From Desulfovibrio piger ATCC 29098 (lineage in GTDB: Bacteria; Desulfobacterota; Desulfovibrionia; Desulfovibrionales; Desulfovibrionaceae), in contig NZ_DS996355.1 in assembly GCF_000156375.1 (NCBI RefSeq), positions 1 to 64,000 on the forward strand: a stretch of 64,000 nucleotides of DNA, given 5' to 3'. How positions within the stretch are numbered: the first letter of the stretch is position 1; each line of letters opens with the position of its first letter. Below, piece after piece: positions 1-64,000 of this stretch. Under the pieces are notes generated by a model. The model did not search any database and was not told the origin of the DNA. It worked only from the letters and a program-made list of their open reading frames with translations. The translations under genes were made by a program, and so were the position numbers.

Positions 1-409
1 CGCACTACGAAAGATTTCTCGCCCTGCATTTGATTCTGATCGTCCCCGGTATCCGCCGGGGATTTTTGTTTTGAGAAGGAATGAAGGCGTTGATCTCCCA
101 TGCCTGTCTAGCGCCTGATTTAAAATTCGCTGCGATGCCAGACGGATCGCATCACTACGCCGTTACCCGGCAGGAGTATAGGACCTGGAGGAAGTTACCC
201 GGGATCGGTTACCTTCCAAGGAGAGGACAGAGGGGCAAGGATGGCGGTTGGAAGGGCTTTGGGCTGGCGTCCAGCGTGTAAAAGGATGGGGCATGCTAAC
301 GCTGCTGACTTTTATTGTTGCTATTTTTAAAAAAAACGTGTTACTCGTGAGCATCCGAACGATAGCTGGCGAGGATCCTGTATTTTGCAAAACATAAGGA
401 GAAAACAGC
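1..409. other. Leader region of the Ni/Co operon, no convincing gene
   Basis: A terminator hairpin (43-72) closes the previous, off-window transcript. From 73 to 409 the only sizeable frame (81-281, 66 codons) shows no family features. The region should hold the operon promoter and 5' leader, but I cannot place a clear -35/-10 pair. No cobalamin riboswitch core was found. The first gene has a good ribosome-binding site, AAGGAGA, at 396-402. Confidence 0.6.
43..72 (+). terminator. Intrinsic terminator of upstream gene
   Basis: TCCCCGG (43-49) pairs with CCGGGGA (56-62) around a six-base loop, followed by a T-rich tract. Confidence 0.75.
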
Positions 410-1180
410 ATGTGGAAGACAGCGTGCATGGTATTTGCCCTGCTCATCTGCCTTACTGGCCAAGCCGAAGCTCATTTTGGCATGATTATCCCTTCGTCTT
501 CGACGGTGATGGAAAAAAAAGAAGCGTCCCTGAAGTTGGATATCTCCTTCTCTCATCCTATGGAGATGCAGGGCATGGATATGCAGCAGCCCCAGTCCCT
601 GACCGTCACGGTGGACGGGAAGACCGAAAATCTTAAACCGCTGCTCAAGCCGGTTTCTATTATCGGACATCAGGCGTGGCAGGCTACTTATAGCGTCAAG
701 CGCCCTGGCGTGTATCAATTCGCCATGGAACCCGCCCCCTATTTTGAGCCTGCAGAAGACTGCTTTATCATCCACTATACCAAGACCGTAATAGCTGCCT
801 TCGGCGAGGAGGAGGGCTGGGACGTCCCCCTGGGGCTGAAGACGGAGATTGTTCCTTTGACTCGCCCCTTTGCCAATTACAGCGGTAATCTCTTCCAGGG
901 GCGCGTACTGCTGGACGGAAAGCCTGTGCCCGGTGCCGTGGTGGAAGTGGAATATTACAATCGTGATGATGCCTACACGATCCCTAATGTCTACTTTACG
1001 ACCCAGGTGATCAAGGCTGACGAGAACGGCGTCTTTACGTACAATGTCCCTTGGGCGGGCTGGTGGGGCTTTGCCGCCCTGAATACGGCTAAGGAAAAGA
1101 TGGATCATCAGGGCTCGCCCAAGGATGTGGAGCTGGGCGCGGTGATCTGGGTAGAATTCACGGCTCCTCTGAAGAGATAG
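410..1180 (+). CDS. nikK: NikK-like periplasmic component of Ni/Co ECF transporter (DUF4198)
   Basis: 256-residue exported protein with a cleavable signal peptide (residues 1-22, ending GQAEA) followed by a beta-rich DUF4198-type domain. Right after cleavage comes HFGMIIPSS, and a Met/His-rich patch (SHPMEMQGMDMQQP, about residues 45-58) could handle metal. In this family such proteins sit next to CbiM/NikM-type ECF transporters and are thought to deliver or sense Ni/Co in the periplasm. It is the first gene of a five-gene operon and is separated from cbiM by a hairpin. The start is set by the RBS AAGGAGA eight bases upstream. Nickel rather than cobalt is inferred from the NikK/NikL arrangement. 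Confidence 0.8.
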   Translation: MWKTACMVFALLICLTGQAEAHFGMIIPSSSTVMEKKEASLKLDISFSHPMEMQGMDMQQPQSLTVTVDGKTENLKPLLKPVSIIGHQAWQATYSVKRPGVYQFAMEPAPYFEPAEDCFIIHYTKTVIAAFGEEEGWDVPLGLKTEIVPLTRPFANYSGNLFQGRVLLDGKPVPGAVVEVEYYNRDDAYTIPNVYFTTQVIKADENGVFTYNVPWAGWWGFAALNTAKEKMDHQGSPKDVELGAVIWVEFTAPLKR

Positions 1181-1197
1181 GCGTAAACTCATGTCAG

Positions 1198-1225
1198 CAC
1201 GGCAGCGGAGAGGTCCGCTGCCGTG
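1198..1225 (+). other. Intercistronic hairpin between nikK and cbiM
   Basis: CACGGCAGCGG (1198-1208) pairs perfectly with CCGCTGCCGTG (1215-1225) around a six-base loop. There is no T-tract, so an RNA processing or stability element is more likely than a terminator. The cbiM RBS (GAAGGA) lies at its 3' foot. Confidence 0.55.
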
Positions 1226-1236
1226 AAGGAAAAACG

Positions 1237-1875
1237 ATGCATATCGCGGAAGGTGTCCTTTCTCCCGCCGTTCTTGCGGGCGGTGCTGTTCTGGCTCTGG
1301 CGGGCACAGCGCTGGGGCTGCGCAAACTGGAGTATGATCGTCTGGTAGCTGTGGGGATCCTGTCAGCGGCTTTTTTTGTAGCCTCGCTTATCCATGTGCC
1401 GGTGGGACTGTCCAGCGCCCATCTGGTGCTCAATGGGCTCGTGGGGGTCCTGTTGGGCTGGGCGGCCTTCCCATCCATCCTGGTGGCCCTGTTACTCCAG
1501 GCGCTGCTTTTTCAGTTCGGCGGCATCACGGTATTGGGAGTCAACGTTTTTACTATGGGCTTTGCTGCTGTGATCTCCTGGTATGTGTTCCGGGCCATTT
1601 GCTATCTCTGCCCCGGTATGAAGGGCGTACGCGTAGCTGCCTTTATGGGCGGGGCCTTGGGCGTAGCGTTGGCCGCCGTGCTGACGGCACTTGCCCTGGC
1701 TTTCACCGATGAGGGTTTTTGGCTGGCTGCGCGGCTTTTGCTGCTGGCGCATTTGCCGGTCATGCTGGTGGAAGGGCTTGTCACCATGTTCACGGTCTCC
1801 TTCATCATGCGTGTGCGCCCGGAACTGCTGGGTGTGGCCCCGGTGCGGCCGGGTAGCGGACAGGAGGGTGCATGA
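1237..1875 (+). CDS. cbiM: Ni/Co ECF transporter substrate-specific component CbiM/NikM
   Basis: 212-residue integral membrane S-component that binds the metal ion and works with CbiQ (T-component) and the CbiO ATPase. The N-terminus is the family hallmark MHIAEGVLSP: the free amino terminus and His2 form the metal site in characterised CbiM/NikM proteins, so the start at 1237 is well supported. Several hydrophobic segments follow across the whole length. RBS GAAGGA at 1225-1230. The stop overlaps the next start in an ATGA junction, indicating translational coupling. Confidence 0.9.
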   Translation: MHIAEGVLSPAVLAGGAVLALAGTALGLRKLEYDRLVAVGILSAAFFVASLIHVPVGLSSAHLVLNGLVGVLLGWAAFPSILVALLLQALLFQFGGITVLGVNVFTMGFAAVISWYVFRAICYLCPGMKGVRVAAFMGGALGVALAAVLTALALAFTDEGFWLAARLLLLAHLPVMLVEGLVTMFTVSFIMRVRPELLGVAPVRPGSGQEGA

Positions 1876-2522
1876 ACGCTTATACAAGGATTTGTGCGGG
1901 GAGCCTGTGCCTGATGCTGCTCCTTATATTTGCCGAGGTCGCACAGGCGCACCGGGTTAATATCTTTGCTTGGCTGGAGGGGGAGACCGTGCGGGTGGAA
2001 TGCTCTTTCCGCCGGGATTCGCCGGTGCAGCAGGGGAAGATCATCGTCTTTGACGCGCAGACCGATACGGAACTGCTGCAGGGCAGAACGGACAAAAAAG
2101 GGACATTCGTCTTCCCTGTCCCTGCAGCCGTTCGCCAGGGGCACGGACTGCGTATCCGCATCCTGGCTGGGGAAGGACATCAGAACGAGTGGCACATGGA
2201 TGCCGCCGAATTCTCCAGTCTGCTGCCTGCCGGGACGGCTCCCATATCTTCGGCGGAAGAAGGGGCTGGATCTCTTCCGGCGAAGCTGGTTTCCGATGCC
2301 GGGAGCGGATCTGCCGCTTCAGCTGTAGTGACGGGAGCCCTGAGTCGCAAGGACGTGGAAGCGATCGTCGATGCGGCATTGGACCGGCATCTGGCACCCT
2401 TGCGTCGTGCCCTTGCCGCCGGCAACGGAGCGGAGCCAAGCTTGCGAGACATCGTGGGCGGGCTGGGCTGGATCATGGGCCTGGTGGGGATCGGGCTGTA
2501 CTTTTCCCGGCGTCGGCCCTAG
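1872..2522 (+). CDS. nikL: NikL-like accessory component of Ni/Co ECF transporter
   Basis: 216-residue protein with an N-terminal signal/anchor (residues about 5-26), a small beta-rich extracytoplasmic domain starting AHRVNIFAWLEG, a low-complexity Ser/Ala linker, and a C-terminal TM helix (about 194-211) ending SRRRP. This architecture matches NikL, the one-TM accessory protein found with NikM/NikQ/NikO systems. It overlaps cbiM by four bases and lies nine bases before cbiQ. The His just after the predicted signal cleavage may bind metal (inference). Confidence 0.75.
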   Translation: MNAYTRICAGSLCLMLLLIFAEVAQAHRVNIFAWLEGETVRVECSFRRDSPVQQGKIIVFDAQTDTELLQGRTDKKGTFVFPVPAAVRQGHGLRIRILAGEGHQNEWHMDAAEFSSLLPAGTAPISSAEEGAGSLPAKLVSDAGSGSAASAVVTGALSRKDVEAIVDAALDRHLAPLRRALAAGNGAEPSLRDIVGGLGWIMGLVGIGLYFSRRRP

Positions 2523-2531
2523 CATAGCCTG

Positions 2532-3290
2532 ATGTTCGACCAGCCTTTTGTCCGGGATTCCTTTATCCAGCAGATCGATCCGCGTATGCGCGTACTGCTG
2601 GCGGTTCTGCTGGCGGTGGCCCTGGCCCTGTTGCGGCAGATGACGGCCTGCTGTCTGGGGCTGGGGTTGGGCTGCGTGCTGCTGGGATTGGCGCAGGCTC
2701 CCCTGGGGCCTCTGTGGCGGCGTCTGGTGGCTATCAACATGTTCATCCTGTTCCTGTGGCTGGTCACGCCCTGGACGACGCCGGGGGCCGTAGTCTGGCA
2801 GTGGCATTTCATCCAAGTCAGCAGGGAAGGGGTGTATCTTTCCCTGCTGGTGACACTCAAGTCCAATGCCATAGCCTGTGTTTTTCTGGCCCTGGTGGCT
2901 AGCTTGCCCGCCGCGACCTTAGGGCATGCCCTGGAGCGTCTGGGCTGTCCTGACAAGCTGGTCTTCCTCTTCCTGTTTACCGGTCGTTATATCCATTTAT
3001 TGGCTGGGGAATGGCAGGATTTGATGATGGCGGCCCGTCTGCGCGGGTTCCGGCCGCGTACGAATCTGCATACGTACAGAACAGTCTCCTCCTTGTTGGG
3101 GCTGCTGCTGGTGCGCAGCCATGACCGTGCCCAGCGTACGCACGAGGCTATGCGTCTGCGTGGTTTTTCTGGACGTTTTCATTCGCTGGATAGCTTTTGC
3201 CTGCGCCCGGTGGATGTGCATTTTGCACTGGCCACGGTATGCTGTCTGGCCTGTATCCTGTGGTTTGAGGCGGGAGGAATCATCCTGTGA
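2532..3290 (+). CDS. cbiQ: Ni/Co ECF transporter transmembrane component CbiQ
   Basis: 252-residue T-component of the energy-coupling-factor transporter. Multiple TM segments are present (about residues 15-45, 60-78, 95-125, 225-245). The two cytoplasmic coupling motifs of the family, which dock to the ATPase, are visible as AARLRGFRPR (about 165-174) and AMRLRGFSGR (about 203-212). Its last codons overlap the GTG start of cbiO. Confidence 0.9.
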   Translation: MFDQPFVRDSFIQQIDPRMRVLLAVLLAVALALLRQMTACCLGLGLGCVLLGLAQAPLGPLWRRLVAINMFILFLWLVTPWTTPGAVVWQWHFIQVSREGVYLSLLVTLKSNAIACVFLALVASLPAATLGHALERLGCPDKLVFLFLFTGRYIHLLAGEWQDLMMAARLRGFRPRTNLHTYRTVSSLLGLLLVRSHDRAQRTHEAMRLRGFSGRFHSLDSFCLRPVDVHFALATVCCLACILWFEAGGIIL

Positions 3291-4048
3291 GCCGGTCGGT
3301 GAGCGTTGAGGAAAATATTTTCAGTCTGGAACAGGTGGAGGTGACCTATACGGGTACGCGTGGGCCGCGCCGTGTTCTGCAAGATGTCTCTTTCGCCTTG
3401 GCCCCCGGGCAGCGGATAGGCCTTTATGGACCCAACGGCAGCGGTAAGACGACCCTGTTTCGCTGTATCACCGGCTTGGTACGGCCCAGTAAGGGACTGG
3501 TCCGTTTCCACGGGAAGGCCCTGCATGACGAAAAGGGTTTCCATGCCCTACGCTGCAAGGTGGGTTTTGTGCTCCAGCATGCTGATGATCAGCTCTTTTT
3601 TCCCACGGTACTGGAGGATGTAGCCTTCGGACCGCTCAATCTGGGCCTTTCAGCGGCGGAAGCCGGGGAACAGGCCCGGGCCACGCTGCAGCGTTTGGGC
3701 CTGTCCGGTTTTGAGCAGCGTCTGACACACCACCTGTCGGGCGGAGAAAAAAAACTGGTGGCACTGGCCACGGTGTTGGCCATGGATCCTGAGGCGCTGT
3801 TGCTGGACGAACCCACCAATGACCTGGATCAGGAGGCCCGCCAGCGGCTCATCGACATCTTATGCGATCTGCCCACGGCCAGGATGGTCATTTCCCATGA
3901 CTGGGACTTCCTTTCCCGGGTCTGCGGGGAATACCGGACGATCCGTGAGGGGCACCTGCTGGCTTGCGCGCCGGACGTCCGTCACAGTCACGAGCATGTC
4001 CATCCGTTGGGAGGGGAGCCACATTGGCATCTTTCCATAGCGGATTGA
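3287..4048 (+). CDS. cbiO: Ni/Co ECF transporter ATP-binding protein CbiO
   Basis: 253-residue ABC ATPase that powers metal uptake with CbiQ and CbiM. Walker A is GPNGSGKTT (about residues 47-55), the Q-loop is FVLQHADDQLF, the signature is LSGGEKKL (about 149-156) and Walker B is LLLDEPTNDLD (about 170-180). A His-rich tail (RHSHEHVHPLGGEPHWH) may bind or sense metal. It starts with GTG at 3287, overlapping cbiQ by four bases. The operon ends in a strong terminator just downstream. Confidence 0.92.
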   Translation: MSRSVSVEENIFSLEQVEVTYTGTRGPRRVLQDVSFALAPGQRIGLYGPNGSGKTTLFRCITGLVRPSKGLVRFHGKALHDEKGFHALRCKVGFVLQHADDQLFFPTVLEDVAFGPLNLGLSAAEAGEQARATLQRLGLSGFEQRLTHHLSGGEKKLVALATVLAMDPEALLLDEPTNDLDQEARQRLIDILCDLPTARMVISHDWDFLSRVCGEYRTIREGHLLACAPDVRHSHEHVHPLGGEPHWHLSIAD

Positions 4049-4052
4049 AGGG

Positions 4053-4095
4053 GAACTGCCCGGGGCGCCACGATCGGACCCCGGGCAGTTCTTGT
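4053..4095 (+). terminator. Terminator of the Ni/Co operon
   Basis: AACTGCCCGGG and CCCGGGCAGTT form a long GC-rich stem (4054-4090), followed by TCTTGT. The first U-run is short, but the stem is strong and lies directly after cbiO. Confidence 0.75.
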
Positions 4096-4159
4096 CTAGG
4101 GGCTGCCGTCGGAATGCGCTGCATCGTGAGAGCTGTCGGACACGGCGATTCTTTGCATA

Positions 4160-4190
4160 AAAAGAAAAAGCCCGTACGGTGACGGGCTTG
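4160..4190 (-). terminator. Terminator of the zinc-motif membrane protein gene
   Basis: AAGCCCGT (4168-4175) and ACGGGCTT (4182-4189) form a hairpin. On the minus strand it is followed by a T-rich run (complement of 4160-4169). Confidence 0.75.
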
Positions 4191-4212
4191 GGGATCGGGA
4201 TCAAAAGGCTGC

Positions 4213-4506
4213 TTATTCGCGGGGCGGGAGCTCGCGGCCACCTTCCTGGAGGCGCTCCAGGAATTTGTCGCGGCATTCGTAGCTGCAGAAACGGTAGACC
4301 TTGTCACCGTCGCGCACGGAGATATTGCCGTCCACGGAGACATAGGTGCCGCATTCGGGGTCTTTGACCATTTCGCCGGCAGCGACCTTGCGCTCGACTT
4401 CAGCGGCCTGGTCTTCGGCGTTTTCCTTTTTCTTCTTCAGAAAATCATTGGCAAACAGTCGGTACAGGACGTAAACGGCCAGACCCAGCACAAGCCATTT
4501 CCACAT
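4213..4506 (-). CDS. Small membrane-anchored YHS/TRASH-like protein (PP0621-like)
   Basis: 97-residue protein. The N-terminal TM helix (MWKWLVLGLAVYVLYRLF) is followed by a Lys-rich charged linker and a C-terminal small zinc-motif domain: DPECGTYV, then VYRFCSYECRDKF, which resembles YHS/TRASH folds with conserved Cys pairs. The ATG at 4506 is preferred over an in-frame ATG 13 codons upstream because AAGGAGAG precedes it at proper distance. Function is unknown; similar proteins are short, single-TM and possibly metal-binding. Confidence 0.7.
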   Translation of the reverse strand: MWKWLVLGLAVYVLYRLFANDFLKKKKENAEDQAAEVERKVAAGEMVKDPECGTYVSVDGNISVRDGDKVYRFCSYECRDKFLERLQEGGRELPPRE

Positions 4507-4585
4507 ATGGTCGCTCTCCTTCTCCTGCGTAGAGCAGGGTCTCATTCTTTATCGCAACCCAGGATAGCATAAGAGTTTTTGCGCG

Positions 4586-5098
4586 TCACTGAAAAATTCT
4601 CTGACCTTCCTGTCGATACTGGAGCCCGGCCAGCCATTGCGCCGGGGTGCGACCGTGGATACGGCAGGCGGCGCCTACGTCACACAGAGGGATGAGGACG
4701 AAGGCCCGCTGGCACATGCGCGGATGGGGGACGATGCTTTCCGGCGCGTCGCACCGGCTGTCCCCAAAGAGCAGCAGATCCATGTCGATGCAGCGCGGCC
4801 CGAAGCGCAGGGCGGGATCGCTGCTGCGCTGCCTGCCCAGCAGTTTTTCCTCCGCCAGCAATGCCTGGACGAAGCTTTGCGGGGTCCAGTCGGCATCCAG
4901 CTCCATACGGACGACCTGATTGTGGAACCAGGGCTGGTCCGCATAGTCCTGCGGTTCGGTCAGGTAGACGCCGGAGAGCGCATCCACCCGGGCACGGGGC
5001 AGGGCGCGCAAGCGTTCCACTGCCAGGGAGAGCATGTGCGCGGCATCGGGCGTATTGGAGCCCAGACAGACAAAAACGGTGATGGTCGGTGCGGTCAT
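4586..5098 (-). CDS. folK: 2-amino-4-hydroxy-6-hydroxymethyldihydropteridine pyrophosphokinase
   Basis: 170-residue HPPK, transferring pyrophosphate from ATP to the pterin alcohol in folate synthesis. Visible family features: FVCLGSNTPD near the N-terminus, YLTEPQDYADQPWFHNQVV, and the signature RFGPRCIDMDLLLFGD with the metal-binding Asp pair. The start at 5098 has AAGGAGG just upstream. The reading frame continues far upstream without a stop, antisense to xerD, but that part is a shadow. Divergent from xerD with 75 bp between them. Confidence 0.92.
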   Translation of the reverse strand: MTAPTITVFVCLGSNTPDAAHMLSLAVERLRALPRARVDALSGVYLTEPQDYADQPWFHNQVVRMELDADWTPQSFVQALLAEEKLLGRQRSSDPALRFGPRCIDMDLLLFGDSRCDAPESIVPHPRMCQRAFVLIPLCDVGAACRIHGRTPAQWLAGLQYRQEGQRIFQ

Positions 5099-5173
5099 GG
5101 CCTCCTTGTAGACATTTGCCCGGATGCTGTCAAAAATCTTGCCCAATCCGTCCAAGGCAGCTAGCATGATGAC

Positions 5174-6112
5174 ATGACGGAAAAAAGCGTATTGCCTGAG
5201 GCGACGGAGCGATCCCTGCAGATCCTGAAAAAACAGATCCCGGCCTGGGGGGAATACCTGCTGGCCCAGCGGGGCCTTTCCATGCGTACTGTGGTCTCGT
5301 ACCGGCAGGATCTGGAAAACTTTTTCCTTTTCCTCGACGAGCTGGACGCCGGAGACAAGACCAGCCTCGATGAGCATGATCTGTTTTTGTATCTGGCCTG
5401 GTTGCGGGCCCGGAAGAATGCGGGGCGCACGCTGGCCCGGCGTTTGTCGGCATTGCGGGGCTTTTTTGAGTATACGGTGGAAGAAGGCCTGCTGGAGAGC
5501 AATCCCGCCAGCTTGCTGGAAAGCCCGCGTCTGCCCCAGTACCTGCCGGAAGTCCTGAGCAAGGCCGAGATGGACCGCTTGCTGCAACTGCCGGACATGC
5601 GCGAGAAATGCGGCCGCCGTGATCGCTGCCTGCTGGAGATGCTCTATGCGGCGGGCCTGCGCGTCTCGGAGGTCTGCAACCTGCTGGTGGCGGATGTGGA
5701 CATGCAGCGGGGGCTGGTGCTGGTGTCGGGCAAGGGCGCCAAGGACAGGCTTGTGCCGCTCCATTCCCTGGTGCTCGACTTGTTGCAGCAATGGCTGTCC
5801 TTCTGGCGTGACGATTTTTCGCCCCAGAGCCGCTACCTTTTCCTCAACCGTTCCGGCAAGGGCCTGAGCCGCCAGTACGTCTGGAAGATGGTCAAGAAAT
5901 ACGCCCTGCTGGCGGGCATACGGCGTTCCATCTCGCCGCACACCTTCCGCCATTCCTTTGCCACCCACCTGCTTGAAGGGGGGGCTGACCTGCGGGCCGT
6001 GCAGCTTTTGCTGGGCCATGCCGACATCAGCGCCACCGAGATCTATACCCATGTGCAGGCCGAGCGCCTCCATGCCCTGCACAGGCAGTTCCATCCACGG
6101 AGTCAGTCGTAA
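5174..6112 (+). CDS. xerD: Tyrosine recombinase XerD/XerC
   Basis: 312-residue chromosome-dimer-resolution recombinase. N-terminal SAM-like domain (about 20-110) and catalytic domain with Arg in GLRVSEV (about 164), Lys in SGKGAKDR, HTFRHSF, LLGHADI and the nucleophile Tyr in TEIYTHV. Length is standard for Xer proteins. It is unlinked to phage genes and overlaps the next gene in a TAATG junction. The XerD versus XerC choice is by overall resemblance only. Confidence 0.88.
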   Translation: MTEKSVLPEATERSLQILKKQIPAWGEYLLAQRGLSMRTVVSYRQDLENFFLFLDELDAGDKTSLDEHDLFLYLAWLRARKNAGRTLARRLSALRGFFEYTVEEGLLESNPASLLESPRLPQYLPEVLSKAEMDRLLQLPDMREKCGRRDRCLLEMLYAAGLRVSEVCNLLVADVDMQRGLVLVSGKGAKDRLVPLHSLVLDLLQQWLSFWRDDFSPQSRYLFLNRSGKGLSRQYVWKMVKKYALLAGIRRSISPHTFRHSFATHLLEGGADLRAVQLLLGHADISATEIYTHVQAERLHALHRQFHPRSQS

Positions 6113-8793
6113 TGTCCGCATCTTCTCCCCGGGTCCTGGTCACCTGCCATGCCAATGCCGATTTCGATTCCTTCGCGGCCATGCTGGCTGCCCATTTTTT
6201 GTATCCCGACAGCCTGCTGCTGTTCCCCGGGACACAGGAGCGCGGCCTGCAAAAGGTCGTGGGCTCGCTGGATGCCAAACGCTACCATCTGACCGACAGT
6301 GCCGACATCCCCTGGGACGAGATCACCCACCTCGTGCTGGTGGATACGCGCCAGCGGGAGCGTGTCCGGCATGTGTCGGCTCTGCTGGATAAGGAAGGGG
6401 TGTCCGTGGAGGTCTGGGACCATCATCCGGCCTCGTCCGAGGACGTCCCGGCCCAGACGAGCCATGTGGAGACCGTGGGGTCCGTGACGGCCCTGCTGGT
6501 GCGGGAGCTGCGGCAGCGGGGGACCGTGCTGGAAGCCGCGGACGCCACCCTGCTGGGGCTCGGCATCTACGGGGATACGGGCTCGTTCACCTACAGCTCC
6601 ACCACACCGCTGGATTTTGAAAGTTCTGCCTGGCTGCTGACCCAGGGCATGGATGTCAATGCCATCAACGAGATGGCGGCCCATGAGCTGACCAGTCTGC
6701 ATGTGCGGGCCCTCAACAGTCTGCTGGAATCGGCGCGCGTCTACCATATCAACAATGAACCGGTGGTCATCGCCGAAGCCTCCATGGAACACTATCTGGG
6801 GGATTTCGCCTATCTGGCCCACCGGCTGATGGAGATGGAAAAGTTTACGGTGCTCTTTGCCGTGGGCCGCATGGAGGACAGGGTGCAGGTGGTGGCCCGC
6901 AGCCGCAGCGATGCCATCAATGTAGGCCGCATCTGTGCGGAGCTGGGCGGGGGCGGTCATGCCTATGCCGCGTCGGCCTCCATCCGCAACCTGACCCTCA
7001 ACGAGGTCCATGACGCCATCGTGCGCAACCTGCACATGCAGGCAGGACCGGAAAAGACCGCCAGCGATTACATGTCGTCACCGGCGGTGGGGATCGAGTC
7101 GGACCGCAGCATGCGCGAGGCCGATACCCTGATGATGCATTTCGGCCTCAAGGCCGTGCCTGTGTTCAAGCCCGGGACACGGCACTGTATCGGCATCCTG
7201 GATGCCCAGACGGCGTCCCGCGCCACCAGCCACAAGCTGGGCGACCGGCCTGTGGACGACTACATGCGCCGCAATATCAAGACGCTGGCGCCGGATGCGC
7301 CCCTGCGGGACATCTCGTCCATCATCGTGGGCGGACGGCAGCGTCTGGTGCCCATCGTGGACAAGGATCTGGTGGTGGGGGTGGTGACCCGCACGGACCT
7401 CATCAACGTCATGACCTCCGAGCCCGGTCAGGTCCTGGACTATCAGGAGAACAATTCGCGCGAGCGCAATGTGGCCAAGCTGCTGCGTGACCGTTTGCCT
7501 GCGCGGGTGCGTCATCTGCTGGAGCTGGCGGGCCGTCTGGGGCAGCAGCTGAACATGCCTGTCTATGTGGTGGGCGGCTTCGTTCGCGACCTTTTGCTGG
7601 ATCGGCCCAACCATGACGTGGATTTCGTGGTGGAGGGCGAAGGCGTGGCCTTTGCCCGTGCCCTGGCCGCCGAACTGGGCGGCCGTGTGCGCGAGCATCG
7701 CAAGTTTTTGACGTCCATGGTCATCTACCATGACGAAGACGGGCTGGAACAGCGTATCGACGTGGCCACCGCACGCCTGGAGTATTACGAATCCCCGGCA
7801 GCCCTGCCCACGGTGGAGCTCTCGTCCATCAAGATGGACCTGTTCCGGCGCGACTTCACCATCAATGCCCTGGCCATCCGCCTGGATTGCACGCCCTACG
7901 GGCAGCTGGTGGACTTTTTCGGCGGGCAGCGCGACATCAAGGAGGGCGTGCTGCGCGTGCTGCACACCCTGAGCTTCGTGGAAGATCCCACGCGCAGTCT
8001 GCGCGCGGTACGTTTTGAGCAGCGCTACGGCTTCCATATCGGGCCCAGCGCGGAAAAGCTCATCAAGAACCTGCTCAGCCTGCACATGCTGGACAAACTG
8101 TCCGGAAAGCGTATCTTCAACGAATATACCCACATATGCGACGAAGAGGACCCGGCGGCCTGTTTCGAGCGTCTGGACGGCCTGGGCCTGTTGCGGGCCC
8201 TGGGGCCTTCACTGTCTTTGACACCGAGCAAGCGCCAGATCCTGCAGCAGGTGTGTTCCATGCTCAACTGGTACCGCCTGCTGTATTTCGATGAAAGCGT
8301 CGAGAACTGGCTGATCTACTTCCTGGCACTGGGGCACCGCCTGAATTATGCCGAAGTCTCCGCCAACTTCGCCGCCCTGGGCCTGCCCGAAGGGCGCAAG
8401 CAGGAGATATTGCAGCAGCGGGAGTCCATGCGGCATGTGCAGCCCAAACTGGCCCGCTGGCAAAAGGCCTTTGAGGCCGGGACGGGCCGGATCAGCGAGC
8501 TGTATCTGCTGCTGGAAAAATTCTCGCTGGAATTTTTGCTCTACATCATGGCCGGAGTGGAAGACAGCGGGCTGCAAAAGAACCTTTCCCGTTACATCAC
8601 CCAGTGGCGCCGTGAAAAGCCGGATATCGACGGCCGGGATCTGCGCGACATGGGCATCGCGCCGGGGCCGCTGTTCGGGCGCATCCTGCGGGCCGTGCTG
8701 GTCGGCAAGCTGGATGGAGAGACGCCGGATGCGGACAGCCAGCGTCGTCTGGCGCTGGACATGGCCCGGCAGGAAGGCGTATTTCCCAAATAA
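6112..8793 (+). CDS. DHH-CBS-tRNA nucleotidyltransferase/poly(A) polymerase fusion
   Basis: 893-residue three-part protein. A DHH phosphoesterase domain (about 1-310) has CHANADFDSFAAM, the DHH motif in VWDHHPASS and the DHHA1-type GGGGHAYAASASI. A CBS pair (about 315-430) begins SDYMSSPAVG. A class II nucleotidyltransferase of the poly(A) polymerase/CCA family has VGGFVRDLLLDRPNHDVDF (about 484-502) and the downstream RRDFTINALA motif. Such fusions in deltaproteobacteria are annotated as A-adding or CCA-adding tRNA enzymes. What the DHH part hydrolyses and what the CBS pair senses are not known. Overlaps xerD by one base. Confidence 0.88.
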   Translation: MSASSPRVLVTCHANADFDSFAAMLAAHFLYPDSLLLFPGTQERGLQKVVGSLDAKRYHLTDSADIPWDEITHLVLVDTRQRERVRHVSALLDKEGVSVEVWDHHPASSEDVPAQTSHVETVGSVTALLVRELRQRGTVLEAADATLLGLGIYGDTGSFTYSSTTPLDFESSAWLLTQGMDVNAINEMAAHELTSLHVRALNSLLESARVYHINNEPVVIAEASMEHYLGDFAYLAHRLMEMEKFTVLFAVGRMEDRVQVVARSRSDAINVGRICAELGGGGHAYAASASIRNLTLNEVHDAIVRNLHMQAGPEKTASDYMSSPAVGIESDRSMREADTLMMHFGLKAVPVFKPGTRHCIGILDAQTASRATSHKLGDRPVDDYMRRNIKTLAPDAPLRDISSIIVGGRQRLVPIVDKDLVVGVVTRTDLINVMTSEPGQVLDYQENNSRERNVAKLLRDRLPARVRHLLELAGRLGQQLNMPVYVVGGFVRDLLLDRPNHDVDFVVEGEGVAFARALAAELGGRVREHRKFLTSMVIYHDEDGLEQRIDVATARLEYYESPAALPTVELSSIKMDLFRRDFTINALAIRLDCTPYGQLVDFFGGQRDIKEGVLRVLHTLSFVEDPTRSLRAVRFEQRYGFHIGPSAEKLIKNLLSLHMLDKLSGKRIFNEYTHICDEEDPAACFERLDGLGLLRALGPSLSLTPSKRQILQQVCSMLNWYRLLYFDESVENWLIYFLALGHRLNYAEVSANFAALGLPEGRKQEILQQRESMRHVQPKLARWQKAFEAGTGRISELYLLLEKFSLEFLLYIMAGVEDSGLQKNLSRYITQWRREKPDIDGRDLRDMGIAPGPLFGRILRAVLVGKLDGETPDADSQRRLALDMARQEGVFPK

Positions 8794-8855
8794 AAGAGCG
8801 GCGTTCAGGGCAGGACTTGCCCTTGGCGCGCAAGCCGTGTATTGAGGAAAAGAAA

Positions 8856-9338
8856 ATGAAACAATTGTGGACGCCCTGGCGCATCGAGTATATTCTTGGC
8901 CCCAAACCGGACAGTTGTGTTTTTTGTCTTCCTGAAAACAGGGATGAAGACGAAGAACGCCTGGTCCTGTACCGGGGCAAGCATGCTTTTGTGATCATGA
9001 ATAAATTCCCGTACAGCAACGGACATATCATGGTCTGTCCCTATCGGCATGTGATGGCGCTGGCCCAGCTTGAAAAGGATGAGACGCACGAGATCATGGA
9101 CCTGATGCAGCGCTGCACGCTGGTGCTGCAGGAACATTTTCACTGCGAAGGCATCAACATCGGCCTCAACCAGGGGCAGGCTGCCGGAGCCGGTATCCGG
9201 GAACATCTGCACTTCCATCTCGTGCCGCGCTGGAACGGGGATTCCTCCTTCATGGCCGTGATGGATGAGGTGCGCACGATCCCGGAACACCTGCGCAGCA
9301 GCTATGCCCATCTGAAGCCGTATTTCGACAGGTTTTGA
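8856..9338 (+). CDS. HIT family nucleotide hydrolase/phosphorylase
   Basis: 160-residue HIT-superfamily protein acting on nucleoside phosphate derivatives such as Ap4A or adenylylated compounds. The catalytic triad is HLHFHLVPRW (about 123-132). A Cys pair CVFC (about 23-26) and downstream His suggest the zinc-containing Ap4A phosphorylase-like subgroup. The ATG at 8856 is preferred (GAGGAAAAGAAA upstream); an in-frame TTG at 8817 lacks a ribosome site. Confidence 0.85.
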   Translation: MKQLWTPWRIEYILGPKPDSCVFCLPENRDEDEERLVLYRGKHAFVIMNKFPYSNGHIMVCPYRHVMALAQLEKDETHEIMDLMQRCTLVLQEHFHCEGINIGLNQGQAAGAGIREHLHFHLVPRWNGDSSFMAVMDEVRTIPEHLRSSYAHLKPYFDRF

Positions 9339-9363
9339 ACACCACCGCGCAGAGGAGGAGACT

Positions 9364-9804
9364 ATGCGCTATATAAAGGTCCTGTTACTTGTTCTGCTGA
9401 TTTTCTTCAGTCTGGTCTTCTTCTTCCAGAACCAGACGGCCCTGTCGACGGCCATGACGCTCAAACTCAATCTCTTCTTCGTGCCTGAGATGACGTCCAT
9501 CCCGCTGCCGTTCTACTTCATCGTCATCGTGGCCTTCTTCGTGGGTGCCCTGCTGGCGGTGGCCCTGCTGCTGTGGGACAAGATGCACCTGACGGCCCGT
9601 TACATGAAGAGCAAGTGGCGCGTGTCCGCTCTGGAACGTGAAGTGGCCAAGCTGAAGAAGAGCCTGGACGGTGAGACCGCGCGCGGCGATTTCCTCCGCA
9701 AGGTCTCCCAGGAAAAGGCCCAGGCCATCGAAGCCGCTCCTGCCAAGGAAAAGGCTGAACCCAAGCCGGAAGAAGTGACCGCTCCCGATCCTGACAAGGC
9801 CTAG
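9364..9804 (+). CDS. LapA-family (DUF1049) inner membrane protein
   Basis: 146-residue protein with two TM helices (about residues 5-24 and 47-71), a cytoplasmic coiled-coil-like stretch (about 80-120) and a Lys/Glu/Pro-rich tail. The first helix is followed by FFQNQTALS, typical of LapA domains (QN..V/A at the membrane edge). LapA proteins assist lipopolysaccharide assembly in enterobacteria; that role here is an extrapolation. RBS GAGGAG before the start. Confidence 0.75.
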   Translation: MRYIKVLLLVLLIFFSLVFFFQNQTALSTAMTLKLNLFFVPEMTSIPLPFYFIVIVAFFVGALLAVALLLWDKMHLTARYMKSKWRVSALEREVAKLKKSLDGETARGDFLRKVSQEKAQAIEAAPAKEKAEPKPEEVTAPDPDKA

Positions 9805-9836
9805 TCCCTTTCCCCCGCGCATCAGGCGCATTTTTC

Positions 9837-9870
9837 TGCAGCGGCGTCGTCCTTGGATGGCGCCGCTGCG
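9837..9870 (+). other. Hairpin in the mutS leader
   Basis: GCAGCGGCG (838-846 within 9.8 kb) pairs with CGCCGCTGC (9861-9869) around 14 bases, ending 12 bases before the mutS start. A weaker GCGC hairpin followed by TTTTT (9817-9835) may terminate the lapA-like transcript. mutS shows no clear Shine-Dalgarno sequence, so this structure could matter for its translation. Confidence 0.45.
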
Positions 9871-9881
9871 CAATTACGCAT

Positions 9882-12602
9882 ATGGCAGAAAAAACTCCCA
9901 AGCTGACTCCCATGTTCGAGCAGTATCTGCGCATCAAGGCCGACTACCCTGATGCGCTGCTGTTCTATCGGATGGGTGACTTTTACGAGCTTTTCTTCGA
10001 CGATGCCGTCACCGCGGCCCGTGAACTGCAGATCGCCCTGACCAGTCGCAGCCGGGACACGGAGAACCCCGTGCCCATGTGCGGTGTGCCCTGGCATGCC
10101 GCGCAGGCCTACATCGCCCAGCTCATCGACAAGGGCTTCCATGTGGCCATCTGCGACCAGACCGAAGACCCCAAGGCCGCCAAGGGGCTCGTGCAACGGG
10201 CCGTGACCTGCGTGGTGACGCCCGGCACCGTGCTGGAAGATGCCAACCTGGACGCCCGCAGCCACAATTATCTGGGAGCCGCTTTCTGGGAGGGGCACAA
10301 CGGGGCCTTCGTCTGGGCGGACATCTCCACGGGCCAGTGGTCCGGCATGGAGGTGAAGCGCCTGCCCGAGCTCTGGCAATGGATCCAGAAGCTGGCCCCG
10401 CGCGAGCTGCTGGTGCCGGACGACAAGGAATTGCCGCCCAAGTGCCTGCTGGAAGGCGTGCGCCTGTTGCGCCGCCCCGTGGCCGGTTTCGACGCCCGCA
10501 AGGCCGAACGCCGCCTGCTGGAAGCCCAGTCCGTACAGGAACTGGCAGCGCTGGGCCTCCAGAACAAGCCCTGCCTCGTGCGGGCCTGCGGCGCATTGCT
10601 GGTCTATCTGGAGCAGACCCAGAAACGCCGCCCCGAGCATCTGATGCCTTTCCAGCCGCTGGATCTGGGCCGCCACATGCTGGTGGACGACGTGACGGAA
10701 CGCAATCTGGAGATCTTCCAGCGCCTCAATGGCCGCAAGGGCAAGGGGACCCTGCGCCATGTGCTGGATGACACCATGACGCCCATGGGCGGCCGTCTGC
10801 TGGAAGACATGCTGCGGCATCCATGGCGCGAGGCGGCCCCCATCCTGGCCGTACAGGACGCCGTGGCCCTGCTGCACGATGACGACAACCGCCGGGCCCT
10901 GTTGCGGGAAGCTCTGAAGGACGTCTATGACCTGGAGCGCCTGTCCACGCGCGTGACGGTCAACCGGGCCACCCCGCGGGACTTCATTGCCCTCGGCAAC
11001 AGTCTTGCGGCCCTGCCCGCCGTTCTGGCGGCCCTGACGCAGCCCTTGGACGGGAAGTATCCGCTGCCGGGGCAGGAGAACGGGGAGGACGCGCCCCGTG
11101 TCATCCATGAGCTGCTCAAGGGCTGGGACGATCTGGCCGATTGTGCGCATCTGCTGCGCAGCGCGCTGGTGGACAGCCCGCCGGTGGTCATCACGGACGG
11201 CGGCCTGTTCAAGGCCGGATACAATGCCGAGCTGGACCGTCTGCTGGATCTGGTGGAACACGGCGAGCAGAAGCTGCAGGAAGAACTGGCCCGCGAGCAG
11301 CAGGAGACCGGCATCGCCAAGCTCAAGCTGGGCTTCAACCGGGTCTTCGGCTATTATTACGAATTGAGCAAGGCCGCGCACAGCGGGCCGGTGCCGGAAC
11401 ATTTCATCCGCCGCCAGACCCTGGCCAATGCCGAGCGCTTCACCACGCCAGCCCTCAAGGAGCTGGAAGAGGCGCTCCTTTCCGCTTCCGAAAAGCGCAA
11501 GACGCTGGAATATCAGCTCTATCAGGATCTGCGCACCTTCATGGCCCAGCAGCGGGAGCGCATCCTGCACATGGCGGACGTCATCGCCCATCTGGACTAC
11601 TGGCAAAGCCTTGCCGAGGTGGGGCGCCGTAACGGCTGGTGCCGTCCCGAGCTGGACGGCAGTGCCGACATCCTCATCGAGGAAGGCCGCCATCCGGTGG
11701 TGGAAGCCATGATAGGCACGGCCAATTTCGTGCCCAACAATATCACGCTGGATGCCAAGCGCCGCCTGTGCCTGCTCACCGGTCCCAACATGGCGGGCAA
11801 GTCTACGGTGTTGCGGCAGGTGGCCATCATCTGCCTGCTGGCGCAGACCGGTTCCATGGTTCCGGCCACACGGGCCCGCCTGGGGCTGGTGGACAGGCTG
11901 TTCTCGCGCGTGGGCGCTTCGGACAACCTGGCCCAGGGGCAGAGCACCTTCATGGTCGAGATGATGGAGACGGCCCGCATCCTGCGGCAGGCCACCAAGC
12001 GCAGCCTGGTCATCCTAGACGAGATCGGGCGCGGCACCAGTACCTATGACGGCGTTGCGCTGGCCTGGGCCGTGGTGGAGGATCTGGCCGCCCGGGCGCA
12101 CGGCGAGGTGCGCACCCTGTTCGCCACCCATTATCACGAGCTCACGGCGCTGGAAAAACGTGTTCCCGGCGTGTTCACCATGAATATCGCCATCCGGGAA
12201 TACGGGGGCGACATCCTTTTTCTGCACAAGCTGGTGCCCGGCCCCGCGGACCGCAGCTATGGCGTGGAGGTGGCCCGTCTGGCGGGCGTGCCTGCGCCGG
12301 TGGTGCAGCGGGCACGGGCCATCCTGGCGGAACTGGAGCAAAGCCGGGGCGAGGGGCGGCGCATGTCGCCCCAGACGGAGACGCTGGCCCTTCCCGGCAT
12401 GGAAAAGCGAGTCGCCCGCGAAGAGCCTCCGTCCCTGCCCATCGACATCCCGGCCGCACCGGCCGCCGGGCCGCATCCGCTAGTCCTGCTGCTGCGGGAC
12501 CTCGATCCCGATGAACTTTCGCCGCTGGCGGCCCTCAAGCTGATCATGGAGTGGAAAAAGCTCTGGGCCGATGCTCCCGATACGGAGGAAAAACATGTCT
12601 GA
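9882..12602 (+). CDS. mutS: DNA mismatch repair ATPase MutS
   Basis: 906-residue mismatch recognition protein. N-terminal domain I has YRMGDFYELFFDDA with the conserved Phe-x-Glu mismatch wedge (GDFYELF, about 27-33). The C-terminal ABC-type ATPase has Walker A TGPNMAGKST (about 633-642), Walker B LVILDEIGRGTSTYDG and ATHYHELT. Slightly longer than the E. coli protein. The start has no obvious RBS. The gene overlaps the downstream DUF1992 gene by eight bases. Confidence 0.97.
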   Translation: MAEKTPKLTPMFEQYLRIKADYPDALLFYRMGDFYELFFDDAVTAARELQIALTSRSRDTENPVPMCGVPWHAAQAYIAQLIDKGFHVAICDQTEDPKAAKGLVQRAVTCVVTPGTVLEDANLDARSHNYLGAAFWEGHNGAFVWADISTGQWSGMEVKRLPELWQWIQKLAPRELLVPDDKELPPKCLLEGVRLLRRPVAGFDARKAERRLLEAQSVQELAALGLQNKPCLVRACGALLVYLEQTQKRRPEHLMPFQPLDLGRHMLVDDVTERNLEIFQRLNGRKGKGTLRHVLDDTMTPMGGRLLEDMLRHPWREAAPILAVQDAVALLHDDDNRRALLREALKDVYDLERLSTRVTVNRATPRDFIALGNSLAALPAVLAALTQPLDGKYPLPGQENGEDAPRVIHELLKGWDDLADCAHLLRSALVDSPPVVITDGGLFKAGYNAELDRLLDLVEHGEQKLQEELAREQQETGIAKLKLGFNRVFGYYYELSKAAHSGPVPEHFIRRQTLANAERFTTPALKELEEALLSASEKRKTLEYQLYQDLRTFMAQQRERILHMADVIAHLDYWQSLAEVGRRNGWCRPELDGSADILIEEGRHPVVEAMIGTANFVPNNITLDAKRRLCLLTGPNMAGKSTVLRQVAIICLLAQTGSMVPATRARLGLVDRLFSRVGASDNLAQGQSTFMVEMMETARILRQATKRSLVILDEIGRGTSTYDGVALAWAVVEDLAARAHGEVRTLFATHYHELTALEKRVPGVFTMNIAIREYGGDILFLHKLVPGPADRSYGVEVARLAGVPAPVVQRARAILAELEQSRGEGRRMSPQTETLALPGMEKRVAREEPPSLPIDIPAAPAAGPHPLVLLLRDLDPDELSPLAALKLIMEWKKLWADAPDTEEKHV

Positions 12603-12996
12603 GGTCAGTCCCTGGTCCGTCATCCAGTCCATCGCCGAGCGCCGTATCGAGGAGTCCATGGCCAAGGGGGATTTCGATGATCTCCCCGGCCGGGGCAGGC
12701 CGCTGGAGCTGGAAGACGACAGCCATGTCCCCCCGGAACTGCGCATGGCCTACAAGGTGCTGCGCAACGCCGGCTGCGTGCCGCCGGAGCTGGCCGAACG
12801 CAAGGAGATCAGCAATCTGGCCGACATGCTGGAACATTGCGAGGACGAGCAGGAGCGCGTGTGCCAGATGCAGAAATTGCGCTTCATGATCCTGCAGGCC
12901 CGCATGAAGCACCAGCGGCCCCTGAACCTTGATGACGATACCTATTATGACCGTCTGCTGGAGCGGCTTTCCCGGCACGACAGGAAGGAAAGATAG
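12595..12996 (+). CDS. DUF1992 (DnaJ-C28-like) protein
   Basis: 133-residue protein with the DUF1992 signature near its start: AERRIEESMAKGDFDDLPGR followed by GRPLELEDD and VPPELRMAYKVLRNAG. Members are small conserved bacterial proteins related to the conserved domain of eukaryotic DNAJC28; function is unknown. Start at 12595 chosen for CGGAGGAAAAAC just upstream; it overlaps the end of mutS, suggesting coupled translation. Confidence 0.82.
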   Translation: MSEVSPWSVIQSIAERRIEESMAKGDFDDLPGRGRPLELEDDSHVPPELRMAYKVLRNAGCVPPELAERKEISNLADMLEHCEDEQERVCQMQKLRFMILQARMKHQRPLNLDDDTYYDRLLERLSRHDRKER

Positions 12997-13024
12997 CGTC
13001 TTGCTGTCCTACAAAAAAGGCATG

Positions 13025-13060
13025 AAAAAAGGCTGTCCGTAAGATACGGACAGCCTTTTT
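13025..13060. terminator. Bidirectional terminator between mutS operon and fmdA
   Basis: AAAGGCTGTCCGTA and TACGGACAGCCTTTTT form a symmetric hairpin with A-run on the left and T-run on the right, serving the converging operons. Confidence 0.85.
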
Positions 13061-13087
13061 CAGTATCGTCGCGTCGGACGGTCGGCG

Positions 13088-13981
13088 TTAGCCCACCAGA
13101 GGACGCTTCATGTCGGCCTTGGGCACGCCCAGACGCACGATGAGGTCCACTTCGCAGGGCTTGCAGGCCTGGCAGACTTCCAGGTCGCCGCGCAGGGACA
13201 TGTACAGGTAGGCGTCTGTGGCATCCCAGCCGGTGGCGGCGGCCACCAGGCCCTGCATCTGCACGCTGGCGTGGCGCAGGGCTTCTTCATAACCGGCGGC
13301 GCTGGCCATGGTGTACCAGGTGTCGGCGGTCTCCAGCACGGGCCATTCCAGCGGGCAGTTCTTGATGACGCTCACGCGGGCGATGACGGTACCGTTGATC
13401 TCCAGACCGGTGCCGCACAGTTCGCTGTCACCCATGACGGCGTGCATGTCGCCCATCTGCACCAGACCGCCTTCCACACGCACGGGGAAGTAGGCGGTGT
13501 TGCCCTTGACCATCAGCTTGCAGTCCAGGTTGCCGCCGTGGCTGCCGGGGTAGCCGCAGGGCACGCTCTTGCCCTTTTCGGGGGCCACGCCGATGACGCC
13601 GATCATGGGATTGATGGGGAAGGTCACGTCATTGAAGACGGCCTTGCCGTTCTCGATGGGGATGCGCTTGGTGCGGGTCTCGCACTTGTCCCAGAGGGGG
13701 CCGATCTTGGGCAGGGTGGTGGTGGTGCCGATGGTGTCGCACTGCACGTCCAGCAGTTCCACCTTGATGACGTCGCCGGGCTGGGCGTCGCGCACGAACA
13801 GCGGGCCGGTGGCGGGGTTCATCTTGCTGTAGTCGCAGCTGGTCACCAGCTGGCTTTCGGAATGCATCTGGTTGCTGAAGCAGTCCTGGGTGCGGAAGAT
13901 GACGATCTCGCCGGAATCGATGGTGCCGGTGGGTTCGTTGTTGGCACTGAAGGTATAAACGACCTTGTCAAAGTACTGCAT
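13088..13981 (-). CDS. Acetamidase/formamidase family protein
   Basis: 297-residue amide hydrolase of the FmdA/AmdA family, releasing ammonia from short-chain amides. Family motifs include TGPLFVRDAQPGDVIKVELLD near residue 60-80, IGVIGVAPEKG, GSHGGNLDCK, and GDMHAVMGDSELCGTGLE. Length is close to short family members. It lies 25 bp downstream of an APC permease on the same strand, which suggests that the pair imports and hydrolyses one substrate. Substrate is not deducible. Confidence 0.88.
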   Translation of the reverse strand: MQYFDKVVYTFSANNEPTGTIDSGEIVIFRTQDCFSNQMHSESQLVTSCDYSKMNPATGPLFVRDAQPGDVIKVELLDVQCDTIGTTTTLPKIGPLWDKCETRTKRIPIENGKAVFNDVTFPINPMIGVIGVAPEKGKSVPCGYPGSHGGNLDCKLMVKGNTAYFPVRVEGGLVQMGDMHAVMGDSELCGTGLEINGTVIARVSVIKNCPLEWPVLETADTWYTMASAAGYEEALRHASVQMQGLVAAATGWDATDAYLYMSLRGDLEVCQACKPCEVDLIVRLGVPKADMKRPLVG

Positions 13982-14006
13982 GATTCAACTCCTGCAATGA
14001 AGGTTA

Positions 14007-15386
14007 CTACACCATATCGCTCTTGCGGAAGGCTTCGGGGACGACCTTGTAGCCCTTGCTCTTGACGTAGCCGATGACCAGGCCGATGGCCAGCCAGCTG
14101 AAGCCCACGATCTGGGTCATGCTGTCGAAGGAGAGCCACACGTAGCCGAGGATGAGCACGCCGCAGAAGGGGCAGATCACATAGTTGAGCAGGGCCTTGC
14201 CGCCGCGCATCTTTTCACGGCGCCAGAAGAAATTGTACACGGCGAGGTTCAGCAGGATGAAGGAGGTCAGGGCACCGAAGTTCACCAGGCGGGCCAGGTC
14301 TTCCACGGTGGAGAGCTCGGCCACCAGGATGGAGAAGATGCCCACGGCGATGGTGGCGATGTAGGGGGTCTGGAAGCGGGGATGCACCTTGCGGAACAGG
14401 CCGGAGACGCCGGGCAGCACGTTGTCGCGGGACATGCCGTACAGCACGCGGGAGGTGGCGGCCTGGGCGTTCATGGTATTGGCGATGCCCACGGCCAGGA
14501 TGTTGACCACCAGCAGGACCTTGCGGAACCAGTCACCGGCGGCGATCTCGGCAGCGTCGAAGAAGGCCGTATCGGGGTTCATCTTGCTCATGTCGGGCTG
14601 GATGATGGTGGCCACATAGGTCTGGAGCATGAACAGGAAGCCGATGCAGAGCAGGGCGGCCATGGTGGCGCGACCGATGGTCACTTCGGGGCGGTGGGTC
14701 TCTTCGGCCAGGGTGGAGATGCCGTCAAAGCCCAGGAAGGAGAGACAGGCGATGGTGCAGGCCAGGCCGATGAACTGCAGGTTCATCTCGCCGGGGCGGT
14801 ACAGGGGATCCATGACCAGCTGGCCGGTGCCGCCGCCTTCACCAAGGACGTAGTTGAGACCGAAGCCGATGAACAGGGCCAGGACCACGGCTTCCACATA
14901 GAACATGATCCAGTCGGCACGCGCGGTATAGGTGATGCCGCGGACGTTGATGAGGGTGTTGATGCCCACGAATACGATGACCCACATCCAGCGGGGCGTG
15001 GCGGGGAAGAGCTCCACACACCAGTTGGCGGTCATCAGATAGAGCAGGGCGGGCACGAACACATAGTCCAGCAGGATGAGCCAGCCGGCGATGAAGCCCA
15101 CATGGTGGTTCAGGCCGCGCTGCACATAGGCGTAGACCGAGCCCGCGATGGGGAAGCGGTTACTCATCTTCATGTAGCTCAGGGCCGTGAAGAACATGGC
15201 GCAGATGCCCACAAAGTAGACAAAGGGCGCCATCATGTGGCTGTCTTTGGAAATGTAGCCATAGATGGACATGGGGGCGATGACCACCATGAACAGCATA
15301 CCGTAAACAAATACGTCCTTGAAGCTGAGTTCTCGTTTCAGCTCCTGGCCGTAGCCAAAATTGTCCGTGGAACCTGTGTTCGACAT
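14007..15386 (-). CDS. APC family amino acid/amine permease
   Basis: 459-residue secondary transporter with about 12 hydrophobic segments. N-terminal ELSFKDVFVYGMLFMVVIAP is like the first TM of APC permeases, followed by the consensus GSVYAYVQRGL and GFIAGWLILLDY. In the middle LGFDGISTLAEETHRP is a conserved APC loop. Transcribed together with the downstream acetamidase/formamidase gene. RBS GAGG upstream of the ATG. Confidence 0.88.
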   Translation of the reverse strand: MSNTGSTDNFGYGQELKRELSFKDVFVYGMLFMVVIAPMSIYGYISKDSHMMAPFVYFVGICAMFFTALSYMKMSNRFPIAGSVYAYVQRGLNHHVGFIAGWLILLDYVFVPALLYLMTANWCVELFPATPRWMWVIVFVGINTLINVRGITYTARADWIMFYVEAVVLALFIGFGLNYVLGEGGGTGQLVMDPLYRPGEMNLQFIGLACTIACLSFLGFDGISTLAEETHRPEVTIGRATMAALLCIGFLFMLQTYVATIIQPDMSKMNPDTAFFDAAEIAAGDWFRKVLLVVNILAVGIANTMNAQAATSRVLYGMSRDNVLPGVSGLFRKVHPRFQTPYIATIAVGIFSILVAELSTVEDLARLVNFGALTSFILLNLAVYNFFWRREKMRGGKALLNYVICPFCGVLILGYVWLSFDSMTQIVGFSWLAIGLVIGYVKSKGYKVVPEAFRKSDMV

Positions 15387-15572
15387 AAAGCAACCTCAAA
15401 AAAATTTTTACCGGGCAGACGAACCGGTATGTGCGTTTTAGCCCCTTTTTTCATAAAGTCAAAGCCTAATTGCCTGATATGCACAAAACGTTTGCCGTCT
15501 TGTCCATGGATCGATGGGCAGGAACGAGGAGGGGAGGAAATGCGTGAAGAGAAATTTTTTTGAAAAAAAAGC

Positions 15573-15601
15573 TTGCATGCGATAGCCCTTCGGTGTAATA
15601 T
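15573..15601 (+). promoter_or_regulatory. Promoter of tRNA-Pro
   Basis: TTGCAT (15573-15578) and TAATAT (15596-15601) are separated by 17 bases and end 12 bases before the tRNA. Confidence 0.7.
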
Positions 15602-15613
15602 CCTCTCTTGCAA

Positions 15614-15691
15614 CGGGATGTGGCTCAGTTTGGCTAGAGCGCAGCGTTCGGGACGCTGAGGCCGCGCGTTCAAATCGCGCCATCCCGACCA
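15614..15691 (+). tRNA. tRNA-Pro (CGG)
   Basis: Complete cloverleaf: acceptor CGGGATG/CATCCCG, D-arm with GGCTAGAGC, anticodon stem CAGCG/CGCTG around TTCGGGA (anticodon CGG), T-arm GCGCGTTCAAATCGCGC, and encoded CCA. Confidence 0.96.
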
Positions 15692-15702
15692 TAAAAAAAC
15701 AG

Positions 15703-15737
15703 ACGGGTTCCAGTGAAAGCTGGGACCCGTTTTTTTA
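15703..15737 (+). terminator. Terminator of tRNA-Pro
   Basis: ACGGGTTCCAG pairs with CTGGGACCCGT (one bulge) followed by seven T. Confidence 0.85.
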
Positions 15738-16078
15738 TGGCTGAAATCTGGGCTCGCTTTCTGCTTCCTACCGTCTCAACCTGGGATGGTGGGGAAGGAG
15801 GCCCCACCTCTTATTAAGAACATTCCGGCCGCCCTTTCCCGATGTGCCCTGTGATGGACGGCTCGGGGTGCCTCCTTTCCGCACTTCTGCGGGATTTGCT
15901 TCCGCCCGATATCTTCCTCATATATGCCGGGAACGTTCGGTGGACTATCCGCTGTGCTGTTCCTTGATGGGCGGCAAATGGCACAGGGAAAAGGACCTGT
16001 CCTGCTCCCCCGCCCACATCAAAAGCGGGGGCCGGCAATAGCGGCCGCATAAAAATTTATTTTTTTTGCGGAAAGTAT
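15738..16078. other. Intergenic region between tRNA-Pro and tRNA-Arg(ACG)
   Basis: No gene recognised. A hairpin, CCCCCGC (16007-16013) with GCGGGGG (16025-16031), lacks a T-tract. An AT-rich run at 16050-16070 precedes the tRNA-Arg promoter. Confidence 0.5.
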
Positions 16079-16106
16079 TTGACAGGGCAGGGCGATTGCT
16101 ATACAT
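16079..16106 (+). promoter_or_regulatory. Promoter of tRNA-Arg(ACG)
   Basis: TTGACA (16079-16084) and TATACA (16100-16105) with a 15-base spacer, 15 bases before the tRNA. The spacer is short, but both hexamers are close to consensus. Confidence 0.65.
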
Positions 16107-16119
16107 AGCTTTTCACGAC

Positions 16120-16196
16120 GCGCTCGTAGCTCAGCTGGATAGAGCAACAGGCTACGAACCTGTAGGCCAGGAGTTCGAATCTCTTCGGGCGCACCA
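16120..16196 (+). tRNA. tRNA-Arg (ACG)
   Basis: Acceptor GCGCTCG/CGGGCGC with one wobble pair, anticodon stem ACAGG/CCTGT around CTACGAA (anticodon ACG, wobble A read as inosine), T-arm GGAGTTCGAATCTCTTC region and encoded CCA. It is not the prophage target, although its 5' half resembles the tRNA-Arg(CCT) at 55232. Confidence 0.96.
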
Positions 16197-16206
16197 CAAT
16201 AAAAAC

Positions 16207-16240
16207 AAGCGGTTAGCTGTAACAGGCTGACCGCTTTTTT
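16207..16240 (+). terminator. Terminator of tRNA-Arg(ACG)
   Basis: AAGCGGTTAGC pairs with GCTGACCGCTT (one wobble) followed by TTTT. Confidence 0.85.
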
Positions 16241-16657
16241 GTTGTCTTTTGCAGGGGGCCAGAGCCGAGAGGGGATTTTTTGAAAGGGGCGTAGCTGCTG
16301 GTGCGTGCCCACCCTTCCTAGCAGCATATGAGGAAAGGACGATGGCAGCGGTGACTTGTGGCAGGGAATCAATGTGTCCCGGCTTGGCATGGGAGAGCGT
16401 CCCCGCCCGCCTGTAAAAGCAGTATGCAGCGATTTTAAACCCGTTGCGAGAAAAGCAGAGCGGGGCAGTGAACGAAAAAAGGGCGTGGGATGTCTTTTCG
16501 ACATAGTCCCCACGCCCTTTTGTGTTTGGAGAAAGCCGTGGACAACTACGGTCCCACGGCAAAAAAGTTCGAGTGCCGGTCTCAAACTGCTGCCAACAGC
16601 TCCGCAAATTTATTGGCAGAGCCGTGTAACTTCTTGGTCGCAAAATGGTCGCAAAGC
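16241..16657. other. Intergenic region before attL, no gene recognised
   Basis: Frames here run through the tRNA and attachment-site sequences and look spurious. The stretch contains one strong hairpin (16475-16522) and short direct repeats of GGTCGCAAA near 16635-16655. A remnant of an older insertion cannot be excluded. Confidence 0.4.
16475..16522. terminator. Strong bidirectional hairpin terminator
   Basis: GGGCGTGGGA-TGTC pairs with GACATA-GTCCCCACGCCC (one bulge), with an A-run before and T-run after. There is no clear gene to which it belongs. Confidence 0.7.
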
Positions 16658-16695
16658 CAAAAAAATGGGATACCGGTTTTTACCGGTATCCCATT
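16658..16695 (-). terminator. Original chromosomal terminator of tRNA-Arg(CCT), now stranded at attL
   Basis: AATGGGATACCGGT (16664-16677) pairs perfectly with ACCGGTATCCCATT (16682-16695). On the minus strand a T-run follows. Its position, directly beyond the tRNA 3' fragment, shows it was the native tRNA terminator before prophage insertion. Confidence 0.75.
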
Positions 16696-16750
16696 GATTT
16701 TGTTGTGGTGCGCCCGGCAGGAATCGAACCTGCGGCCTACTGCTTAGGAG
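16694..16750. repeat. attL, 57-bp direct repeat
   Basis: Identical over 57 bp to 55220-55276. It covers the 3' half of tRNA-Arg(CCT), from the anticodon loop to CCA, plus 12 flanking bases. The integrase gene starts 118 bp inside. Confidence 0.95.
16706..16750 (-). pseudogene. 3' fragment of tRNA-Arg(CCT) duplicated at attL
   Basis: 45 bases identical to the 3' part of the intact tRNA at 55232-55308, ending in the anticodon loop. The 5' half is absent, so it cannot form a tRNA. Confidence 0.92.
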
Positions 16751-16764
16751 AAAGTCGGGAGATA

Positions 16765-16782
16765 TGCCCAACGTTGCCCAAC
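16765..16782. repeat. Direct repeat TGCCCAAC beside attL
   Basis: TGCCCAAC at 16765-16772 and 16775-16782, ten bases apart, with a further TTGCCCA at 16826-16832. Possible integrase or excisionase binding sites by position. Confidence 0.4.
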
Positions 16783-16858
16783 TATACTTGATACCTTGAT
16801 TTTTCAAGATAACTCCTTCTATGGTTTGCCCATGAGAGCCCTTGAAATCTAATAAGGT

Positions 16859-16877
16859 GGGTGACAGATGGGTGACA
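16859..16877 (+). promoter_or_regulatory. Paired GGGTGACA sites at the left prophage end
   Basis: GGGTGACA at 16859-16866 and 16870-16877, 11 bases apart in direct orientation, overlapping the integrase start codon. The same pair with the same spacing occurs at 55142-55160. Candidate arm-type integrase binding sites that could also repress int. Confidence 0.55.
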
Positions 16878-18211
16878 AATATAGATGGCAGACGATCCCC
16901 GGGAAAGAAGGGGTGCTGTTCCGAGAGCATCCTACGCGTAAAAATGGCCGAGTCCCTGACCGCTGTCTTTCCATCCGTTACAGGGCTGGAGAGGGAAAGC
17001 GCATCCATGAGTCTTTGGGCTGGACCAGTGAAGGATGGACGGTCGCCAAGGCCGTCGCCTTGCTGCGGGAGCTGAAGGAGAACATCCGCACAGGAAAGCG
17101 CCCGCAGAGCCTGCGTGAGATGAGGGCCATGGCGGAGGAGCAGAAGCAGCGCGAGGCCCAGCTGGCCAGCAGGGCAAAAATCGAAGGGCTGACTTTCCGT
17201 GAATTGGCAGAGTATTACGGACGCTGGTGTCTTCAGAATCGAGCCAGCGGCGCTCAGGTATGCCAGATCCTGGAGATGCACATACTGCCTGTCCTTGGAG
17301 ATGTGCCCGCCAAGGACATCACGCCGCAGGACGTAGCGGAGCTGGGCCGGATCGTGTCCGCCAAAAGACCTCTCTCCGGGCGCAACAAAAATACGCCCGG
17401 AGCCTGCCTGTCTGCCCAGACCGTCCTGCACATCCTTAAGACAGTGCGCGAAGTCTTCAATTTTGCCCTGGAGACGCCTGCTCCCGGAGCGCCAGGCACC
17501 ATGCTGTTCAGCGGCACGAATCCGGCTATCCTGAGCCGCCGCAACCGCGCCATCGTCCTGCCCAAGACAGACAGCCGCCGACTGCGTGTCCTGAGTGACA
17601 CGGAGATCACAGAGCTGTTGGCCTTTCGTGGGCGGCGCGAGGAATATGGCGAATTGCATGACATGATCCTTTTCTCGCTGGACACGGGCTTGCGGGCCGG
17701 AGAGCTGGTCAACCTGCGCTGCGAAAGCTGCGATGCCGACAGCGGGACGATCCGCGTACTGGTAGGGGCCAAAGACAGCCTGCGCTCCACGAAGGGAGGG
17801 GAAACGCGCATCCTCAGAGCGGGGCGTCTGTATCCCGAAAGCCTCAACATGCTGCGCGAACGTCTGGGAAGGCTCAAGACAGGTTTTCTTTTTCCCGGGC
17901 CGGACGGCAGAGAGCGTGATGCCAATGGCCTCAACAGGGCCATGCGGCGCATCATGGACAAGCTCGGCTTCAATGATGGTGTCACCGATCCGCGCAACCG
18001 GGTGGTCTGGCATACCCTGCGACACACGTTCGCCACACGGATGCTGGAGGCCGGACTGGACATTTATGCCCTGAAGACGCTCATGGGCCACGCCAGTGTC
18101 ACGACCACGGAGATCTATCTCCATATCTGCGACATGGACAAGCGCCGGGCCGCTCTGGCCAAGGCAGAGCTGGCCCGGCAAAAGCTGGTTACAGGGACGG
18201 GGGAACAATGA
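16868..18211 (+). CDS. int: Prophage tyrosine integrase
   Basis: 447-residue site-specific recombinase. N-terminal arm-binding-like region (1-100, with WTSEGWTVAKAVALL), core-binding SAM-like domain (about 105-200), catalytic domain with Arg in TGLRAGEL, Lys in STKGGETR, HTLRHTF, LMGHASV and Tyr in TEIYLHI. It sits next to attL and reads inward. Its end overlaps the convergent candidate excisionase gene by 23 bp. Start follows AAGGTGGGTGACAG, so the RBS lies inside the GGGTGACA repeats. Confidence 0.95.
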   Translation: MGDKYRWQTIPGKEGVLFREHPTRKNGRVPDRCLSIRYRAGEGKRIHESLGWTSEGWTVAKAVALLRELKENIRTGKRPQSLREMRAMAEEQKQREAQLASRAKIEGLTFRELAEYYGRWCLQNRASGAQVCQILEMHILPVLGDVPAKDITPQDVAELGRIVSAKRPLSGRNKNTPGACLSAQTVLHILKTVREVFNFALETPAPGAPGTMLFSGTNPAILSRRNRAIVLPKTDSRRLRVLSDTEITELLAFRGRREEYGELHDMILFSLDTGLRAGELVNLRCESCDADSGTIRVLVGAKDSLRSTKGGETRILRAGRLYPESLNMLRERLGRLKTGFLFPGPDGRERDANGLNRAMRRIMDKLGFNDGVTDPRNRVVWHTLRHTFATRMLEAGLDIYALKTLMGHASVTTTEIYLHICDMDKRRAALAKAELARQKLVTGTGEQ

Positions 18212-18458
18212 GCTTCACTCCCTTGGCTTCAAGATAAGCGAGGAAGAAGGCCGTCGGGTAGACGACAGCGTCGCCCATCTTCATGCGGAACTTGGGGCCA
18301 TTCCCCAGATAGTCATCGTTAGAGACGCTCTTGGGGCTGATGGCACCGCCGGTGAAATACCTGACCTCCTTCCTGGCGATCATGGGAGGAAGCTGGCTCA
18401 GGAAGCAGCCCAGCACCTTCAGCTGGGGCGGATCGGGGATCTGGGTGACATTACTCAT
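18189..18458 (-). CDS. Small HTH protein, candidate excisionase
   Basis: 89-residue protein. Residues about 25-85 look like an AlpA/excisionase-type winged helix: FTGGAISPKSVSNDDYLGNGP, then VVYPTAFFLAYLE, matching the pattern in which a helix-turn-helix is followed by a positively charged wing and a hydrophobic helix. It is the last gene of the leftward early operon, right beside int and convergent with it, the usual place for a directionality factor. ATG at 18458 chosen for GGAGGTGAGAGC upstream; ATGA overlap with the preceding gene. Confidence 0.6.
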   Translation of the reverse strand: MSNVTQIPDPPQLKVLGCFLSQLPPMIARKEVRYFTGGAISPKSVSNDDYLGNGPKFRMKMGDAVVYPTAFFLAYLEAKGVKLIVPPSL

Positions 18459-18883
18459 GCTCTCACCTCCACAAAGCGCGTCAGCGCCGCATCGCGGGCG
18501 ATGCCCCACGGGCGCTTGCGCATGGTAAGCCCGGCGTCGCGGGCGGCCCCCTCCAGATCTTCGGGGCGGCCGTGCCAGTGGAACTGTGCCTGGGCGACAA
18601 CAGACAAGAATTTGAAGCCGAAGCTGCGATCCGTCTTGTAACGAGGGAGCACGAAGCGCAAAACCTCGCGCAGGGCCGCCTCGGCAGGACGGGTCGCTCC
18701 CTGGTCAGGGACAGCGTGCATCTTGGTGTAAAAGGGGCATGTCATGGCCAGACGTTGCCCCACGGGGCAGGCCAGGCAGAGCCCCAGCTCCTGTCGGGAG
18801 GGAGTGCTGCAGATGATGCCACAGCACTCCCCGGAGCTGATGACGCGCCCCAGACGGGGGCAGGTCACCAGAGCGCTGTTCAT
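18455..18883 (-). CDS. Phage hypothetical protein with Cys-rich N-terminus
   Basis: 142-residue protein. The first 50 residues hold several Cys (TCPRLG, GECCGIIC, CLACPVG, MTCPF), suggesting one or two zinc knuckles; the rest is mixed alpha/beta with FVLPRYKTDRSFGFKFLSVV. I do not recognise the family. Start at 18883 gives an ATGA overlap with the MazG-like gene, so the genes are translationally coupled. Confidence 0.6.
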   Translation of the reverse strand: MNSALVTCPRLGRVISSGECCGIICSTPSRQELGLCLACPVGQRLAMTCPFYTKMHAVPDQGATRPAEAALREVLRFVLPRYKTDRSFGFKFLSVVAQAQFHWHGRPEDLEGAARDAGLTMRKRPWGIARDAALTRFVEVRA

Positions 18884-19188
18884 GCCGGATCCTCTCCGGA
18901 GACGGGCTCCGCTGGCAGAAGGGCGCGCAGGCGTTCGCACTTGAGCGCGACACTGGCGTCGAGCTCATCGGCCATGAAGGGCTCGGTGCGCAACTGGTCG
19001 ATCATCACCAGCACGTCGCCGATGGCATCCACCACGTCCTCACGGGAGCCGCAGCGGCCGCGGCGCAGGTGACTGATGGCCACGATGGCCTCGGCCAGTT
19101 CTTCCTGCAGGATCTGCAGCTGGGCATCCAGACCAAAGTGACGCACGGCCTGTCTGGCGAGGGATGCATCCATCAACAGGGTAGGCAT
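18880..19188 (-). CDS. MazG-like phage protein (NTP pyrophosphohydrolase fold)
   Basis: 102-residue all-alpha protein. The motif ILQEELAEAIVAI (about 27-39) followed by VVDAIGDVLVMIDQL (about 52-66) corresponds to the EExxE and ExxD-like metal-binding helices of MazG/dUTPase-type pyrophosphohydrolases. Phage MazG-like proteins can hydrolyse dNTPs or lower alarmone levels; the substrate here is unknown. Part of the leftward early operon. Confidence 0.65.
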   Translation of the reverse strand: MPTLLMDASLARQAVRHFGLDAQLQILQEELAEAIVAISHLRRGRCGSREDVVDAIGDVLVMIDQLRTEPFMADELDASVALKCERLRALLPAEPVSGEDPA

Positions 19189-19197
19189 ACGGACCTC

Positions 19198-19476
19198 CTA
19201 CTGCCGGGGAAGGATATCGTCGGCGAGAGGGGCTTTTTTGAGATGCGCCACGATCTCGCCCAGGGCCGGCGCGCCGAACTCCGCCACCTCGGACATGCAA
19301 AGCGCTCCGGACGCGGAGCGGAAGCTCAGGTGCGATTCTGCAGCATCCCCGAAGGCGATCATCACGCAGATCATCCCGCGGGCGCCTTCCTGCTTGCCCC
19401 GATCCATGAACTCCTTGACGCCGCGCAGGATATCGGCGCGTTTCTGGCCGATGAAGGGGGAGATATCGTCGTCCAT
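19198..19476 (-). CDS. Phage hypothetical protein
   Basis: 92-residue protein of unknown family with QKRADILRGVKEFMDRGKQE followed by a hydrophobic GMICVMIAFGD segment. ATG at 19476 chosen (GAGGTGAGT before it) over a GTG two codons upstream. Nine bases before the MazG-like gene. Confidence 0.55.
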   Translation of the reverse strand: MDDDISPFIGQKRADILRGVKEFMDRGKQEGARGMICVMIAFGDAAESHLSFRSASGALCMSEVAEFGAPALGEIVAHLKKAPLADDILPRQ

Positions 19477-19478
19477 AC

Positions 19479-19994
19479 TCACCTCGTAAGGTCAAAATAT
19501 ATTTCCGTCCCGCGCTCATCGCAGCCCGGGAAGGCACGCATCAGAGCCGTCACCAGTGTGTCCGTTGTCTGGCAGGCATAGCGCCATGCGCCCGTGCGGG
19601 CATAGAGCGGACAGGTGGCTCTGGCATCGTCCATCAGGGTCAGGGCCGCCGCCAGCATGGCGCAGGCCAGAAAAGCCCGGCGCTCAGGCGGCAGCCCTGT
19701 TTTTTTGAGGTAGGGGCGCAGGCGGTTCTCCATTTTTTCCAGCGCATACTCGACCTCGCGCCGCCTCTTGGCGCGGGCAGCGTATCCCGTGGCCACAACT
19801 GCCAGCCACTTGCAGATCTTTGTGTATTGCTCCGGAGCGGCCTTTTCAAAAATCGGCTTCCAGACGCGAAGGACATGGAACAGGACAGAGATGGCCACCT
19901 TGCACTTTTGTGCCTGGCGCAGTTCCGGCAGGTCGGGGATCATATCCGCCACGGCCCGCAGCTTTGCCCGTTCTTCAGGAGACAGAGCACCCAT
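19479..19994 (-). CDS. Phage hypothetical alpha-helical protein
   Basis: 171-residue mostly helical, basic protein of unknown function with a central hydrophobic helix (FLACAMLAAALTLMDDA) and an Arg/Lys-rich segment (ARAKRRREVEYALEKM). Good RBS GGAGGAAGC before the ATG. Early operon member. Confidence 0.55.
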   Translation of the reverse strand: MGALSPEERAKLRAVADMIPDLPELRQAQKCKVAISVLFHVLRVWKPIFEKAAPEQYTKICKWLAVVATGYAARAKRRREVEYALEKMENRLRPYLKKTGLPPERRAFLACAMLAAALTLMDDARATCPLYARTGAWRYACQTTDTLVTALMRAFPGCDERGTEIYFDLTR

Positions 19995-20002
19995 GCTTCC
20001 TC

Positions 20003-20164
20003 CTACGCCACGGCTGCTGCCCGGCGCTGTCCGGCCTGCTGCAGGAATGCCAGCAGGGCACGATGGGTCATGCTCAGGCGCTGGGGCGGCAGGCCGCGCA
20101 GGCGCACCAGATAGCTGGCTGTCTTGACAGGGGCCGCGGGCTTTGCATACAGTTCTTGAGACAT
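20003..20164 (-). CDS. 53-residue phage protein
   Basis: Small basic protein starting MSQELYAKPAAPVK and containing YLVRLRGLPPQRLSM and AFLQQAGQRRAAAVA. AAGGAGAGTACT precedes its ATG at 20164, a clear ribosome-binding site, and it fits tightly into the leftward early operon. Function unknown. Confidence 0.6.
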   Translation of the reverse strand: MSQELYAKPAAPVKTASYLVRLRGLPPQRLSMTHRALLAFLQQAGQRRAAAVA

Positions 20165-20188
20165 AGTACTCTCCTTTGCGAGGGTTCA

Positions 20189-20225
20189 GGCCTCGGGCGG
20201 TACCAGCGCCCGGGGCCTTTTTTGT
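20189..20225 (+). terminator. Hairpin with plus-strand T-run inside the early operon
   Basis: GGCC-T-CGGGCG pairs with CGCCCG-G-GGCC, then TTTTTT on the plus strand. The genes around it are on the minus strand, so it would terminate an antisense transcript, or act only as an intercistronic hairpin. Confidence 0.45.
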
Positions 20226-20701
20226 TATTCGGGGGATCGCTGGCGGTCATGGACCTCGCCCGCCAGCGCCACCAGCTGCATGATGGCCTCCACGGCCTCG
20301 TGGCTCAGGCGGCGCATGTCCTGCAGCTCTTCCGCCGTGATCTTGCCGTCCGCGATCTGCTCCGCCGCCGCCACGGCGAACTCCCCGAACTCGCGGATGC
20401 TGACGCTCAGGCCCGTGACAAGCTGCACCGGCCCGTCATCCGGGAGGCGCAGGGGCACGAAGGCACCGCCGCGCTGCCTGGCCAGGAAGACCAGCGGCAG
20501 ATCGCTCTCGCAGACGTCCATGAGCGGCAGGAGCAGCTCCGCGCCCAGCTTGTGGCCGGGTTGCTGCGAGAGCTCGCTCATCAGGGTGGCGTAGGGCTTG
20601 CCCACCAGGTCCGCCACCGTGCGGGCATCCAGGCCAGAGGGGGCCGCCTTGACCATGCCGTGGACCACGGCCGTCAGCGAAGGATAGGGAGGACGGTTCA
20701 T
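20225..20701 (-). CDS. Phage regulatory protein CII (CP76-like)
   Basis: 158-residue protein resembling the CP76/CII family of phage regulators: N-terminal helix-turn-helix-like part (LDARTVADLVGKPYATLMSEL, cut here by length), PGHKLGAELLLPLMDVCESD, and a helical C-terminus. These proteins influence the lysis-lysogeny decision. Second gene of the leftward early operon, 69 bp behind the Cro-like gene. Confidence 0.72.
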   Translation of the reverse strand: MNRPPYPSLTAVVHGMVKAAPSGLDARTVADLVGKPYATLMSELSQQPGHKLGAELLLPLMDVCESDLPLVFLARQRGGAFVPLRLPDDGPVQLVTGLSVSIREFGEFAVAAAEQIADGKITAEELQDMRRLSHEAVEAIMQLVALAGEVHDRQRSPE

Positions 20702-20770
20702 GCGAAAATCTCGTTATTGTTTGCGTGGTTCATTCATCGAAAATGCGATATGCGGACACAATGGCGCGGA

Positions 20771-21034
20771 TCAGCGCGTGCGGGGCTTGGGGCCGGTGGG
20801 CACATCCTCGGCCCTGGGCAGGAGCTCCAGGGGGATGTCCAGCCGGTAGCGCAGGACACGGTGATGCCGCACGGGCATGCGCTCGTTGCGCAAGCTCTTG
20901 CTGACGGAACGGCCAGATATGCCGAGGAATTTTCCAATAGATTCAAAGGTGATGCCGTGCTCCAGCATCCAGACCTTGAGCTTGAGAAAGCGCTGCTCTT
21001 GCCTGCCTGTGGGGGTTAAGATAAACTGCTGCAT
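20771..21034 (-). CDS. Cro-like HTH regulator
   Basis: 87-residue DNA-binding protein. Residues about 27-50 form a helix-turn-helix (ITFESIGKFLGISGRSVSKS), preceded by a long helix and followed by a basic tail with PTGPKPRTR. It is divergent from the repressor gene and shares the 25-bp operator. ATG at 21034 is chosen for GAGGATTTT just upstream; the frame extends further through the operator, but those codons mirror the palindrome and are not coding. Confidence 0.72.
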   Translation of the reverse strand: MQQFILTPTGRQEQRFLKLKVWMLEHGITFESIGKFLGISGRSVSKSLRNERMPVRHHRVLRYRLDIPLELLPRAEDVPTGPKPRTR

Positions 21035-21085
21035 AAAATCCTCTTTTTGTTCGGCGGGGATATTGAATGTGTATGTATGTGGGGA

Positions 21086-21110
21086 AAATATGTATGATTC
21101 ATACATATTT
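21086..21110. promoter_or_regulatory. 25-bp palindromic repressor operator
   Basis: Perfect palindrome with half-site AAATATGTATGA around a central T (21098). It lies in the divergent repressor/cro region and fills the space between the -35 and -10 of the leftward promoter. A partial copy (GTATGTATGT) is at 21071-21080. Confidence 0.8.
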
Positions 21111-21115
21111 GTCAA
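21087..21115 (-). promoter_or_regulatory. Leftward early (lytic) promoter
   Basis: On the minus strand TTGACA (21115-21110) and CATATT (21092-21087) with a 17-base spacer. The operator palindrome covers the whole spacer and the -10, so repressor binding would exclude RNA polymerase. Confidence 0.65.
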
Positions 21116-21128
21116 CGCAGATTCAGAG

Positions 21129-21680
21129 ATGAAAATGAACAGAACAAATAATTCTGAATTATACGAGCGTGTTACGGCGGCGGGAAAATTTTTCGGCGGC
21201 CTGCCCGCATTCGCGGAGATGATCGGGGTCCAGTACCGCACCTTCCACGCCTATCTGAGCGCCAAGCGCCAGCACAACCTGTGGCCGCTGCTGCCCACCA
21301 TGCTGGAGGCCTTTCCGCGCCTGTCACGGCAATGGCTGTATTTTGGCGAAGGCCCCATGCTCATCGGGCATGGCACGCCCCTGGACAGGCCGGTGCCCCT
21401 GCAGGAGATCGCGGCCGCGGCCGAAGCCATGGCCGCCGAAGCGGGCGGGACCTGGGGCGATGTGCTGACCTACATCGTGGATGCCGCACGGGCGGAAGGG
21501 GAGAAGCGGGAGCCGGTGGCCGACAGCCGCCAGATCCAGGACTTGCAGGAAAAGCTGCTGGCGGCGCAGGCAAAGATCATCCAGTTGCAGGATGAGCTGC
21601 TGACCAGGCAGAAGGAAGGGCACGCAGGCGCCCCCAAGGCCGCGCCTGCCCGTATTGGCGACAGTGCTGCCCGTTTGTAG
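21129..21680 (+). CDS. Prophage CI-type repressor
   Basis: 183-residue regulator. N-terminal HTH (about 10-60) in ELYERVTAAGKFFGGLPAFA then MIGVQYRTFHAYLSAKR, followed by the motif RQWLYFGEGPM often seen in phage repressors. The C-terminal third is coiled-coil (IQDLQEKLLAAQAKIIQLQD) and there is no LexA-type peptidase, so induction would not be by RecA-driven self-cleavage. ATG at 21129 or 21135; the upstream frame crosses the operator and is not coding. Confidence 0.75.
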   Translation: MKMNRTNNSELYERVTAAGKFFGGLPAFAEMIGVQYRTFHAYLSAKRQHNLWPLLPTMLEAFPRLSRQWLYFGEGPMLIGHGTPLDRPVPLQEIAAAAEAMAAEAGGTWGDVLTYIVDAARAEGEKREPVADSRQIQDLQEKLLAAQAKIIQLQDELLTRQKEGHAGAPKAAPARIGDSAARL

Positions 21681-21750
21681 GGTGGCGGCAGTAGGAGGGG
21701 AGGAAAATGGCGCTTGTCCTTTGTCCGGCGTTCCAAGTAAGGGAGGGAAA

Positions 21751-22521
21751 ATGATGCGGCTCAAGAAAATTTGTGCGTTGGCTGTCTCTTTGTTGTTATT
21801 CCCCTGCCTTGGCCATGCCCAGACCGACGGCCAGCAGCTTATGCAAAAGATGGCAGCCGCCGTGGAGCAGTCCGGCAGCAAGCCTTACGCCATGCCGCTG
21901 GATGAGGCGGAGACAAAAGCCTTGGTGGAATACATGAAGGCCAAGTACAAAAAAGAGTTCGGCAAAGAGCTGACCGATTTGCAGGCTGCCGTCTGGGGCG
22001 GTAGCGCCTGTGGTCTGTACGGAGGCATGAGCATGATCAAAAATGCCTTCAGCGGAAAAGGCAAAGCGGCACAACAGCCCAAGGAAGCCCCCAAGCCCAA
22101 TGTGTGGCCATCCGGCATCAGCGAATATTCACCGAAACTGCTCATGGACAGTTTTGAGGGCAATCAGTTTGCTGCCGAAAAGGAATTGTCCGCCAAAGAG
22201 ATTCTTGTCTGGGGCGAGGTGGATAGCCTCGGCCAGCAGCGCTACTCCCCCACAGGGACTTACTCTGACGGCAGGGATCTACCCTGCATGAAGCTCAAGG
22301 GACTTTTCCACGCCTATTTTGAGGACACGAACGGTCTGGATCTGGCCAAAGTCAACAAAGGCAATGCGGCACTGCTGCTGTGCAGCAAGATTCATTACGG
22401 CAAGTTCTTTGTGCAGGGGATGTGCAAGCCGGTGGCTGTCGGCCAAATGGACAAAGATGGCACATTGCAGCCAATCTTTGTGGACAGGCCGCTTTACGAC
22501 GATCTTCGCAAAGCCAAATAG
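21751..22521 (+). CDS. Secreted OB-fold-like protein, lysogenic conversion candidate
   Basis: 256-residue exported protein: signal peptide (KKICALAVSLLLFPCLGHAQ, about residues 5-24), a helical region, then a beta-rich C-terminal half (about 135-245) with EILVWGEVDSLG, DLPCMKLKGLFHAYF, LAKVNKGNAALLLCSKIHYG and QGMCKPV. The pattern resembles tRNA_anti-like OB-fold proteins. It follows the repressor on the same strand and has its own terminator, so it is probably expressed in the lysogen. ATG at 21751 chosen for GGGAGGG upstream; a second ATG follows immediately. Confidence 0.62.
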   Translation: MMRLKKICALAVSLLLFPCLGHAQTDGQQLMQKMAAAVEQSGSKPYAMPLDEAETKALVEYMKAKYKKEFGKELTDLQAAVWGGSACGLYGGMSMIKNAFSGKGKAAQQPKEAPKPNVWPSGISEYSPKLLMDSFEGNQFAAEKELSAKEILVWGEVDSLGQQRYSPTGTYSDGRDLPCMKLKGLFHAYFEDTNGLDLAKVNKGNAALLLCSKIHYGKFFVQGMCKPVAVGQMDKDGTLQPIFVDRPLYDDLRKAK

Positions 22522-22524
22522 TAC

Positions 22525-22565
22525 AAGCCCCCGCAGGGAATCCCTGCGGGGGCCGTTGTTTTCCT
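22525..22565 (+). terminator. Terminator after secreted protein gene
   Basis: GCCCCCGCAGGGA (22527-22539-22540) pairs perfectly with TCCCTGCGGGGGC, followed by CGTTGTTTT. Confidence 0.82.
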
Positions 22566-22945
22566 ATCCCTCCATGCTCAGATCCAGATACCAGATGCGG
22601 CCGCCACGGCGGTGGCGGACGAAGCGTTCCTGAAGCAGAGCGCCCAGGCGTTTCTGGCTGGGCAAAGGTTCTTTGCTACGGCTGTTCCACCAGACGCGGA
22701 AGCGGTCATAGATGGCCGTGGCCGTAGTTTTCACACCCTTGCTGCTCTGGCAGCATTCCTGCATAAAGTCCCGGATCAGGCCGGCTTCCCTGTCCGCAGG
22801 CAGAAGGGGCTGCTCCGGCGTGCTGGCCACCAGCTCGCAGCAGCGGCAGAAGATGCCCTCCACCTCGGCCATGCTGGTGGCGCCCATGAGGCGGGCGCAC
22901 TGCATGGCGCTGCCAAGGATGCGTTCCCGCAGGGTAGGGCGACAT
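22564..22945 (-). pseudogene. Free-standing D5-type C-terminal winged-helix protein, frameshifted near its start
   Basis: The intact frame from 22905 encodes 113 residues. Its C-terminal part (ATAIYDRFRVWWNSRSKEPL, then SQKRLGALLQERF and RRGGRIWYLDL) matches the C-terminal winged helix of this prophage's own D5 helicase (SDLYDAFCAWF, SQKAFGKMMLERF, RKGGTYYYFGV). The natural start is probably ATG at 22945, coupled (TGATG) to the upstream gene, but it is in another frame. Removing one base in the GGG run at 22937-22939 would give MSPTLRERILGSAMQCARL and a 126-residue protein. So a one-base insertion, or a sequencing error, is likely. If not, an internal ATG at 22905 may be used. Confidence 0.6.
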
Positions 22946-23205
22946 CAGGCATGGCGCACCTCTCCGGCTGTGGGCATGGCCACCAGCTGGCAGCCGCAGC
23001 CCAGGGCGTGCAGTACATCCGCATTGCAGCGGGCCAGCCGGTCACGCTGGGCTTCCAGCCGTGCGGCGCATTCGTCCAGCAGCTCGGCGGCGGCTTCTCG
23101 TTCCAGCGCATCCTCGCGGGAGACATAATCGGCCACCAGCCGCAGACGGGCAGGCAGGACGCGTAGCAATTCGCCAAGATCGCTGAAATCGTGGAACGTG
23201 TTCAT
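22945..23205 (-). CDS. Phage hypothetical helical protein
   Basis: 86-residue, mostly alpha-helical protein with ALEREAAAELLDECAARLEA in its centre and Cys residues near the end (ALGCGCQLVAM). Unknown family. RBS AGAGG upstream of ATG at 23205. Its stop overlaps the start of the next gene as TGATG. Confidence 0.5.
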   Translation of the reverse strand: MNTFHDFSDLGELLRVLPARLRLVADYVSREDALEREAAAELLDECAARLEAQRDRLARCNADVLHALGCGCQLVAMPTAGEVRHA

Positions 23206-23247
23206 AGCAAACCTCTTTGATTGGGGATTTTTGCGCGGAACAAAAAA

Positions 23248-23322
23248 CGGGAGCGAGGCAACGCTCCCCGGCCACTGAGAGGCCGCCGGTCCTTGCGGAT
23301 ACCGGACGTTGCTTCGCTCCCG
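23248..23322. repeat. Structured element copy A
   Basis: Outer stem CGGGAGCGAGGCAACG (23248-23263) with CGTTGCTTCGCTCCCG (23307-23322), one wobble. Inside are two hairpins, GGCC/GGCC (about 23270-23284) and CCGGT (23286-23290) with ACCGG (23301-23305). Copy B follows directly. The shape is a three-way junction. Confidence 0.65.
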
Positions 23323-23330
23323 CGCAAAAA

Positions 23331-23398
23331 AGGCGAAGCAACGCTCCCCGGCTCAAAGAAGGCCGCCAGTCCTCACGGATACTGGACGTTGCTCCGCC
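23331..23398. repeat. Structured element copy B
   Basis: Outer stem GGCGAAGCAACG (23332-23343) with CGTTGCTCCGCC (23387-23398), one mismatch; inner hairpins GGCT/GGCC and CCAGT (23366-23370) with ACTGG (23381-23385). Compared with copy A, the CCGGT/ACCGG stem has changed to CCAGT/ACTGG, a compensatory G-C to A-T change. Confidence 0.65.
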
Positions 23399-23589
23399 AA
23401 TAGATAACCGGCACCACAGGCCGAAGACCTGCCGGTGCGGATGGTGGCAGAAACAAAAAAGACCGCACTTTTCGCCGTGTGGGGCACGGCAAAGGCGACG
23501 GTGACGCCTTCTTTGATTTGGGGAATTTCAGTGTGCCCGGATGGCCGCCAAAGGTCAAGGGGGCTTGCCAAGGGGGGAGGGAACGGCTA

Positions 23590-23628
23590 GAAAAAAGAAG
23601 GCGGCAGGTGCGCGAACACCCGCCGCCG
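23590..23628 (-). terminator. Terminator of small membrane peptide transcript
   Basis: GGCGGCAGGTG (23600-23610) pairs with CACCCGCCGCC (23617-23627, one bulge). On the minus strand it is followed by TTCTTTTTT. Confidence 0.75.
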
Positions 23629-23657
23629 TGGGCACATCCCCCGCGATTAACTGGATC

Positions 23658-23703
23658 GCAAGTTTTGGCCCGGTAAGAGTTGCACCTCCTACCGGGCTAC
23701 TTG
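23658..23703. other. Two-part hairpin downstream of the small peptide gene
   Basis: On the minus strand GCAAGT-A-GCCCGGTA pairs with TACCGGGC-CAAA-ACTTGC. The loop holds GGAGGTG (CACCTCC on the plus strand), a Shine-Dalgarno-like or anti-Shine-Dalgarno sequence depending on strand. Confidence 0.6.
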
Positions 23704-23707
23704 CGTC

Positions 23708-23791
23708 TTAGAGGTTCAACAAGCGAATCACCAAGGCCGCAAGGACGGCGGCCACAAAGGCAGCCAGCACGTCCCGGAGGAAGTGTTTCAT
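23708..23791 (-). CDS. 27-residue hydrophobic peptide, candidate type I toxin
   Basis: Starts MKHFLRDVLAAFVAAVLAAL and ends VIRLLNL: a charged N-terminus followed by one membrane-spanning helix, similar in layout to Ldr/Fst-type toxins (hydrophobic helix ending near xxLLN). RBS AGGAGGG is excellent but flanked by complementary sequence on both sides: CCTCCT immediately upstream (CCTCCTAAAGGAGG) and CTCC just downstream (GGAGGGTACTCC), so it can be hidden in a hairpin. A stable 3' hairpin and a terminator follow. The antitoxin RNA is not located; a plus-strand terminator at 23892-23930 could end an antisense transcript. Alternative: a small phage membrane protein such as a holin-like peptide. 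Confidence 0.55.
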   Translation of the reverse strand: MKHFLRDVLAAFVAAVLAALVIRLLNL

Positions 23792-23891
23792 GGGAGTACC
23801 CTCCTTTAGGAGGATGCGCCCGCCGATGGCCTAGCACAGATGCCTGACAGGCCGCAATCTCCCGCCGGTTGTGGCCCTCAATTATGATGAG

Positions 23892-23930
23892 ACGCCCTGC
23901 AGGAAGTTTCCTTCCTGCGGGGCGTTTTCC
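23892..23930 (+). terminator. Plus-strand terminator between small peptide and 3-TM protein genes
   Basis: ACGCCC-TGCAGGAAG pairs with CTTCCTGC-GGGGCGT, followed by TTTT. No plus-strand gene lies directly upstream, which hints at a noncoding plus-strand RNA across 23650-23900. Confidence 0.7.
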
Positions 23931-23944
23931 GTTGTGGGGGAATC

Positions 23945-23973
23945 TTGTTTCACCCGGAAATAAATGCTACTAT
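23945..23973 (+). promoter_or_regulatory. Promoter of the 3-TM protein gene
   Basis: TTGTTT (23945-23950) and TACTAT (23968-23973) with a 17-base spacer, 50 bases before the ATG. Confidence 0.55.
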
Positions 23974-24023
23974 AGTCATTAAACTATGTTTTGCCCGGCA
24001 TATAGCAAAAGGAGCAAACAGGC

Positions 24024-24953
24024 ATGAACGGTTATTCCCTGTTTTTTGTAGTGATATTCTGTGGTTGTGCTGTCTGGAGCCTTGCCGGGCTGATATTTCC
24101 CAAGGTGCTCGTGGTGGCGCCTCCTGAGCGGAGAACGCGGGGCTATGCCTTTTTCTTCCCTTTGGCTGCTGCGGTTTTCTTTTTTGGGCTTGCTCTGTTC
24201 TGTGACCCTAAGGTTCAGGCCGCCGGTGTCTCTCTTATCTTGTTTGGCGGTATCCCGGCCATGCTGTTATGGCGAAAAATGCACCAGCCGCTCCGCCCTT
24301 GCGAGCTGCTGGCGGCAGCAAAAACAGACAGAGAGCCTGCAAGGGCCTCCAACGACACCCCTGTGGAAACGGACTGTCCTTTCTGCGCGGGTAGGCAGGA
24401 AAAAGAGGGCTACGGCTCTTTTGAAAATTATGAACGCTACCGGGAAGCTTTGGACAAGGCGCTGGATACGACGTCGTGCGGCAAGGCTGCCCTGGACAGA
24501 CTGGATGCCTTGGTGGAAGCGGCCCCTCTTGCAGATCATGAGCTGCTGACAGAGGCTATTGAGGAGTGCTTTTTCCAGCAGTGTGAGTCCAAGCATCCCG
24601 TGGCTGTGGTGCGCCTGTTCGACAAGATGCACCAGGAGCATCCCTGTATGGCGTTCGCCCTGCGGCATGGGGGGCTTGATGAAATGGTCTCCGCCTTCTG
24701 CGAAAGCCTCAGCAATCCCCTGCCGGAAAAGGGACGTGCCAAAAACATCGTGGGGCTTTTGCAATCGGATCACCCGCTGGTCAAGGGTGCCCTGGCATTT
24801 TCTGCGGCCGATATCGCCGACTGGCTGGACGGGGAGTGCGAGGAACTCTGGCCAGGCTGGGAGGCCGGTACCCATGATGAAATGCCCCCGGAAGATTTCA
24901 TCGCGGAAGTGCTGACCTGCCTGAAGGGAGAAAAAGACCCGGCCAGCCTATAA
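24024..24953 (+). CDS. Three-TM prophage protein with large cytoplasmic domain, unknown function
   Basis: 309 residues. Three predicted TM helices in the first 85 residues (about 5-27, 41-59, 66-83), then a soluble acidic helical domain with a CPFC pair (about 118-121), and repeated helix-rich segments such as ALDRLDALVEAAPLADHELL and VVRLFDKMHQEHPCMAF. I do not recognise the family. It has its own promoter and RBS (AAAAGGAGC), reads against the lytic operon and stands directly upstream of the TIR/macro locus (31 bp gap), so it may be a conversion or exclusion gene. Composition is like the rest of the phage, unlike the AT-rich genes that follow. Confidence 0.55.
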   Translation: MNGYSLFFVVIFCGCAVWSLAGLIFPKVLVVAPPERRTRGYAFFFPLAAAVFFFGLALFCDPKVQAAGVSLILFGGIPAMLLWRKMHQPLRPCELLAAAKTDREPARASNDTPVETDCPFCAGRQEKEGYGSFENYERYREALDKALDTTSCGKAALDRLDALVEAAPLADHELLTEAIEECFFQQCESKHPVAVVRLFDKMHQEHPCMAFALRHGGLDEMVSAFCESLSNPLPEKGRAKNIVGLLQSDHPLVKGALAFSAADIADWLDGECEELWPGWEAGTHDEMPPEDFIAEVLTCLKGEKDPASL

Positions 24954-24984
24954 TCCTACCAACCATCTGTCATAGGAGAAAAAA

Positions 24985-25596
24985 ATGAGTAAGCGCATTT
25001 ATATTAGTGCAGATTATGCACCTGACAGTGGAGATCGCGATGTCGTTGAAACGTTAAATAACTGGGGAACTGATAGCTTACATAAGGTTGATTTCGTAGA
25101 TATGGCAAAAGTTGTTTCTGGTAGCGTTGTTAATAGCATGGATGAATGCTATCCATGTGATTTAAAAGCGGAATTTAATAGGCAAATAAATGCTTCTTCT
25201 ATTGTTATTTGCATTATTGGTGATAAAACAGCAACAAGAACAGCTGGAAGCACTTGTTCAAGATTTGGAAAAGATTATTTTTTTGGATGTACATGCACGC
25301 CATATAAACAATCAAGAAATGGAATTAGGGATTGTAAAGTTGATATAACATATCCTGCAATGGGTGAGATTGGAAATATTAATAATTATTCATATTTGAG
25401 ACATGAGTTTGAGCAGGCAAAAATAAAAAATAAGACTATTATTGTTGTCTATAATTCACTAATTAGAGAGCCTAAATGGCTTCCGCACTATATGAAAGAA
25501 TATGAAAGTAGAGCAGAGCCATTTTGGAAAAAAGATGATTATGGAAGAAAAGTTGGTAATTATACTCGAATAAAGGAAGCTCTCGGCTATGTTTAA
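24985..25596 (+). CDS. thsB: TIR-like protein, ThsB-type (candidate type II Thoeris)
   Basis: 203 residues with a TIR-like alpha/beta fold: beta1 KRIYISADY, strand VDFVDM, strand SSIVICIIGDKTATR, and YSYLRHEFEQAKIKNKTIIV, in which Glu141 is the likely catalytic Glu of NAD-cleaving TIRs. The order and spacing fit DUF1863/ThsB. ThsB proteins sense phage and make an ADP-ribose-derived signal that activates ThsA. Gene is strongly AT-rich compared with neighbours, shares an eight-base overlap with the next gene, and has RBS AGGAG. Assignment is by pattern, not alignment. Confidence 0.72.
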   Translation: MSKRIYISADYAPDSGDRDVVETLNNWGTDSLHKVDFVDMAKVVSGSVVNSMDECYPCDLKAEFNRQINASSIVICIIGDKTATRTAGSTCSRFGKDYFFGCTCTPYKQSRNGIRDCKVDITYPAMGEIGNINNYSYLRHEFEQAKIKNKTIIVVYNSLIREPKWLPHYMKEYESRAEPFWKKDDYGRKVGNYTRIKEALGYV

Positions 25597-26419
25597 AAAA
25601 ATTTTTCGTCATATGTCATGGGCTTTTGGCATAACATCAGCTATATTTGCTTTTGTTTCTGACAGTATTTTTAAAAAAATTTTTATTATTGAGAATATAA
25701 AAGCAAATATTTCTGATGATTTTAAGGTTGCGATAATTAAAATTTTATTGTTTATTTTTATATTTTTGATAATCAAAATTATTGTATTTATATATAAAAA
25801 ATTTAGAAGCACTGTTGTTATAAAAAAAATAGGCTATTCAATATATATCGAATACGGAGATATCCTTAGTAAGTGTAATGGAAAGCGGATCATAAACTTT
25901 GATGAATGCTTCTCAACAGATGTCGGTGAAAAAACTTACGAAATAAATAAAACATCACTTTGTGGTCAGTATATTCAAAAGACGAATATAAAAAATCATC
26001 AGATACGTAAATTGTTAAAACAGTATAACATTAAAGCATCTGCAACAAATTCTCTATTTCAAAATAAAATAAGATATGAGTCAGGGACCTTACTTCCTAA
26101 TGGAGATGATTTGTTGTTGGCTTTTGCAAAATTAAATAAAGATGGTTTAGGATGTATGAGTTATGACGAGTTTATTGAATGTCTGAATCTTCTATGGAAA
26201 GAAATAGATAAATACTATGGAGGAAAAGATGTCTATATGCCAATATTAGGTTCAGGAGTTACTCGGATGTGGGATGAGTCACTTACGCAACAAAAAATAC
26301 TTGAAATAATATTAAAATCATATAGTCTGACACGATATAAATTAAAGCTTCCATGTAAATTGCATATTGTGTGTAAGGAACGTGAAGGGTTTTCCTTAAA
26401 CGAAATAGAGAATTATTGA
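25589..26419 (+). CDS. thsA: TM-macro effector, ThsA-type (candidate type II Thoeris)
   Basis: 276 residues: two TM helices (about 12-34 and 47-69, the second very hydrophobic, KILLFIFIFLIIKIIVFIY), then a macro-like domain (about 80-270) with YIEYGDIL (84-93 region), GTLLPNGDDLLLAFAKL, and VYMPILGSGVTR (about 215-226), the usual macro-domain phosphate-binding loop. This TM-macro layout next to a ThsB-like TIR is the known macro-domain variant of Thoeris, in which the signal nucleotide binds the macro domain and the effector damages the membrane. Very AT-rich. The gene has no obvious own promoter and is coupled to thsB. Confidence 0.72.
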   Translation: MFKKIFRHMSWAFGITSAIFAFVSDSIFKKIFIIENIKANISDDFKVAIIKILLFIFIFLIIKIIVFIYKKFRSTVVIKKIGYSIYIEYGDILSKCNGKRIINFDECFSTDVGEKTYEINKTSLCGQYIQKTNIKNHQIRKLLKQYNIKASATNSLFQNKIRYESGTLLPNGDDLLLAFAKLNKDGLGCMSYDEFIECLNLLWKEIDKYYGGKDVYMPILGSGVTRMWDESLTQQKILEIILKSYSLTRYKLKLPCKLHIVCKEREGFSLNEIENY

Positions 26420-26484
26420 TTTTTTAAAGTAAATCTACCGAGATATAAAATCATCTTTGTGTTCTCCATCTCCAAATAAAGTAA

Positions 26485-26515
26485 AGCCGGGGTTTCCCCC
26501 GGCTCCATTTTTAGG
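26485..26515 (+). terminator. Terminator after the TIR/macro locus
   Basis: AGCCGGGG (26485-26492) pairs with CCCCGGCT (26497-26504), followed by CCATTTTT. Confidence 0.8.
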
Positions 26516-26794
26516 CCAGAGCCACATAGCGGGCGTAGTCGTAGCCCTGCGGATCGATGACCACAGAGCGGCGCCCCAGAGCCTGTACCAGCAGGCAGTT
26601 TTGCCGCCCTCCCTTACCCCGGAGCCAGGCCCTGGACCGGCAAAAATCGCTGATCAGCTCATCATAGGCGTCGGGCTGAGGCGCACGGTCTCCGCGATCT
26701 CGACGCGCTCCGGCCTGATCCCGGACTGCTGCCAGTAGAGGACTTCTTCCAGATCAAAGGGTTTGCTCGTAAAGACGACCTGCAGCTTTTTCAT
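26511..26794 (-). pseudogene. Phage hypothetical gene split by a one-base frameshift
   Basis: From ATG at 26794 (AGAGG upstream) the frame reads MKKLQVVFTSKPFDLEEVLY and stops early. The -1/+1 frame continues AYDELISDFCRSRAWLRGKG and ends VVIDPQGYDYARYVALA at 26511. The join is near 26681-26688 where one base seems to be missing; total length 284 is one short of 95 codons. With it restored the protein would have about 94 residues. Family unknown to me. Could be a sequencing error. Confidence 0.62.
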
Positions 26795-27082
26795 ATTTAC
26801 AACCTCTTGAAATTTATCGTGATTCACAATTTACGTGTGTTCGATCTTCTCCAGAGAGGTTGCAAGTTTTTTCTAGCTGATTTTACTCATTTTTTTGTAT
26901 TTATTCCCAGTCCCGGGGCAGTATTGACGGCTTTTTTCGCAGCCGGACCCGACCATGCTGATAGCCGGGCAGCATGGTCGGGTCTGCATGGCCCATGACC
27001 TCCATCAGCGGCTTTTATAGCGGCGGGGCGCTGATGGGGTGATTCCTGGTCCTCGATGATGCAGCCGGAGCTGCCAGCCCCT
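26795..27082. other. Intergenic region with two hairpins at the end of the late operon
   Basis: No gene seen. Hairpin 1: GACCCGACCATGCTG (26946-26960) with CAGCATGGTCGGGTC (26970-26984), 15 perfect pairs. Hairpin 2: CCATCAGCG (27002-27010) with CGCTGATGG (27029-27037). They follow the last late gene on the minus strand but lack clear T-tracts, so they may protect the 3' end of the late mRNA. Confidence 0.6.
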
Positions 27083-27256
27083 TCACTGTTTGTCATCCAG
27101 CTGCCCCCCCGTTGCGTGTTTGACGCGATCCCGTTCTTCGGCCCGCTTGGCATTGTTGAATCGCTTCAGCGTGCCTACCAGGTAGCCGGTGATTCGCCGC
27201 ACGCGCTCGAACGGCACGCCTTGGCCGCACTCTTTTGCCGTTGGCTTGCCTTCCAT
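27083..27256 (-). CDS. Mini-protein resembling the C-terminal tail of anaerobic ribonucleotide reductase (NrdD)
   Basis: 57 residues: MEGKPTAKECGQGVPFERVR followed by ITGYLVGTLKRFNNAKRAEE and RDRVKH. This matches the conserved tail of class III reductase NrdD (RVRRITGYLVGTLDRxNNAK..E..DRVKH), without any catalytic domain or glycyl-radical loop. Start at 27256 is set by GGAGACCGGT. Last gene of the late operon, 13 bp after the preceding gene. May act as a decoy, regulator or zinc-site mimic of the host enzyme (inference). Confidence 0.6.
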   Translation of the reverse strand: MEGKPTAKECGQGVPFERVRRITGYLVGTLKRFNNAKRAEERDRVKHATGGQLDDKQ

Positions 27257-27269
27257 ACCGGTCTCCAGA

Positions 27270-27578
27270 TCAAAGGCTCCGCAGCTCCGGGGGCAGTTGC
27301 CGCCCGTCGCGTTCGCTCTCGTAGGCGCTGCGGCAATGGGCTTTCTGCCACCAGAACAGCGTATCCACCAGGCGGCAGGGCCAGCTGCGTATGCCATACA
27401 GATGCCAGCGCCAGCAGTGGGAGGACAGTGTTTCGTCCGCCCAGACCGCAGGCAGGGCCGGGGCCCGGATACAGGCAAGCAGCAACGAGGACAGCAGGCC
27501 GCCCAAACAATGCAGCGTCTGGTCCAGAGAGACGATGGTTTGCCAGCCGTTGTGCCGGATGATCTCGCCCCGCGTCAT
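27270..27578 (-). CDS. Conserved phage hypothetical protein near tail fibre
   Basis: 102 residues starting MTRGEIIRHNGWQTIVSLDQ, with LHCLGGLL hydrophobic stretch, ADETLSSHCWRW and KAHCRSAYESERDG. The ETxSSR-like motif and the Trp/Cys-rich core resemble small proteins found near tail and lysis genes of many phages; function unknown. ATGA overlap with the upstream fibre-assembly gene. Confidence 0.55.
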   Translation of the reverse strand: MTRGEIIRHNGWQTIVSLDQTLHCLGGLLSSLLLACIRAPALPAVWADETLSSHCWRWHLYGIRSWPCRLVDTLFWWQKAHCRSAYESERDGRQLPPELRSL

Positions 27579-28123
27579 GCCTGTACCTCCGGCAGCGTGT
27601 AGACAGGCTGGATGGCGGCCACGGCTTCCTTTGTCGGCGCGTCCTCCAGCAGGTCTTCGTATCGCTGGCGCTGGCCAATGAGCAGGCCGGAGGCCAGAGA
27701 AAAGGCATCGGCCTTGGCCACGATCTTGCGGGCCAGCTCTTCCACCGGGATGCCCCGGCCCGAGGCGATGGCCGTGATGTGCGCCACGTCGCTGCCGTCA
27801 CCGGCCAGCAGGGCGCGGGCTTCGCGCTCCTGTCGCTCGAAGGTGAGCAGTTCCTTTTCCGGGTAGGTCGGCGTCAGGGCCGCCAGTGCGGACTGGCAGC
27901 CTTCGTTGATCTGCGCCAGCTTTGCCGCCTTCAGCTCCTCCAGCGTCAGCAGCTCCGGCCCCACAGGGTAGCCGTAGAACTCAAGCGTGCGCCGCAGATA
28001 GTCTTCCCCGGCGGGATTGCCGTCCGCATACAGGGGGATGATCTCCGCGCCTTCGGGGGGCTGGTCTACAAACTTGGCCGCATCCACGTCCCACAGGCGG
28101 CCGTCGGAAATTTGGTAAAACAT
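27575..28123 (-). CDS. Tail fibre assembly-like protein
   Basis: 182 residues; N-terminus MFYQISDGRLWDVDAAKFVD is typical of proteins that follow tail fibre genes, then a predicted coiled-coil region (about 60-110, LEELKAAKLAQINEGCQSAL). Likely a fibre chaperone by position, directly after the fibre gene. GC-rich, unlike the fibre tip. RBS GGAGGCC. Confidence 0.6.
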   Translation of the reverse strand: MFYQISDGRLWDVDAAKFVDQPPEGAEIIPLYADGNPAGEDYLRRTLEFYGYPVGPELLTLEELKAAKLAQINEGCQSALAALTPTYPEKELLTFERQEREARALLAGDGSDVAHITAIASGRGIPVEELARKIVAKADAFSLASGLLIGQRQRYEDLLEDAPTKEAVAAIQPVYTLPEVQA

Positions 28124-28131
28124 ATGGCCTC

Positions 28132-29412
28132 CTAACTGTACTGCCCACCGGAACTAGATGAGCCTTGTATGGTACCTAGGACAAATTCCTCGCCCATCCT
28201 GCCTGTATTAATTATTCCATTCAGATATACATCATACCGTTTTCCCGTGACACTACCCGTAAATATAGGAGGGGTACGGCCAGCAGGTGTCGTTATTCGA
28301 AATGTAGACCCTTCACTAATTACCAGCGTACTGTTTTGGACAGAAAGTCCGTTACATGCGATGTTACTCAACATATTCACATTTCCTGATCCTATAGCGC
28401 GCACGATGCCACTAAGATCGGATGAGCTACCGGCAGAGCATATAAGCCCCGCACTACCATCTGTTTTTGACCTGATTGCTATCGTCCCGCCGTCAACTGC
28501 GACGTGAAACTTCCATCTTCCAGTAGGAGCCGCATTGGGTAAATCAATAGCACATTCGATAATATTTATTGTCGACCCAGACTGGGATAAAATTCCGTAA
28601 TACCCATTGGAGCCTACGGATGGTTCACCAGCGCGGTTTCGAACCGTTAAGAAGCTAATATCCCAACGCCCAGTAGATTCTTCACCAATAATTGCTCCAC
28701 TTATTACTGAATCTAGAGAAGAGTTTAACCCTTTTAATACAATATATCCCGTTGTTGAATTGTATTTAGAAAGTCGTATATATTCATTATACACGCCATC
28801 CATTACATTTATAGAACATATATATTTTCCAATATTATAGCTGTCACAAACATAATTGATTGCTGCTTGAATTGTCTTGAATGCTTTTTCTAAGCTCTCT
28901 CCTCTTCCCTCGTCCAGTGTGTCACTACCCGTCGTGCCATTGACATAGAAATCCTTGTTCTTCGTCAGCCAGATGGGCACCCTGATACTCTTGAGCAGTT
29001 CCTCGAACTTGTCCGTGGGCATGTCGCCGAAGTCCACGTCAAGGCTGCCGTCCTTGCCGATCTTCAGGCCGTAGCGGGGTTTGACCAGGCCCGCCTGCGA
29101 GGTGCTGGCGATCAGCACGGAGAGCAGGCCTTCCGGCGTGATGGCCAGCCCGTCGCCTATCTGCACGAGGCCGGGCTTTTCCTTGGTGGCGATAGGGGCC
29201 TTGGCACTGATGATCTGTTCGATGGCCTGCCAAAGCTGGGTCAGGTCATCGCCGTCGGGATCCAGCCCGGCTTTTTTGATGACCTCCACGATCTCGCGCT
29301 GGGGATGTTCCACGGCCTCAGCAGGCACGGCGCTGCCGCGGACCTTGCCGGGCTGACCGGTAACGTACTTGGCATCCGGGTCCTGGGATCCGGCGGGGGG
29401 ATTGTATTTCAT
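28132..29412 (-). CDS. Tail fibre with foreign beta-helix C-terminus
   Basis: 426 residues. N-terminal 150 residues (PPAGSQDPDAKYVTGQPGKV and repeats of helical/beta fibre shaft) are GC-rich and match the neighbouring tail genes. From about residue 155 (KDFYVNGTTGSDTLDEGRGE, then IQAAINYVCDSYNIGKYICS) composition turns AT-rich and the pattern becomes that of a pectate-lyase-type right-handed beta helix, as in receptor-binding tips. RBS GAAGGAGAATAGCC before ATG at 29412; the frame extends upstream but that part overlaps the previous gene. Confidence 0.78.
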   Translation of the reverse strand: MKYNPPAGSQDPDAKYVTGQPGKVRGSAVPAEAVEHPQREIVEVIKKAGLDPDGDDLTQLWQAIEQIISAKAPIATKEKPGLVQIGDGLAITPEGLLSVLIASTSQAGLVKPRYGLKIGKDGSLDVDFGDMPTDKFEELLKSIRVPIWLTKNKDFYVNGTTGSDTLDEGRGESLEKAFKTIQAAINYVCDSYNIGKYICSINVMDGVYNEYIRLSKYNSTTGYIVLKGLNSSLDSVISGAIIGEESTGRWDISFLTVRNRAGEPSVGSNGYYGILSQSGSTINIIECAIDLPNAAPTGRWKFHVAVDGGTIAIRSKTDGSAGLICSAGSSSDLSGIVRAIGSGNVNMLSNIACNGLSVQNSTLVISEGSTFRITTPAGRTPPIFTGSVTGKRYDVYLNGIINTGRMGEEFVLGTIQGSSSSGGQYS

Positions 29413-29414
29413 GG

Positions 29415-30080
29415 CTATTCTCCTTCCTCGTAGGTAAAGGTCAGCAGGGTATGGGCCAGTTTGTCGCGGCGCATGACGCACTCCAGGGAGGCGGCGGCTC
29501 GCCAGTCCATAAGGCGCTCGCCGCACAGGCTCTCGCCGCAGCGGAAGCGGAGCAGCCTGTCGCCGTGGACGATGGCGTTCCACCACCAGCGGATCTCCGG
29601 CACGGCCAGATAGCCGATCTCGGGATGGGCCTGGATCTCTTCCGGCGTCAGGCCGGACGGATCAGCGCACTGGTGGATGCCGCAGCAGAAGGGCCAGTGT
29701 TCCTCGATGGTCACGTCGTAGCCCAGCGAATCGGCCACACCATACCAGTAGGCCAGATCCTGGCGCCCCTCGTCGCGCAGCTTGGCCAGCACGGCGCTGC
29801 GCCGCTCCTGAAGCGTGCTCCCGGCGGGAAGGCAGTCATCAGGCAAGCCGAGCACACGCTCCCAGTCCTCCAGACCGGCGATGGCGCTGGTGGGCAGGAT
29901 CTCGATGAGCAACAGATGCATGGCCATGTCCAGACGTTCCAGCTCATCGGCCGAGGCCCGCAGCACCGCGGTCAGCACGGCGCCCGGAGCACGGGTCCAT
30001 GCCGGCCCCTGCGGCAGCAGGTGCTGGAGCATGCGCAGGTAGTCAGAGGCGGAACGGACACGCAGGCTGGTTTCAGGCAT
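29415..30080 (-). CDS. Baseplate protein, Mu gp48-like (YmfQ/DUF2313)
   Basis: 221 residues: SASDYLRMLQHLLPQGPAWT at the start, LEDWERVLGLPDDCLP, RRSAVLAKLRDEGRQDLAYW and GYDVTIEEHWPF, the standard DUF2313 pattern. Connects baseplate to fibre in Mu-like contractile tails. Overlaps the gp47-like gene by eight bases. Confidence 0.85.
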   Translation of the reverse strand: MPETSLRVRSASDYLRMLQHLLPQGPAWTRAPGAVLTAVLRASADELERLDMAMHLLLIEILPTSAIAGLEDWERVLGLPDDCLPAGSTLQERRSAVLAKLRDEGRQDLAYWYGVADSLGYDVTIEEHWPFCCGIHQCADPSGLTPEEIQAHPEIGYLAVPEIRWWWNAIVHGDRLLRFRCGESLCGERLMDWRAAASLECVMRRDKLAHTLLTFTYEEGE

Positions 30081-31152
30081 GGTGGTCCACCTCGCCCTCG
30101 AAGATCACCTGCGTGAGCCGCGGCAGGTAGGCGGCGGGCACGATGATATTTTCCGCCGGTTCCAGCAGCACATGGTCCTGTTCACCCGGCGTCAGGGAGA
30201 TGGCCTCGGACAGCATCGAGCGGTAGATCACGCTGTCCGGGGCACCATAGCGGGCGAAAACATCGCCCAGCTCCGCCGTGATGGCGGCACGCAGCGCCTC
30301 CGTGTCCGGAGAGATGCGCAGACGCACGGTCACGTCCAGCGGCTCGGGGCCGAAGACACTCATCTCTTTCACAGTAGCCGGGCGCAGGGGCTCGATGTGC
30401 TCCCTGACGCGCTGTTCCATCTCTTTGCTGGGAAAGGGGTCTTCCTGCCCGTCACAGACAAAGCAGACGCCTACGGTGCCGATGCCCAGATGCATGGGAT
30501 AGCACCACGCCCTGGTCACCCCCGGAACTTCTTTGGCCCAGCGTACATAGTCCGCCATGCTGCCGCCGCGGGGCGGCTGGCGCAGGCGTTCCAGCACGCG
30601 GGCACGCAGGGCATCGTCACTCTCCACATCCACGCCGCCCACAAGGCCCCCGGCCTGCACCACGGCCACGCTCTCCACACCGGCGATGGGGGAGAGCAGC
30701 CTCAGCGGCTGTCCGGCGGCCAGATTTCCGGCAGCACCGCTTTCCACAGCGACCACACGGGCCTGGACGCGCCCTTCGGCAATGATGCTCCTGTCTGCCA
30801 CGGCATAGCGCAGCCCGCTGGTCTGATCTTGCAGCAGGGTACCCGCCGGGATGATGGTCCCGCTCTGTCCGGTAAAGAGAACATCGCCTGCGGCTGCCAC
30901 AGCAGGCAGGCGGGAGATGTTCCAGACACCGGCCCAGCGTTCCATGTATTCGCCCTCGGCCGTGTCCACGAAGACCTGCAGATAGAGCCAGGCCAGTACG
31001 CTGTGCAGCATGTGGCAGGCTCCGGCCCAGACTTTGGCCAGCACCGCCAGCACGGAGCGGCGGAGCAGGGTGGAGCCATCCAGCAGTCGGCCCGAGAAAT
31101 CCCGGGCGATGCGCTCATACAGGCTGGAGAGGGATGGACGTTCCCAAGCCAT
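30073..31152 (-). CDS. Baseplate J-like protein (Mu gp47)
   Basis: 359 residues with the baseplate J signature: FVDTAEGEYMERWAGVWNIS, RLPAVAAAGDVLFTGQSGT, VESDDALRARVLERLRQPPR and GGSMADYVRWAKEVPGVTRAW (quoted in part). Forms the wedge of the contractile-tail baseplate. Confidence 0.9.
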   Translation of the reverse strand: MAWERPSLSSLYERIARDFSGRLLDGSTLLRRSVLAVLAKVWAGACHMLHSVLAWLYLQVFVDTAEGEYMERWAGVWNISRLPAVAAAGDVLFTGQSGTIIPAGTLLQDQTSGLRYAVADRSIIAEGRVQARVVAVESGAAGNLAAGQPLRLLSPIAGVESVAVVQAGGLVGGVDVESDDALRARVLERLRQPPRGGSMADYVRWAKEVPGVTRAWCYPMHLGIGTVGVCFVCDGQEDPFPSKEMEQRVREHIEPLRPATVKEMSVFGPEPLDVTVRLRISPDTEALRAAITAELGDVFARYGAPDSVIYRSMLSEAISLTPGEQDHVLLEPAENIIVPAAYLPRLTQVIFEGEVDHHA

Positions 31153-31161
31153 GGCTGCCTC

Positions 31162-31674
31162 CTATATCTCCAGCCGGACGCTTACCGGCTGGGATTGCTG
31201 ATAATCGTAGATGAAACGCCACTCGCGGCCGGGAGCGTCACTGCCGGACGGTTGCAGGTTCACACCGATGCCCAGATGGCCCGGCTGCACACGCTCTACA
31301 CTGACACTCAGGGAGCTGACATGGCCCTCGCGAGGCAGCCAGGCCAGGGCCTCTTCGGCATACTGCCGGGCACGGGCCACCACGCTGTCCAGATCTTTCT
31401 CCCGCCAGAGTAGCCAGAGCCGGGAGCCGATGCTCTCCGGCGTCTGCTCGCCCTGGGCGTCGGGCAGGCAGTCTCCCCACCAGCCGCGCCGGTCGCTGGG
31501 TACGCCCACACGCTCATCGGGCAGGGGATCGTCGTCATGTGCCCGCGCGTCCGTAAACAGGGAGATGATCACCGCCGTCATCAGGCCCTCATCGCCCTGC
31601 AGGTCGGCCAGCGGTCCGGAGAGCAGGACGTCGAACAGGCCATGCTCCTGGTCAAAATGCAGACAGATATCCAC
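31162..31674 (-). CDS. Phage GP46-family baseplate protein
   Basis: 170 residues; DGLMTAV-like core is LMTAVIISLFTDARAHDDDP, followed by RRGWWGDCLP and LWLLWREKD, typical of Mu gp46. A GTG start at 31674 with GGGAGGATA upstream and immediately after the gp45 stop is preferred over the longer frame that overlaps it. Confidence 0.82.
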   Translation of the reverse strand: MDICLHFDQEHGLFDVLLSGPLADLQGDEGLMTAVIISLFTDARAHDDDPLPDERVGVPSDRRGWWGDCLPDAQGEQTPESIGSRLWLLWREKDLDSVVARARQYAEEALAWLPREGHVSSLSVSVERVQPGHLGIGVNLQPSGSDAPGREWRFIYDYQQSQPVSVRLEI

Positions 31675-31675
31675 G

Positions 31676-32329
31676 CTATCCTCCCACGGGCTTGGCTGTC
31701 GTATCACCACCGGCCTGTACGCCAGAATGCACATGCCGGTTCAGGGAGACGGCGCCGCCGTTGCTTTGCAGATCCTGCGAGGCCACGATGCCGCCGGTGA
31801 GCTGTGCCGTGACGGCACCGCCGCCCTGGCCGCCAAAAGCCAGCGCCCCGGTGGCGAACTGCGTGCTGGCGGTCTCTACCTGCACATGTTGGGCGGCCTG
31901 GACGCTGAAATTTTTGGTCTCGATGCGCACGTCATCCTCGGCCTTGAGCACGAAATGCCTGGTGGTCACCTCGATGGTGCGCTCGCGCTTGAGGTGGATG
32001 CGGTCGCCTTCGTCCGTGTAGATCACCACCTCGCCGTCCTTGAGGGCCTGCACGCGGTAGCGCCGGTCATCCACGGCCAGCACCACGGGATGCGAGCGGT
32101 CAGCGCCCACGAACAGCACGACAGCCTCGGCTCCGGCATGGGGAACGGAGGAAAAACCGTACTGCTGGGCACGCTCGGCATCGTCCAGGACCTCGCCGTC
32201 CAGCAGCTCCAGCTGGGTGGACTGCCATTTGTGGGCATCGCGCACCAGCGAGATGACACCACGCGCCACGATGTTACGCATGCGGCGGGACAATCGCTCC
32301 AGAAGGCGGATAGTTTGACGGTCGCTCAT
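31676..32329 (-). CDS. Baseplate assembly/spike protein (Mu gp45, gpV-like)
   Basis: 217 residues. OB-like N-terminal part (RNIVARGVISLVRDAHKWQS, VLFVGADRSHPVVLAVDDRR) followed by a repetitive beta-helix-like spike region (EDDVRIETKNFSVQAAQHVQ) and a His-containing tip (NRHVHSGVQAGGDT) typical of iron-binding spike tips. Confidence 0.85.
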   Translation of the reverse strand: MSDRQTIRLLERLSRRMRNIVARGVISLVRDAHKWQSTQLELLDGEVLDDAERAQQYGFSSVPHAGAEAVVLFVGADRSHPVVLAVDDRRYRVQALKDGEVVIYTDEGDRIHLKRERTIEVTTRHFVLKAEDDVRIETKNFSVQAAQHVQVETASTQFATGALAFGGQGGGAVTAQLTGGIVASQDLQSNGGAVSLNRHVHSGVQAGGDTTAKPVGG

Positions 32330-33477
32330 TTGATGGCCTTTTGCCGTGCCGCGGCGTCCTGAGCCAGGCGGGTCTGCAGGTCCACTTCCTTCTCCATTTT
32401 GGCATCGCCGCCACCGCTGCCGGAGCCGCCCTTTTCCTCTTTTTGGGGCTCGGGCTTAAAAGCGGCCGGGTCGCGCAGGGTGAGGCGGGTGGTGCTGCCC
32501 GACGTGGCGTCACGCCGGAACTCCACCCCGGCCACCAGCAGGCGCTGGCTGATGCGCAGATAGGGAAGATCCACATCGGCCATCTGGTTGAGCTGCCAGA
32601 GGGGGCCGGACTGCTCCCGGCCCACGCCCTGCTGCCGGAAACCCTGCACCGTGGCCGTGACGGTCACGGCCCGGGCGGCCCGCACGCTGCATTCCCATGC
32701 GGCCCGCTGGTGCGCGTTGCTGCTGTCCCCGGACTGCTCGGCCCGGATCAGCATGGGCCGGTAACGCTGCACGGCCTGGTCGCGGTACTGGCCGCGCACC
32801 GCGCAGGCCTCCTTGCCCCAGCCCTTGTCCGTGCCGGGTTTCTGGCCCTTGACGATGTAGTCTGAAAAACGGTCGGCCATGTCGAACTGCCCCTCGGCCG
32901 AAAGGATGTTCTCCCCCTGTCGCAGGCTGCCGCTGGCTGTGCCCGCTCCGGCCTTGAGCAGCACCATGCCGCCCTTGCCATCCGGGCAGGCCATGAGCTC
33001 CCGCTGGCGCAGGGCACGATCCAGGGCCTCGAAGGCTGTCTCGCCTTCCTCGAGCTTGAAGCTGGCAATGGGCGCGCCCACGTCGCCCTCGGCCGTGACG
33101 TTCACCCCGAAGGGGCTGGCCAGGGCCTGGGCCAATTGGAGCACGGTGCAGTTGAGCCATTGCCCCGGGCTGTGGATGGCAGCGCAGTCCACCAGATCGG
33201 CGCTTTTATCGCGTCCGGTAACGCTGATGCCGTGCGCCGTGGCGGAAAATGAGGGGCGGACCTGATCGATGTAGCCGTCGATGACCTGCTCGCCGCCGAT
33301 GAGGATCTGGCAGGCCATGCCCGCGGCGATGGGCAGCGCCTGGGCGCCGCCGATCCATTTGTCGGCCAAAGAGAGGGAGAACGTCCCGGCGATGGCATCC
33401 ATCTGGCGGGTGACCTGCACAGAGGTCCAGTAAGTCCAGTCCACGCCATCGATACGCAGGATGATGTCGTCAGGCAT
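32326..33477 (-). CDS. Baseplate hub protein (Mu gp44/gpP-like)
   Basis: 383 residues; DIILRIDGVDWTYWTSVQVT, RQMDAIAGTFSLSLADKW, GYIDQVRPSFSATAHGISVT and GRDKSADLVDCAAI follow the late-control D/gpP pattern. The Pro/Lys/Gly-rich C-terminus is low complexity. Overlaps both neighbours by a few bases. Confidence 0.86.
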   Translation of the reverse strand: MPDDIILRIDGVDWTYWTSVQVTRQMDAIAGTFSLSLADKWIGGAQALPIAAGMACQILIGGEQVIDGYIDQVRPSFSATAHGISVTGRDKSADLVDCAAIHSPGQWLNCTVLQLAQALASPFGVNVTAEGDVGAPIASFKLEEGETAFEALDRALRQRELMACPDGKGGMVLLKAGAGTASGSLRQGENILSAEGQFDMADRFSDYIVKGQKPGTDKGWGKEACAVRGQYRDQAVQRYRPMLIRAEQSGDSSNAHQRAAWECSVRAARAVTVTATVQGFRQQGVGREQSGPLWQLNQMADVDLPYLRISQRLLVAGVEFRRDATSGSTTRLTLRDPAAFKPEPQKEEKGGSGSGGGDAKMEKEVDLQTRLAQDAAARQKAIK

Positions 33478-34687
33478 GACGCAGCACCTCCAGAGGTTCC
33501 ACGGGCACGAAACCCGGATGGATGAGACGGTTGCGGGCTACCAGATCCGCCTCCAGGTCCACGCCGCCGCTCTGGCGGTAGCAGAGGGCCAGCGAAGGCA
33601 GCACACAGGCCGGGGTGATGGTCACCACCTCCGGTGCCCGCCGGGCGGCCTCGGCCAGTGTGGCCAGCGTACCGGAACGCAGACTGGCCAGAGAGGCGAT
33701 CAGCTCTATCTCCATGCGGTTCACACCGCTGGCCTGCGTCATTCCCGGGATCACCGGCTCCAGAGCCAGAACTTCATCCATTGCATCAAGAAAATCGTAG
33801 CGTAGCTGCTGCGCCTCGCTCCGGCTGGCGGGCTGGGCCGTAGTGGCGGCACGGGCCGATTCCACCAGGGCCAGACGGCGCACCAGATTTTCCACGGCAT
33901 GACCATTGCTCAGGATCACCGCACGCAGGGAGCCCACGTTGTCCGGCACGGTCTGCAAAAAGTCGGTGCGGGCCACACTGGCCCAGCGTCCGGACACGGC
34001 CGCATCAGAGAGCCCGGACTGCCCGCCGATGGTTTGCAGCACGCTCCACAGGTGCTGCCCCACGCTGGCCAGCGGCATGAGGTCATAGCCCGTGGCCGCG
34101 CCCAGCAGATCCACCACAGTGGAAATGTCGCCGTGCATGACGGCCTGTACCGTGCTCACGGCATCCACGATGAGGCTGTAGGTTTGGCTGACTACCCATT
34201 CCGTCTGTCCTGTCAGGCGCAGGGCGCTGTCGAAGCTGTCGCAGGCCAGCAGGCCCGCCGTCCCCGCTTCCAGGCGGGCCCGGAGCCCCTGGTTGACGCT
34301 GGCGGCCGGGCTGTTGGGCTCGGTATCGCGGCAGAAAAAGAGCTGGAAGACGGCCATGCCGCCATCCTGGGCGCTGTGCCGGACCTTGTAGGGGGCGGTC
34401 TGGCTGACCTGCACCTCGCCGTACCACGGATGCACCAGCGTACCTGGCCCCGGCTGTTGCAGGGCCGCTTCCAGCGCGTCGCGGCGGCTCATGTAATCAC
34501 TGCCCAGCACGAAGGCCTGGACCGTGAAGCGCCGCGGCGCACCGCCCAGATCTTCCACGTAGGGCGCCTCGCGCTGGGGGAATTCATGCGTCACCGTGCG
34601 GCGGCCGCCCTCGCTTTCATCCGCCGTGACCCCGAAGGACACGCCCCGAAAGCTGGCGGCCCGAAGCTGCATTTTCCACAGATCCAT
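33470..34687 (-). CDS. DNA circulation-like tail protein (Mu gp43-like)
   Basis: 405 residues. N-terminus MDLWKMQLRAASFRGVSFGV, RRTVTHEFPQREAPYVEDLG and ALQQPGPGTLVHPWYGEVQV match the DNA_circ_N family, a tail/baseplate component in Mu-like phages despite its name. Starts at the last base of the tape-measure stop. Confidence 0.86.
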   Translation of the reverse strand: MDLWKMQLRAASFRGVSFGVTADESEGGRRTVTHEFPQREAPYVEDLGGAPRRFTVQAFVLGSDYMSRRDALEAALQQPGPGTLVHPWYGEVQVSQTAPYKVRHSAQDGGMAVFQLFFCRDTEPNSPAASVNQGLRARLEAGTAGLLACDSFDSALRLTGQTEWVVSQTYSLIVDAVSTVQAVMHGDISTVVDLLGAATGYDLMPLASVGQHLWSVLQTIGGQSGLSDAAVSGRWASVARTDFLQTVPDNVGSLRAVILSNGHAVENLVRRLALVESARAATTAQPASRSEAQQLRYDFLDAMDEVLALEPVIPGMTQASGVNRMEIELIASLASLRSGTLATLAEAARRAPEVVTITPACVLPSLALCYRQSGGVDLEADLVARNRLIHPGFVPVEPLEVLRHA

Positions 34688-36516
34688 CAGATGGCTCCTG
34701 CGTTGAGGACCCCGGCCTCGGCCACATCGCCGCGCACATCCAGGCCGCGGCCCTGGCCTTCACCTTCAAGGCGCATGCCTTCGGGGGCGATGATGCGCAC
34801 CGTGTTTTCCTGCCGGATGACTCGTTCACTGCGGACCAGCTGCATCATGGACTTGGCGCCGGGCACCATGTTGAGCGGATCGGCCATGGGCAGGGTAGAG
34901 GTTGCGGCTCCCGAGGCTGTCCCTTTGCCGTCATCGTCGCTCCGGAAAATGCCGGCGATGGAGTCCAGCCCTTTGTCGAGCCAGCCCGTGAGCTGCTGCC
35001 ACCCCTGCTTGATGCCCCGGAGCAGCCCATCGATCCACTGACCGCCGATGCTGTAGAGGTCCACACCGGTGAGGGTGGCCACCAGCTCATTGAGTCCGTC
35101 CGTGATCCAGCGGGACGGTTTGAAGCTGAACATCACCCGCATGACGCCCTGAACCCAGCCTTCCTCGAAGGCCGCCTTCACGCTCTCCCAAATTCCCCAG
35201 AAATAGGCCACGAGACCATCCCAGTTTTTGTAGATGGCATAGGCCGCTCCGGCGATGGCAGCCACGGCAGCCACGAACCAGCCTACGGGAGTGGTGAGCA
35301 TGGCCATGCCCAGCTGGCCGAAGGCCAGAGCCAGCGAGCCCAGGGCCAGCAATGCCTTGCCGGAGATGAGGACCACCAGTGCCGTCAAAACATTGCTCCA
35401 GCCACCGCACAGATCGGCTGCCCGTTGCAGCATCCTGCCCAGACGGCCCAGAGAGGCAAAAAAGTTTTCTACGGATCTCCAGACGGCATCCAGGTCGAGT
35501 CCGTCTATCCATCGCTCAAATCCGGCGGACATGATGTCGCGCTGCACCTGCAGCCAGGCCTGGAATTTGTCCAGCAGTTTGGTCAGCGAGGGGAGAAAGG
35601 TTTTGCCCAGTGTGAGGCCCAGCCCCCGGAAGGTGGCTTTGACACGGTTAATGGCGGAGCCGTACTCGAGGGCGGACTCGAGGGCCTCATCCGAGAGGAC
35701 GAGCCCCAGTTCCCGGGCCTCTTTGCGCATGGCCAGCAGGCCCTCGCGGCCATTCTTGAGCAGATCCAGGAGGCGGGCGCCTTCCTCGCCGCCCAGCTGG
35801 TTCATGATGCCCGCGGCCTTGCCCATCTCGCCGGCCTCGCGCATTTTTTTGACGCGGTCGGCCAGTTCCAGCAGGAGCGTATCCGCGTTCTTGAGCTCGC
35901 CCTTGGCGTTTTTGGCGCTGATGCCCATGAGCTGGAGCATCTCGATATCGCCCTTTTCGCCGCGGGCCGCATTGACGGCCCGCTCCTGCAGGGTGAGCAT
36001 CAGGCTGGCCAGTTCATCGGCCTCCATCCCCGCCATCGTGGCCGCGCCCGCGTACTCCTGCCAGTTGCCGGTGGACAGGCCCACCATGCTGGCGAATTTG
36101 CTGGCCTCGGCGGCTGCCGTGGCAGCCTCGGTGCCCAGGGCGAAGGCGCCCCCACCGGCAGCGCCGAACAACAGGGACAGGCGCCCCGCCAGAGCGCCCA
36201 GACGCTCCAGCCCCGCCTGCCCCTGCTGCACCATGCCCTGGAGCTTGTCCCGCACGTTGCCGATGCTGCCGGAAAGGCGCTGCAGGCCCTTCGGGTTTCC
36301 TAGAGACTTATCCAATTTTTCTGCATTGCTATGGAGCGTATGAAGAGCTTCTTCAGTGTTTGCTATATGCTGAGTAGCCTCTTTCATGGATGCGCTAGCT
36401 TTCTCTGCTCCCTTGCTCATCCCCTCCATAGCCTGCTCGATGCGGCGGAACGGTCCCGAGACACGCTCCACGGCATTGATGATCAGGTCAAACCGGCTCT
36501 GCTTGCCCTCGGCCAT
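34687..36516 (-). CDS. Tail tape measure protein
   Basis: 609 residues: long coiled-coil N-terminus (about 15-110), Ala/Gly-rich hydrophobic segments (LSLLFGAAGGGAFALG, about 390-450 with three TM-like helices) and the TP901/Mu-type motif WQEYAGAATMAGMEADELAS. Determines tail length. Its ATG overlaps the stop of the frameshifted chaperone (TGATG). Confidence 0.9.
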   Translation of the reverse strand: MAEGKQSRFDLIINAVERVSGPFRRIEQAMEGMSKGAEKASASMKEATQHIANTEEALHTLHSNAEKLDKSLGNPKGLQRLSGSIGNVRDKLQGMVQQGQAGLERLGALAGRLSLLFGAAGGGAFALGTEAATAAAEASKFASMVGLSTGNWQEYAGAATMAGMEADELASLMLTLQERAVNAARGEKGDIEMLQLMGISAKNAKGELKNADTLLLELADRVKKMREAGEMGKAAGIMNQLGGEEGARLLDLLKNGREGLLAMRKEARELGLVLSDEALESALEYGSAINRVKATFRGLGLTLGKTFLPSLTKLLDKFQAWLQVQRDIMSAGFERWIDGLDLDAVWRSVENFFASLGRLGRMLQRAADLCGGWSNVLTALVVLISGKALLALGSLALAFGQLGMAMLTTPVGWFVAAVAAIAGAAYAIYKNWDGLVAYFWGIWESVKAAFEEGWVQGVMRVMFSFKPSRWITDGLNELVATLTGVDLYSIGGQWIDGLLRGIKQGWQQLTGWLDKGLDSIAGIFRSDDDGKGTASGAATSTLPMADPLNMVPGAKSMMQLVRSERVIRQENTVRIIAPEGMRLEGEGQGRGLDVRGDVAEAGVLNAGAI

Positions 36517-36907
36517 CAGTCATGCTCCATGAGTTTTTGCAGTTTTTTGGTTCGCTCAGCCCACCAGGCCAGATCACGGGCGGTCATCCGCTCCAGCTCC
36601 GAGGGGGGCCAGTGGTACAGCCAGGCCAGCAGGGTCAGAGCGTCATCCCAGTCGGCTGGCCACTCCCGAAAAAAGCGCCGATAACGCCGGAGAGCTCGGT
36701 GAAATCGGACAGGTCCATAGTGTTGAGCACGCTGGGCGGCAGGGCCACCAGGCGGGAGGCCACGGTGATGATGTCGTCGAACGTGAGCTCGCTGATCTTG
36801 ACGCCGCGCAGGTCGCCCGCCGTGGGGCGGCGGGTGATGCGCAGCTCGGTGATGGTCTCGGCGCCGTGGGTCAGCGGCACGGTCAGCTTGATGACGATGG
36901 GTTCCAT
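36516..36907 (-). CDS. Tail assembly chaperone, -1 frameshift extended form
   Basis: The 90-residue short form ends at 36635. Inside it the run GCTTTTTTCGGG (slippery TTTTTTC, minus strand at 36674-36668) allows a -1 shift that continues FREWPADWDDALTLLAWLYH, then PPSELERMTARDLAWWAERT and LQKLMEHD, stopping at 36516. This tail is a GpE-like domain. The product would be about 130 residues. A short/extended pair of this kind between tube and tape-measure genes is a common feature of tailed phages. Confidence 0.7.
36635..36907 (-). CDS. Tail assembly chaperone, short form
   Basis: 90 residues: MEPIVIKLTVPLTHGAETIT, ITRRPTAGDLRGVKISELTF, DDIITVASRLVALPPSVLNT. Matches Mu gp41/phage_E-like tail chaperones. 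ATG at 36907 is set by GGGAGCGTCAT; the longer frame upstream overlaps the tube gene. Confidence 0.82.
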   Translation of the reverse strand: MEPIVIKLTVPLTHGAETITELRITRRPTAGDLRGVKISELTFDDIITVASRLVALPPSVLNTMDLSDFTELSGVIGAFFGSGQPTGMTL

Positions 36908-36917
36908 ATGACGCTCC

Positions 36918-37295
36918 CTAATTGCTTTCCACGGCCTCGCGCCGCGATTCGAAACGCACGGCGATCTCGCCCTCATCCGTGCTGCCGCTGCCTTCGGAGG
37001 CAAACCAGGCATTGGAGAGGGTGACCACCTTGCCGTTGTTGAGCTCCAGCGTGACGGTGACGTTGTCGGCCGTCACCAGGGTCGCCAGATCCAGCTCATC
37101 GCTGTCCGTGACGGCCCCCTCGATAAAGGCCACCTGCGGCGTTTCCTTGTAGCCATGCACCCCGTCGGCGCCGATGATGGCGTCACGTTTGGGCTTGCCC
37201 AGATTGTAGGTATAGGCGCCCTTGGCGTCGTACTGCTTCCCGTCCACTTTGACGTAGATGATGCCTGCCCGCCGATTGTTGGTTCCGTTTCCCAT
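36918..37295 (-). CDS. Tail tube protein (Mu gpM-like)
   Basis: 125 residues: NRRAGIIYVKVDGKQYDAKG, YKETPQVAFIEGAVTDSDEL and a final beta-rich part with SNAWFASEGSGSTDEGEIAV, the tail-tube fold of contractile tails. ATG at 37295 with GGGGAGG eight bases upstream preferred over a GTG three codons earlier. Confidence 0.86.
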   Translation of the reverse strand: MGNGTNNRRAGIIYVKVDGKQYDAKGAYTYNLGKPKRDAIIGADGVHGYKETPQVAFIEGAVTDSDELDLATLVTADNVTVTLELNNGKVVTLSNAWFASEGSGSTDEGEIAVRFESRREAVESN

Positions 37296-37310
37296 ATTCC
37301 TCACCTCCCC

Positions 37311-38786
37311 TTAGACGATGTGCCGGATCAGGGTCCCGGCCACCTCGAACTGGTTGACCAGATCAGGCCGCAGCAGCCAGTCCAGCCGATTCTCGTTTTT
37401 GGCGTTGCGCTCGCAGAGCAGCGCCGCCTTGAATTGCTCGCTGCCTTCCACCAGCCCCATGGGCAGCCACGCATCCATGAAGCGGGCGATGGCTTCGGCC
37501 CGGCCCAGCTTGGGTGTCATGATGGGCTGGCTGGCGTCATAGCGGGCGGCATCGGCATCAGAGGCCAGCTTGTGGCGCGGATATTTTGTCCTCAAATAGT
37601 TGTTCCAGTCGTAACGCAGGTAGGAGAGCGTCAGCGGGCTGTTGAGGGAGAGAAAAGCCTTGTCCTCGGCGCCCAGGTCGTTGAGGCGGTAGGTGGTGAT
37701 GCACTTTTGCAGGCGCACCGTGCCATCCGGAGCCACATAGCGGGTGGATACGCCCTCGAAGAGAGCCTGGTTTTTCTCGGGGAAGTCGGTCCAGCGGTCG
37801 GCCGGAGCTGGAGCCAGGACGCCCGGCACCAGCAGGGTGTTAAAGCCCCGGGCCGGATCGCTGTTGCCGTAGTAGGCGATGACGCCCGCCGTGGCGGCCG
37901 CGTCCTCCCAGGGAGAGGTGGGGCTGCCCTCGGAGGCGAAGACAGTCAGATGCTTGTCGTTGCGCTCGCCCGCGAAGGTGGTCACGTCGCCATAGCTGCC
38001 GCGCTTGACCACGATGGCCTGTCCGTCGATCTGGCGCAGGGGGCCCCAGCGGTCCGCCAGCTCATCGCGCAGGGCGGCAAGGCTGGCGCTGTCCGTCCAC
38101 GGCCAGGCGATGACGTGGTACTGGTCGTTTGCCATGGCCGTGATGACCGGAGCCGGATCAGGATTGCCGGCGCCGCCGGCCATCCTGGTGAAGCTGAAGG
38201 TCAGGCCGCCGGGCTTGTCCTCATCGTAGTACGAGATGCGCAGGTCGATATCGTTACCGCACTCGCCCTTGTGACGGGCGGTCAGGCTGACCTCGCCACC
38301 ACTGAAGGTGGCCGTCACGGGCAGGCTCTTGTCGGCATTGATGGCGTTGGTCAGATTCTCGGCCACGGCGGATGCCTCTGCGGCAAGGGGCGCGGCGGCA
38401 CGCACCAGCTTGCCGTTGATGTAGAGGCAGAGCGGTACTGCGTTGACGCAGGTGCCGTTGATGGTCAGGGCCCCCTTGGCGGCCGTACCTTCCTCGGCAT
38501 CCTTGACGCCGATGGCCAACATCTTGGTGATGCTGTTGGCATTGAGGTAGGCGGCGCACATGGCGGCCAGCTGACTGCCCTCACCAAAGAGGGTGGCGGC
38601 CTGGGCAGCGCTCATGGGACGTTGTACGGTCCCGGCCTCGGCCGTGCCGCTGTCGAGCATCTGCCCTACCATGAGCACGGTGTAGGGCATGAGGGCCGGA
38701 TCATCAGACGCACCGGAGCCGTCGAATTCGGCATACGCAAAAGGCACGCGGACGGTATCGGGCAGGACGTTAAAGGCGATGGACAT
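37311..38786 (-). CDS. Contractile tail sheath protein (Mu gpL-like)
   Basis: 491 residues: N-terminus SIAFNVLPDTVRVPFAYAEF, middle domain with LTARHKGECGNDIDLRISYY, and C-terminal sheath core AYYGNSDPARGFNTLLVPGV, DGTVRLQKCITTYRLNDLGA, YLRYDWNNYLRTKYPRHKLA. Defines the phage as a myovirus. Confidence 0.92.
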   Translation of the reverse strand: MSIAFNVLPDTVRVPFAYAEFDGSGASDDPALMPYTVLMVGQMLDSGTAEAGTVQRPMSAAQAATLFGEGSQLAAMCAAYLNANSITKMLAIGVKDAEEGTAAKGALTINGTCVNAVPLCLYINGKLVRAAAPLAAEASAVAENLTNAINADKSLPVTATFSGGEVSLTARHKGECGNDIDLRISYYDEDKPGGLTFSFTRMAGGAGNPDPAPVITAMANDQYHVIAWPWTDSASLAALRDELADRWGPLRQIDGQAIVVKRGSYGDVTTFAGERNDKHLTVFASEGSPTSPWEDAAATAGVIAYYGNSDPARGFNTLLVPGVLAPAPADRWTDFPEKNQALFEGVSTRYVAPDGTVRLQKCITTYRLNDLGAEDKAFLSLNSPLTLSYLRYDWNNYLRTKYPRHKLASDADAARYDASQPIMTPKLGRAEAIARFMDAWLPMGLVEGSEQFKAALLCERNAKNENRLDWLLRPDLVNQFEVAGTLIRHIV

Positions 38787-38972
38787 TTAGACCTCCTTGG
38801 CAGCGGGCTTGAGCTGCACATCACCGTCCTTGAGACGGCGCAGCCAGAACGCGGAACGTGGGACCACGGCACCCGTGGCCGGAAGATACTGGCCGGACTG
38901 CGGATCAGCGATGCGCAGGGGACGGCCATCGCGCACGGCGGGCACGATAAGCATGGTGGTGGGATGGGGCAT
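38787..38972 (-). CDS. DUF2635 phage protein
   Basis: 61 residues: MLIVPAVRDGRPLRIADPQS, then GAVVPRSAFWLRRLKDGDVQ. Typical DUF2635 protein located upstream of the sheath gene in Mu-like phages. ATG at 38972 with AGGAGTGATCTG upstream. Confidence 0.82.
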   Translation of the reverse strand: MPHPTTMLIVPAVRDGRPLRIADPQSGQYLPATGAVVPRSAFWLRRLKDGDVQLKPAAKEV

Positions 38973-38976
38973 CAGA

Positions 38977-39612
38977 TCACTCCTGGTCAAAGTTTACCTG
39001 TGAGATCATGTCCACCCGGTCATCACCGGGGTGGACGTACCAGTCCGTGTGGGCCAGCAAAAAATCGGCCAGCTCCGGGGGGACCGTCGGCCATTGGTAT
39101 TCCAGGTCGAAATTCAGGGTGGCCACGCCGTACTCGCGGGCACCGTCGGTCACGATGCCCAGCTCGGTGCCGGTGTGGGTGATGGAGAGCAGCGTGTCCG
39201 CCGGGTGCGTACCGCGGACCAGCGGCAGGGGCTCGGGCAGACTGGCGTCCACGATGGCGCCCATGGCCCGGCCGATGGCGTCCAGGCGCAGCACGGCCCG
39301 CTCTGCCTGGAGGCAGAGGGCGTCCAGCGTATCGTCCACGGCCTCCAGCTCCCCGCCCAGCAGCTCAACGGCCAGGGAGATGACCCGCTCCTGCGGTTCG
39401 GGCCGCGTATCGGACTCCACGCGCTGCTCGCTGACGGTATAGACACCGGCCGCCGGGAGCTCACCGCGGAACCAGTGCTCCATGCGGTTGGGCCAGATCC
39501 GGGCACCAATGAGAGCGGCCAGACCGTCATGCTCGCGCATGACCTGACAGACGGCCCGACGGATGAGCGTGCGGGGATGGACGCCGCCCCAGGCGAACAG
39601 GACATCAGACAT
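38977..39612 (-). CDS. Tail completion/terminator-like protein (Mu gp37 region)
   Basis: 211 residues; PRTLIRRAVCQVMREHDGLA, PAAGVYTVSEQRVESDTRPE, ERVISLAVELLGGELEAVDD and FDLEYQWPTVPPELADFLLA resemble phage tail-terminator proteins. Assignment by position and pattern. Confidence 0.68.
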   Translation of the reverse strand: MSDVLFAWGGVHPRTLIRRAVCQVMREHDGLAALIGARIWPNRMEHWFRGELPAAGVYTVSEQRVESDTRPEPQERVISLAVELLGGELEAVDDTLDALCLQAERAVLRLDAIGRAMGAIVDASLPEPLPLVRGTHPADTLLSITHTGTELGIVTDGAREYGVATLNFDLEYQWPTVPPELADFLLAHTDWYVHPGDDRVDMISQVNFDQE

Positions 39613-39973
39613 GGGCGGCCTCCAGCAGCCTGCACTCCATCAGGCCGTAACCGTCGTCCTGCGGATTCAGGACGCGGTAGGTACGGCCGCGCACGATGAC
39701 GCGGTCCCGGGTGGAGAGGGGACGCCCCAGCGCCGCCTGCACATCGCGCAGGGGCACGTGCAGGGTGGGAGCCACGCTGACCACCGGTGCACTGGCAACG
39801 CCTGAGAGCGGCTCTGCTCCCGAGGTGGCGAACATGGCCCGCAGCTCGTGGGTGCTGCCGTCCTCGGTCACCAGGGTCACGCTGATCCCGGCGCCCAGAG
39901 GGGCCTGGAAGACCAGCTCCATGTCGCGGTCCAGGACCTGCTCGAATTGCGTAGGCTGGTAGTCGTCAGGCAT
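39605..39973 (-). CDS. Head-tail joining protein (lambda FII-like)
   Basis: 122 residues with VLDRDMELVFQAPLGAGISV and LSTRDRVIVRGRTYRVLNPQ, followed by DDGYGLMECRLLE, typical of ATP-binding-sugar-transporter-like head-tail joining proteins. Overlaps the next gene by eight bases. Confidence 0.68.
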   Translation of the reverse strand: MPDDYQPTQFEQVLDRDMELVFQAPLGAGISVTLVTEDGSTHELRAMFATSGAEPLSGVASAPVVSVAPTLHVPLRDVQAALGRPLSTRDRVIVRGRTYRVLNPQDDGYGLMECRLLEAAHV

Positions 39974-40570
39974 TTAGTCCTCCTGCAGACGCCGCACATG
40001 ATGGTGCAGGCGTTTGAGCATCCATGCGCTCTCTTCTCGAGCGATACTCGCCTCGTTCTCCGGAGAGCGGAAAAAGGCCATGAAGCTGGGGCCGTACAGG
40101 GGCAGCGGTTTTTCCCGGCCTTCCACGCGAGCCAGCACATGCCCCCTGGCAATCCACACCGCGGCCCGGCCCTTTTTCGTGGCCAGGATCTGTTTCTCGC
40201 CGCCGGGCTGGATGCGCCGCGCACGATTGGCCTTTAAGACCTTGACCGAGACATAGGTCTTGCCTTGCCGGGCGCCGAACTGCGACAGGGGCAACGATTG
40301 CCGGTAACGGAAGCTCAGACGGCCCTCGATGTTCCGGCCGCGCTGGCGGGCCTTGACGATCTGCATGGCGGCGTCGATATCGGCCTTTTTGACGTAGTAG
40401 GTGGCGCGGATCCCCTTCGACAGGAAACTGCGCATATGCGTGAGCGTGTCATTGGTGGCCCGGACCACAGCCTGCCGGAGCCTGGACTCGGAGGCGATAC
40501 TGTCTACCTCATCCCAGATCTCGGACAGCCAGTCCTGCCAGTCGGCATCGACACGATAGAGCTCAGGCAT
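39974..40570 (-). CDS. Minor tail protein Z (GpZ)-like
   Basis: 198 residues: WQDWLSEIWDEVDSIASESR, VVRATNDTLTHMRSFLSKGI and RKADIDAAMQIVKARQRG-like central part fit the GpZ family of tail-completion proteins. ATG at 40570 overlaps the stop of the preceding gene and is preferred over a longer frame. Confidence 0.7.
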   Translation of the reverse strand: MPELYRVDADWQDWLSEIWDEVDSIASESRLRQAVVRATNDTLTHMRSFLSKGIRATYYVKKADIDAAMQIVKARQRGRNIEGRLSFRYRQSLPLSQFGARQGKTYVSVKVLKANRARRIQPGGEKQILATKKGRAAVWIARGHVLARVEGREKPLPLYGPSFMAFFRSPENEASIAREESAWMLKRLHHHVRRLQED

Positions 40571-40844
40571 AGCTGATCTCGCTCTCCAGCATGGCCTGCA
40601 TGACCTCGGCCCGCTCCTGGGCATGACCGCGGACTACGCGCCAGTTGCTGCCCCAGAGGGTCACCCGTTCCTGGCCACGCAGACGTCGCCCGAGCTCCGT
40701 GGTACTGTACGAGATGCGCACCCGCAGGCGGGCATCCTGCTGGCCGATATGGTAGGCCAGCACCCGCAGGGTCTTGCCGTCCTCCGTCTGGAGCTCGCTG
40801 AAGCCCTTGTGGCCGCAGGCATCGAAAAATTCCTGTTCCGTCAT
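40563..40844 (-). CDS. Phage hypothetical protein, head-tail connector region
   Basis: 93 residues: EQEFFDACGHKGFSELQTED, then RISYSTTELGRRLRGQERVT and NWRVVRGHAQERAEVMQAML. Unknown family; position suggests a head-completion role. Confidence 0.55.
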   Translation of the reverse strand: MTEQEFFDACGHKGFSELQTEDGKTLRVLAYHIGQQDARLRVRISYSTTELGRRLRGQERVTLWGSNWRVVRGHAQERAEVMQAMLESEISYA

Positions 40845-41104
40845 CAGTCTTCTCCGTCACAGCGCGGTCTATGTTCCTTTTCCAGCAGGGTCACGCGCAC
40901 GTTGAGATCCTCCATGCCGTCGTAAAATTCCTTGTGGGCCTTGTCGTTGCGTTCGCGGTCCGCATAGAGTGTGGGACATTCACGCTGACGGGTCAGGATC
41001 TGGCGCATCAGTGCGATGAGCTCGCGCAGGCTCAGGCCGACAAAAAGCATCAGGAGGGCCCCCATGGCGGCAGAAACTTCCGCATAGGTCAGAGGTGCGG
41101 CCAT
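40844..41104 (-). CDS. Phage single-TM protein with coiled coil
   Basis: 86 residues. A TM helix (about residues 8-30, VSAAMGALLMLFVGLSLREL) is followed by a charged helical region. Position next to the lysis cassette suggests a holin-related or membrane-anchoring role. ATG at 41104 chosen; the longer frame upstream has poor RBS. Confidence 0.55.
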   Translation of the reverse strand: MAAPLTYAEVSAAMGALLMLFVGLSLRELIALMRQILTRQRECPTLYADRERNDKAHKEFYDGMEDLNVRVTLLEKEHRPRCDGED

Positions 41105-41105
41105 A

Positions 41106-41420
41106 TCACATCCCCAAGGTAAACAGGCCGGACAGACGCAGGAGCGGCCCCAGGATGAGCTGGGCCACATGCATGGGCCTGTCGGGATCAATGATGGTCA
41201 GGGCCAGATCGACAGCGGCCAGCAGCGCGAACAGACACAGGATCGCCAGCAGCGCCATACGCAGCGGCCGGGGCAGGCGCATCCGGGGGCGCGGTCGCCC
41301 ATTCCAGCCGCTCGCCTGCCAGCCATCCCAGCCGCAGCCGTCACGGCTCCAGCGGTCATCCTGCCAGCCACGGGGCATCCGGTCGCGCCTGGTATCATCA
41401 TCGGGATCAGGACGGATCAT
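41106..41420 (-). CDS. Putative holin-like membrane protein
   Basis: 104 residues. Polar, Arg/Asp/Trp-rich N-terminus (RPDPDDDTRRDRMPRGWQDD), then two hydrophobic helices (about 53-77 MALLAILCLFALLAAVDLAL and 84-104 HVAQLILGPLLRLSGLFTLG). Holin role inferred from two TM helices and position beside spanins and endolysin. RBS GAGG. Confidence 0.5.
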   Translation of the reverse strand: MIRPDPDDDTRRDRMPRGWQDDRWSRDGCGWDGWQASGWNGRPRPRMRLPRPLRMALLAILCLFALLAAVDLALTIIDPDRPMHVAQLILGPLLRLSGLFTLGM

Positions 41421-41715
41421 GCAGGGCCTCCATGCGGCGCACATAGGCCCGCAGCGCACGTTGACGATCACGGCAGGCGTTCCACGCCGCCTCTACGGTC
41501 AGCACATAATCGACATAGGCCCGCCCGGCGTCATCCGCCCGGCCCGCGGCAATGGCGGGCAATACCTCCCGGGAGATGGCCGGGGGCGGACAATCTTCCA
41601 GCAACTCAGGGGGCGGGCTCGCCACGACCAGCCTCGATGGCGTCGAACAGGCGGTCATACTCGCCAAAACGCTGCTCAAGAGGCAGATCAGCAGCAGCCT
41701 TTGCAGCACGGGCAT
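41407..41715 (-). CDS. Rz1-like outer spanin lipoprotein
   Basis: 102 residues. Lipoprotein signal with lipobox (LLLICLLSSVLASMTAC, Cys at about 23), followed by Pro-rich PPPELLEDCPPP. Its 5' part lies inside the Rz-like gene in another frame (110-bp overlap), the classical nested spanin arrangement. Confidence 0.8.
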   Translation of the reverse strand: MPVLQRLLLICLLSSVLASMTACSTPSRLVVASPPPELLEDCPPPAISREVLPAIAAGRADDAGRAYVDYVLTVEAAWNACRDRQRALRAYVRRMEALHDPS

Positions 41716-41917
41716 ATTCCCGCTCCTTTTCAGCCGCCTCCCGGCGGGATTTTTCCAACTCGGACAGGGCGCTTTCCGTGGCCCTGGTCTGGGTCGTACC
41801 TATATGCAGGGACTCCCGCAGTTGTTCGGCCTCTTCCCGGGCCACTCCCAGGTAGTAGACGGCAAGCCCTGCTGCCAGCAGGGCGCCGACCAGCCCCATG
41901 GTCTGCAGCGGGCTCAC
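41606..41917 (-). CDS. Rz-like inner spanin
   Basis: 103 residues: N-terminal TM (MGLVGALLAAGLAVYYLGVA) followed by a coiled coil (ESALSELEKSRREAAEKERE). With the nested Rz1-like lipoprotein it would bridge inner and outer membrane at lysis. GTG at 41917 with GGAGA upstream and GTGA overlap with the endolysin stop is the preferred start. Confidence 0.78.
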   Translation of the reverse strand: MSPLQTMGLVGALLAAGLAVYYLGVAREEAEQLRESLHIGTTQTRATESALSELEKSRREAAEKEREYARAAKAAADLPLEQRFGEYDRLFDAIEAGRGEPAP

Positions 41918-42480
41918 TGGATCTCTCCCGACCAGATGCCCAGCGCTGTACGCAGGCACCATACGGACCGGCGATCCCAGCCCAGCCCGTACTTGGGATA
42001 CTTGGAGCGTGTGCCGTAGTAGCGCAGGCGTTGCGCAGTCAGCTCCACCAGCAGCTCGCCGGGATCACAGCGACCGATGGCCTCCCTGGTCTCGGCGCCG
42101 ATGATGCCATCCACGGCCACGGAACAGCCCAGCCCTCGCAGCGCCTGCTGCAGCAGCTTCGGGGCCGCCCCCGGGCCGGGATTGAAGACCATGTCCGCAT
42201 AGATGAAGGCCAGCGCATCGGGCAGCAGGTGGCAGCCATTGCCGCGCCAGTAGACGCGCTCCCATACCTGGCGGGCGTCCTCGCGTTCCAGGAGACGCAC
42301 ATCGGCGGCATTGATGTAACCATCCCCATTTTTGTCCGGCAGGACATCCCGGTTGTAGTTGAGGGCCAGACCAAATTTGGTGGCCCCCCCCGCGTCGTCG
42401 GGGTCATCGGTGTAGGTGGCGTTGCCTTCCGCTCGCATGCAGAAATCGAAGGCCAGGTCTATCAGGCGTGATTGATCCAT
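41914..42480 (-). CDS. Endolysin, glycoside hydrolase family 108
   Basis: 188 residues: N-terminal catalytic domain with MRAEGNATYTDDPDDAGGAT and KFGLALNYNRDVLPDKNGDG (catalytic Glu in AEGN), then a peptidoglycan-binding type part (LLQQALRGLGCSVAVDGIIG). Muramidase expected to break host peptidoglycan. No signal peptide, so a holin is needed for release. Confidence 0.88.
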   Translation of the reverse strand: MDQSRLIDLAFDFCMRAEGNATYTDDPDDAGGATKFGLALNYNRDVLPDKNGDGYINAADVRLLEREDARQVWERVYWRGNGCHLLPDALAFIYADMVFNPGPGAAPKLLQQALRGLGCSVAVDGIIGAETREAIGRCDPGELLVELTAQRLRYYGTRSKYPKYGLGWDRRSVWCLRTALGIWSGEIQ

Positions 42481-42543
42481 AAGGACTCCTGTGAGGGTCG
42501 CGTCCCCGGAGGCACGCGACCCGGTGCGAGGAGGGGTGGTGGG

Positions 42544-42918
42544 TTAGCTGCCCTGTTCGGCTGCGGCGGCAGCAGCGGCAGCCGCAGCGGCCACGCCGTA
42601 GCCAAAATTGATGCGGCAGAGCACAGTGGCGTCATTGGCCTGGGCATCGGCCCAGGCCGTGCCCACGAACTGCGTCCCGGACGTCGTGGTCAGCGTGTTG
42701 TCACTGGCCAGGTACAGGGGGGCGCCCTGTTTGGGGGTCTCGCTGGCCTTTTTGGGCAGGGCAAAGACGCCCTCCACTTCGCAGGCCCCCTCGACATTCG
42801 CCGGGATATCGGTACTGGCCACGGCCACCATGCCGGTGAGCACGACCAGCTCACCGCCCAGCACGGCCTTGCTGGGAGTATGGTGGATACAGCGGCCCAT
42901 GGAACGGGAGTTTTGCAT
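42544..42918 (-). CDS. Capsid decoration protein (DUF2190)
   Basis: 124 residues: HTPSKAVLGGELVVLTGMVA, CEVEGVFALPKKASETPKQG, APLYLASDNTLTT match DUF2190/head-fibre proteins. The C-terminus ends in a poly-Ala run of 12 residues (42555-42590), encoded by GCN codons. Sits directly downstream of the capsid gene. Confidence 0.78.
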   Translation of the reverse strand: MQNSRSMGRCIHHTPSKAVLGGELVVLTGMVAVASTDIPANVEGACEVEGVFALPKKASETPKQGAPLYLASDNTLTTTSGTQFVGTAWADAQANDATVLCRINFGYGVAAAAAAAAAAAEQGS

Positions 42919-42932
42919 GTTGTCCTCCTTTG

Positions 42933-45143
42933 CTATGCCGTGGCCTTGGCGAGAGTGATCCAGCGCAGGGCCTTGGCGCCCACGTCCATGCGGACCTTGG
43001 TCTCGAAGCCATCGGTGTCAAAATTGTCGCGGCTCTCGATGTAGGGAGCCTGCACGCCGCCCAAGAAGAAGACCTTGACCGTGGATCTGGCCGCGGCCAG
43101 ATACCATGTGGTCGCCGCATCCAGATCCAGACGACGGTCATAGATGCGCCGGAAGAATTCACCGCCATAGGGATTATGGACCAGCGGCTGTGCCTGCGTG
43201 CCCACCACCGGCCCGCCGGTGATCTGCGTATTGAAGAACGACTCGCAGGTGGTCTTGAGGGCGATGGGCGCGATGAAGAAGCGGGGCTGGATGGTGACCA
43301 CCCTGCCGAAGCTGTCCTGCTGCAGTTCCATGCCGGTGACCACAGCGCCCAGATTCTCGACCGTGGGCGCGCCGCCCTTGCCGGTGAACAGGTTGTGGTG
43401 GGCGCTGTCGAACAGGGGCTTGCCGTCCCCCATCTTGAGGGCCACATCGATCAGGGCAGCGTAGGCCACATCACCCACCAGAGCGGCGCAGGCTTCGCCG
43501 TACATTCGCGGCATGTCGGTAAGGGCGCCCAGATCGTCGTTGATGATGGCCTGACGGGAGATCACCAACTTGCGGCCGAAGGTCTCCACGCGGTATTCCT
43601 CGGCATTTTCAGCCAGACGGCCGTCGGTGTATTCGCCGTACTCGGGGATCTTCTTCAACTCCACGTCGCCTTCCAGGCCCAGGGCCTTGCCCGCCTTGAA
43701 GTCCGTGGCCGTGCCGGTCTCGCACCAGTCGCGCCAGGTCTCGGGGGCTTGCTCGTAGGCCTCCATGAGCGTGCGGCGGCTGGTCTCCACCAGCAGCTGG
43801 GGCATGTCCGTGGTGGTCAGGGCGCGGCCCACGATGGTGCGGATGTCACCACCGGCACGCTGTCCGGAGCGGATCACCATCTCGCGGGCGATCTCGCGCA
43901 GGGTCAGGCCCTGCAGTTCATCAGCACCGGGTGCGGGCTTTTCCAGCTTGGTGCCGCAGCGCAGCAGCAGGCTGTCCTGCACGGCAGCACGGAAAGATTC
44001 CTTTTCAGTGCGGCCCACGCTCACGACCTGGTAGCCGGGCCCGAAATTCTGGCGCTGTGCCACGATGTCCTCCACCTGTTTGCGGGCACGGCCAAGGCTC
44101 ATGCCCGAGGAAACCAGTTTGTCTTCCTGATCCGGGGAGAGCTGGAAGCTCCGGGCCAGTTCCCGGATACCGCGGATGCGCTGGCGCTCCAGCTGCTGGC
44201 CAAAACGCTGACGCTGCCCCGGGGTAAGGCTGGCCATGAGCCTGGCCAGCACGGCGCTGCGGCAGGCGTTTTTGTCATCACCGCCCTCGCGCTGGGCATC
44301 TTCCGGCTGCTGGGGATCTTCACGGCCCTCCTGTTCGGCCTCGGCTTCGTCCAGCAGGGCGCCCAGGTCGTCTACCAGCTGATCCAGCTCGGCATCGTCG
44401 AGCTGTTCAGGCTCCACCGTGGTCCCGGAGCCATCCGTGACCACGGCCTGGCGGGGCTCTTCTTCAGGCGCAGGCTGTTCTTCAGGATCTTCACGCAGCC
44501 CCAGCAGGGCGCGCAGTCTGGCCGCGATCTTGCCGCGCTCATGCTGCCCGGATTCCTTGGACATGACTCTCTCCTTTTTGCCCTTCCGGGCAGGTTGCAG
44601 GTTGTTGATGGCGGAACGCATCTTGGCAAAGCTGTCCGCGCCGACGGGCACACAGGACAGCTCCAGGAGGCGCCACTGCGTGGTCACACGCAGCGGGCCT
44701 TCGTAGGTGACCCCTTCGATGACGGCCACCTCGCCCGCCCGGATGCGCTGATACGCGATCACGTCGTAGCCCACGGACACATCGGTGAGATGCCCCTCCA
44801 CCACCTTGCGGAACGGGGCCTCGCCATCCGGGGTAGCCGAGAAGACGGCCCGGCCCACCAGCTGCGGGCCCTGCGGTCCGTCTTCCACTCGGATGTGGTC
44901 AAAGCTGCCCACGATGTCCCCGGCATGCTCGCGGCTGTGGCAGTCCAGCAGGGGCACCCGGCCGGACTCGGGTATCTGGCAGCCGCTCATGAGCAGGACC
45001 TCGCGGACGGGCTGCCATTCCTCAAAGTCAAATACGGTGACGGGTGCCTGGGTGGAGGCCACCACCTCCACGGATCGGGCTGATTCGTCCAGCGTCAGCG
45101 GGCGCCCATCGCCCAGAGGGGTTGCACGGGTGACAAACGACAT
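42933..45143 (-). CDS. Prohead protease-major capsid fusion protein
   Basis: 736 residues with two parts: HK97-type prohead protease (about 1-190, with REVLLMSGCQIPESGRVPLL, DCHSREHAGDIVGSF, TDVSVGYDVIAYQ) and, after an acidic scaffold-like linker (about 195-300), a capsid domain (about 400-736, RRTLMEAYEQAPETWRDWCE, FGRKLVISRQAIINDDLGAL, PLFDSAHHNLFTGKGGAPTV). Self-cleavage at the linker would release the capsid protein. Fusion versions are known in related phages. Confidence 0.88.
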   Translation of the reverse strand: MSFVTRATPLGDGRPLTLDESARSVEVVASTQAPVTVFDFEEWQPVREVLLMSGCQIPESGRVPLLDCHSREHAGDIVGSFDHIRVEDGPQGPQLVGRAVFSATPDGEAPFRKVVEGHLTDVSVGYDVIAYQRIRAGEVAVIEGVTYEGPLRVTTQWRLLELSCVPVGADSFAKMRSAINNLQPARKGKKERVMSKESGQHERGKIAARLRALLGLREDPEEQPAPEEEPRQAVVTDGSGTTVEPEQLDDAELDQLVDDLGALLDEAEAEQEGREDPQQPEDAQREGGDDKNACRSAVLARLMASLTPGQRQRFGQQLERQRIRGIRELARSFQLSPDQEDKLVSSGMSLGRARKQVEDIVAQRQNFGPGYQVVSVGRTEKESFRAAVQDSLLLRCGTKLEKPAPGADELQGLTLREIAREMVIRSGQRAGGDIRTIVGRALTTTDMPQLLVETSRRTLMEAYEQAPETWRDWCETGTATDFKAGKALGLEGDVELKKIPEYGEYTDGRLAENAEEYRVETFGRKLVISRQAIINDDLGALTDMPRMYGEACAALVGDVAYAALIDVALKMGDGKPLFDSAHHNLFTGKGGAPTVENLGAVVTGMELQQDSFGRVVTIQPRFFIAPIALKTTCESFFNTQITGGPVVGTQAQPLVHNPYGGEFFRRIYDRRLDLDAATTWYLAAARSTVKVFFLGGVQAPYIESRDNFDTDGFETKVRMDVGAKALRWITLAKATA

Positions 45144-45154
45144 GGGGATGCCTC

Positions 45155-46657
45155 CTATTTTTCGGCGCTCTCGACAGCGCCCAGCTTGGCGGGGTTATTG
45201 GCCAGCGAGGTACTCACGGCGCCGGTGGTGGCATTGATACCGTGCGCGGCACAGAGACGGGCCCAGGCGGCGCGCTGTTCCACCACTTCCTCGGGGTCGC
45301 GACCATCGCCAAGGATGACCATCTGGGGAGACAGGATGCCCGCGTTGATGCCGTCGATCTGCGCCTTGCCGTCGCGCAGGGGGTCCACGCTGGGCATGCC
45401 CGCGGGTATCCACATGGCCCGCTGATAGCGGCTTTTGTCCTGCCAGTAGCCGGGCAGGTAGTCCTGGGTCAGCGCCTCACAGTCCAGCCAGCGGCGGAAC
45501 ACGGGGCGGATGAGATGCTGCTCGGCCCGGAACTGGTGGGGCACCAGGAACATGGCAAAGTCGTTGCGGCTGGCCTTGCTGGTGGAATAGTTGATGGACG
45601 TGTAGTCGCCGGAAAGGATCTCGTAGGGCAGGTCCATGCAGATGGCGACCATGCGCAAGGTATGGCGCACGAAACGGTCGAAGCTGTCGCCCGGGCGCTG
45701 GCTGGGCGGCGCGAAATTTACCTGCTCGCCGTCATTGAGGTACTCGACGGTCATGTCCTCGAGGCTCTCCACCTCTTCGCGCAGCGCCCCGGAGAGGCCG
45801 CCCGGCGTACGGGTGAGCTGGGAGAACTGCGGATCGCCGCTGCTGACGAAGGCCAGCCACTTGGCGGCCATTTTTGCCGCGCCCAGCTCTGCCGTGGTGT
45901 AGTCGCCCATGTCCCTGGCCATGAGGATGGCCGGGGCAAAGGGGGTCACGCCGCGCAGCTGGCCGGGACGCAGGGTCTGGAAACCGTGCAGCACGTTGAA
46001 GGCAGGCTCGCGCCACGTCCGCAGCTGGCGCTCCCAGCCGAAGACGGTCTGGAAATGATAGGCCAAGGGCTCACCGGTCCAGATGTCGTACTCGATGCCC
46101 TGCCAGATATCGCTGTCCGGTTCCTGACCTTCGATGCGCCAGCTGGACAGGTTCTCCGGCTCGTAGATCTGCAGGCCCAGCAGACCGCGGCGCCTGTCCC
46201 GCGGGCGGGCAAAGCGCAGCAGGTACTCGCCGCACTCGCACTCCTGCCGCTTGCAGAGCTGCTGGATCTCGTAGAAGTGCAGGCGGCCAGCCACATCGGC
46301 ATGCTCCATCCAGGCCCGGAAGCGATCCTCGATGCGTTTGCGGGTGGGTATGTCCGGACTCCCGTCGGGCAGGGTGGCCAGCGACTGGAAGCGGGCGCCG
46401 CTCCCCACGGTGAAGGCCACCATGGCATTGACGGCGCGGGCGAAGGGCGGGAAGTTGCGCACGAGGTCACGCACGCGGGCACGCATGCGTCCACTGTCCA
46501 TGCCCAGCAGCTGGTTGAAATCCGCGTTGGCGGGCATCCAGTTGCCGATGCCCCGCGGACTGGCCGCTCCGCTGTAGCCGGAGCGAGCCTGCCGGGCCTG
46601 CCTGCCGATGCAGCTAAGGGGTGGCCGCCGGGCGGCCCTGCCGACAGGACGCATCAT
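45155..46657 (-). CDS. Portal protein, lambda family
   Basis: 500 residues: RARVRDLVRNFPPFARAVNA, MVAFTVGSGARFQSLATL, and TSINYSTSKASRNDFAMFLV are the lambda-gpB hallmarks. Starts by overlapping the gpW-like gene. C-terminus follows GGEGRDPEEVVEQRAAWAR-like portal end. Confidence 0.92.
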   Translation of the reverse strand: MMRPVGRAARRPPLSCIGRQARQARSGYSGAASPRGIGNWMPANADFNQLLGMDSGRMRARVRDLVRNFPPFARAVNAMVAFTVGSGARFQSLATLPDGSPDIPTRKRIEDRFRAWMEHADVAGRLHFYEIQQLCKRQECECGEYLLRFARPRDRRRGLLGLQIYEPENLSSWRIEGQEPDSDIWQGIEYDIWTGEPLAYHFQTVFGWERQLRTWREPAFNVLHGFQTLRPGQLRGVTPFAPAILMARDMGDYTTAELGAAKMAAKWLAFVSSGDPQFSQLTRTPGGLSGALREEVESLEDMTVEYLNDGEQVNFAPPSQRPGDSFDRFVRHTLRMVAICMDLPYEILSGDYTSINYSTSKASRNDFAMFLVPHQFRAEQHLIRPVFRRWLDCEALTQDYLPGYWQDKSRYQRAMWIPAGMPSVDPLRDGKAQIDGINAGILSPQMVILGDGRDPEEVVEQRAAWARLCAAHGINATTGAVSTSLANNPAKLGAVESAEK

Positions 46658-46878
46658 CCCCGCCCTCCGTTCCGAGCCACGCGCCGAGCCCGATAGGGCG
46701 CGATGCCGTCTTCCTTGTCCGCCTCGCGCTTGACCCAGTCCAGGAGGGAGCGGAAGTCGTCAAGGCTGCGATAGGAGAAACTGCGACCGGCGATGGAGTA
46801 ACTGCCGAACTGGCGGAACGCAGGAGACTGCAGGTCCTCCCGCATCTTTTCGTAGAGATCTCTCCAGTATCCGGCCAT
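46654..46878 (-). CDS. gpW-like head-tail joining protein
   Basis: 74 residues: GYWRDLYEKMREDLQSPAFR, SIAGRSFSYRSLDDFRSLLD, VKREADKEDG. Pattern with a central SFSYRSLDDF resembles gpW, and the position between terminase large subunit and portal fits lambda W. Weak RBS (GGGGG); a hairpin immediately upstream may influence its translation. Confidence 0.65.
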   Translation of the reverse strand: MAGYWRDLYEKMREDLQSPAFRQFGSYSIAGRSFSYRSLDDFRSLLDWVKREADKEDGIAPYRARRVARNGGRG

Positions 46879-46886
46879 AGCAAAAC

Positions 46887-46925
46887 CCCCATGCAAAAAC
46901 GGTCATCGCTTTTGCATGGGGGTAG
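46887..46925 (-). terminator. Hairpin upstream of the gpW-like gene
   Basis: ACCCCCATGCAAAA and TTTTGCATGGGGGT pair perfectly (14 bp) around 11 bases, followed on the minus strand by TTTTG just before the gpW-like start codon. Either an internal partial terminator in the late operon or a translation-control hairpin. Confidence 0.6.
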
Positions 46926-46952
46926 CGTGAAAAAAATCCTTCGGGCAAGGAT

Positions 46953-46998
46953 TGATGTTTTTTGACGTTTTTTGATGTTTTTTGATGTTTTTTTGATG
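46953..46998. repeat. Phased A-tract array, (TTGATGTTTT)n
   Basis: Four to five copies of TTGATGTTTT (one with TTGACGTTTT) spaced about 10-11 bp. A-tracts repeated at helical period predict intrinsic bending. Located between the small HTH gene and the gpW-like gene. Confidence 0.75.
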
Positions 46999-47030
46999 TG
47001 CTGGCCTCAACCATCTCCATACTGCATTAT

Positions 47031-47267
47031 TCATCTTCCTGCGATCTTGTTTCGACGCCAGCGATCAATGCTCTCACTGTCGCTCACCCATCCTCCACCG
47101 ACCTTTGTGGCAGGAAATCCGTGATCACGGATATAGAGCTTCAGCGTATTCTCCGAGCATCCGATATACCCAGAAATCGCTTTGAGCCCACGAAGATGCT
47201 GCGTTTCATATGACACACGCAAAGCTGCACCACCAGAAGCATCGCCATCAGTTGTTACAAAAGCCAT
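47031..47267 (-). CDS. Small HTH protein downstream of terminase
   Basis: 78 residues. HTH-type fold: HLRGLKAISGYIGCSENTLK, LYIRDHGFPATKVGGGWVSD, SIDRWRRNKIAG, like excisionase/MerR-like and Nu1-like DNA-binding domains. ATG at 47267 with AGGAGGAAAAC upstream. It may bind the adjacent phased A-tract array, possibly in packaging or late control (inference). Confidence 0.68.
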   Translation of the reverse strand: MAFVTTDGDASGGAALRVSYETQHLRGLKAISGYIGCSENTLKLYIRDHGFPATKVGGGWVSDSESIDRWRRNKIAGR

Positions 47268-47284
47268 GTTTTCCTCCTGCATGT

Positions 47285-49171
47285 TTACCATCTGTGTTCC
47301 ACAGCTTCTGGCTGCGGGCGTTTCTTTGCTCTAGGCCTCTGTATCGTGGTCTGCATCCGGGCCTGTGACTGCAGTTGCAGTATATAGTGCGGCAGGCTGG
47401 GCGTCCACGACGCATCCGCTGCAGCGGCAGACAGCACAAGGCAGTCCAGCAGGTGGTTGTCCTTGTGTTCCCGGACCCAGACAAGGTTCCCGTTCTTGCG
47501 CACCATGCGCTCTGCCGACAGCTGCGAAGCCAGCGTTTCATCAGCCCCGGCATGGAAGCGCAGGGGCTGGCGGCTGTCCTGGTTGAGCATGCGGCCCATG
47601 TCCGTGGTTTTGAAGGCGCCGCTGTCGATGAGGTAGAGCCGCAGGCCGCCGGGGATGGGGCGGCCATTGTGCGGCATGCGCTCACGGACGACCCAGCGTA
47701 CCGGTGCGGCCTGCGGGCGGCTGGCGCCCTTGCAGGCATAAACCACGCCGCAGCCGTTGGCCCGCACCCACATGTAGACCTCCTCGGTACGGGTATAGAC
47801 GCCTTCGGTCTCGGTACCGCCGGAGTCGATGCAGGCCCGCCAGATGGGCATGCGCTCGCCCACGTCGCTGCCGTCAGGCCCCTGCACCGGGTAGTAGGTG
47901 TCGAAGACCAGGGCCTGGACGTCATCCCAGCTGCCCAGGTAGCCGTAGTCGATGACATAGCTGGCCATGGTCGGCATCCACGCCCGGACAAGATACCAGA
48001 AGCCACGCTTTTGCACGTCGATGCCGCAGGTCAGGGCCACCGCGCCGTGAGGCACCGTGCGCGGCGGCAGGTGCGGATCACGGAGCTCCAGCAGACGGTC
48101 CACATCGGTCTGGAGTTCCACTGGCGACCACGGCATGCCCAGGTCGTCATTGTGGTACTGGCGCTGCTGGGCCGGGTCATCGCTCCCGGCCAGGATGCGC
48201 CGGGCCGCCAGATCCGAGAGGCTGACGAAACGGGACAGGACCGCGGGCAGGTGAAAGCCGATGCTGCGGGCATCGCTGATGTCCGGACCGGGTTCGAAGG
48301 CCGCCCCGGTCCAGACATAGGGGCGCCAGCGCCCGGAGGCCACAGCCAGGTCGCGGGCATGATCGCTCCAGAGGTACTGGCAATGCGGACAGCGGTACCG
48401 CGCCAGTTTGCGGGAGCGGATCAGGCGCGGGTCCGTCTCTCCGTCGGGGACCACGATCCGGTCCACGTCCATGAGGTGCTGATGACGGCAGGCAGGGCAG
48501 ACCACCTCGTAGCACATGAGCTGGTCCACCTGTCTGGTGATGCCTGTCCAGATGGACGAGCTTTCGTCCCCCTTGGGCTGGCAGGCCCGGATGATCTTCG
48601 CGAAGTCGCCGTAGGAGCGCGTGCGGCCCTTGAAATCCTCCAGAGGGGAGGAGTCCCCGCTGCGGCTGTAGAGATCCTCTTCGTCCACGAACAGATCCTG
48701 CACTGTGATGGACGCGCGCTGGCTGGGGGATTCGGCCGTGGCCAGCTCGATGCTGGTGCCGTCCTTGAGCAGGATGTTCTCGCGCCGGTACTTGGCTACC
48801 ATGCGCCGCAGCACGGGGCTGCCCTGGAGCATGGGCCGCAGTTTCTTCTCCACCACGCGGTCGCGGGACTCGCGGGTGGGCATGGCCAGCATCTTGATGC
48901 CCGGACGGTAGTCCATGGACCATCCCAGGCAGGCATAGAGCAGCAGCGTCTTGCCTACCTGCAGGGAACCGCAGACCACCACCTCGCGCACACCTGGACG
49001 TGAGTAGGCGTCCATGGGACCGCGCAGGAAGGGCGATACATCCAGCCGCAGCGGGCTGCCGCGGTAGATGCCGTCCTGCACGATCAGGTACTTGCCGGCC
49101 CATTGCGAGACGGTCAGCTTTTCACGCCTGGCAAATACCCGGCGTTCGGCCTCACAAAACCGGATCTTCAC
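47285..49171 (-). CDS. Terminase large subunit, GpA family
   Basis: 628 residues. N-terminal ATPase with FARREKLTVSQWAGKYLIVQ, variant Walker A GSLQVGKTLLLYA, and Walker B-like DLFVDEEDLY; a zinc-ribbon CPACRHQH...CPHCQY; C-terminal nuclease with CGIDVQKRGFWYLVRAW and DSGGTETEGVY. GpA enzymes cut cos-type ends, so the virion DNA probably has cohesive ends. Overlaps the small subunit by four bases. Confidence 0.92.
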   Translation of the reverse strand: MKIRFCEAERRVFARREKLTVSQWAGKYLIVQDGIYRGSPLRLDVSPFLRGPMDAYSRPGVREVVVCGSLQVGKTLLLYACLGWSMDYRPGIKMLAMPTRESRDRVVEKKLRPMLQGSPVLRRMVAKYRRENILLKDGTSIELATAESPSQRASITVQDLFVDEEDLYSRSGDSSPLEDFKGRTRSYGDFAKIIRACQPKGDESSSIWTGITRQVDQLMCYEVVCPACRHQHLMDVDRIVVPDGETDPRLIRSRKLARYRCPHCQYLWSDHARDLAVASGRWRPYVWTGAAFEPGPDISDARSIGFHLPAVLSRFVSLSDLAARRILAGSDDPAQQRQYHNDDLGMPWSPVELQTDVDRLLELRDPHLPPRTVPHGAVALTCGIDVQKRGFWYLVRAWMPTMASYVIDYGYLGSWDDVQALVFDTYYPVQGPDGSDVGERMPIWRACIDSGGTETEGVYTRTEEVYMWVRANGCGVVYACKGASRPQAAPVRWVVRERMPHNGRPIPGGLRLYLIDSGAFKTTDMGRMLNQDSRQPLRFHAGADETLASQLSAERMVRKNGNLVWVREHKDNHLLDCLVLSAAAADASWTPSLPHYILQLQSQARMQTTIQRPRAKKRPQPEAVEHRW

Positions 49172-49917
49172 GCATCCTCCTCACCCGGCGCATCCGCATC
49201 CGCACCGTCGTCTTCTTCGTTGACCACAAACTCCCTCTCGCCGCTCCAGGCATCCATCCAGATCTCCGTGGTCTCCATCCACCACTGCACCAGCTCGCGC
49301 AGCCGGCCTTCATCGCCGCCCACCAGGTGGATCAGGGTGGCGCCATGCAGGTGGATGAAGTTGCGCACCTCGTTCCTGAAGAACAGGGCGCGGGCGCCCA
49401 GATCTCGCTCATGTTCAGCCCGGGGCATGAGCAGGCCCTGCTCCTTCTCCAGCTTCAGGCGCGCCCGCTCCGCCTGGTAGCGCTTGAGCTGCGCGTCTGC
49501 CGACAGGCGGCTGGTGGTGGCATCGGCCAGCTGCCGGTCCGCCACCTGACCGGCTGGCGTCAGATTGGCATTGGCATAGCCCAGCAGGGCGGTCTCATCG
49601 AACCAGCCTTCCGGGGTCCGGGGGACCTTGCGGGCCTTCACGTCCCGGTTGAACTGGCTCTTGCTGCACTTGTAGCCCGCGTCCTTCAGGTAGGCCACGG
49701 CATCCAGCTGCGTTTTATAGACGCGGATGGACGTCTGCCCCTGCCTCCGCGCCAGTTCACCTTCAAGCTCTTCTCGGGCACGTCTGAAGCCACCCACGTT
49801 CTCCGGAGTAGGATTGTCTTTCATACGCTTCTTCGCCTCTTCCTTGGCGCGAAGCAGGAACGGGAGGTCTGTCTCTGCAGACTGCCTGGCCAGACGCAGC
49901 AGATCATCATCAGGCAT
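49168..49917 (-). CDS. Terminase small subunit-like protein
   Basis: 249 residues. After a helical N-terminus, an HTH-like part (TQLDAVAYLKDAGYKCSKSQ, FNRDVKARKVPRTPEGWFDE) resembles terminase small subunit DNA-binding regions, followed by coiled-coil and acidic tail (EEDDGADADAPGEEDA). ATG at 49917 chosen to fit the overlap with the methylase gene. Confidence 0.72.
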   Translation of the reverse strand: MPDDDLLRLARQSAETDLPFLLRAKEEAKKRMKDNPTPENVGGFRRAREELEGELARRQGQTSIRVYKTQLDAVAYLKDAGYKCSKSQFNRDVKARKVPRTPEGWFDETALLGYANANLTPAGQVADRQLADATTSRLSADAQLKRYQAERARLKLEKEQGLLMPRAEHERDLGARALFFRNEVRNFIHLHGATLIHLVGGDEGRLRELVQWWMETTEIWMDAWSGEREFVVNEEDDGADADAPGEEDA

Positions 49918-51274
49918 GATCACCTCCACGCTCGAGGGCCACCTCGACAAAGGGACGCACGCCATCTTCCAGCAACGCCTCACGTCCAGTGGCATCTTCC
50001 CAACGGCGGATGATCACATCCACAAAGCGTGGATCAAGCTCCATCGTCCGGCAGATACGGTCTTGACGCTCGCAGGCCATAAGCGTGGAGCCAGACCCCC
50101 CAAAGGGGTCCAGGATCATGCCGCCACGCTTACTGCTGTTGGTCAGCATCCGCTCGATGAGGGCCACCGGTTTCATCGTCGGGTGATGGCTATTGCGCTG
50201 GGGCTTTGGCTCGCAGAATACAGAGCCAGCCAGGACTTCCACATGCACATCCTTGCCGCTGATCCTTACGATGCGTTCACCATCCATGATGTGCCAGCAG
50301 GGGACGTCACCATCCTCACGTACCGCGGCCGGGAATGCGTCCTGCACGGTGGTCTGCTTGCGGTCGCCAAACCACACATGTGGCGCTCCAGGCCGCCAGC
50401 CATAGAGGATTGGCTCATGCTGCCAGTGGTAGTCAGCTCGCGAGAGCACCCCGGAGTTTTTTCTCCAGATCAAACAGCTGGCCAGCTTGAGGCCAGCCTG
50501 GATGAAGGCCTGGCGGAAAGTCACGCCCAGCACGCCAGCATCAGCGTGGGCCACATATACGGCCCCGCCCTTGCGCACACCGGTCACCATCTGGCGGAAG
50601 ACGCGCTGCAGGAAAGCCGCGAAGTCCTGGTCGCTCATGGCGTCATTCTTGATCTTCCCGGCCTTCCCTTCATATGCCACGTTGTACGGCGGATCCGTCC
50701 AGACCATATCAGCCTCCATGCCCTGCATGAGAGCCGCGTAAGACTCCGGCAGGGTGGCGTCGCCACAGAGCAGACGGTGGCCGCCCAACAGCCACAGGTC
50801 TCCCGGACGGCTCACCGGTCGCGCAGGCGCTTCCGGGGCAGTATCCAGCACATCGTCGTCATCCAGGGCCGCAGCCTTCAAGAAGCGATCCAGCTCGCGC
50901 GGTTCGAAGCCGGTGATCTCCAGATCTACGTCCATAGCCCTCAGTTCAGCCAGTTCCTGGGACAGTTCCCCCTCGTTCCACTTCGCCCATGTTGCGGAGC
51001 GATTGACCAGCAAGCGGAACGCCCGGATCTGCGCGTCATCCATGTCGTCCACCAGCAGCACGGGCACACTGGCAAAGCTCAGCGCCCGAGCAGCCTTGAG
51101 ACGCAGATGTCCATCCACCACCTCGCCGTCGGCCCGCACCAGCAAGGGGATACGGCATCCGAAGCGGCTCATGGCAGAGGCCATCCGCTCGACGCAGGCG
51201 TCGTTGTCACGCAAAGGACGCGCGCAGACACGCAGACGATCCACAGGCCAATACTCCAGTTTCAGCTTTTCCAT
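49910..51274 (-). CDS. DNA methyltransferase with ParB-like N-terminal domain
   Basis: 454 residues. N-terminal ParB-nuclease-like domain (about 1-130: PLLVRADGEVVDGHLRLKAA, FASVPVLLVDDMDDAQIRAF) joined to an N6-adenine/N4-cytosine methyltransferase with DPPY (DMVWTDPPYNVAYEGKAGKI) and AdoMet motif LDPFGGSGSTLMACE. No restriction partner is nearby, so it may protect phage DNA or control packaging. Transcribed with replication and terminase genes. Confidence 0.9.
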   Translation of the reverse strand: MEKLKLEYWPVDRLRVCARPLRDNDACVERMASAMSRFGCRIPLLVRADGEVVDGHLRLKAARALSFASVPVLLVDDMDDAQIRAFRLLVNRSATWAKWNEGELSQELAELRAMDVDLEITGFEPRELDRFLKAAALDDDDVLDTAPEAPARPVSRPGDLWLLGGHRLLCGDATLPESYAALMQGMEADMVWTDPPYNVAYEGKAGKIKNDAMSDQDFAAFLQRVFRQMVTGVRKGGAVYVAHADAGVLGVTFRQAFIQAGLKLASCLIWRKNSGVLSRADYHWQHEPILYGWRPGAPHVWFGDRKQTTVQDAFPAAVREDGDVPCWHIMDGERIVRISGKDVHVEVLAGSVFCEPKPQRNSHHPTMKPVALIERMLTNSSKRGGMILDPFGGSGSTLMACERQDRICRTMELDPRFVDVIIRRWEDATGREALLEDGVRPFVEVALERGGDHA

Positions 51275-51333
51275 CCGTCAGTTTCCTGTTAGGTTCAACG
51301 TGCATCTTAATTGCACGGGGTCGGATTGTCTGG

Positions 51334-51386
51334 CCGGATGAGCACACATCCGGTCCCCGGTGGAGTTACAGCTCCTTCCGGGGACC
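51334..51386. other. Two adjacent hairpins between primase and methylase genes
   Basis: CCGGATG/CATCCGG (51334-51353) and GGTCCCCGG/CCGGGGACC (51352-51386, with an inner GGAG/CTCC pair). Present in the 119-bp gap between two otherwise tightly packed genes; may be an RNA-processing signal. Confidence 0.6.
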
Positions 51387-51393
51387 CCGCCTC

Positions 51394-52884
51394 TCACATC
51401 GCCCTGCCGTTCGGCGGGGCAAATTCCTTGTCGTACAGCGCTTGCCAGACCCACTGGCCGAAGCGCCGCAGCCAGCCCATGAGCCGGGCCTGATCTCGCT
51501 GGGGCCATCGCTCCTGCCCGTAGATCTCGTAGTCGCCGTCACTGGTGGGCCGGGCCTCCAGCCCCGCCCGGGCCAGTACCTGGAGGCTGTCGCGCGGGCC
51601 GATGGGGTGGGTCAGCCACTCCACACCGCCCCATGCCCCGGCAGCCGTCGCTTTTTTCTTCCCGCCCCCCTTGTCGTCCATCCGTCCAGCGCCCATGGTC
51701 TCACGGGCCTGCTTTTTTTCCGGGGCAGGGGCCACAGGGAGGGGGGCTGGTGCCTCCTGCACAGGCGCAGGCGCGAAAACAGGAGGCAGCCCGATGCGTA
51801 TCCAGTCCGCCAGATTCCAGCCTTCCCGGAATGCGTCCCCGGGGTCTTTGCCCTTGGGGACCGGCCAGCGGCGGGCCGTGCGGTAGGTCCTTGCCCAGAA
51901 GGGCATGCCCTTGGCCCCGGCCCGCTGTCCCTTCTCGTCCGGCTGGTCGAAGTCCAGCGCCACGAGGATGCAGAGGGCACGGCGCAGCACGGCATGGGCT
52001 GCCGCATCCGGACGCCCCATGTTGGTCCCGGCAGCGAAGGCCCCCACGTCCAGCCCGGCGTCCATGGCCGCCGCCACGCAGGCCATGGCGTCCAGCTCCG
52101 CCTCCACCACCACGAAAGCCCGGGCCTCGGGCCGCAGCAGCAGCGGGCGCATGCTGGAGCCCGGCACCACCACGTACTTCATCTCCGCCCCGAAGCGTTC
52201 CCGGGCCTCATCCGTGCGCCGGATGCGCAGGCGCCGCACCGCGCCGTCTTCGGTCAGGGCGGGGACTACCAGCCCCGCAGGTATCCAGAGGGACTTCTTT
52301 CGGCCGCGGGCATTGGTCTCCGGCGGCAGGCCCCAGGCGCCGCGATCCCGGTGGTAGCAGTCCTTGCCGTTCTCTCCAGGGAGCCAGCCCAGGCGGAAGC
52401 GTTCCACCGCATCGGGGAAGATCCCGCGCATGGCCAGCCACATCATGCGATCTTCGTCAGCCAGCAGCTTGGCATGGGCATAGTCCAGCAGCTTGGCGGC
52501 GTGCTCCTGCCAGACCGGGCCGGGATCGGCAGGCGTGGGGGAAGGCTCCCACGGGCGCTCCTCCTTGTCGGCCCTGGGCATGATGCTGGTGGGGGCCGCC
52601 GCCCGTTCAACGCCCAGACGGCGGCAGGCTTCGGTGTAGCTCAGGCCCTCGAACTCACGCAGGAACTGGATGCTGTCGCCCCCCTTGTCGCACTGGCGGC
52701 AGTACCATGTCCCGCCTTCGCCCTGGGCAGGCCAGAAGCGGAAGCGGTCCTTCCCGCCACAGGCTGGGCAGGGACAAGCCCATTCGCCGCCGTGGGTCCC
52801 GGCCACCTTGACGGCCTTCAGGCCGCGATCCTGGATGAGGCTTTCAATCATCTCCAAAGTCCTGCTAAGGTCTTGCATGGTCAT
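51394..52884 (-). CDS. Phage primase with CHC2 zinc finger and Toprim domain
   Basis: About 496 residues: zinc-finger CPCPACGGKDRFRFWPAQGE...YCRQCDKGG, Toprim-like VVVEAELDAMACVAAAMDAG and GAFAAGTNMG, DFDQPDEKGQR. A C-terminal low-complexity Pro/Ala region is followed by a small domain (SDGDYEIYGQERWPQRDQAR). Start uncertain: ATG at 52884 or 52878; no strong RBS. Confidence 0.85.
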   Translation of the reverse strand: MTMQDLSRTLEMIESLIQDRGLKAVKVAGTHGGEWACPCPACGGKDRFRFWPAQGEGGTWYCRQCDKGGDSIQFLREFEGLSYTEACRRLGVERAAAPTSIMPRADKEERPWEPSPTPADPGPVWQEHAAKLLDYAHAKLLADEDRMMWLAMRGIFPDAVERFRLGWLPGENGKDCYHRDRGAWGLPPETNARGRKKSLWIPAGLVVPALTEDGAVRRLRIRRTDEARERFGAEMKYVVVPGSSMRPLLLRPEARAFVVVEAELDAMACVAAAMDAGLDVGAFAAGTNMGRPDAAAHAVLRRALCILVALDFDQPDEKGQRAGAKGMPFWARTYRTARRWPVPKGKDPGDAFREGWNLADWIRIGLPPVFAPAPVQEAPAPLPVAPAPEKKQARETMGAGRMDDKGGGKKKATAAGAWGGVEWLTHPIGPRDSLQVLARAGLEARPTSDGDYEIYGQERWPQRDQARLMGWLRRFGQWVWQALYDKEFAPPNGRAM

Positions 52885-52924
52885 GGTATGCAAGATGCTG
52901 TTTTTACATCTATTTTTTTAATTC

Positions 52925-53016
52925 AGGAGTATGTGACCATTACGCTGTAAATTCATGATGAAAAAGCGCTGGCGCGCATACAGGGGAAAATAGCAGTCGA
53001 AAGGTCACATACTCCT
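52925..53016. repeat. 14-bp inverted repeat flanking the primase-helicase gap
   Basis: AGGAGTATGTGACC (52925-52938) and GGTCACATACTCCT (53003-53016) are perfect inverted repeats 64 bp apart, in a 210-bp gap upstream of the primase gene. Position suggests operator sites or a replication-origin element. Confidence 0.65.
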
Positions 53017-53065
53017 ACAGCCGAAGAATCTGCTTTGATGCCAAGCAGTTAGGTCAAGGACGGTC

Positions 53066-53092
53066 AAAAAAAGCCGCCCGCGATGGGCCTGC
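53066..53092 (-). terminator. Weak terminator after the D5 helicase gene
   Basis: GCCC/GGGC stem (53076-53088) followed on the minus strand by seven T (complement of 53066-53072). Confidence 0.5.
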
Positions 53093-53102
53093 AATGGTCC
53101 TG

Positions 53103-54731
53103 CTACTCTTCCTGGTCCAGCTCCAGCTGGGCGTGCGGAGAGACGCTTACTCCAAAATAGTAGTAGGTGCCCCCCTTCCGCTCGCGCTGGAAGCGCTCCA
53201 GCATCATCTTGCCGAAGGCCTTCTGAGAAATGGTCTTTTTGGCGGACACGTTGCGCTTGAACCACGCGCAGAAGGCATCGTAGAGGTCTGAAGCCTTGGA
53301 CCGGATCTCGGGCTGTCCTTCCTGCTGCAGGTCGCAGCATTCGTCCACGAAGTCGGCCAGCAGATCCTCGTCGCGCCGGTACTCCGAGGTGGCCTCGCGC
53401 ACCTTGGCCGGAGGCGCGATGCCCACGCGCTGCCACTCCAGACAGCCGCGTACCAGCCATGCCGCTATGCCCGGCAGCTCCTGCAGCAAGCGGTCCTTCA
53501 GCCCCTTGTCCATGGGGCGCTCGTTCTCGTTCTGCGGCTTGCGATCCACAAAGGACAGGGGGAAGTCCACCAGCAGCAGGCGCTCCCAGAAGGCAAAGTC
53601 GCTGGCCGGAGCATGGGGCTTGTGGTTGGTCAGCAGGGCCAGCAGGTGGGTGGGCGCGAAACTGACGTTGCGCTTGTCGTGCGGATAGCGGCCCGTCAGG
53701 GTCTCGCCGCCGCTGAACCACTTCACGCGGGCCGGGCTGAATCGCTGGCCCTCGTCAGTCTCCGAGGCAAAAGCGATACGCAGACCGCGCAGGGACATGA
53801 TGTCCGGGCTGGGCCCGGCGGCACTGCGGTTCTTGCCCTGGTCGAGCAGCATCTCGGACTGCACCGGTCCGGCCAGAGCCGTGGTGGCGTTCTGTCCACC
53901 GAGCACGGTCTGGATCACCTCGGTCATGATGCCCTTGCCGTTGCGGCCACGCCCGAGCAGCACCAGGAAGATGTGCTCGCGGGCCAGACCGGTGACGCCA
54001 TACCCGAAGACGCGCTGGAGGAAGGCGGCCATCTCCGGGTCATCACCCATGATCTCGGTGACGAAGTGCTCCCAGTGAGGGCAAGGGGCATCGATGCCCT
54101 GCCACTCCACCGGGCTGCTTTTCACCAGCCAGTCGTCCGGGCGGCCCGGGCGTATCTCCCCCGTGCGCAGGTCCACAACGCCATTCGCCATGGGCAGCGA
54201 CCATGGGTCTCGGTCGATCTCATCACCGGCGATGGCCAGCGGGCTCTCCAGGTTGGTCTTGGCAAATTCGAGACAGCGCTTGCGCCCGGTCTCGGTTCGC
54301 AAGCGGGCAGCCCGGGCCTTCATCTTCTCGGCCTTGGCCTTGAGACGTCCAGCCGACTCCTTGTCGCCGTCGCGCTCGGCATCCTTAGCCAGCCGGTCAA
54401 AGTGAGCCCCGGTGGTGTAGTAGGCCTGAGCCACATGCTCCACATCCGCCCGGGCCCGGTGTCCCTTCTCGATGAGATCCACAGACCAGTGGTGCCCGGA
54501 CCACCAGATCCACTCGTCTGCCTGGCCCACATAGGCATGGCGGCCCTTGAAAAGGTAGGAGAACAGGAGACCGTCGCCCAGCTCGTTGGCATAGAGGCAG
54601 CGTTCCACAAAGTCCGGCTTCGGTATGGGGAGGCCATGCTTGTCCAGCTTGGGGCCGTCGTTGGAGGGCTGGCCTTGCTGTTCTTCGGCGATGCGTTCCT
54701 GCACCTGCTGCAGCATTTCCTGGTCGGTCAT
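53103..54731 (-). CDS. P4-type/D5 helicase-primase (SF3)
   Basis: 542 residues. D5_N region (about 150-230), SF3 ATPase with Walker A LGRGRNGKGIMTEVIQ (about 260-275) and Walker B-type LRIAFASETDEG, C-terminal winged helix (SDLYDAFCAWFKRNVSAKK, SQKAFGKMMLERF). First gene of the long leftward operon, next to attR. Its C-terminal domain is matched by a separate small gene at 22564. Confidence 0.9.
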   Translation of the reverse strand: MTDQEMLQQVQERIAEEQQGQPSNDGPKLDKHGLPIPKPDFVERCLYANELGDGLLFSYLFKGRHAYVGQADEWIWWSGHHWSVDLIEKGHRARADVEHVAQAYYTTGAHFDRLAKDAERDGDKESAGRLKAKAEKMKARAARLRTETGRKRCLEFAKTNLESPLAIAGDEIDRDPWSLPMANGVVDLRTGEIRPGRPDDWLVKSSPVEWQGIDAPCPHWEHFVTEIMGDDPEMAAFLQRVFGYGVTGLAREHIFLVLLGRGRNGKGIMTEVIQTVLGGQNATTALAGPVQSEMLLDQGKNRSAAGPSPDIMSLRGLRIAFASETDEGQRFSPARVKWFSGGETLTGRYPHDKRNVSFAPTHLLALLTNHKPHAPASDFAFWERLLLVDFPLSFVDRKPQNENERPMDKGLKDRLLQELPGIAAWLVRGCLEWQRVGIAPPAKVREATSEYRRDEDLLADFVDECCDLQQEGQPEIRSKASDLYDAFCAWFKRNVSAKKTISQKAFGKMMLERFQRERKGGTYYYFGVSVSPHAQLELDQEE

Positions 54732-54954
54732 TGGATCACCTCGGTGGCGTTGTTATCGGTCAAAGGGCGTGCGTGGAGACGGGGAGCCGCCGACGCTACA
54801 GCGCCGGAGAATCTTCCCGGATTCCCACGGAAAATTTCCAAAAAAATCCCGCGATTCTTGGGAGTCGCCAGCCCCGCATGAGAGGGGGGCCGGAAAAGGA
54901 CCCGGAGCCGCCGCAGCAGCGAACAATGCCGCAGGACCATGCTGGTCAGCTTTT

Positions 54955-54984
54955 GGGGCAGGGGGGAGAGGGGGGACGGGGGAA
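54955..54984 (+). other. Potential G-quadruplex run
   Basis: Four G-runs in order (GGGG, GGGGGG, GGGGGG, GGGGG) separated by two to three bases, a canonical G4 pattern on the plus strand. Confidence 0.6.
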
Positions 54985-55141
54985 GGCGCTCCCCCTGGGC
55001 GGGCTGCGCCCGCAAAAGGTCGCGCCCGCATGCTCCTATGGACGGGGCGCCTCCTGTGATCACAGAGGGCACCTCGCGGCAGAGAGCTGCGGGCGCACAA
55101 AAAGATGCCGACCAAAGATGCAGGGCAAAGCCACTGCACAT

Positions 55142-55160
55142 GGGTGACAGGTGGGTGACA
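55142..55160 (+). promoter_or_regulatory. Paired GGGTGACA sites at the right prophage end
   Basis: GGGTGACA at 55142-55149 and 55153-55160, 11 bases apart in direct orientation, 60 bp from attR; same as the left-end pair. Confidence 0.55.
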
Positions 55161-55184
55161 GATTCACCAAAATGGGCGGGAAAC

Positions 55185-55226
55185 AAAAAAGAGGATACGG
55201 GCGTGGCGCACGTATCCTCTTGATTT
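55185..55226 (-). terminator. Phage-carried replacement terminator for tRNA-Arg(CCT)
   Basis: AGAGGATACG (55190-55199) pairs with CGTATCCTCT (55211-55220); minus-strand T-run follows. It stands where the chromosomal terminator (now at 16658-16695) stood before integration. Confidence 0.75.
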
Positions 55227-55276
55227 TGTTGTGGTGCGCCCGGCAGGAATCGAACCTGCGGCCTACTGCTTAGGAG
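55220..55276. repeat. attR, 57-bp direct repeat
   Basis: Identical to attL (16694-16750); located within the 3' half of the intact tRNA-Arg(CCT). The repeat ends inside the anticodon loop. Confidence 0.95.
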
Positions 55277-55308
55277 GCAATCGCTCTATCCGACTGAGCT
55301 ACGAGCGC
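55232..55308 (-). tRNA. tRNA-Arg (CCT), prophage attachment target
   Basis: Intact cloverleaf: acceptor GCGCTCG/CGGGCGC, D-arm GCTCAGTCGGATAGAGC, anticodon stem ATTGC/GCAGT around CTCCTAA (anticodon CCT), T-arm GCAGGTTCGATTCCTGC, encoded CCA. The 5' half is chromosomal and the 3' half is supplied by the phage attachment core. Confidence 0.95.
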
Positions 55309-55317
55309 GCGTCGTAT

Positions 55318-55347
55318 CTTGTAAGGCAGTCTGACGCGGGCTGTCAA
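55318..55347 (-). promoter_or_regulatory. Promoter of tRNA-Arg(CCT)
   Basis: On the minus strand TTGACA (55347-55342) and TACAAG (55323-55318) with an 18-base spacer, nine bases before the tRNA. Confidence 0.65.
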
Positions 55348-55460
55348 GTTGAAGCTGGCGGGCGGAAGGTCCTGTATTTCCGGGGCTGAAGGCAGGCTGT
55401 TTTGCGCCGCCAAGCAGAAAGAATCCTTTACAGAATCCTGCCGTGTGGCGTGCGATCGGT

Positions 55461-56378
55461 TCAGGATCGCTTATGCGGCAGGTGCAGCATGGGGCCAAGT
55501 GCGATGCCCATGGCACCCAGCACCACGACGACGGCCCCCAGCAGGCTGAGCAGGCCCAGATGCTCCAGGAGGAAGACCTGGGGCAAGGCCATGGAGCCCA
55601 GGGCTTCCAGCCCCATCGTGAACAGCGGCGTGGTGGTGACCACAGCGCTGACCTTGGCGGCATGCCAGTTCTTCATGGCCGTGGAAAAAGCGCCGTAAGC
55701 GACGATGGTATTGATGCAGGCAAAGATCAGGCAGCCCGTCTGCAACGAATCCAGCTCAAGGAAGGCCGAAGGGGTGGAGAGCGGCGTCAGGGCCAGGGCT
55801 CCGGCAAGATAGATGAAGCGCATGATGCGCCCGGGCGAGATTGTGCGCAGCAGGACTTTTTGGGCGATGCCGTAGCTGGCCCAGACCACTGCGGCCATGA
55901 TCCCCAGCGCCATGCCGATGAGCATGTCACCGTTGGCCAGCTCCAGCAGCCGGGTATTGAAGAACAGCAGAAGACCGCCAAGCAGGACGATGACGCTGCC
56001 CCCCTGGATGGAGAGGAAGGGCTCGCGCAGGACGAACACGCTGCCCAGCAGCAGGAGGACGGGGCCCGCCTGTGCCAGGATCTGGCAGGCAGAGGCGCTG
56101 AGATAGCCTACTGACGAGTTGAAGAACACGAAGTTGCAGCTCAGGCCCGCAGCGGCCAGGACCAGCAGGATCTTTTCCCGGCGGCCCAGCGGCGTGCTGT
56201 TGCCGGGATGACGGCAGGAAAGGCCCCAGGTCCAGAGAGCAGCCACCCAGAAGCGCAGGCAGACGATGGAAAGCGCGTCTACCGTGGAAAGCAGGTGTTT
56301 GAGGGCCAGCGGCAGGGCCCCCCAGAATAAAGCCGTGAGCAAGGCCAGCATCAACCCGGTAGCGTTGGAACCCGGCAT
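55461..56378 (-). CDS. EamA/DMT family transporter
   Basis: About 305 residues with ten hydrophobic segments and two EamA repeats: first repeat GLMLALLTALFWGALPLALK, LSASACQILAQAGPVLLLLG; second repeat LGIMAAVVWASYGIAQKVLL, AAKVSAVVTTTPLFTMGLEA. Drug/metabolite exporter superfamily, substrate unknown. ATG at 56378 (GGAGGATGACC upstream) rather than the ATG two codons before it. Downstream of the LysR gene on the same strand. Confidence 0.85.
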   Translation of the reverse strand: MPGSNATGLMLALLTALFWGALPLALKHLLSTVDALSIVCLRFWVAALWTWGLSCRHPGNSTPLGRREKILLVLAAAGLSCNFVFFNSSVGYLSASACQILAQAGPVLLLLGSVFVLREPFLSIQGGSVIVLLGGLLLFFNTRLLELANGDMLIGMALGIMAAVVWASYGIAQKVLLRTISPGRIMRFIYLAGALALTPLSTPSAFLELDSLQTGCLIFACINTIVAYGAFSTAMKNWHAAKVSAVVTTTPLFTMGLEALGSMALPQVFLLEHLGLLSLLGAVVVVLGAMGIALGPMLHLPHKRS

Positions 56379-56524
56379 GGTCATCCTCCATTGAGCGTTA
56401 CGGAGGGCACCCTACAGCTTTGGCATGGGCTTGTCATGCGGAAATGGAGGAGGGGATGCGGGAGACTGCGCGAAAGGATGGGTGGGGACCACGGGCATCC
56501 GGTGCGATCCAGCTCCCGCAGACA

Positions 56525-57415
56525 TTACGTTCCAAACAGGGCGGAGTTTTGCAGCAAATCCCTGAAAAGACGCATGGCAGGCGTGCTTTCCCTGTTTTTA
56601 TGCCAGACGCAGATGGCCTGGACCAGGCGGCCGGACATGCGTGCCGGCAGTTCGATCAGGCTTCCGGCAGCCAGTTCCTTCTCCACGGCAAACGTCGGCA
56701 GGAAGGAGACGCCCAGGTTGGCGGCCACGGTCTTTTTGATGGATTCGATGCTCCAAAGCTCTATGGTGTTGCGGAACAGGATGTCCCTGGCGCGGAGGTG
56801 GGCTTCCATGCGTTCCCGATAGATGCTGCGGGGCTCGTTGATGATGAAGCTGGTCTCTTTCCTCTGGTGGGGCATATCGAAATCCCGGAGCCCGGGAGCG
56901 AGCAGGGGCGAGGCGACGATGATCCCCTTTGCCTGGCCGAGCGGCAGTACTTCCAGCGTGCGTGGATGGCCGCCCACATCATAATAGACCCCCAGATCAT
57001 ACTGGCCGGAGAGGATGCCTTCCCTGATGTCGTGGCAGTTGAGGCTGTGCAGCTGGATCTTTACGGCCGGAGCCCGCTCCACGAAATCGCCGAGCAGGGC
57101 ATGGAGCTTGTAGGAGAGCAGGGATTCCGCAACGGCCACACGCAGCTCCCCGCGCAGGGACGCAGGATCGCTGCATGCCGAGATGGCCTGCATGGAATGC
57201 AGGATGGCTTCCATGTGCGGCAGGATGTTCTTGCCGGCAGGGGTAAAGACCATGCGTCGCCCAAAGCGTTCGAACAGTCGCACGGAAAGCTCGTTTTCGA
57301 GCTGGCGTACCTGAAAGGTCACTGTGGACTGGGAGCAGTTGAGCCGCTGTGCGGCCTTCTGGAAGCTGCCTTCTTCCAGGATGGCCTTGATGACGACGAT
57401 GCTGCGCGTGTCCAT
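56525..57415 (-). CDS. LysR family transcriptional regulator
   Basis: 296 residues. N-terminal winged HTH (about 3-60: VVIKAILEEGSFQKAAQRLN, CSQSTVTFQVRQLENELSVR) and LysR substrate-binding domain. Divergent from the LysE-type exporter with a 158-bp shared region, so probably controls it, and possibly the EamA gene. Confidence 0.9.
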   Translation of the reverse strand: MDTRSIVVIKAILEEGSFQKAAQRLNCSQSTVTFQVRQLENELSVRLFERFGRRMVFTPAGKNILPHMEAILHSMQAISACSDPASLRGELRVAVAESLLSYKLHALLGDFVERAPAVKIQLHSLNCHDIREGILSGQYDLGVYYDVGGHPRTLEVLPLGQAKGIIVASPLLAPGLRDFDMPHQRKETSFIINEPRSIYRERMEAHLRARDILFRNTIELWSIESIKKTVAANLGVSFLPTFAVEKELAAGSLIELPARMSGRLVQAICVWHKNRESTPAMRLFRDLLQNSALFGT

Positions 57416-57573
57416 GCTCCCCTCCGTGATATATCGAAATAATAGAATTCCTACTGCAAATATATTTGCTTTTTTGCATCATGTCATCAGCGTACCCTGC
57501 AGGGATGTCGCGTGGCCCGGCACAGGATCAGCCGCAGCCGCGACGGCCATCCCAAAACGATATGGAGGGGCGC

Positions 57574-58164
57574 ATGCCTGCATCGGTACTTTCGGCTTTT
57601 TTCGTCTTTACCTTCATCACGGCCATCACGCCCGGCCCCAACAACATCCTGGCCCTGACGACGGGCAGCCGGGCAGGAGTCAGGGGCAGCATCCCCGTGC
57701 TTGCCGGGATCTGCGGTGGCTTTTTGGCGGTCATGGCCATTTGCGGTGTGCTTTCTTTTTCGTTTTCCGTGCTGTCCGCCTCGTTCCTGCAGGTGATGCG
57801 CTATGTGGGGAGCGCCTATCTGCTCTGGCTGGCATGGAAGACAGCCATGCCGAAAGCAGGAGACAGTCATGGCGGACATGCCGGTGCGGGCTTCCTGACC
57901 GGATTCGTGCTCCAGTTCGTCAACGTCAAGATCATGGTCTACGGTATGACGGCCTATTCCGCGTTCATCCTGCCGTATCACGATTCTGTAGCGGCGCTTT
58001 TTGCCGGTATGTTTTTCCTGACTATGATGGGCAGCCTGGGGACTGTCGTGTGGGCCGTGGCCGGGGCCAGGTTGCAAGGCCTCTTCCGGCGGCATGCCCG
58101 CATGACGAACTGGCTGCTGGGCGCGATGCTTGTCGGTTGTGCCTTGTCCCTGCTGGATCAGTGA
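57574..58164 (+). CDS. LysE/RhtB family amino acid exporter
   Basis: 196 residues with about six TM helices; N-terminus FVFTFITAITPGPNNILALT and the following GSRAGVRGSIPVLAGICGG are the LysE hallmark. Exports an amino acid or related small molecule. Start at 57574 is set by GGAGGGGCGC. Divergent from LysR. Confidence 0.9.
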   Translation: MPASVLSAFFVFTFITAITPGPNNILALTTGSRAGVRGSIPVLAGICGGFLAVMAICGVLSFSFSVLSASFLQVMRYVGSAYLLWLAWKTAMPKAGDSHGGHAGAGFLTGFVLQFVNVKIMVYGMTAYSAFILPYHDSVAALFAGMFFLTMMGSLGTVVWAVAGARLQGLFRRHARMTNWLLGAMLVGCALSLLDQ

Positions 58165-58364
58165 TGCCTGCGGATGCGCCCGCAAAAGCCGGGTAGGCAG
58201 CCGGTAAGATGTCGTCCATATCATGCTCAAAAAGCATGGATAGCTATTTGATATAGGTATTTTACCAGATAAGTCCTTTTCTGCTATCCCTTTTGGAACG
58301 ACAGGCGGTCGTCGGCAGCCTTGCGGCGGCCAGCCTGATTTTCGTCATGAGGGGAGAATGAGCC

Positions 58365-58943
58365 ATGATGTCTCTGGATACGTTGCTGGAACACCTGGAT
58401 GCGGGACAGCCGCTGGTCACAGGTACGGATGCTTTTGACTGCATGCACGCCTATTCGTACGAAGCCATGCGCCTGACCGCGGAACTGAACAATGCCTTCC
58501 ATACGCCTGAAGAGATCCGGGAGATCATGAGGCGGATAACGGGACGTCCGATAGATGAGACGTTCCGTTTGTTCCCGCCATTCTATACCGACTTCGGCAA
58601 AAATATCCGTATCGGGCGCCGTGTCTTCATCAATGCCTGTTGCTGCTTTCAGGATCAGGGCGGGATCAGCATCGGCGACGGGACGCTCATCGGCCATCGG
58701 GTGACCCTGGCCACCATCAATCACGGTCTGCCGTCGGACCAGCGCCATGTCCACAATATCGCGCCCATCGTCATCGGCAAGGATGTCTGGATCGGTTCCG
58801 GCGCCATCCTCCTGCCGGGAGTGCATGTGGGCGATGGTGCCGTGGTGGCGGCCGGATCTGTCGTCCGTGAGGACGTTCCGCCCCGTACCATCGTGGCCGG
58901 GGTCCCGGCCAGGATCATCAAACCTGTGGAGCAGGGCGCGTAG
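58365..58943 (+). CDS. Left-handed beta-helix acetyltransferase (MaaA-like)
   Basis: 192 residues. N-terminal helix MSYEAMRL-like region [20 protein letters not shown], then hexapeptide repeats: [74 protein letters not shown]. Sugar/maltose O-acetyltransferase type, substrate unknown. RBS GAGGGGAG. Confidence 0.85.
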
Positions 58944-59034
58944 GCCCATCGTACCGTTGCGCGCAGGACGTCGCCATGCGGGCCGTCCCGCCGGATCATG
59001 ACACCGGCCCAAAGCCGGACAGGGGAAAAAGACT

Positions 59035-59973
59035 ATGCAGTATGCGACGCATTACGAAGAAGGAAAAAAAGTTTCGTTCAAAAAGTTCGATCTGAAACTG
59101 GCGGGCCTGCTGTTCCTGCCCGATGGTTTTGATGCGGACGGCAAATACCCGGCGGTGGTGGTCACCCATCCCGGCGGCGGCGTGAAGGAACAGTGTTCTT
59201 CCCTTTACGCCTGGCATCTGGCCCGGGCCGGCTATGTGGCCCTGGCATTCGATGCTTCCCATCAGGGCGAGAGCGAAGGCCTGCCCCGCTGTCTGGAGGA
59301 TCCCTTCTCGCGCGTGGAGGACATCCGCTCGGCTGTGGATTACCTCGTCACCCTGCCGTACGTCGATGAAGAGCGGATCGGGGCCATGGGCGTCTGCGCT
59401 GGGGGCGGCTATACCATGAGCGCCATCCAGACCGATGTGCGCATCAAGGCGGCGGCCGGGATCAGCACCTGGGACGTGGGCGACAGCGCCAGGAACGGTT
59501 TCCCCGGTGTAGAGATCGAGAATTTCATGCAGAAGCTGCTGCAGGAAGTGGCCCGCGCCAGGACGGCGGTTGCCCGGGGAGAAGAGGCTCCCTGCTGGAA
59601 GTATGTCCCGGACGGCCCGGACGAGATCGACGAGCATACGTCCGTGATCCAGCGGGAAGCCTACGAATATTACAGGACGCCGCGCTGCAGTTATTCGACG
59701 TCCGTCAACCGCTACCTTGTTTCCAGCAATGACAAGCTGGCGGCCTTCGATGCCTTTGCCTATCTGGATACGGTATCGCCCCGTCCTCTGCTGTTCATCG
59801 TGGGCAGCCGGGCGGATACGCTCTACTTCACGGAAGATGCCTACCGGAGGGCCAGGGAGCCCAAGAAGATCCATGTGGTGGAAGGGGCCAGCCACGTGGA
59901 CCTGTACGACAAGCCGGAATACGTCACCCAGGTGGTGGCGGCCCTGAAGGACTTCTTCGGCAAGGCGCTGTAG
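59035..59973 (+). CDS. Alpha/beta hydrolase, dienelactone hydrolase-like
   Basis: 312 residues. Nucleophile elbow is GVCAGGGY (about residues 121-128): Cys replaces Ser as in dienelactone hydrolase; acid Asp in GSRADTLYF and His in GASHVDLYD follow. N-terminal PAVVVTHPGGGVKEQCSSLY is the oxyanion region. Substrate unknown. Not closely coupled to neighbours. Confidence 0.8.
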   Translation: MQYATHYEEGKKVSFKKFDLKLAGLLFLPDGFDADGKYPAVVVTHPGGGVKEQCSSLYAWHLARAGYVALAFDASHQGESEGLPRCLEDPFSRVEDIRSAVDYLVTLPYVDEERIGAMGVCAGGGYTMSAIQTDVRIKAAAGISTWDVGDSARNGFPGVEIENFMQKLLQEVARARTAVARGEEAPCWKYVPDGPDEIDEHTSVIQREAYEYYRTPRCSYSTSVNRYLVSSNDKLAAFDAFAYLDTVSPRPLLFIVGSRADTLYFTEDAYRRAREPKKIHVVEGASHVDLYDKPEYVTQVVAALKDFFGKAL

Positions 59974-60333
59974 GCACATCCAGTCTCTTGCTGCCGGTGC
60001 TGCCCTTGTGGGGCTGCCTCCTCCGGCAGCAAGGACCAGGCGGGGGACTGACCGTATCCGCCCCTTCCTGTGGGCTGTCTGCAGGATGGCATGAGGCCCG
60101 CGTTTGGGAGATGTCCAGGTCTCCGTGCTGCGGGGAGAGCCGCAGGGACAAAGTAAATGCAGCCCGGCCTCTTGATACCAGGGGGCCGGGCTTTGGCGTC
60201 ATGCGCTGGAGAAGCTGCATCGGCGCTGCGGGCAGACCGTCCCGGCATGTCCTGGAGAGGACAACAGGCTGGCCGGGCTTGCTTTCCCGGCGGAAAAGCG
60301 TTTGACAGGCCCGGGCGAGCGTGGAATGGAATC
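59974..60333. other. Intergenic region with two hairpins
   Basis: No gene recognised. CTTGCTGCCGG (59987-59997) pairs with CCGGCAGCAAG (60023-60033). A second hairpin (60161-60196) resembles a terminator. Confidence 0.55.
60161..60196 (+). terminator. Possible terminator downstream of hydrolase gene
   Basis: AGCCCGGCC (60161-60169) pairs with GGCCGGGCT (60184-60192), followed by TT only; weak tail. Confidence 0.5.
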
Positions 60334-61611
60334 ATGTCCATGAACGCCGTCGTCATATCGCTGTTTCTTGGTGGACTGGCTCTGTGCATCGTCACGGGCG
60401 CATCTTTGCTGTGGGCTTTGGCCTTCGGTCTGCTGTGCTTTACCGGGCACGCTTTCCGTCTGGGTTTTCGGCCCCGCGAGATAGCTGGCCTGTGCGGCAG
60501 GGGCGTGCGGACCATCGGCAACATCCTGAAGATCTTCGTCCTCATCGGCATGCTGACAGCAGTCTGGCGTTCGGCCGGGACCATCCCCTACATCATCCAC
60601 CATTGCCTGCCGTGGGTGGATCCTGCCCATTTTCATCTATGGGTCTTCCTGCTGTGCAGCCTGCTGAGCCTGTTGCTGGGGACCTCGTTCGGCACGGCCA
60701 GTACCCTGGGCGTCGTCTTCATGCTGCTGGCGCGCACGGCCGGGCTCGATCCGCTCATGACGGCCGGGGCGGTCATGAGCGGTATCTATGTGGGGGACCG
60801 CAGCTCGCCCATGTCGTCCAGCGCGGCTCTGGTCTGCGCCCTGACGGGGACGTCCATCTATGACAACGTGCGGCTCATGTGGCGTACGTCTCTGTTGCCC
60901 TTCTTTCTGGTCTGCCTGGTCTACGTCCTGTTGCCGTCGGCCCGGGCGGAGACCCTGCCGCATGTGGACGGCCTGTTTGCCGACGGCTTGGTGCTGGATG
61001 CCCGGGCCCTGCTGCCGGCCGTCTTCATGCTGGTCCCTTTGCTGTTGCGGTGGGATGTCAAAAAGATCATGGCATGCAGCATCCTTGCCGGATGCGTGGT
61101 CTCTCTGACGGTCCAGCAGATGTCACCGGCGGCCCTGCTGCGCTGCCTGGCGTACGGATATGAGCCTCCGGCGGGCATGGAGATGCTGTCAGGGGGCGGC
61201 CTGCTCTCCATGGTGCAGGTGGCGGGCATCGTCCTGCTGACCTCGGCCTACGCGGGCCTTCTGGAGGCCACGGGCCTGTTGGACGGGCTTTCTGCGCTTT
61301 GCAGGCGGTTGTCCTTGCGGCTGGGGGCCTTTCGGACCACGGTGCTGGCGGGCCTGCCCGTGGCTGCCGTAAGCTGCAACCAGACGCTCGGCATCATGCT
61401 GACCAGGCAGCTGTGCGCGCCGCTCTGGCAGGACAGGAAGGATATGGTCCTGCCGCTGGAAAACGGCATCGTCCTGCTGGCGGCCATCATCCCCTGGAGC
61501 ATCGCAGGGAGCGTCCCCTGTGCCATCATGGGCGTGGGGCCGGAATGCCTGCCCTATGCTTTTTATCTGTATATGGTGCCATTAACGGACATGCTGCTGC
61601 GGCGCCGCTGA
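60334..61611 (+). CDS. NhaC family Na+/H+ antiporter
   Basis: 425 residues with about 10-12 TM segments; NhaC-family motifs GTSFGTASTLGVVFMLLART, GIYVGDRSSPMSSSAALVCA, TSIYDNVRLMWRTSLLP and the C-terminal LAGLPVAAVSCNQTLGIMLT. NhaC proteins exchange Na+ or small organics for protons. ATG at 60334 or 60340; weak RBS. Terminator at 61750. Confidence 0.82.
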   Translation: MSMNAVVISLFLGGLALCIVTGASLLWALAFGLLCFTGHAFRLGFRPREIAGLCGRGVRTIGNILKIFVLIGMLTAVWRSAGTIPYIIHHCLPWVDPAHFHLWVFLLCSLLSLLLGTSFGTASTLGVVFMLLARTAGLDPLMTAGAVMSGIYVGDRSSPMSSSAALVCALTGTSIYDNVRLMWRTSLLPFFLVCLVYVLLPSARAETLPHVDGLFADGLVLDARALLPAVFMLVPLLLRWDVKKIMACSILAGCVVSLTVQQMSPAALLRCLAYGYEPPAGMEMLSGGGLLSMVQVAGIVLLTSAYAGLLEATGLLDGLSALCRRLSLRLGAFRTTVLAGLPVAAVSCNQTLGIMLTRQLCAPLWQDRKDMVLPLENGIVLLAAIIPWSIAGSVPCAIMGVGPECLPYAFYLYMVPLTDMLLRRR

Positions 61612-62019
61612 GGCGGTATGTCCGGCGGCTGACGGGCCGGTAAGGGAAGAGCAGGAGACTTTCAGCCTTTCCTGCATGTTGTTTCTGCCGTGCCGCATAC
61701 GGTTCCAGCCCTTGGCAGGCCAGTTTTTTGGGACAAACAGTCTGTATGTAAAAGCCCCGACCTTCCCTCATCTGAGGAAGCGTCGGGGCTTTTTTATCAA
61801 TGATTTTTGGAGTGCCCGAACAGGGGGCCTGCCGGCTTTTGGCTTTTTGTGTCCGAGGCAGTACGGCCCTTTCAGGAGACACGAGGGAAGGATGCGGAAA
61901 AGCTGTTTTTCACGCGGCCAGCGTGCAAAAAAAGATTCCATGCGTTCCCGGCAGACAGCAAGCCGTGCGGACAGCGGGGCAGGGGAGAGGCCTTTCGCCC
62001 CGGGTCAACCGGGATGCGC
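61612..62019. other. Intergenic region between nhaC-like and deoR-like genes
   Basis: Contains only a strong bidirectional terminator (61750-61796); no further gene seen. Confidence 0.6.
61750..61796. terminator. Bidirectional terminator
   Basis: AAAAGCCCCGAC-CTTCC pairs with AGGAAG-CGTCGGGGCTTTTTT, with A-run before and T-run after. Confidence 0.85.
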
Positions 62020-62781
62020 CTAGACCAGATACAGTTCCGTCCCGGCTTCCTGGAGCATGTGCTGCCAATGGTCCTCCAGCGGGGCGTTGGAGAACACGGC
62101 TTCGATGTCGCAGACATTGGCCACCCGGACCATGGCGGAACGGCCGAATTTGGAGTTGTCCGTAGCCAGGAAGACTCGGCGCGAGCATTCGATGATGGTC
62201 CGGGCCACGGAGACTTCCCTGTAGTCGAAGTCCAGCATGTTGCCGTCTTGGTCGATGCCGGAAATGCCGATGATGCCGTAATCCACGCGGAATTCCCGGA
62301 TGAAGTTCTCCGCGCTGGGGCCGATGATGCCGTGATCGTGGTGCCGCACCGTGCCGCCGGCCACCACCACGTCGAAGTTGGGGTTGCGGGCCATGATGGC
62401 GGCCACATTGAGGTTGTTGGTCAGCACCCGCAGATTGTTGTGACCCAGCAGGGCATAGGCGACTTCTTCGGTGGTGGTGCCCAGGTTGATGCAGATGGAG
62501 GCTCCGTCGGGGATATGCTTGGCCAGCATCTGGGCGATGGCCTTTTTTTCAGGCAGGAACAGCTTTTTCCGCTGCTCGTAAAGGATGTTCTCCGTGCTCA
62601 GCGGCATGCCGACACCGCCGTGGAACCGCTGCACCTTGCCTTGTCCGGCCAGGGTATTGATGTCCTTGCGGATGGTCTGCGGGGTCACGGAAAAACACTT
62701 GGTGAGCTCATCGATGGTGGCATAGCCACGCGCGTTGAGCATGTGCAGCAGGGCCTGGTGGCGTTCCGATGTCTTGGTCAT
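62020..62781 (-). CDS. DeoR/GlpR family transcriptional regulator
   Basis: 253 residues: DeoR HTH at the N-terminus (LLHMLNARGYATIDELTKCF, SVTPQTIRKDINTLAGQGKV), C-terminal sugar-phosphate-sensing domain with ICINLGTTTEEVAYALLG. Divergent from the TRAP solute-binding gene and from a TTTCG-type operator, so it probably represses that transport locus. Confidence 0.88.
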   Translation of the reverse strand: MTKTSERHQALLHMLNARGYATIDELTKCFSVTPQTIRKDINTLAGQGKVQRFHGGVGMPLSTENILYEQRKKLFLPEKKAIAQMLAKHIPDGASICINLGTTTEEVAYALLGHNNLRVLTNNLNVAAIMARNPNFDVVVAGGTVRHHDHGIIGPSAENFIREFRVDYGIIGISGIDQDGNMLDFDYREVSVARTIIECSRRVFLATDNSKFGRSAMVRVANVCDIEAVFSNAPLEDHWQHMLQEAGTELYLV

Positions 62782-63113
62782 GGAGCTTCCTGATGGGAAT
62801 GAGGATGTCGCAATATACTGGAATGACAGGGCCCGCGCAAGTTGCCCCCGGACCTCGGGAAGAAAATGTTTCGTTTTCGAACTTCTATTATCAAAAAACG
62901 AAAATTGATTGACGCGGAGCCTGTCTAAGGCTTATGACAAAAACAAGTATATACGCCTGTTTTCCCGGTATCCTGTCGGGATCGGCCCCCGGATCCGGCA
63001 TCCGGCCCGGCCAGATGGTTTGCTTTGTGAAACAGGTGGCCTGACGGGCACAAGGCCGTCAGGGTGCGGAAAAGGGGCTCCTTATCTCAATCCCAAATCA
63101 GCAGAGGTGGATG
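62782..63113. other. Divergent regulatory region of deoR-like and dctP-like genes
   Basis: 332 bp with no gene; holds the TTTCGTTTT/AAAACGAAA inverted repeat and an RBS (AGAGG) for dctP. Confidence 0.6.
62869..62903. promoter_or_regulatory. Candidate DeoR/GlpR operator
   Basis: TTTCGTTTT (62869-62877) and AAAACGAAA (62895-62903) form an inverted repeat. The TTTCG word with an internal TTCGAA is typical of DeoR/GlpR-family sites. TTGACG at 62909-62914 is a possible -35 just beside it. Confidence 0.6.
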
Positions 63114-64000
63114 ATGAAACGTATCGTTGCACTGCTTTTGGCCTGCGCCTTTGTCATGGGTGCGCTGGCTGCGCCTGCCATGGCTGCCAAGACCATCGTC
63201 ATCAAGATCGCCGGCATGAAGCCCGAAGGTGAACCGGAAACCATCGGCATGCACAAGTTCGGCCAGTATCTGAAGGAACTCTCCGGCGGCAAATACGAAG
63301 TGCAGGTCTTCCCCAACAGTACCCTGGGCAAGGAAGACGCCTACATCGCCAGCACCCGTAAGGGCATCATCCAGATGTGTGCCACGGGTACCCAGACTTC
63401 GGCCCTGCATCCCGCCATGGCCATGCTGGAAACCCCCATGCTGTACGACAGCTATGACCATGCCCGCCGCGCCATGGAAGGCGAGACCTTCAAGCTGATC
63501 AATGAAGGCTTCACCGAAAAGTCCGGTCTGCGTACCCTGAACGCCTTCCCTCTGGGCTTCCGTCACTTCTACACCAAGAAGCCCCTGAACAGCGTCAATG
63601 ATGTGAAGGGCCTGCGCATGCGCGTGCCCAACATCCCCCTGTACACCAACTTTGCCAAGGAATGCGGCATCAGCGGCCAGCCCATGCCCTTCGCCGAAGT
63701 GCCCAGCGCTCTTGACCAGGGTGTCATCGACGGCGGCGACAGCCCCCTGTCCGACATCGTTGCTCTGAAGATGTACGAGATCACCCCCCAGATCACCCTG
63801 ACCGGTCACATCCTGGTGATCCACTCCCTGTACATCAACGAAAAGTTCTACCAGAAGCTGCCGGAACAGGACAAGGCCTGGTTCAACGAAGCCGCCAAGC
63901 GCGCTGCTGACGACATCTGGCAGATGGTGGAAGAAGGCGACGCCAAGGCCATCGAGACCATCAAGGCCGCCAAGGGCTCTGTGAATACTCCTTCCAAGGA
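63114..64000 (+). CDS. dctP: TRAP transporter solute-binding protein DctP, truncated by window end
   Basis: At least 295 residues visible, running off the end. Signal peptide MKRIVALLLACAFVMGALAA then PAMAA, followed by KTIVIKIAGMKPEGEPETIG, DctP core HKFGQYLKELSGGKYEVQVF, PNSTLGKEDAYIASTRKGII. C4-dicarboxylate/sugar-acid type. RBS AGAGG six bases upstream of the ATG at 63114; an ATG at 63111 is a poorer choice. Confidence 0.88.
   Translation, partial: MKRIVALLLACAFVMGALAAPAMAAKTIVIKIAGMKPEGEPETIGMHKFGQYLKELSGGKYEVQVFPNSTLGKEDAYIASTRKGIIQMCATGTQTSALHPAMAMLETPMLYDSYDHARRAMEGETFKLINEGFTEKSGLRTLNAFPLGFRHFYTKKPLNSVNDVKGLRMRVPNIPLYTNFAKECGISGQPMPFAEVPSALDQGVIDGGDSPLSDIVALKMYEITPQITLTGHILVIHSLYINEKFYQKLPEQDKAWFNEAAKRAADDIWQMVEEGDAKAIETIKAAKGSVNTPSK

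Follow-up and report, generated by a model that had tools for sequence, protein, structure and literature searches.

Type I toxin-antitoxin systems had been described only from Proteobacteria, Firmicutes and Tenericutes before a cyanobacterial case in 2025, according to PMC12390103. Several of them offer close comparisons for a small element in the 64,000-nt stretch of Desulfovibrio piger ATCC 29098 analysed here (contig NZ_DS996355.1, positions 1 to 64,000; hereafter, the window). As set out in PMC3874152 and PMC8309996, antisense RNAs that overlap at the 3' end are known from bsrG/SR4, txpA/RatA and fst. The first two are prophage systems of Bacillus subtilis, and they resemble the predicted D. 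piger module in prophage location, in a small membrane toxin and in having the antisense overlap at the 3' end of the toxin message; bsrG/SR4 resembles it further in its convergent promoters, and SR4 also sequesters the Shine-Dalgarno sequence (SD). Unlike the D. piger peptide, BsrG has 38 residues, and the putative antisense target in D. piger includes an element that pairs with the leader. The par locus of pAD1 (Fst, RNA I and RNA II), as described in PMC7472228, likewise has convergent promoters, a 5' stem-loop that hides the SD and an antisense RNA with a second region able to act near the SD, which in D. piger would be a leader-like segment. The D. piger family differs in having no PXXXG motif, charged tail or shared bidirectional terminator, and its antisense/leader likeness stems from complementarity between the leader and a 3' element rather than from the direct repeats DRa and DRb.

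Two further systems are similarly informative. In aapA/IsoA of Helicobacter pylori, as described in PMC6733600, an mRNA of ~225 nt encodes a 30-residue peptide, several copies occur per genome, and the message carries an upstream anti-SD, an anti-SD within the ORF and a long-distance interaction (LDI) between its 5' and 3' ends, all of which have counterparts in our locus. IsoA is encoded opposite the ORF, whereas the conserved antisense promoter of the D. piger family lies downstream of the terminator; likewise, in AapA the SD is closed off by the LDI and the message is activated by trimming of its 3' end, whereas the D. piger 3' element is predicted to free the SD. Finally, the type I toxins of Clostridioides difficile (CD0977.1 and relatives, model NF047374) are, according to PMC7699646, prophage-borne small membrane toxins with an AGGAGG ribosome-binding site (RBS) like ours, but of 34-47 residues and with a lysine-rich tail.

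We propose that the window element is a type I toxin-antitoxin-like module, a reading to which we assign a probability of roughly 85%. The sequence-only reading had marked 23658-23791 as a candidate type I toxin gene with an RBS flanked by complementary sequence. The 27-residue ORF is indeed present at 23708..23791 on the minus strand, encoding MKHFLRDVLAAFVAAVLAALVIRLLNL, and is part of a larger conserved module, of which that interval leaves out the leader, 3' element, terminator and antisense promoter. The SD (GGAGGG, 23804-23799) lies 7 nt 5' of the ATG and has its complement on both sides: CCTCC (23813-23809), four bases upstream, forms with it a leader hairpin that closes the RBS, and a second anti-SD, CTTCCTCC (23783-23776), falls in codons 3-6. 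Folding of the leader (23792..23821, minus, with its predicted 5' end near 23821) bore out the concealment, returning the RBS-closing hairpin at -20.3 kcal/mol, with a z of -2.1 and 5 of 200 shuffles folding equally well or better. A weak candidate sense promoter, picked by eye, spans 23828..23857 of the minus strand (-35 TTGCGG at 23857-23852, an 18-nt spacer, and an extended -10, TGC-TAGGCC, with TAGGCC at 23833-23828).

Downstream of the ORF, and on the same strand, a 12-bp hairpin (GCCCGGTAGGAG / CTCTTACCGGGC, 23668..23697) is predicted by folding and marked by compensatory changes. It is as stable as had been claimed (-23.5 kcal/mol, z -5.95, none of 200 shuffles as good), although most of the GGAGG that was said to form an SD-like loop falls within the 5' stem arm instead of a free loop. 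There follow a small hairpin, GCGAT...ATCGC (23643..23659, -5.5 kcal/mol); the 3' element GGGGGATGTGCCC (23630..23642), whose pairing with leader positions 23821-23809 comprises 13 contiguous pairs, two of them G-U; and an intrinsic terminator with a 12-bp stem and a T tail (23590..23627). The full RNA (23591-23821) folds at -123.5 kcal/mol, with a z of -7.98. GC-rich DNA yields many hairpins and short ORFs, and a rival account is a chance ORF beside coincidental hairpins. This account is refuted by conservation and also opposed by the controls reported below, and we regard its probability as negligible: the element is beyond chance because of the full-RNA fold score, the substitution pattern of the ORF and the occurrence of homologues with the same layout in many genomes.

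The family to which the element belongs is large. We collected 101 members, mostly from Desulfovibrionaceae and in both phage and chromosomal settings, by pooling 104 candidates with identical copies removed and dropping three (two pieces of a frameshifted copy in L050 and one partial in L116). The L050 copy, at L050:217 of a Mailhella metagenome-assembled genome, is an apparently frameshifted toxin ORF behind an intact leader. Each member corresponds to a predicted RNA of ~230 nt, in which a leader hairpin that hides the SD precedes the ORF and is followed, beyond the stop codon, by a strong 3' hairpin, a leader-complementary 3' element and a terminator; the terminator is clear in 59 of the 101 (energy of -14 kcal/mol or lower, starting within 130 nt of the stop codon; hereafter, the strict set) and is present in 80 by a loose rule. 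Tandem copies occur at 11 of 84 loci.

Searches of increasing breadth traced the distribution of these members. The window peptide was matched in 26 of 101 genomes (E<=1), with three copies in the D. piger genome itself, and a profile of 21 members matched 78 of 288 genomes of the taxonomic family (E<=0.01); in 17 of the 78 the single match falls within a frame of 256-545 residues and is probably unrelated. Matches were found in 25 of 199 genomes of a class-wide sample, all from the same taxonomic family except one from the same order (G328), and in 4 of 297 genomes of a phylum-wide sample, the D. piger genome included. Pattern scans returned 15 stretches in viral contigs, 13 of which are family members by inspection, and 44 in genomes, of which 32 are members, some weak or broken. 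The genera named for these records include Desulfovibrio, Bilophila, Mailhella, Candidatus Adiutrix and Desulfobulbus. A tblastn search of phage and plasmid collections with the 27-residue peptide gave no match. Distant members, at six loci from G328 and three genomes of the phylum sample (G472, G583 and G563; the G583 peptide, at L171, is one already in the collection as L068), all retain the leader hairpin and the 3' element, with duplexes of -21.4 to -42.3 kcal/mol, and by eye all six have a -35/-10 pair on the strand facing the toxin RNA. A clear GC-rich terminator is present at four of the six and absent from the two G472 loci.

The 27-residue ORF evolves as a coding sequence. Across 67 unique ORFs of 84 nt, pN/pS is 0.41 in the ORF frame, whereas the remaining forward frames give 1.26 and 1.38; on the reverse strand it is 0.56 in the frame that shares the third positions of the ORF and 1.36 and 1.39 in the others. 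The best 17-residue hydropathy of 93 peptides has a median of 2.55 and a minimum of 1.44. By these two measures the product is a small, hydrophobic peptide under coding selection, as expected of a type I toxin.

The RNA anatomy is conserved alongside the peptide. A typical leader reads G-run ... CTCC-GAAA-GGAGG ... CCC/T-ATG; after the ORF come a GC-rich hairpin, an element resembling CGGGGGACNTGCCCC and then the terminator. Exceptions exist, such as the leader of L086, which has no anti-SD. L026:444-706 and L172 pair a GGGGG SD with a CCCCC anti-SD, so that nature has supplied a compensatory change in this leader hairpin. Compensatory changes were also sought in 53 sequences, a subset that we chose from 82 representatives and aligned without reference to structure: for 17 of 20 predicted pairs, one sequence or more had both sides changed with the pair preserved, most of these pairs being in the 3' hairpin and terminator. 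RNAalifold recovered from this alignment the 3' hairpin, the terminator and part of the leader hairpin and did not find the LDI, which was therefore examined through the energies of cognate and non-cognate pairings. Among the 82 representatives (collapsed at 90% identity, with short-flank members and L096, L079 and L021 left out), the duplex between leader and 3' element averages -30.2 kcal/mol for cognate and -23.9 kcal/mol for non-cognate combinations, a comparison that does not fully remove relatedness. The cognate 3' element has a median rank of 5 of 82; it ranks worse than 25 for 13 leaders, the worst being 70.

Predicted folds of the 59 strict-set RNAs place the SD in competing pairings. 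An LDI of at least 8 pairs forms in 49 of the 59 full-length folds and is missing from the best folds of the other 10; the SD is paired within the ORF in 45, and 44 show both features together. When the 3' element is removed, the SD pairs with the leader in 53 of 59. These folds, together with conservation, predict for the family the occluded SD of type I toxin mRNAs. As a computed tendency, opening the region from SD to AUG has a median cost of 8.3 kcal/mol for the full RNA against 13.2 kcal/mol after 3' truncation, the full RNA being cheaper in 55 of 59; with the 3' element and terminator blocked, as they would be by an antisense duplex, the median is 13.0 kcal/mol and opening is dearer in 56 of 59. 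The pairing of leader and 3' element is thus predicted to make the RBS ~4.8 kcal/mol easier to open. For the window RNA, two minimum-energy folds disagree on the SD partner (codons 4-6 or the spacer), and the SD is unpaired in the centroid fold; all of these folds of GC-rich RNA are predictions only. Since opening is cheaper in the full RNA and dearer when the RNA is truncated or blocked, the LDI is predicted to loosen the start site rather than lock it.

These energies bear on two readings of the LDI within the same module. We tentatively propose, at somewhat less than even odds, a reversal of the LDI logic published for AapA, in which completion of the transcript would switch the toxin mRNA on, because the 3' element would strip the anti-SD off the SD, and in which the antitoxin would be a leader-mimicking antisense RNA that takes the 3' element ~150 nt from the start codon. 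If so, the cell would read "message complete, antisense absent" before any toxin is made. It is also possible, if a little more doubtful, that the LDI marks an inert, locked form as in aapA/IsoA and hok/Sok, with the SD held by codons 3-6 and nuclease trimming at the 5' or 3' end as the activating step. The co-occurrence of SD-in-ORF pairing and LDI in 44 of 59 folds agrees with a locked form, and the parts match the AapA3 scheme of upstream anti-SD, ORF anti-SD and 5'-3' LDI in PMC6733600. Removing the leader side also makes the RBS slightly cheaper to open (median 7.8 vs 8.3 kcal/mol, in 42 of 59). Against a locked form, the 3' element pairs with the anti-SD strand and not with the SD, and in 55 of 59 the RBS is predicted to become costlier to open once the 3' end is trimmed. 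An SD-sequestering LDI of the aapA/IsoA type is accordingly not what we see in the predicted folds, where the conserved LDI engages the anti-SD strand and the SD opens more cheaply.

On the opposite strand, a sigma-70-like promoter recurs just past the toxin terminator. In the window it spans 23565..23593 of the plus strand (TTGCCA at 23565-23570, a 17-nt spacer, TAGAAA at 23588-23593), scores 9/12 and has a predicted start near 23600. A promoter scoring at least 8/12 is found in 46 of 54 non-redundant members (the strict 59 after removal of near-identical stretches), as against 9.7% of shuffles and 3.7% of the other strand of the same stretches; the spacer is 17 nt in 40 of the 46, and TTGAC occurs in 34 of the 54 members where 2.2 are expected. 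The -10 score profits from the A-run opposite the terminator T-run, an advantage that the -35 and the spacing do not share. As a control, 456 other terminators of these loci were scanned, of which 20 had a promoter of this kind and 31 had TTGAC. Members without a clear terminator, scanned in a wider, fixed stretch of 90 nt, carry the promoter in 31 of 35 cases, as against 13% of shuffles and 4 of 35 for the other strand; copies of one tandem array make up five of these members. In all, 6 of the 101 members were too short for the combined scan of both groups. In that five-copy array, with units of 300-307 nt, TTGACA stands at the promoter position of every unit. The sense promoter is weaker: 44% of 86 members score at least 8 (shuffles 16%, reverse strand 14%), and the window copy falls below the threshold of the scan, which gave no match there. 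The position of the window candidate fits the family, in which the distance from the end of the -10 to the ATG is most often 36-38 nt. The promoter, terminator and energy tests all used simple scripts of our own.

From the convergent promoter, an antisense RNA over the terminator and 3' element should be made, and its minimal predicted form in the window is 23600..23667 on the plus strand, although the real 3' end may be further on. It would contain an anti-terminator hairpin, a leader-like segment, GGGCACATCCCCC, and the small hairpin, which on this strand is followed by AAGTTTT and is a candidate weak end. Complementarity between the 3' element and the toxin leader accounts for the likeness of this segment to that leader. 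When the antisense strand of 57 members was scanned for hairpin/T-run sites, these were in excess over shuffles 40-80 nt (29 vs 6.0) and 100-120 nt (19 vs 6.0) away from the terminator stem; none occur at 140-200 nt, and there is no excess at 320-340 nt (4 vs 5.0). They fall within the 3' UTR in 26 of the 59 strict members, and no single antisense 3' end stands out. In the window, such sites lie at scan positions 63 (-5.5), 307 (-9.0), 325 (-27.6) and 345 (-12.5). The third is the plus-strand hairpin 23892..23930 that the sequence-only reading had named as a possible end of an antitoxin RNA. Its structure stands (-33 kcal/mol when folded by itself, z -7.1, none of 200 shuffles as good, short T tail), and it is the strongest on the plus strand near the module, though it was not among the sites found by a simple consensus terminator scan. 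It may end the antisense RNA in the D. piger prophage, at ~325 nt, but is not part of the conserved module, since the family shows its excess of sites nearer the stem and none at 320-340 nt. Overall, the earlier view is strengthened as regards a gene of type I toxin character, the occlusion of its RBS and a putative antisense RNA on the other strand, for which the conserved convergent promoter is strong indirect evidence.

The type I toxin-antitoxin-like reading is well supported by anatomy and evolution, through a coding ORF, a conserved RNA architecture, covariation of leader and 3' element and a conserved convergent promoter sequence; the two transcripts, a toxic product, the switch direction and a physiological role are inferred. 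In the proposed mechanism, the sense promoter would yield an mRNA of ~230 nt, and during transcription the predicted leader hairpin (CCTCC:GGAGG) would block ribosomes. Once the 3' end is complete, GGGGGATGTGCCC is predicted to take the leader anti-SD strand; the SD, as a result of this capture, would be held only weakly by codons 3-6 or by the spacer, leaving a more translatable message. The product would be a short membrane helix that harms the cell. In a lysogen, the antisense RNA begun just past the toxin terminator would pair with the terminator and 3' element, leave the leader hairpin closed, shut down translation and perhaps bring RNase III. By analogy with known systems, antisense synthesis would stop on loss of the prophage and the surviving mRNA would be translated.

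The assignment to the Fst/Ldr superfamily that accompanied the original call was rejected on motif and profile tests, taking the superfamily features as given in PMC7472228. PXXXG is present in 0 of 93 peptides. In place of a conserved tryptophan before a highly charged C-terminus, W occurs anywhere in only 26 of 93, and the window peptide ends in RLLNL. The homology check likewise turned up, for one of 5 peptides, a single Ldr_toxin match (E 0.01) at 16.3 bits against a Pfam gathering score of 27. The gene layout agrees in its convergent promoters but not in a shared bidirectional terminator, since the antisense promoter lies beyond the toxin's own terminator. The weak Ldr_toxin match, the convergent promoters and the fact that LdrD is the sole PDB match at E<=1 speak for such a toxin, but we consider an Fst/Ldr-type toxin very improbable.

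Other models gave similarly distant results. At E<=0.01, the C. difficile toxin model NF047374 matched 5 of the 21 peptides scanned, the lowest E being 3.1e-4, but its best score among 5 peptides, 21.1 bits, is below the NCBIfam cutoff of 60. The generic TAT signal model TIGR01409 passed its cutoff in the L010 member (18.3 vs 16.7 bits) and was taken as a chance match. A Pfam scan of 21 peptides at E<=0.01 returned only PAP2, in 2, and no specific toxin model reached its cutoff for the peptides scanned with Pfam and NCBIfam. The window peptide itself has weak matches to PAP2 (E 0.041, Pfam), NF047374 (E 0.084) and phrog_738, of unknown function (E 0.15), the last of which another member matches at 8.4e-5. 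Scans of Pfam, NCBIfam and PHROGs gave no link to the bsrG/SR4 or txpA/RatA toxins. Known Rfam families were also rejected: at gathering score the window contains only two tRNAs and nothing over the toxin RNA, and at E<=1 six loci gave seven matches, none over a listed family member.

The peptide's toxicity is the point at which another account enters, namely that the RNA is a dual-function or regulatory one whose small, non-toxic membrane peptide (a stress or phage regulator) is under antisense control. The toxicity is putative, and some copies sit beside chromosomal housekeeping genes. A short and hydrophobic product, an SD hidden twice, a convergent antisense promoter, copies in tandem and carriage by phages are, however, together typical of type I toxins; LdrD, itself such a toxin, is the sole PDB match at E<=1 (E 0.23). 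We consider a non-toxic regulator unlikely. The NF047374, Ldr_toxin and LdrD matches are weak leanings towards type I toxins.

Phage carriage, which the sequence-only reading had assumed, is supported for all three copies of the genome, whose surroundings are identical to IMG/VR viral contigs over 4.2-8.8 kb. In the window, the region around the toxin gene encodes an integrase at 16868-18211, a regulator resembling CII at 20225-20701 and, at 24985-26419, a Thoeris-like pair; positions 16868-25658 are identical to a viral contig. Such identity extends over 5.2 kb around the second copy (L009), which lies between a Rha-like gene and a 1468-residue ORF, and over 4.2 kb around the third (L010), which lies between terminase-like and portal-like genes, these gene calls being made by sequence reading. 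Across the family, 107 of 124 flanking proteins were scanned, and the best 25 of 164 and of 113 protein families include integrases, terminases, head-tail proteins, primases and endolysins as well as chromosomal genes. The module is not tied to one phage, since its flanks vary between phage and chromosomal genes.

Desulfovibrio was formerly placed in Deltaproteobacteria, and its NCBI phylum is now Thermodesulfobacteriota; the known range of type I systems would for this reason widen. If the module is of type I, members in Desulfovibrio, Bilophila and Mailhella would extend that range, and the prophages of these bacteria would gain a likely addiction module. The family is apparently undescribed: titles and abstract openings, mostly from open-access journals, contained no description of it. 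Its ~100 natural variants, with their covarying parts, provide a direct test bed for the switch.

Finally, three neighbouring features of these prophage-like regions were recorded. The Thoeris-like pair, on the plus strand ~1.2 kb from the toxin ORF, consists of a TIR-like ThsB (PDLC00432, E 2.8e-96; Pfam ThsB_TIR 18.8 bits, below the cutoff of 21.2) and a macro-domain ThsA (PDLC00411, E 2e-129). Upstream of an ORF at 22945-23205, positions 23244-23402 of the minus strand hold two repeats of ~80 nt, each predicted to form a branched fold closed by GCAACG/CGTTGC and followed by a T-run (z -3.4 and -5.2). They are matched in 6 of 61 genomes, D. piger included, and are several times paired ~450-1000 nt apart, for example in G000:C38 at 258152/258672 and 414434/414952. 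The prophage-like region around the second toxin copy contains, at L009:3076-3159 (plus) and just before an ORF at 3199-4185, a match to the Rfam family sRNA-Xcc1 (RF02221) at 60 bits (gathering score 53).
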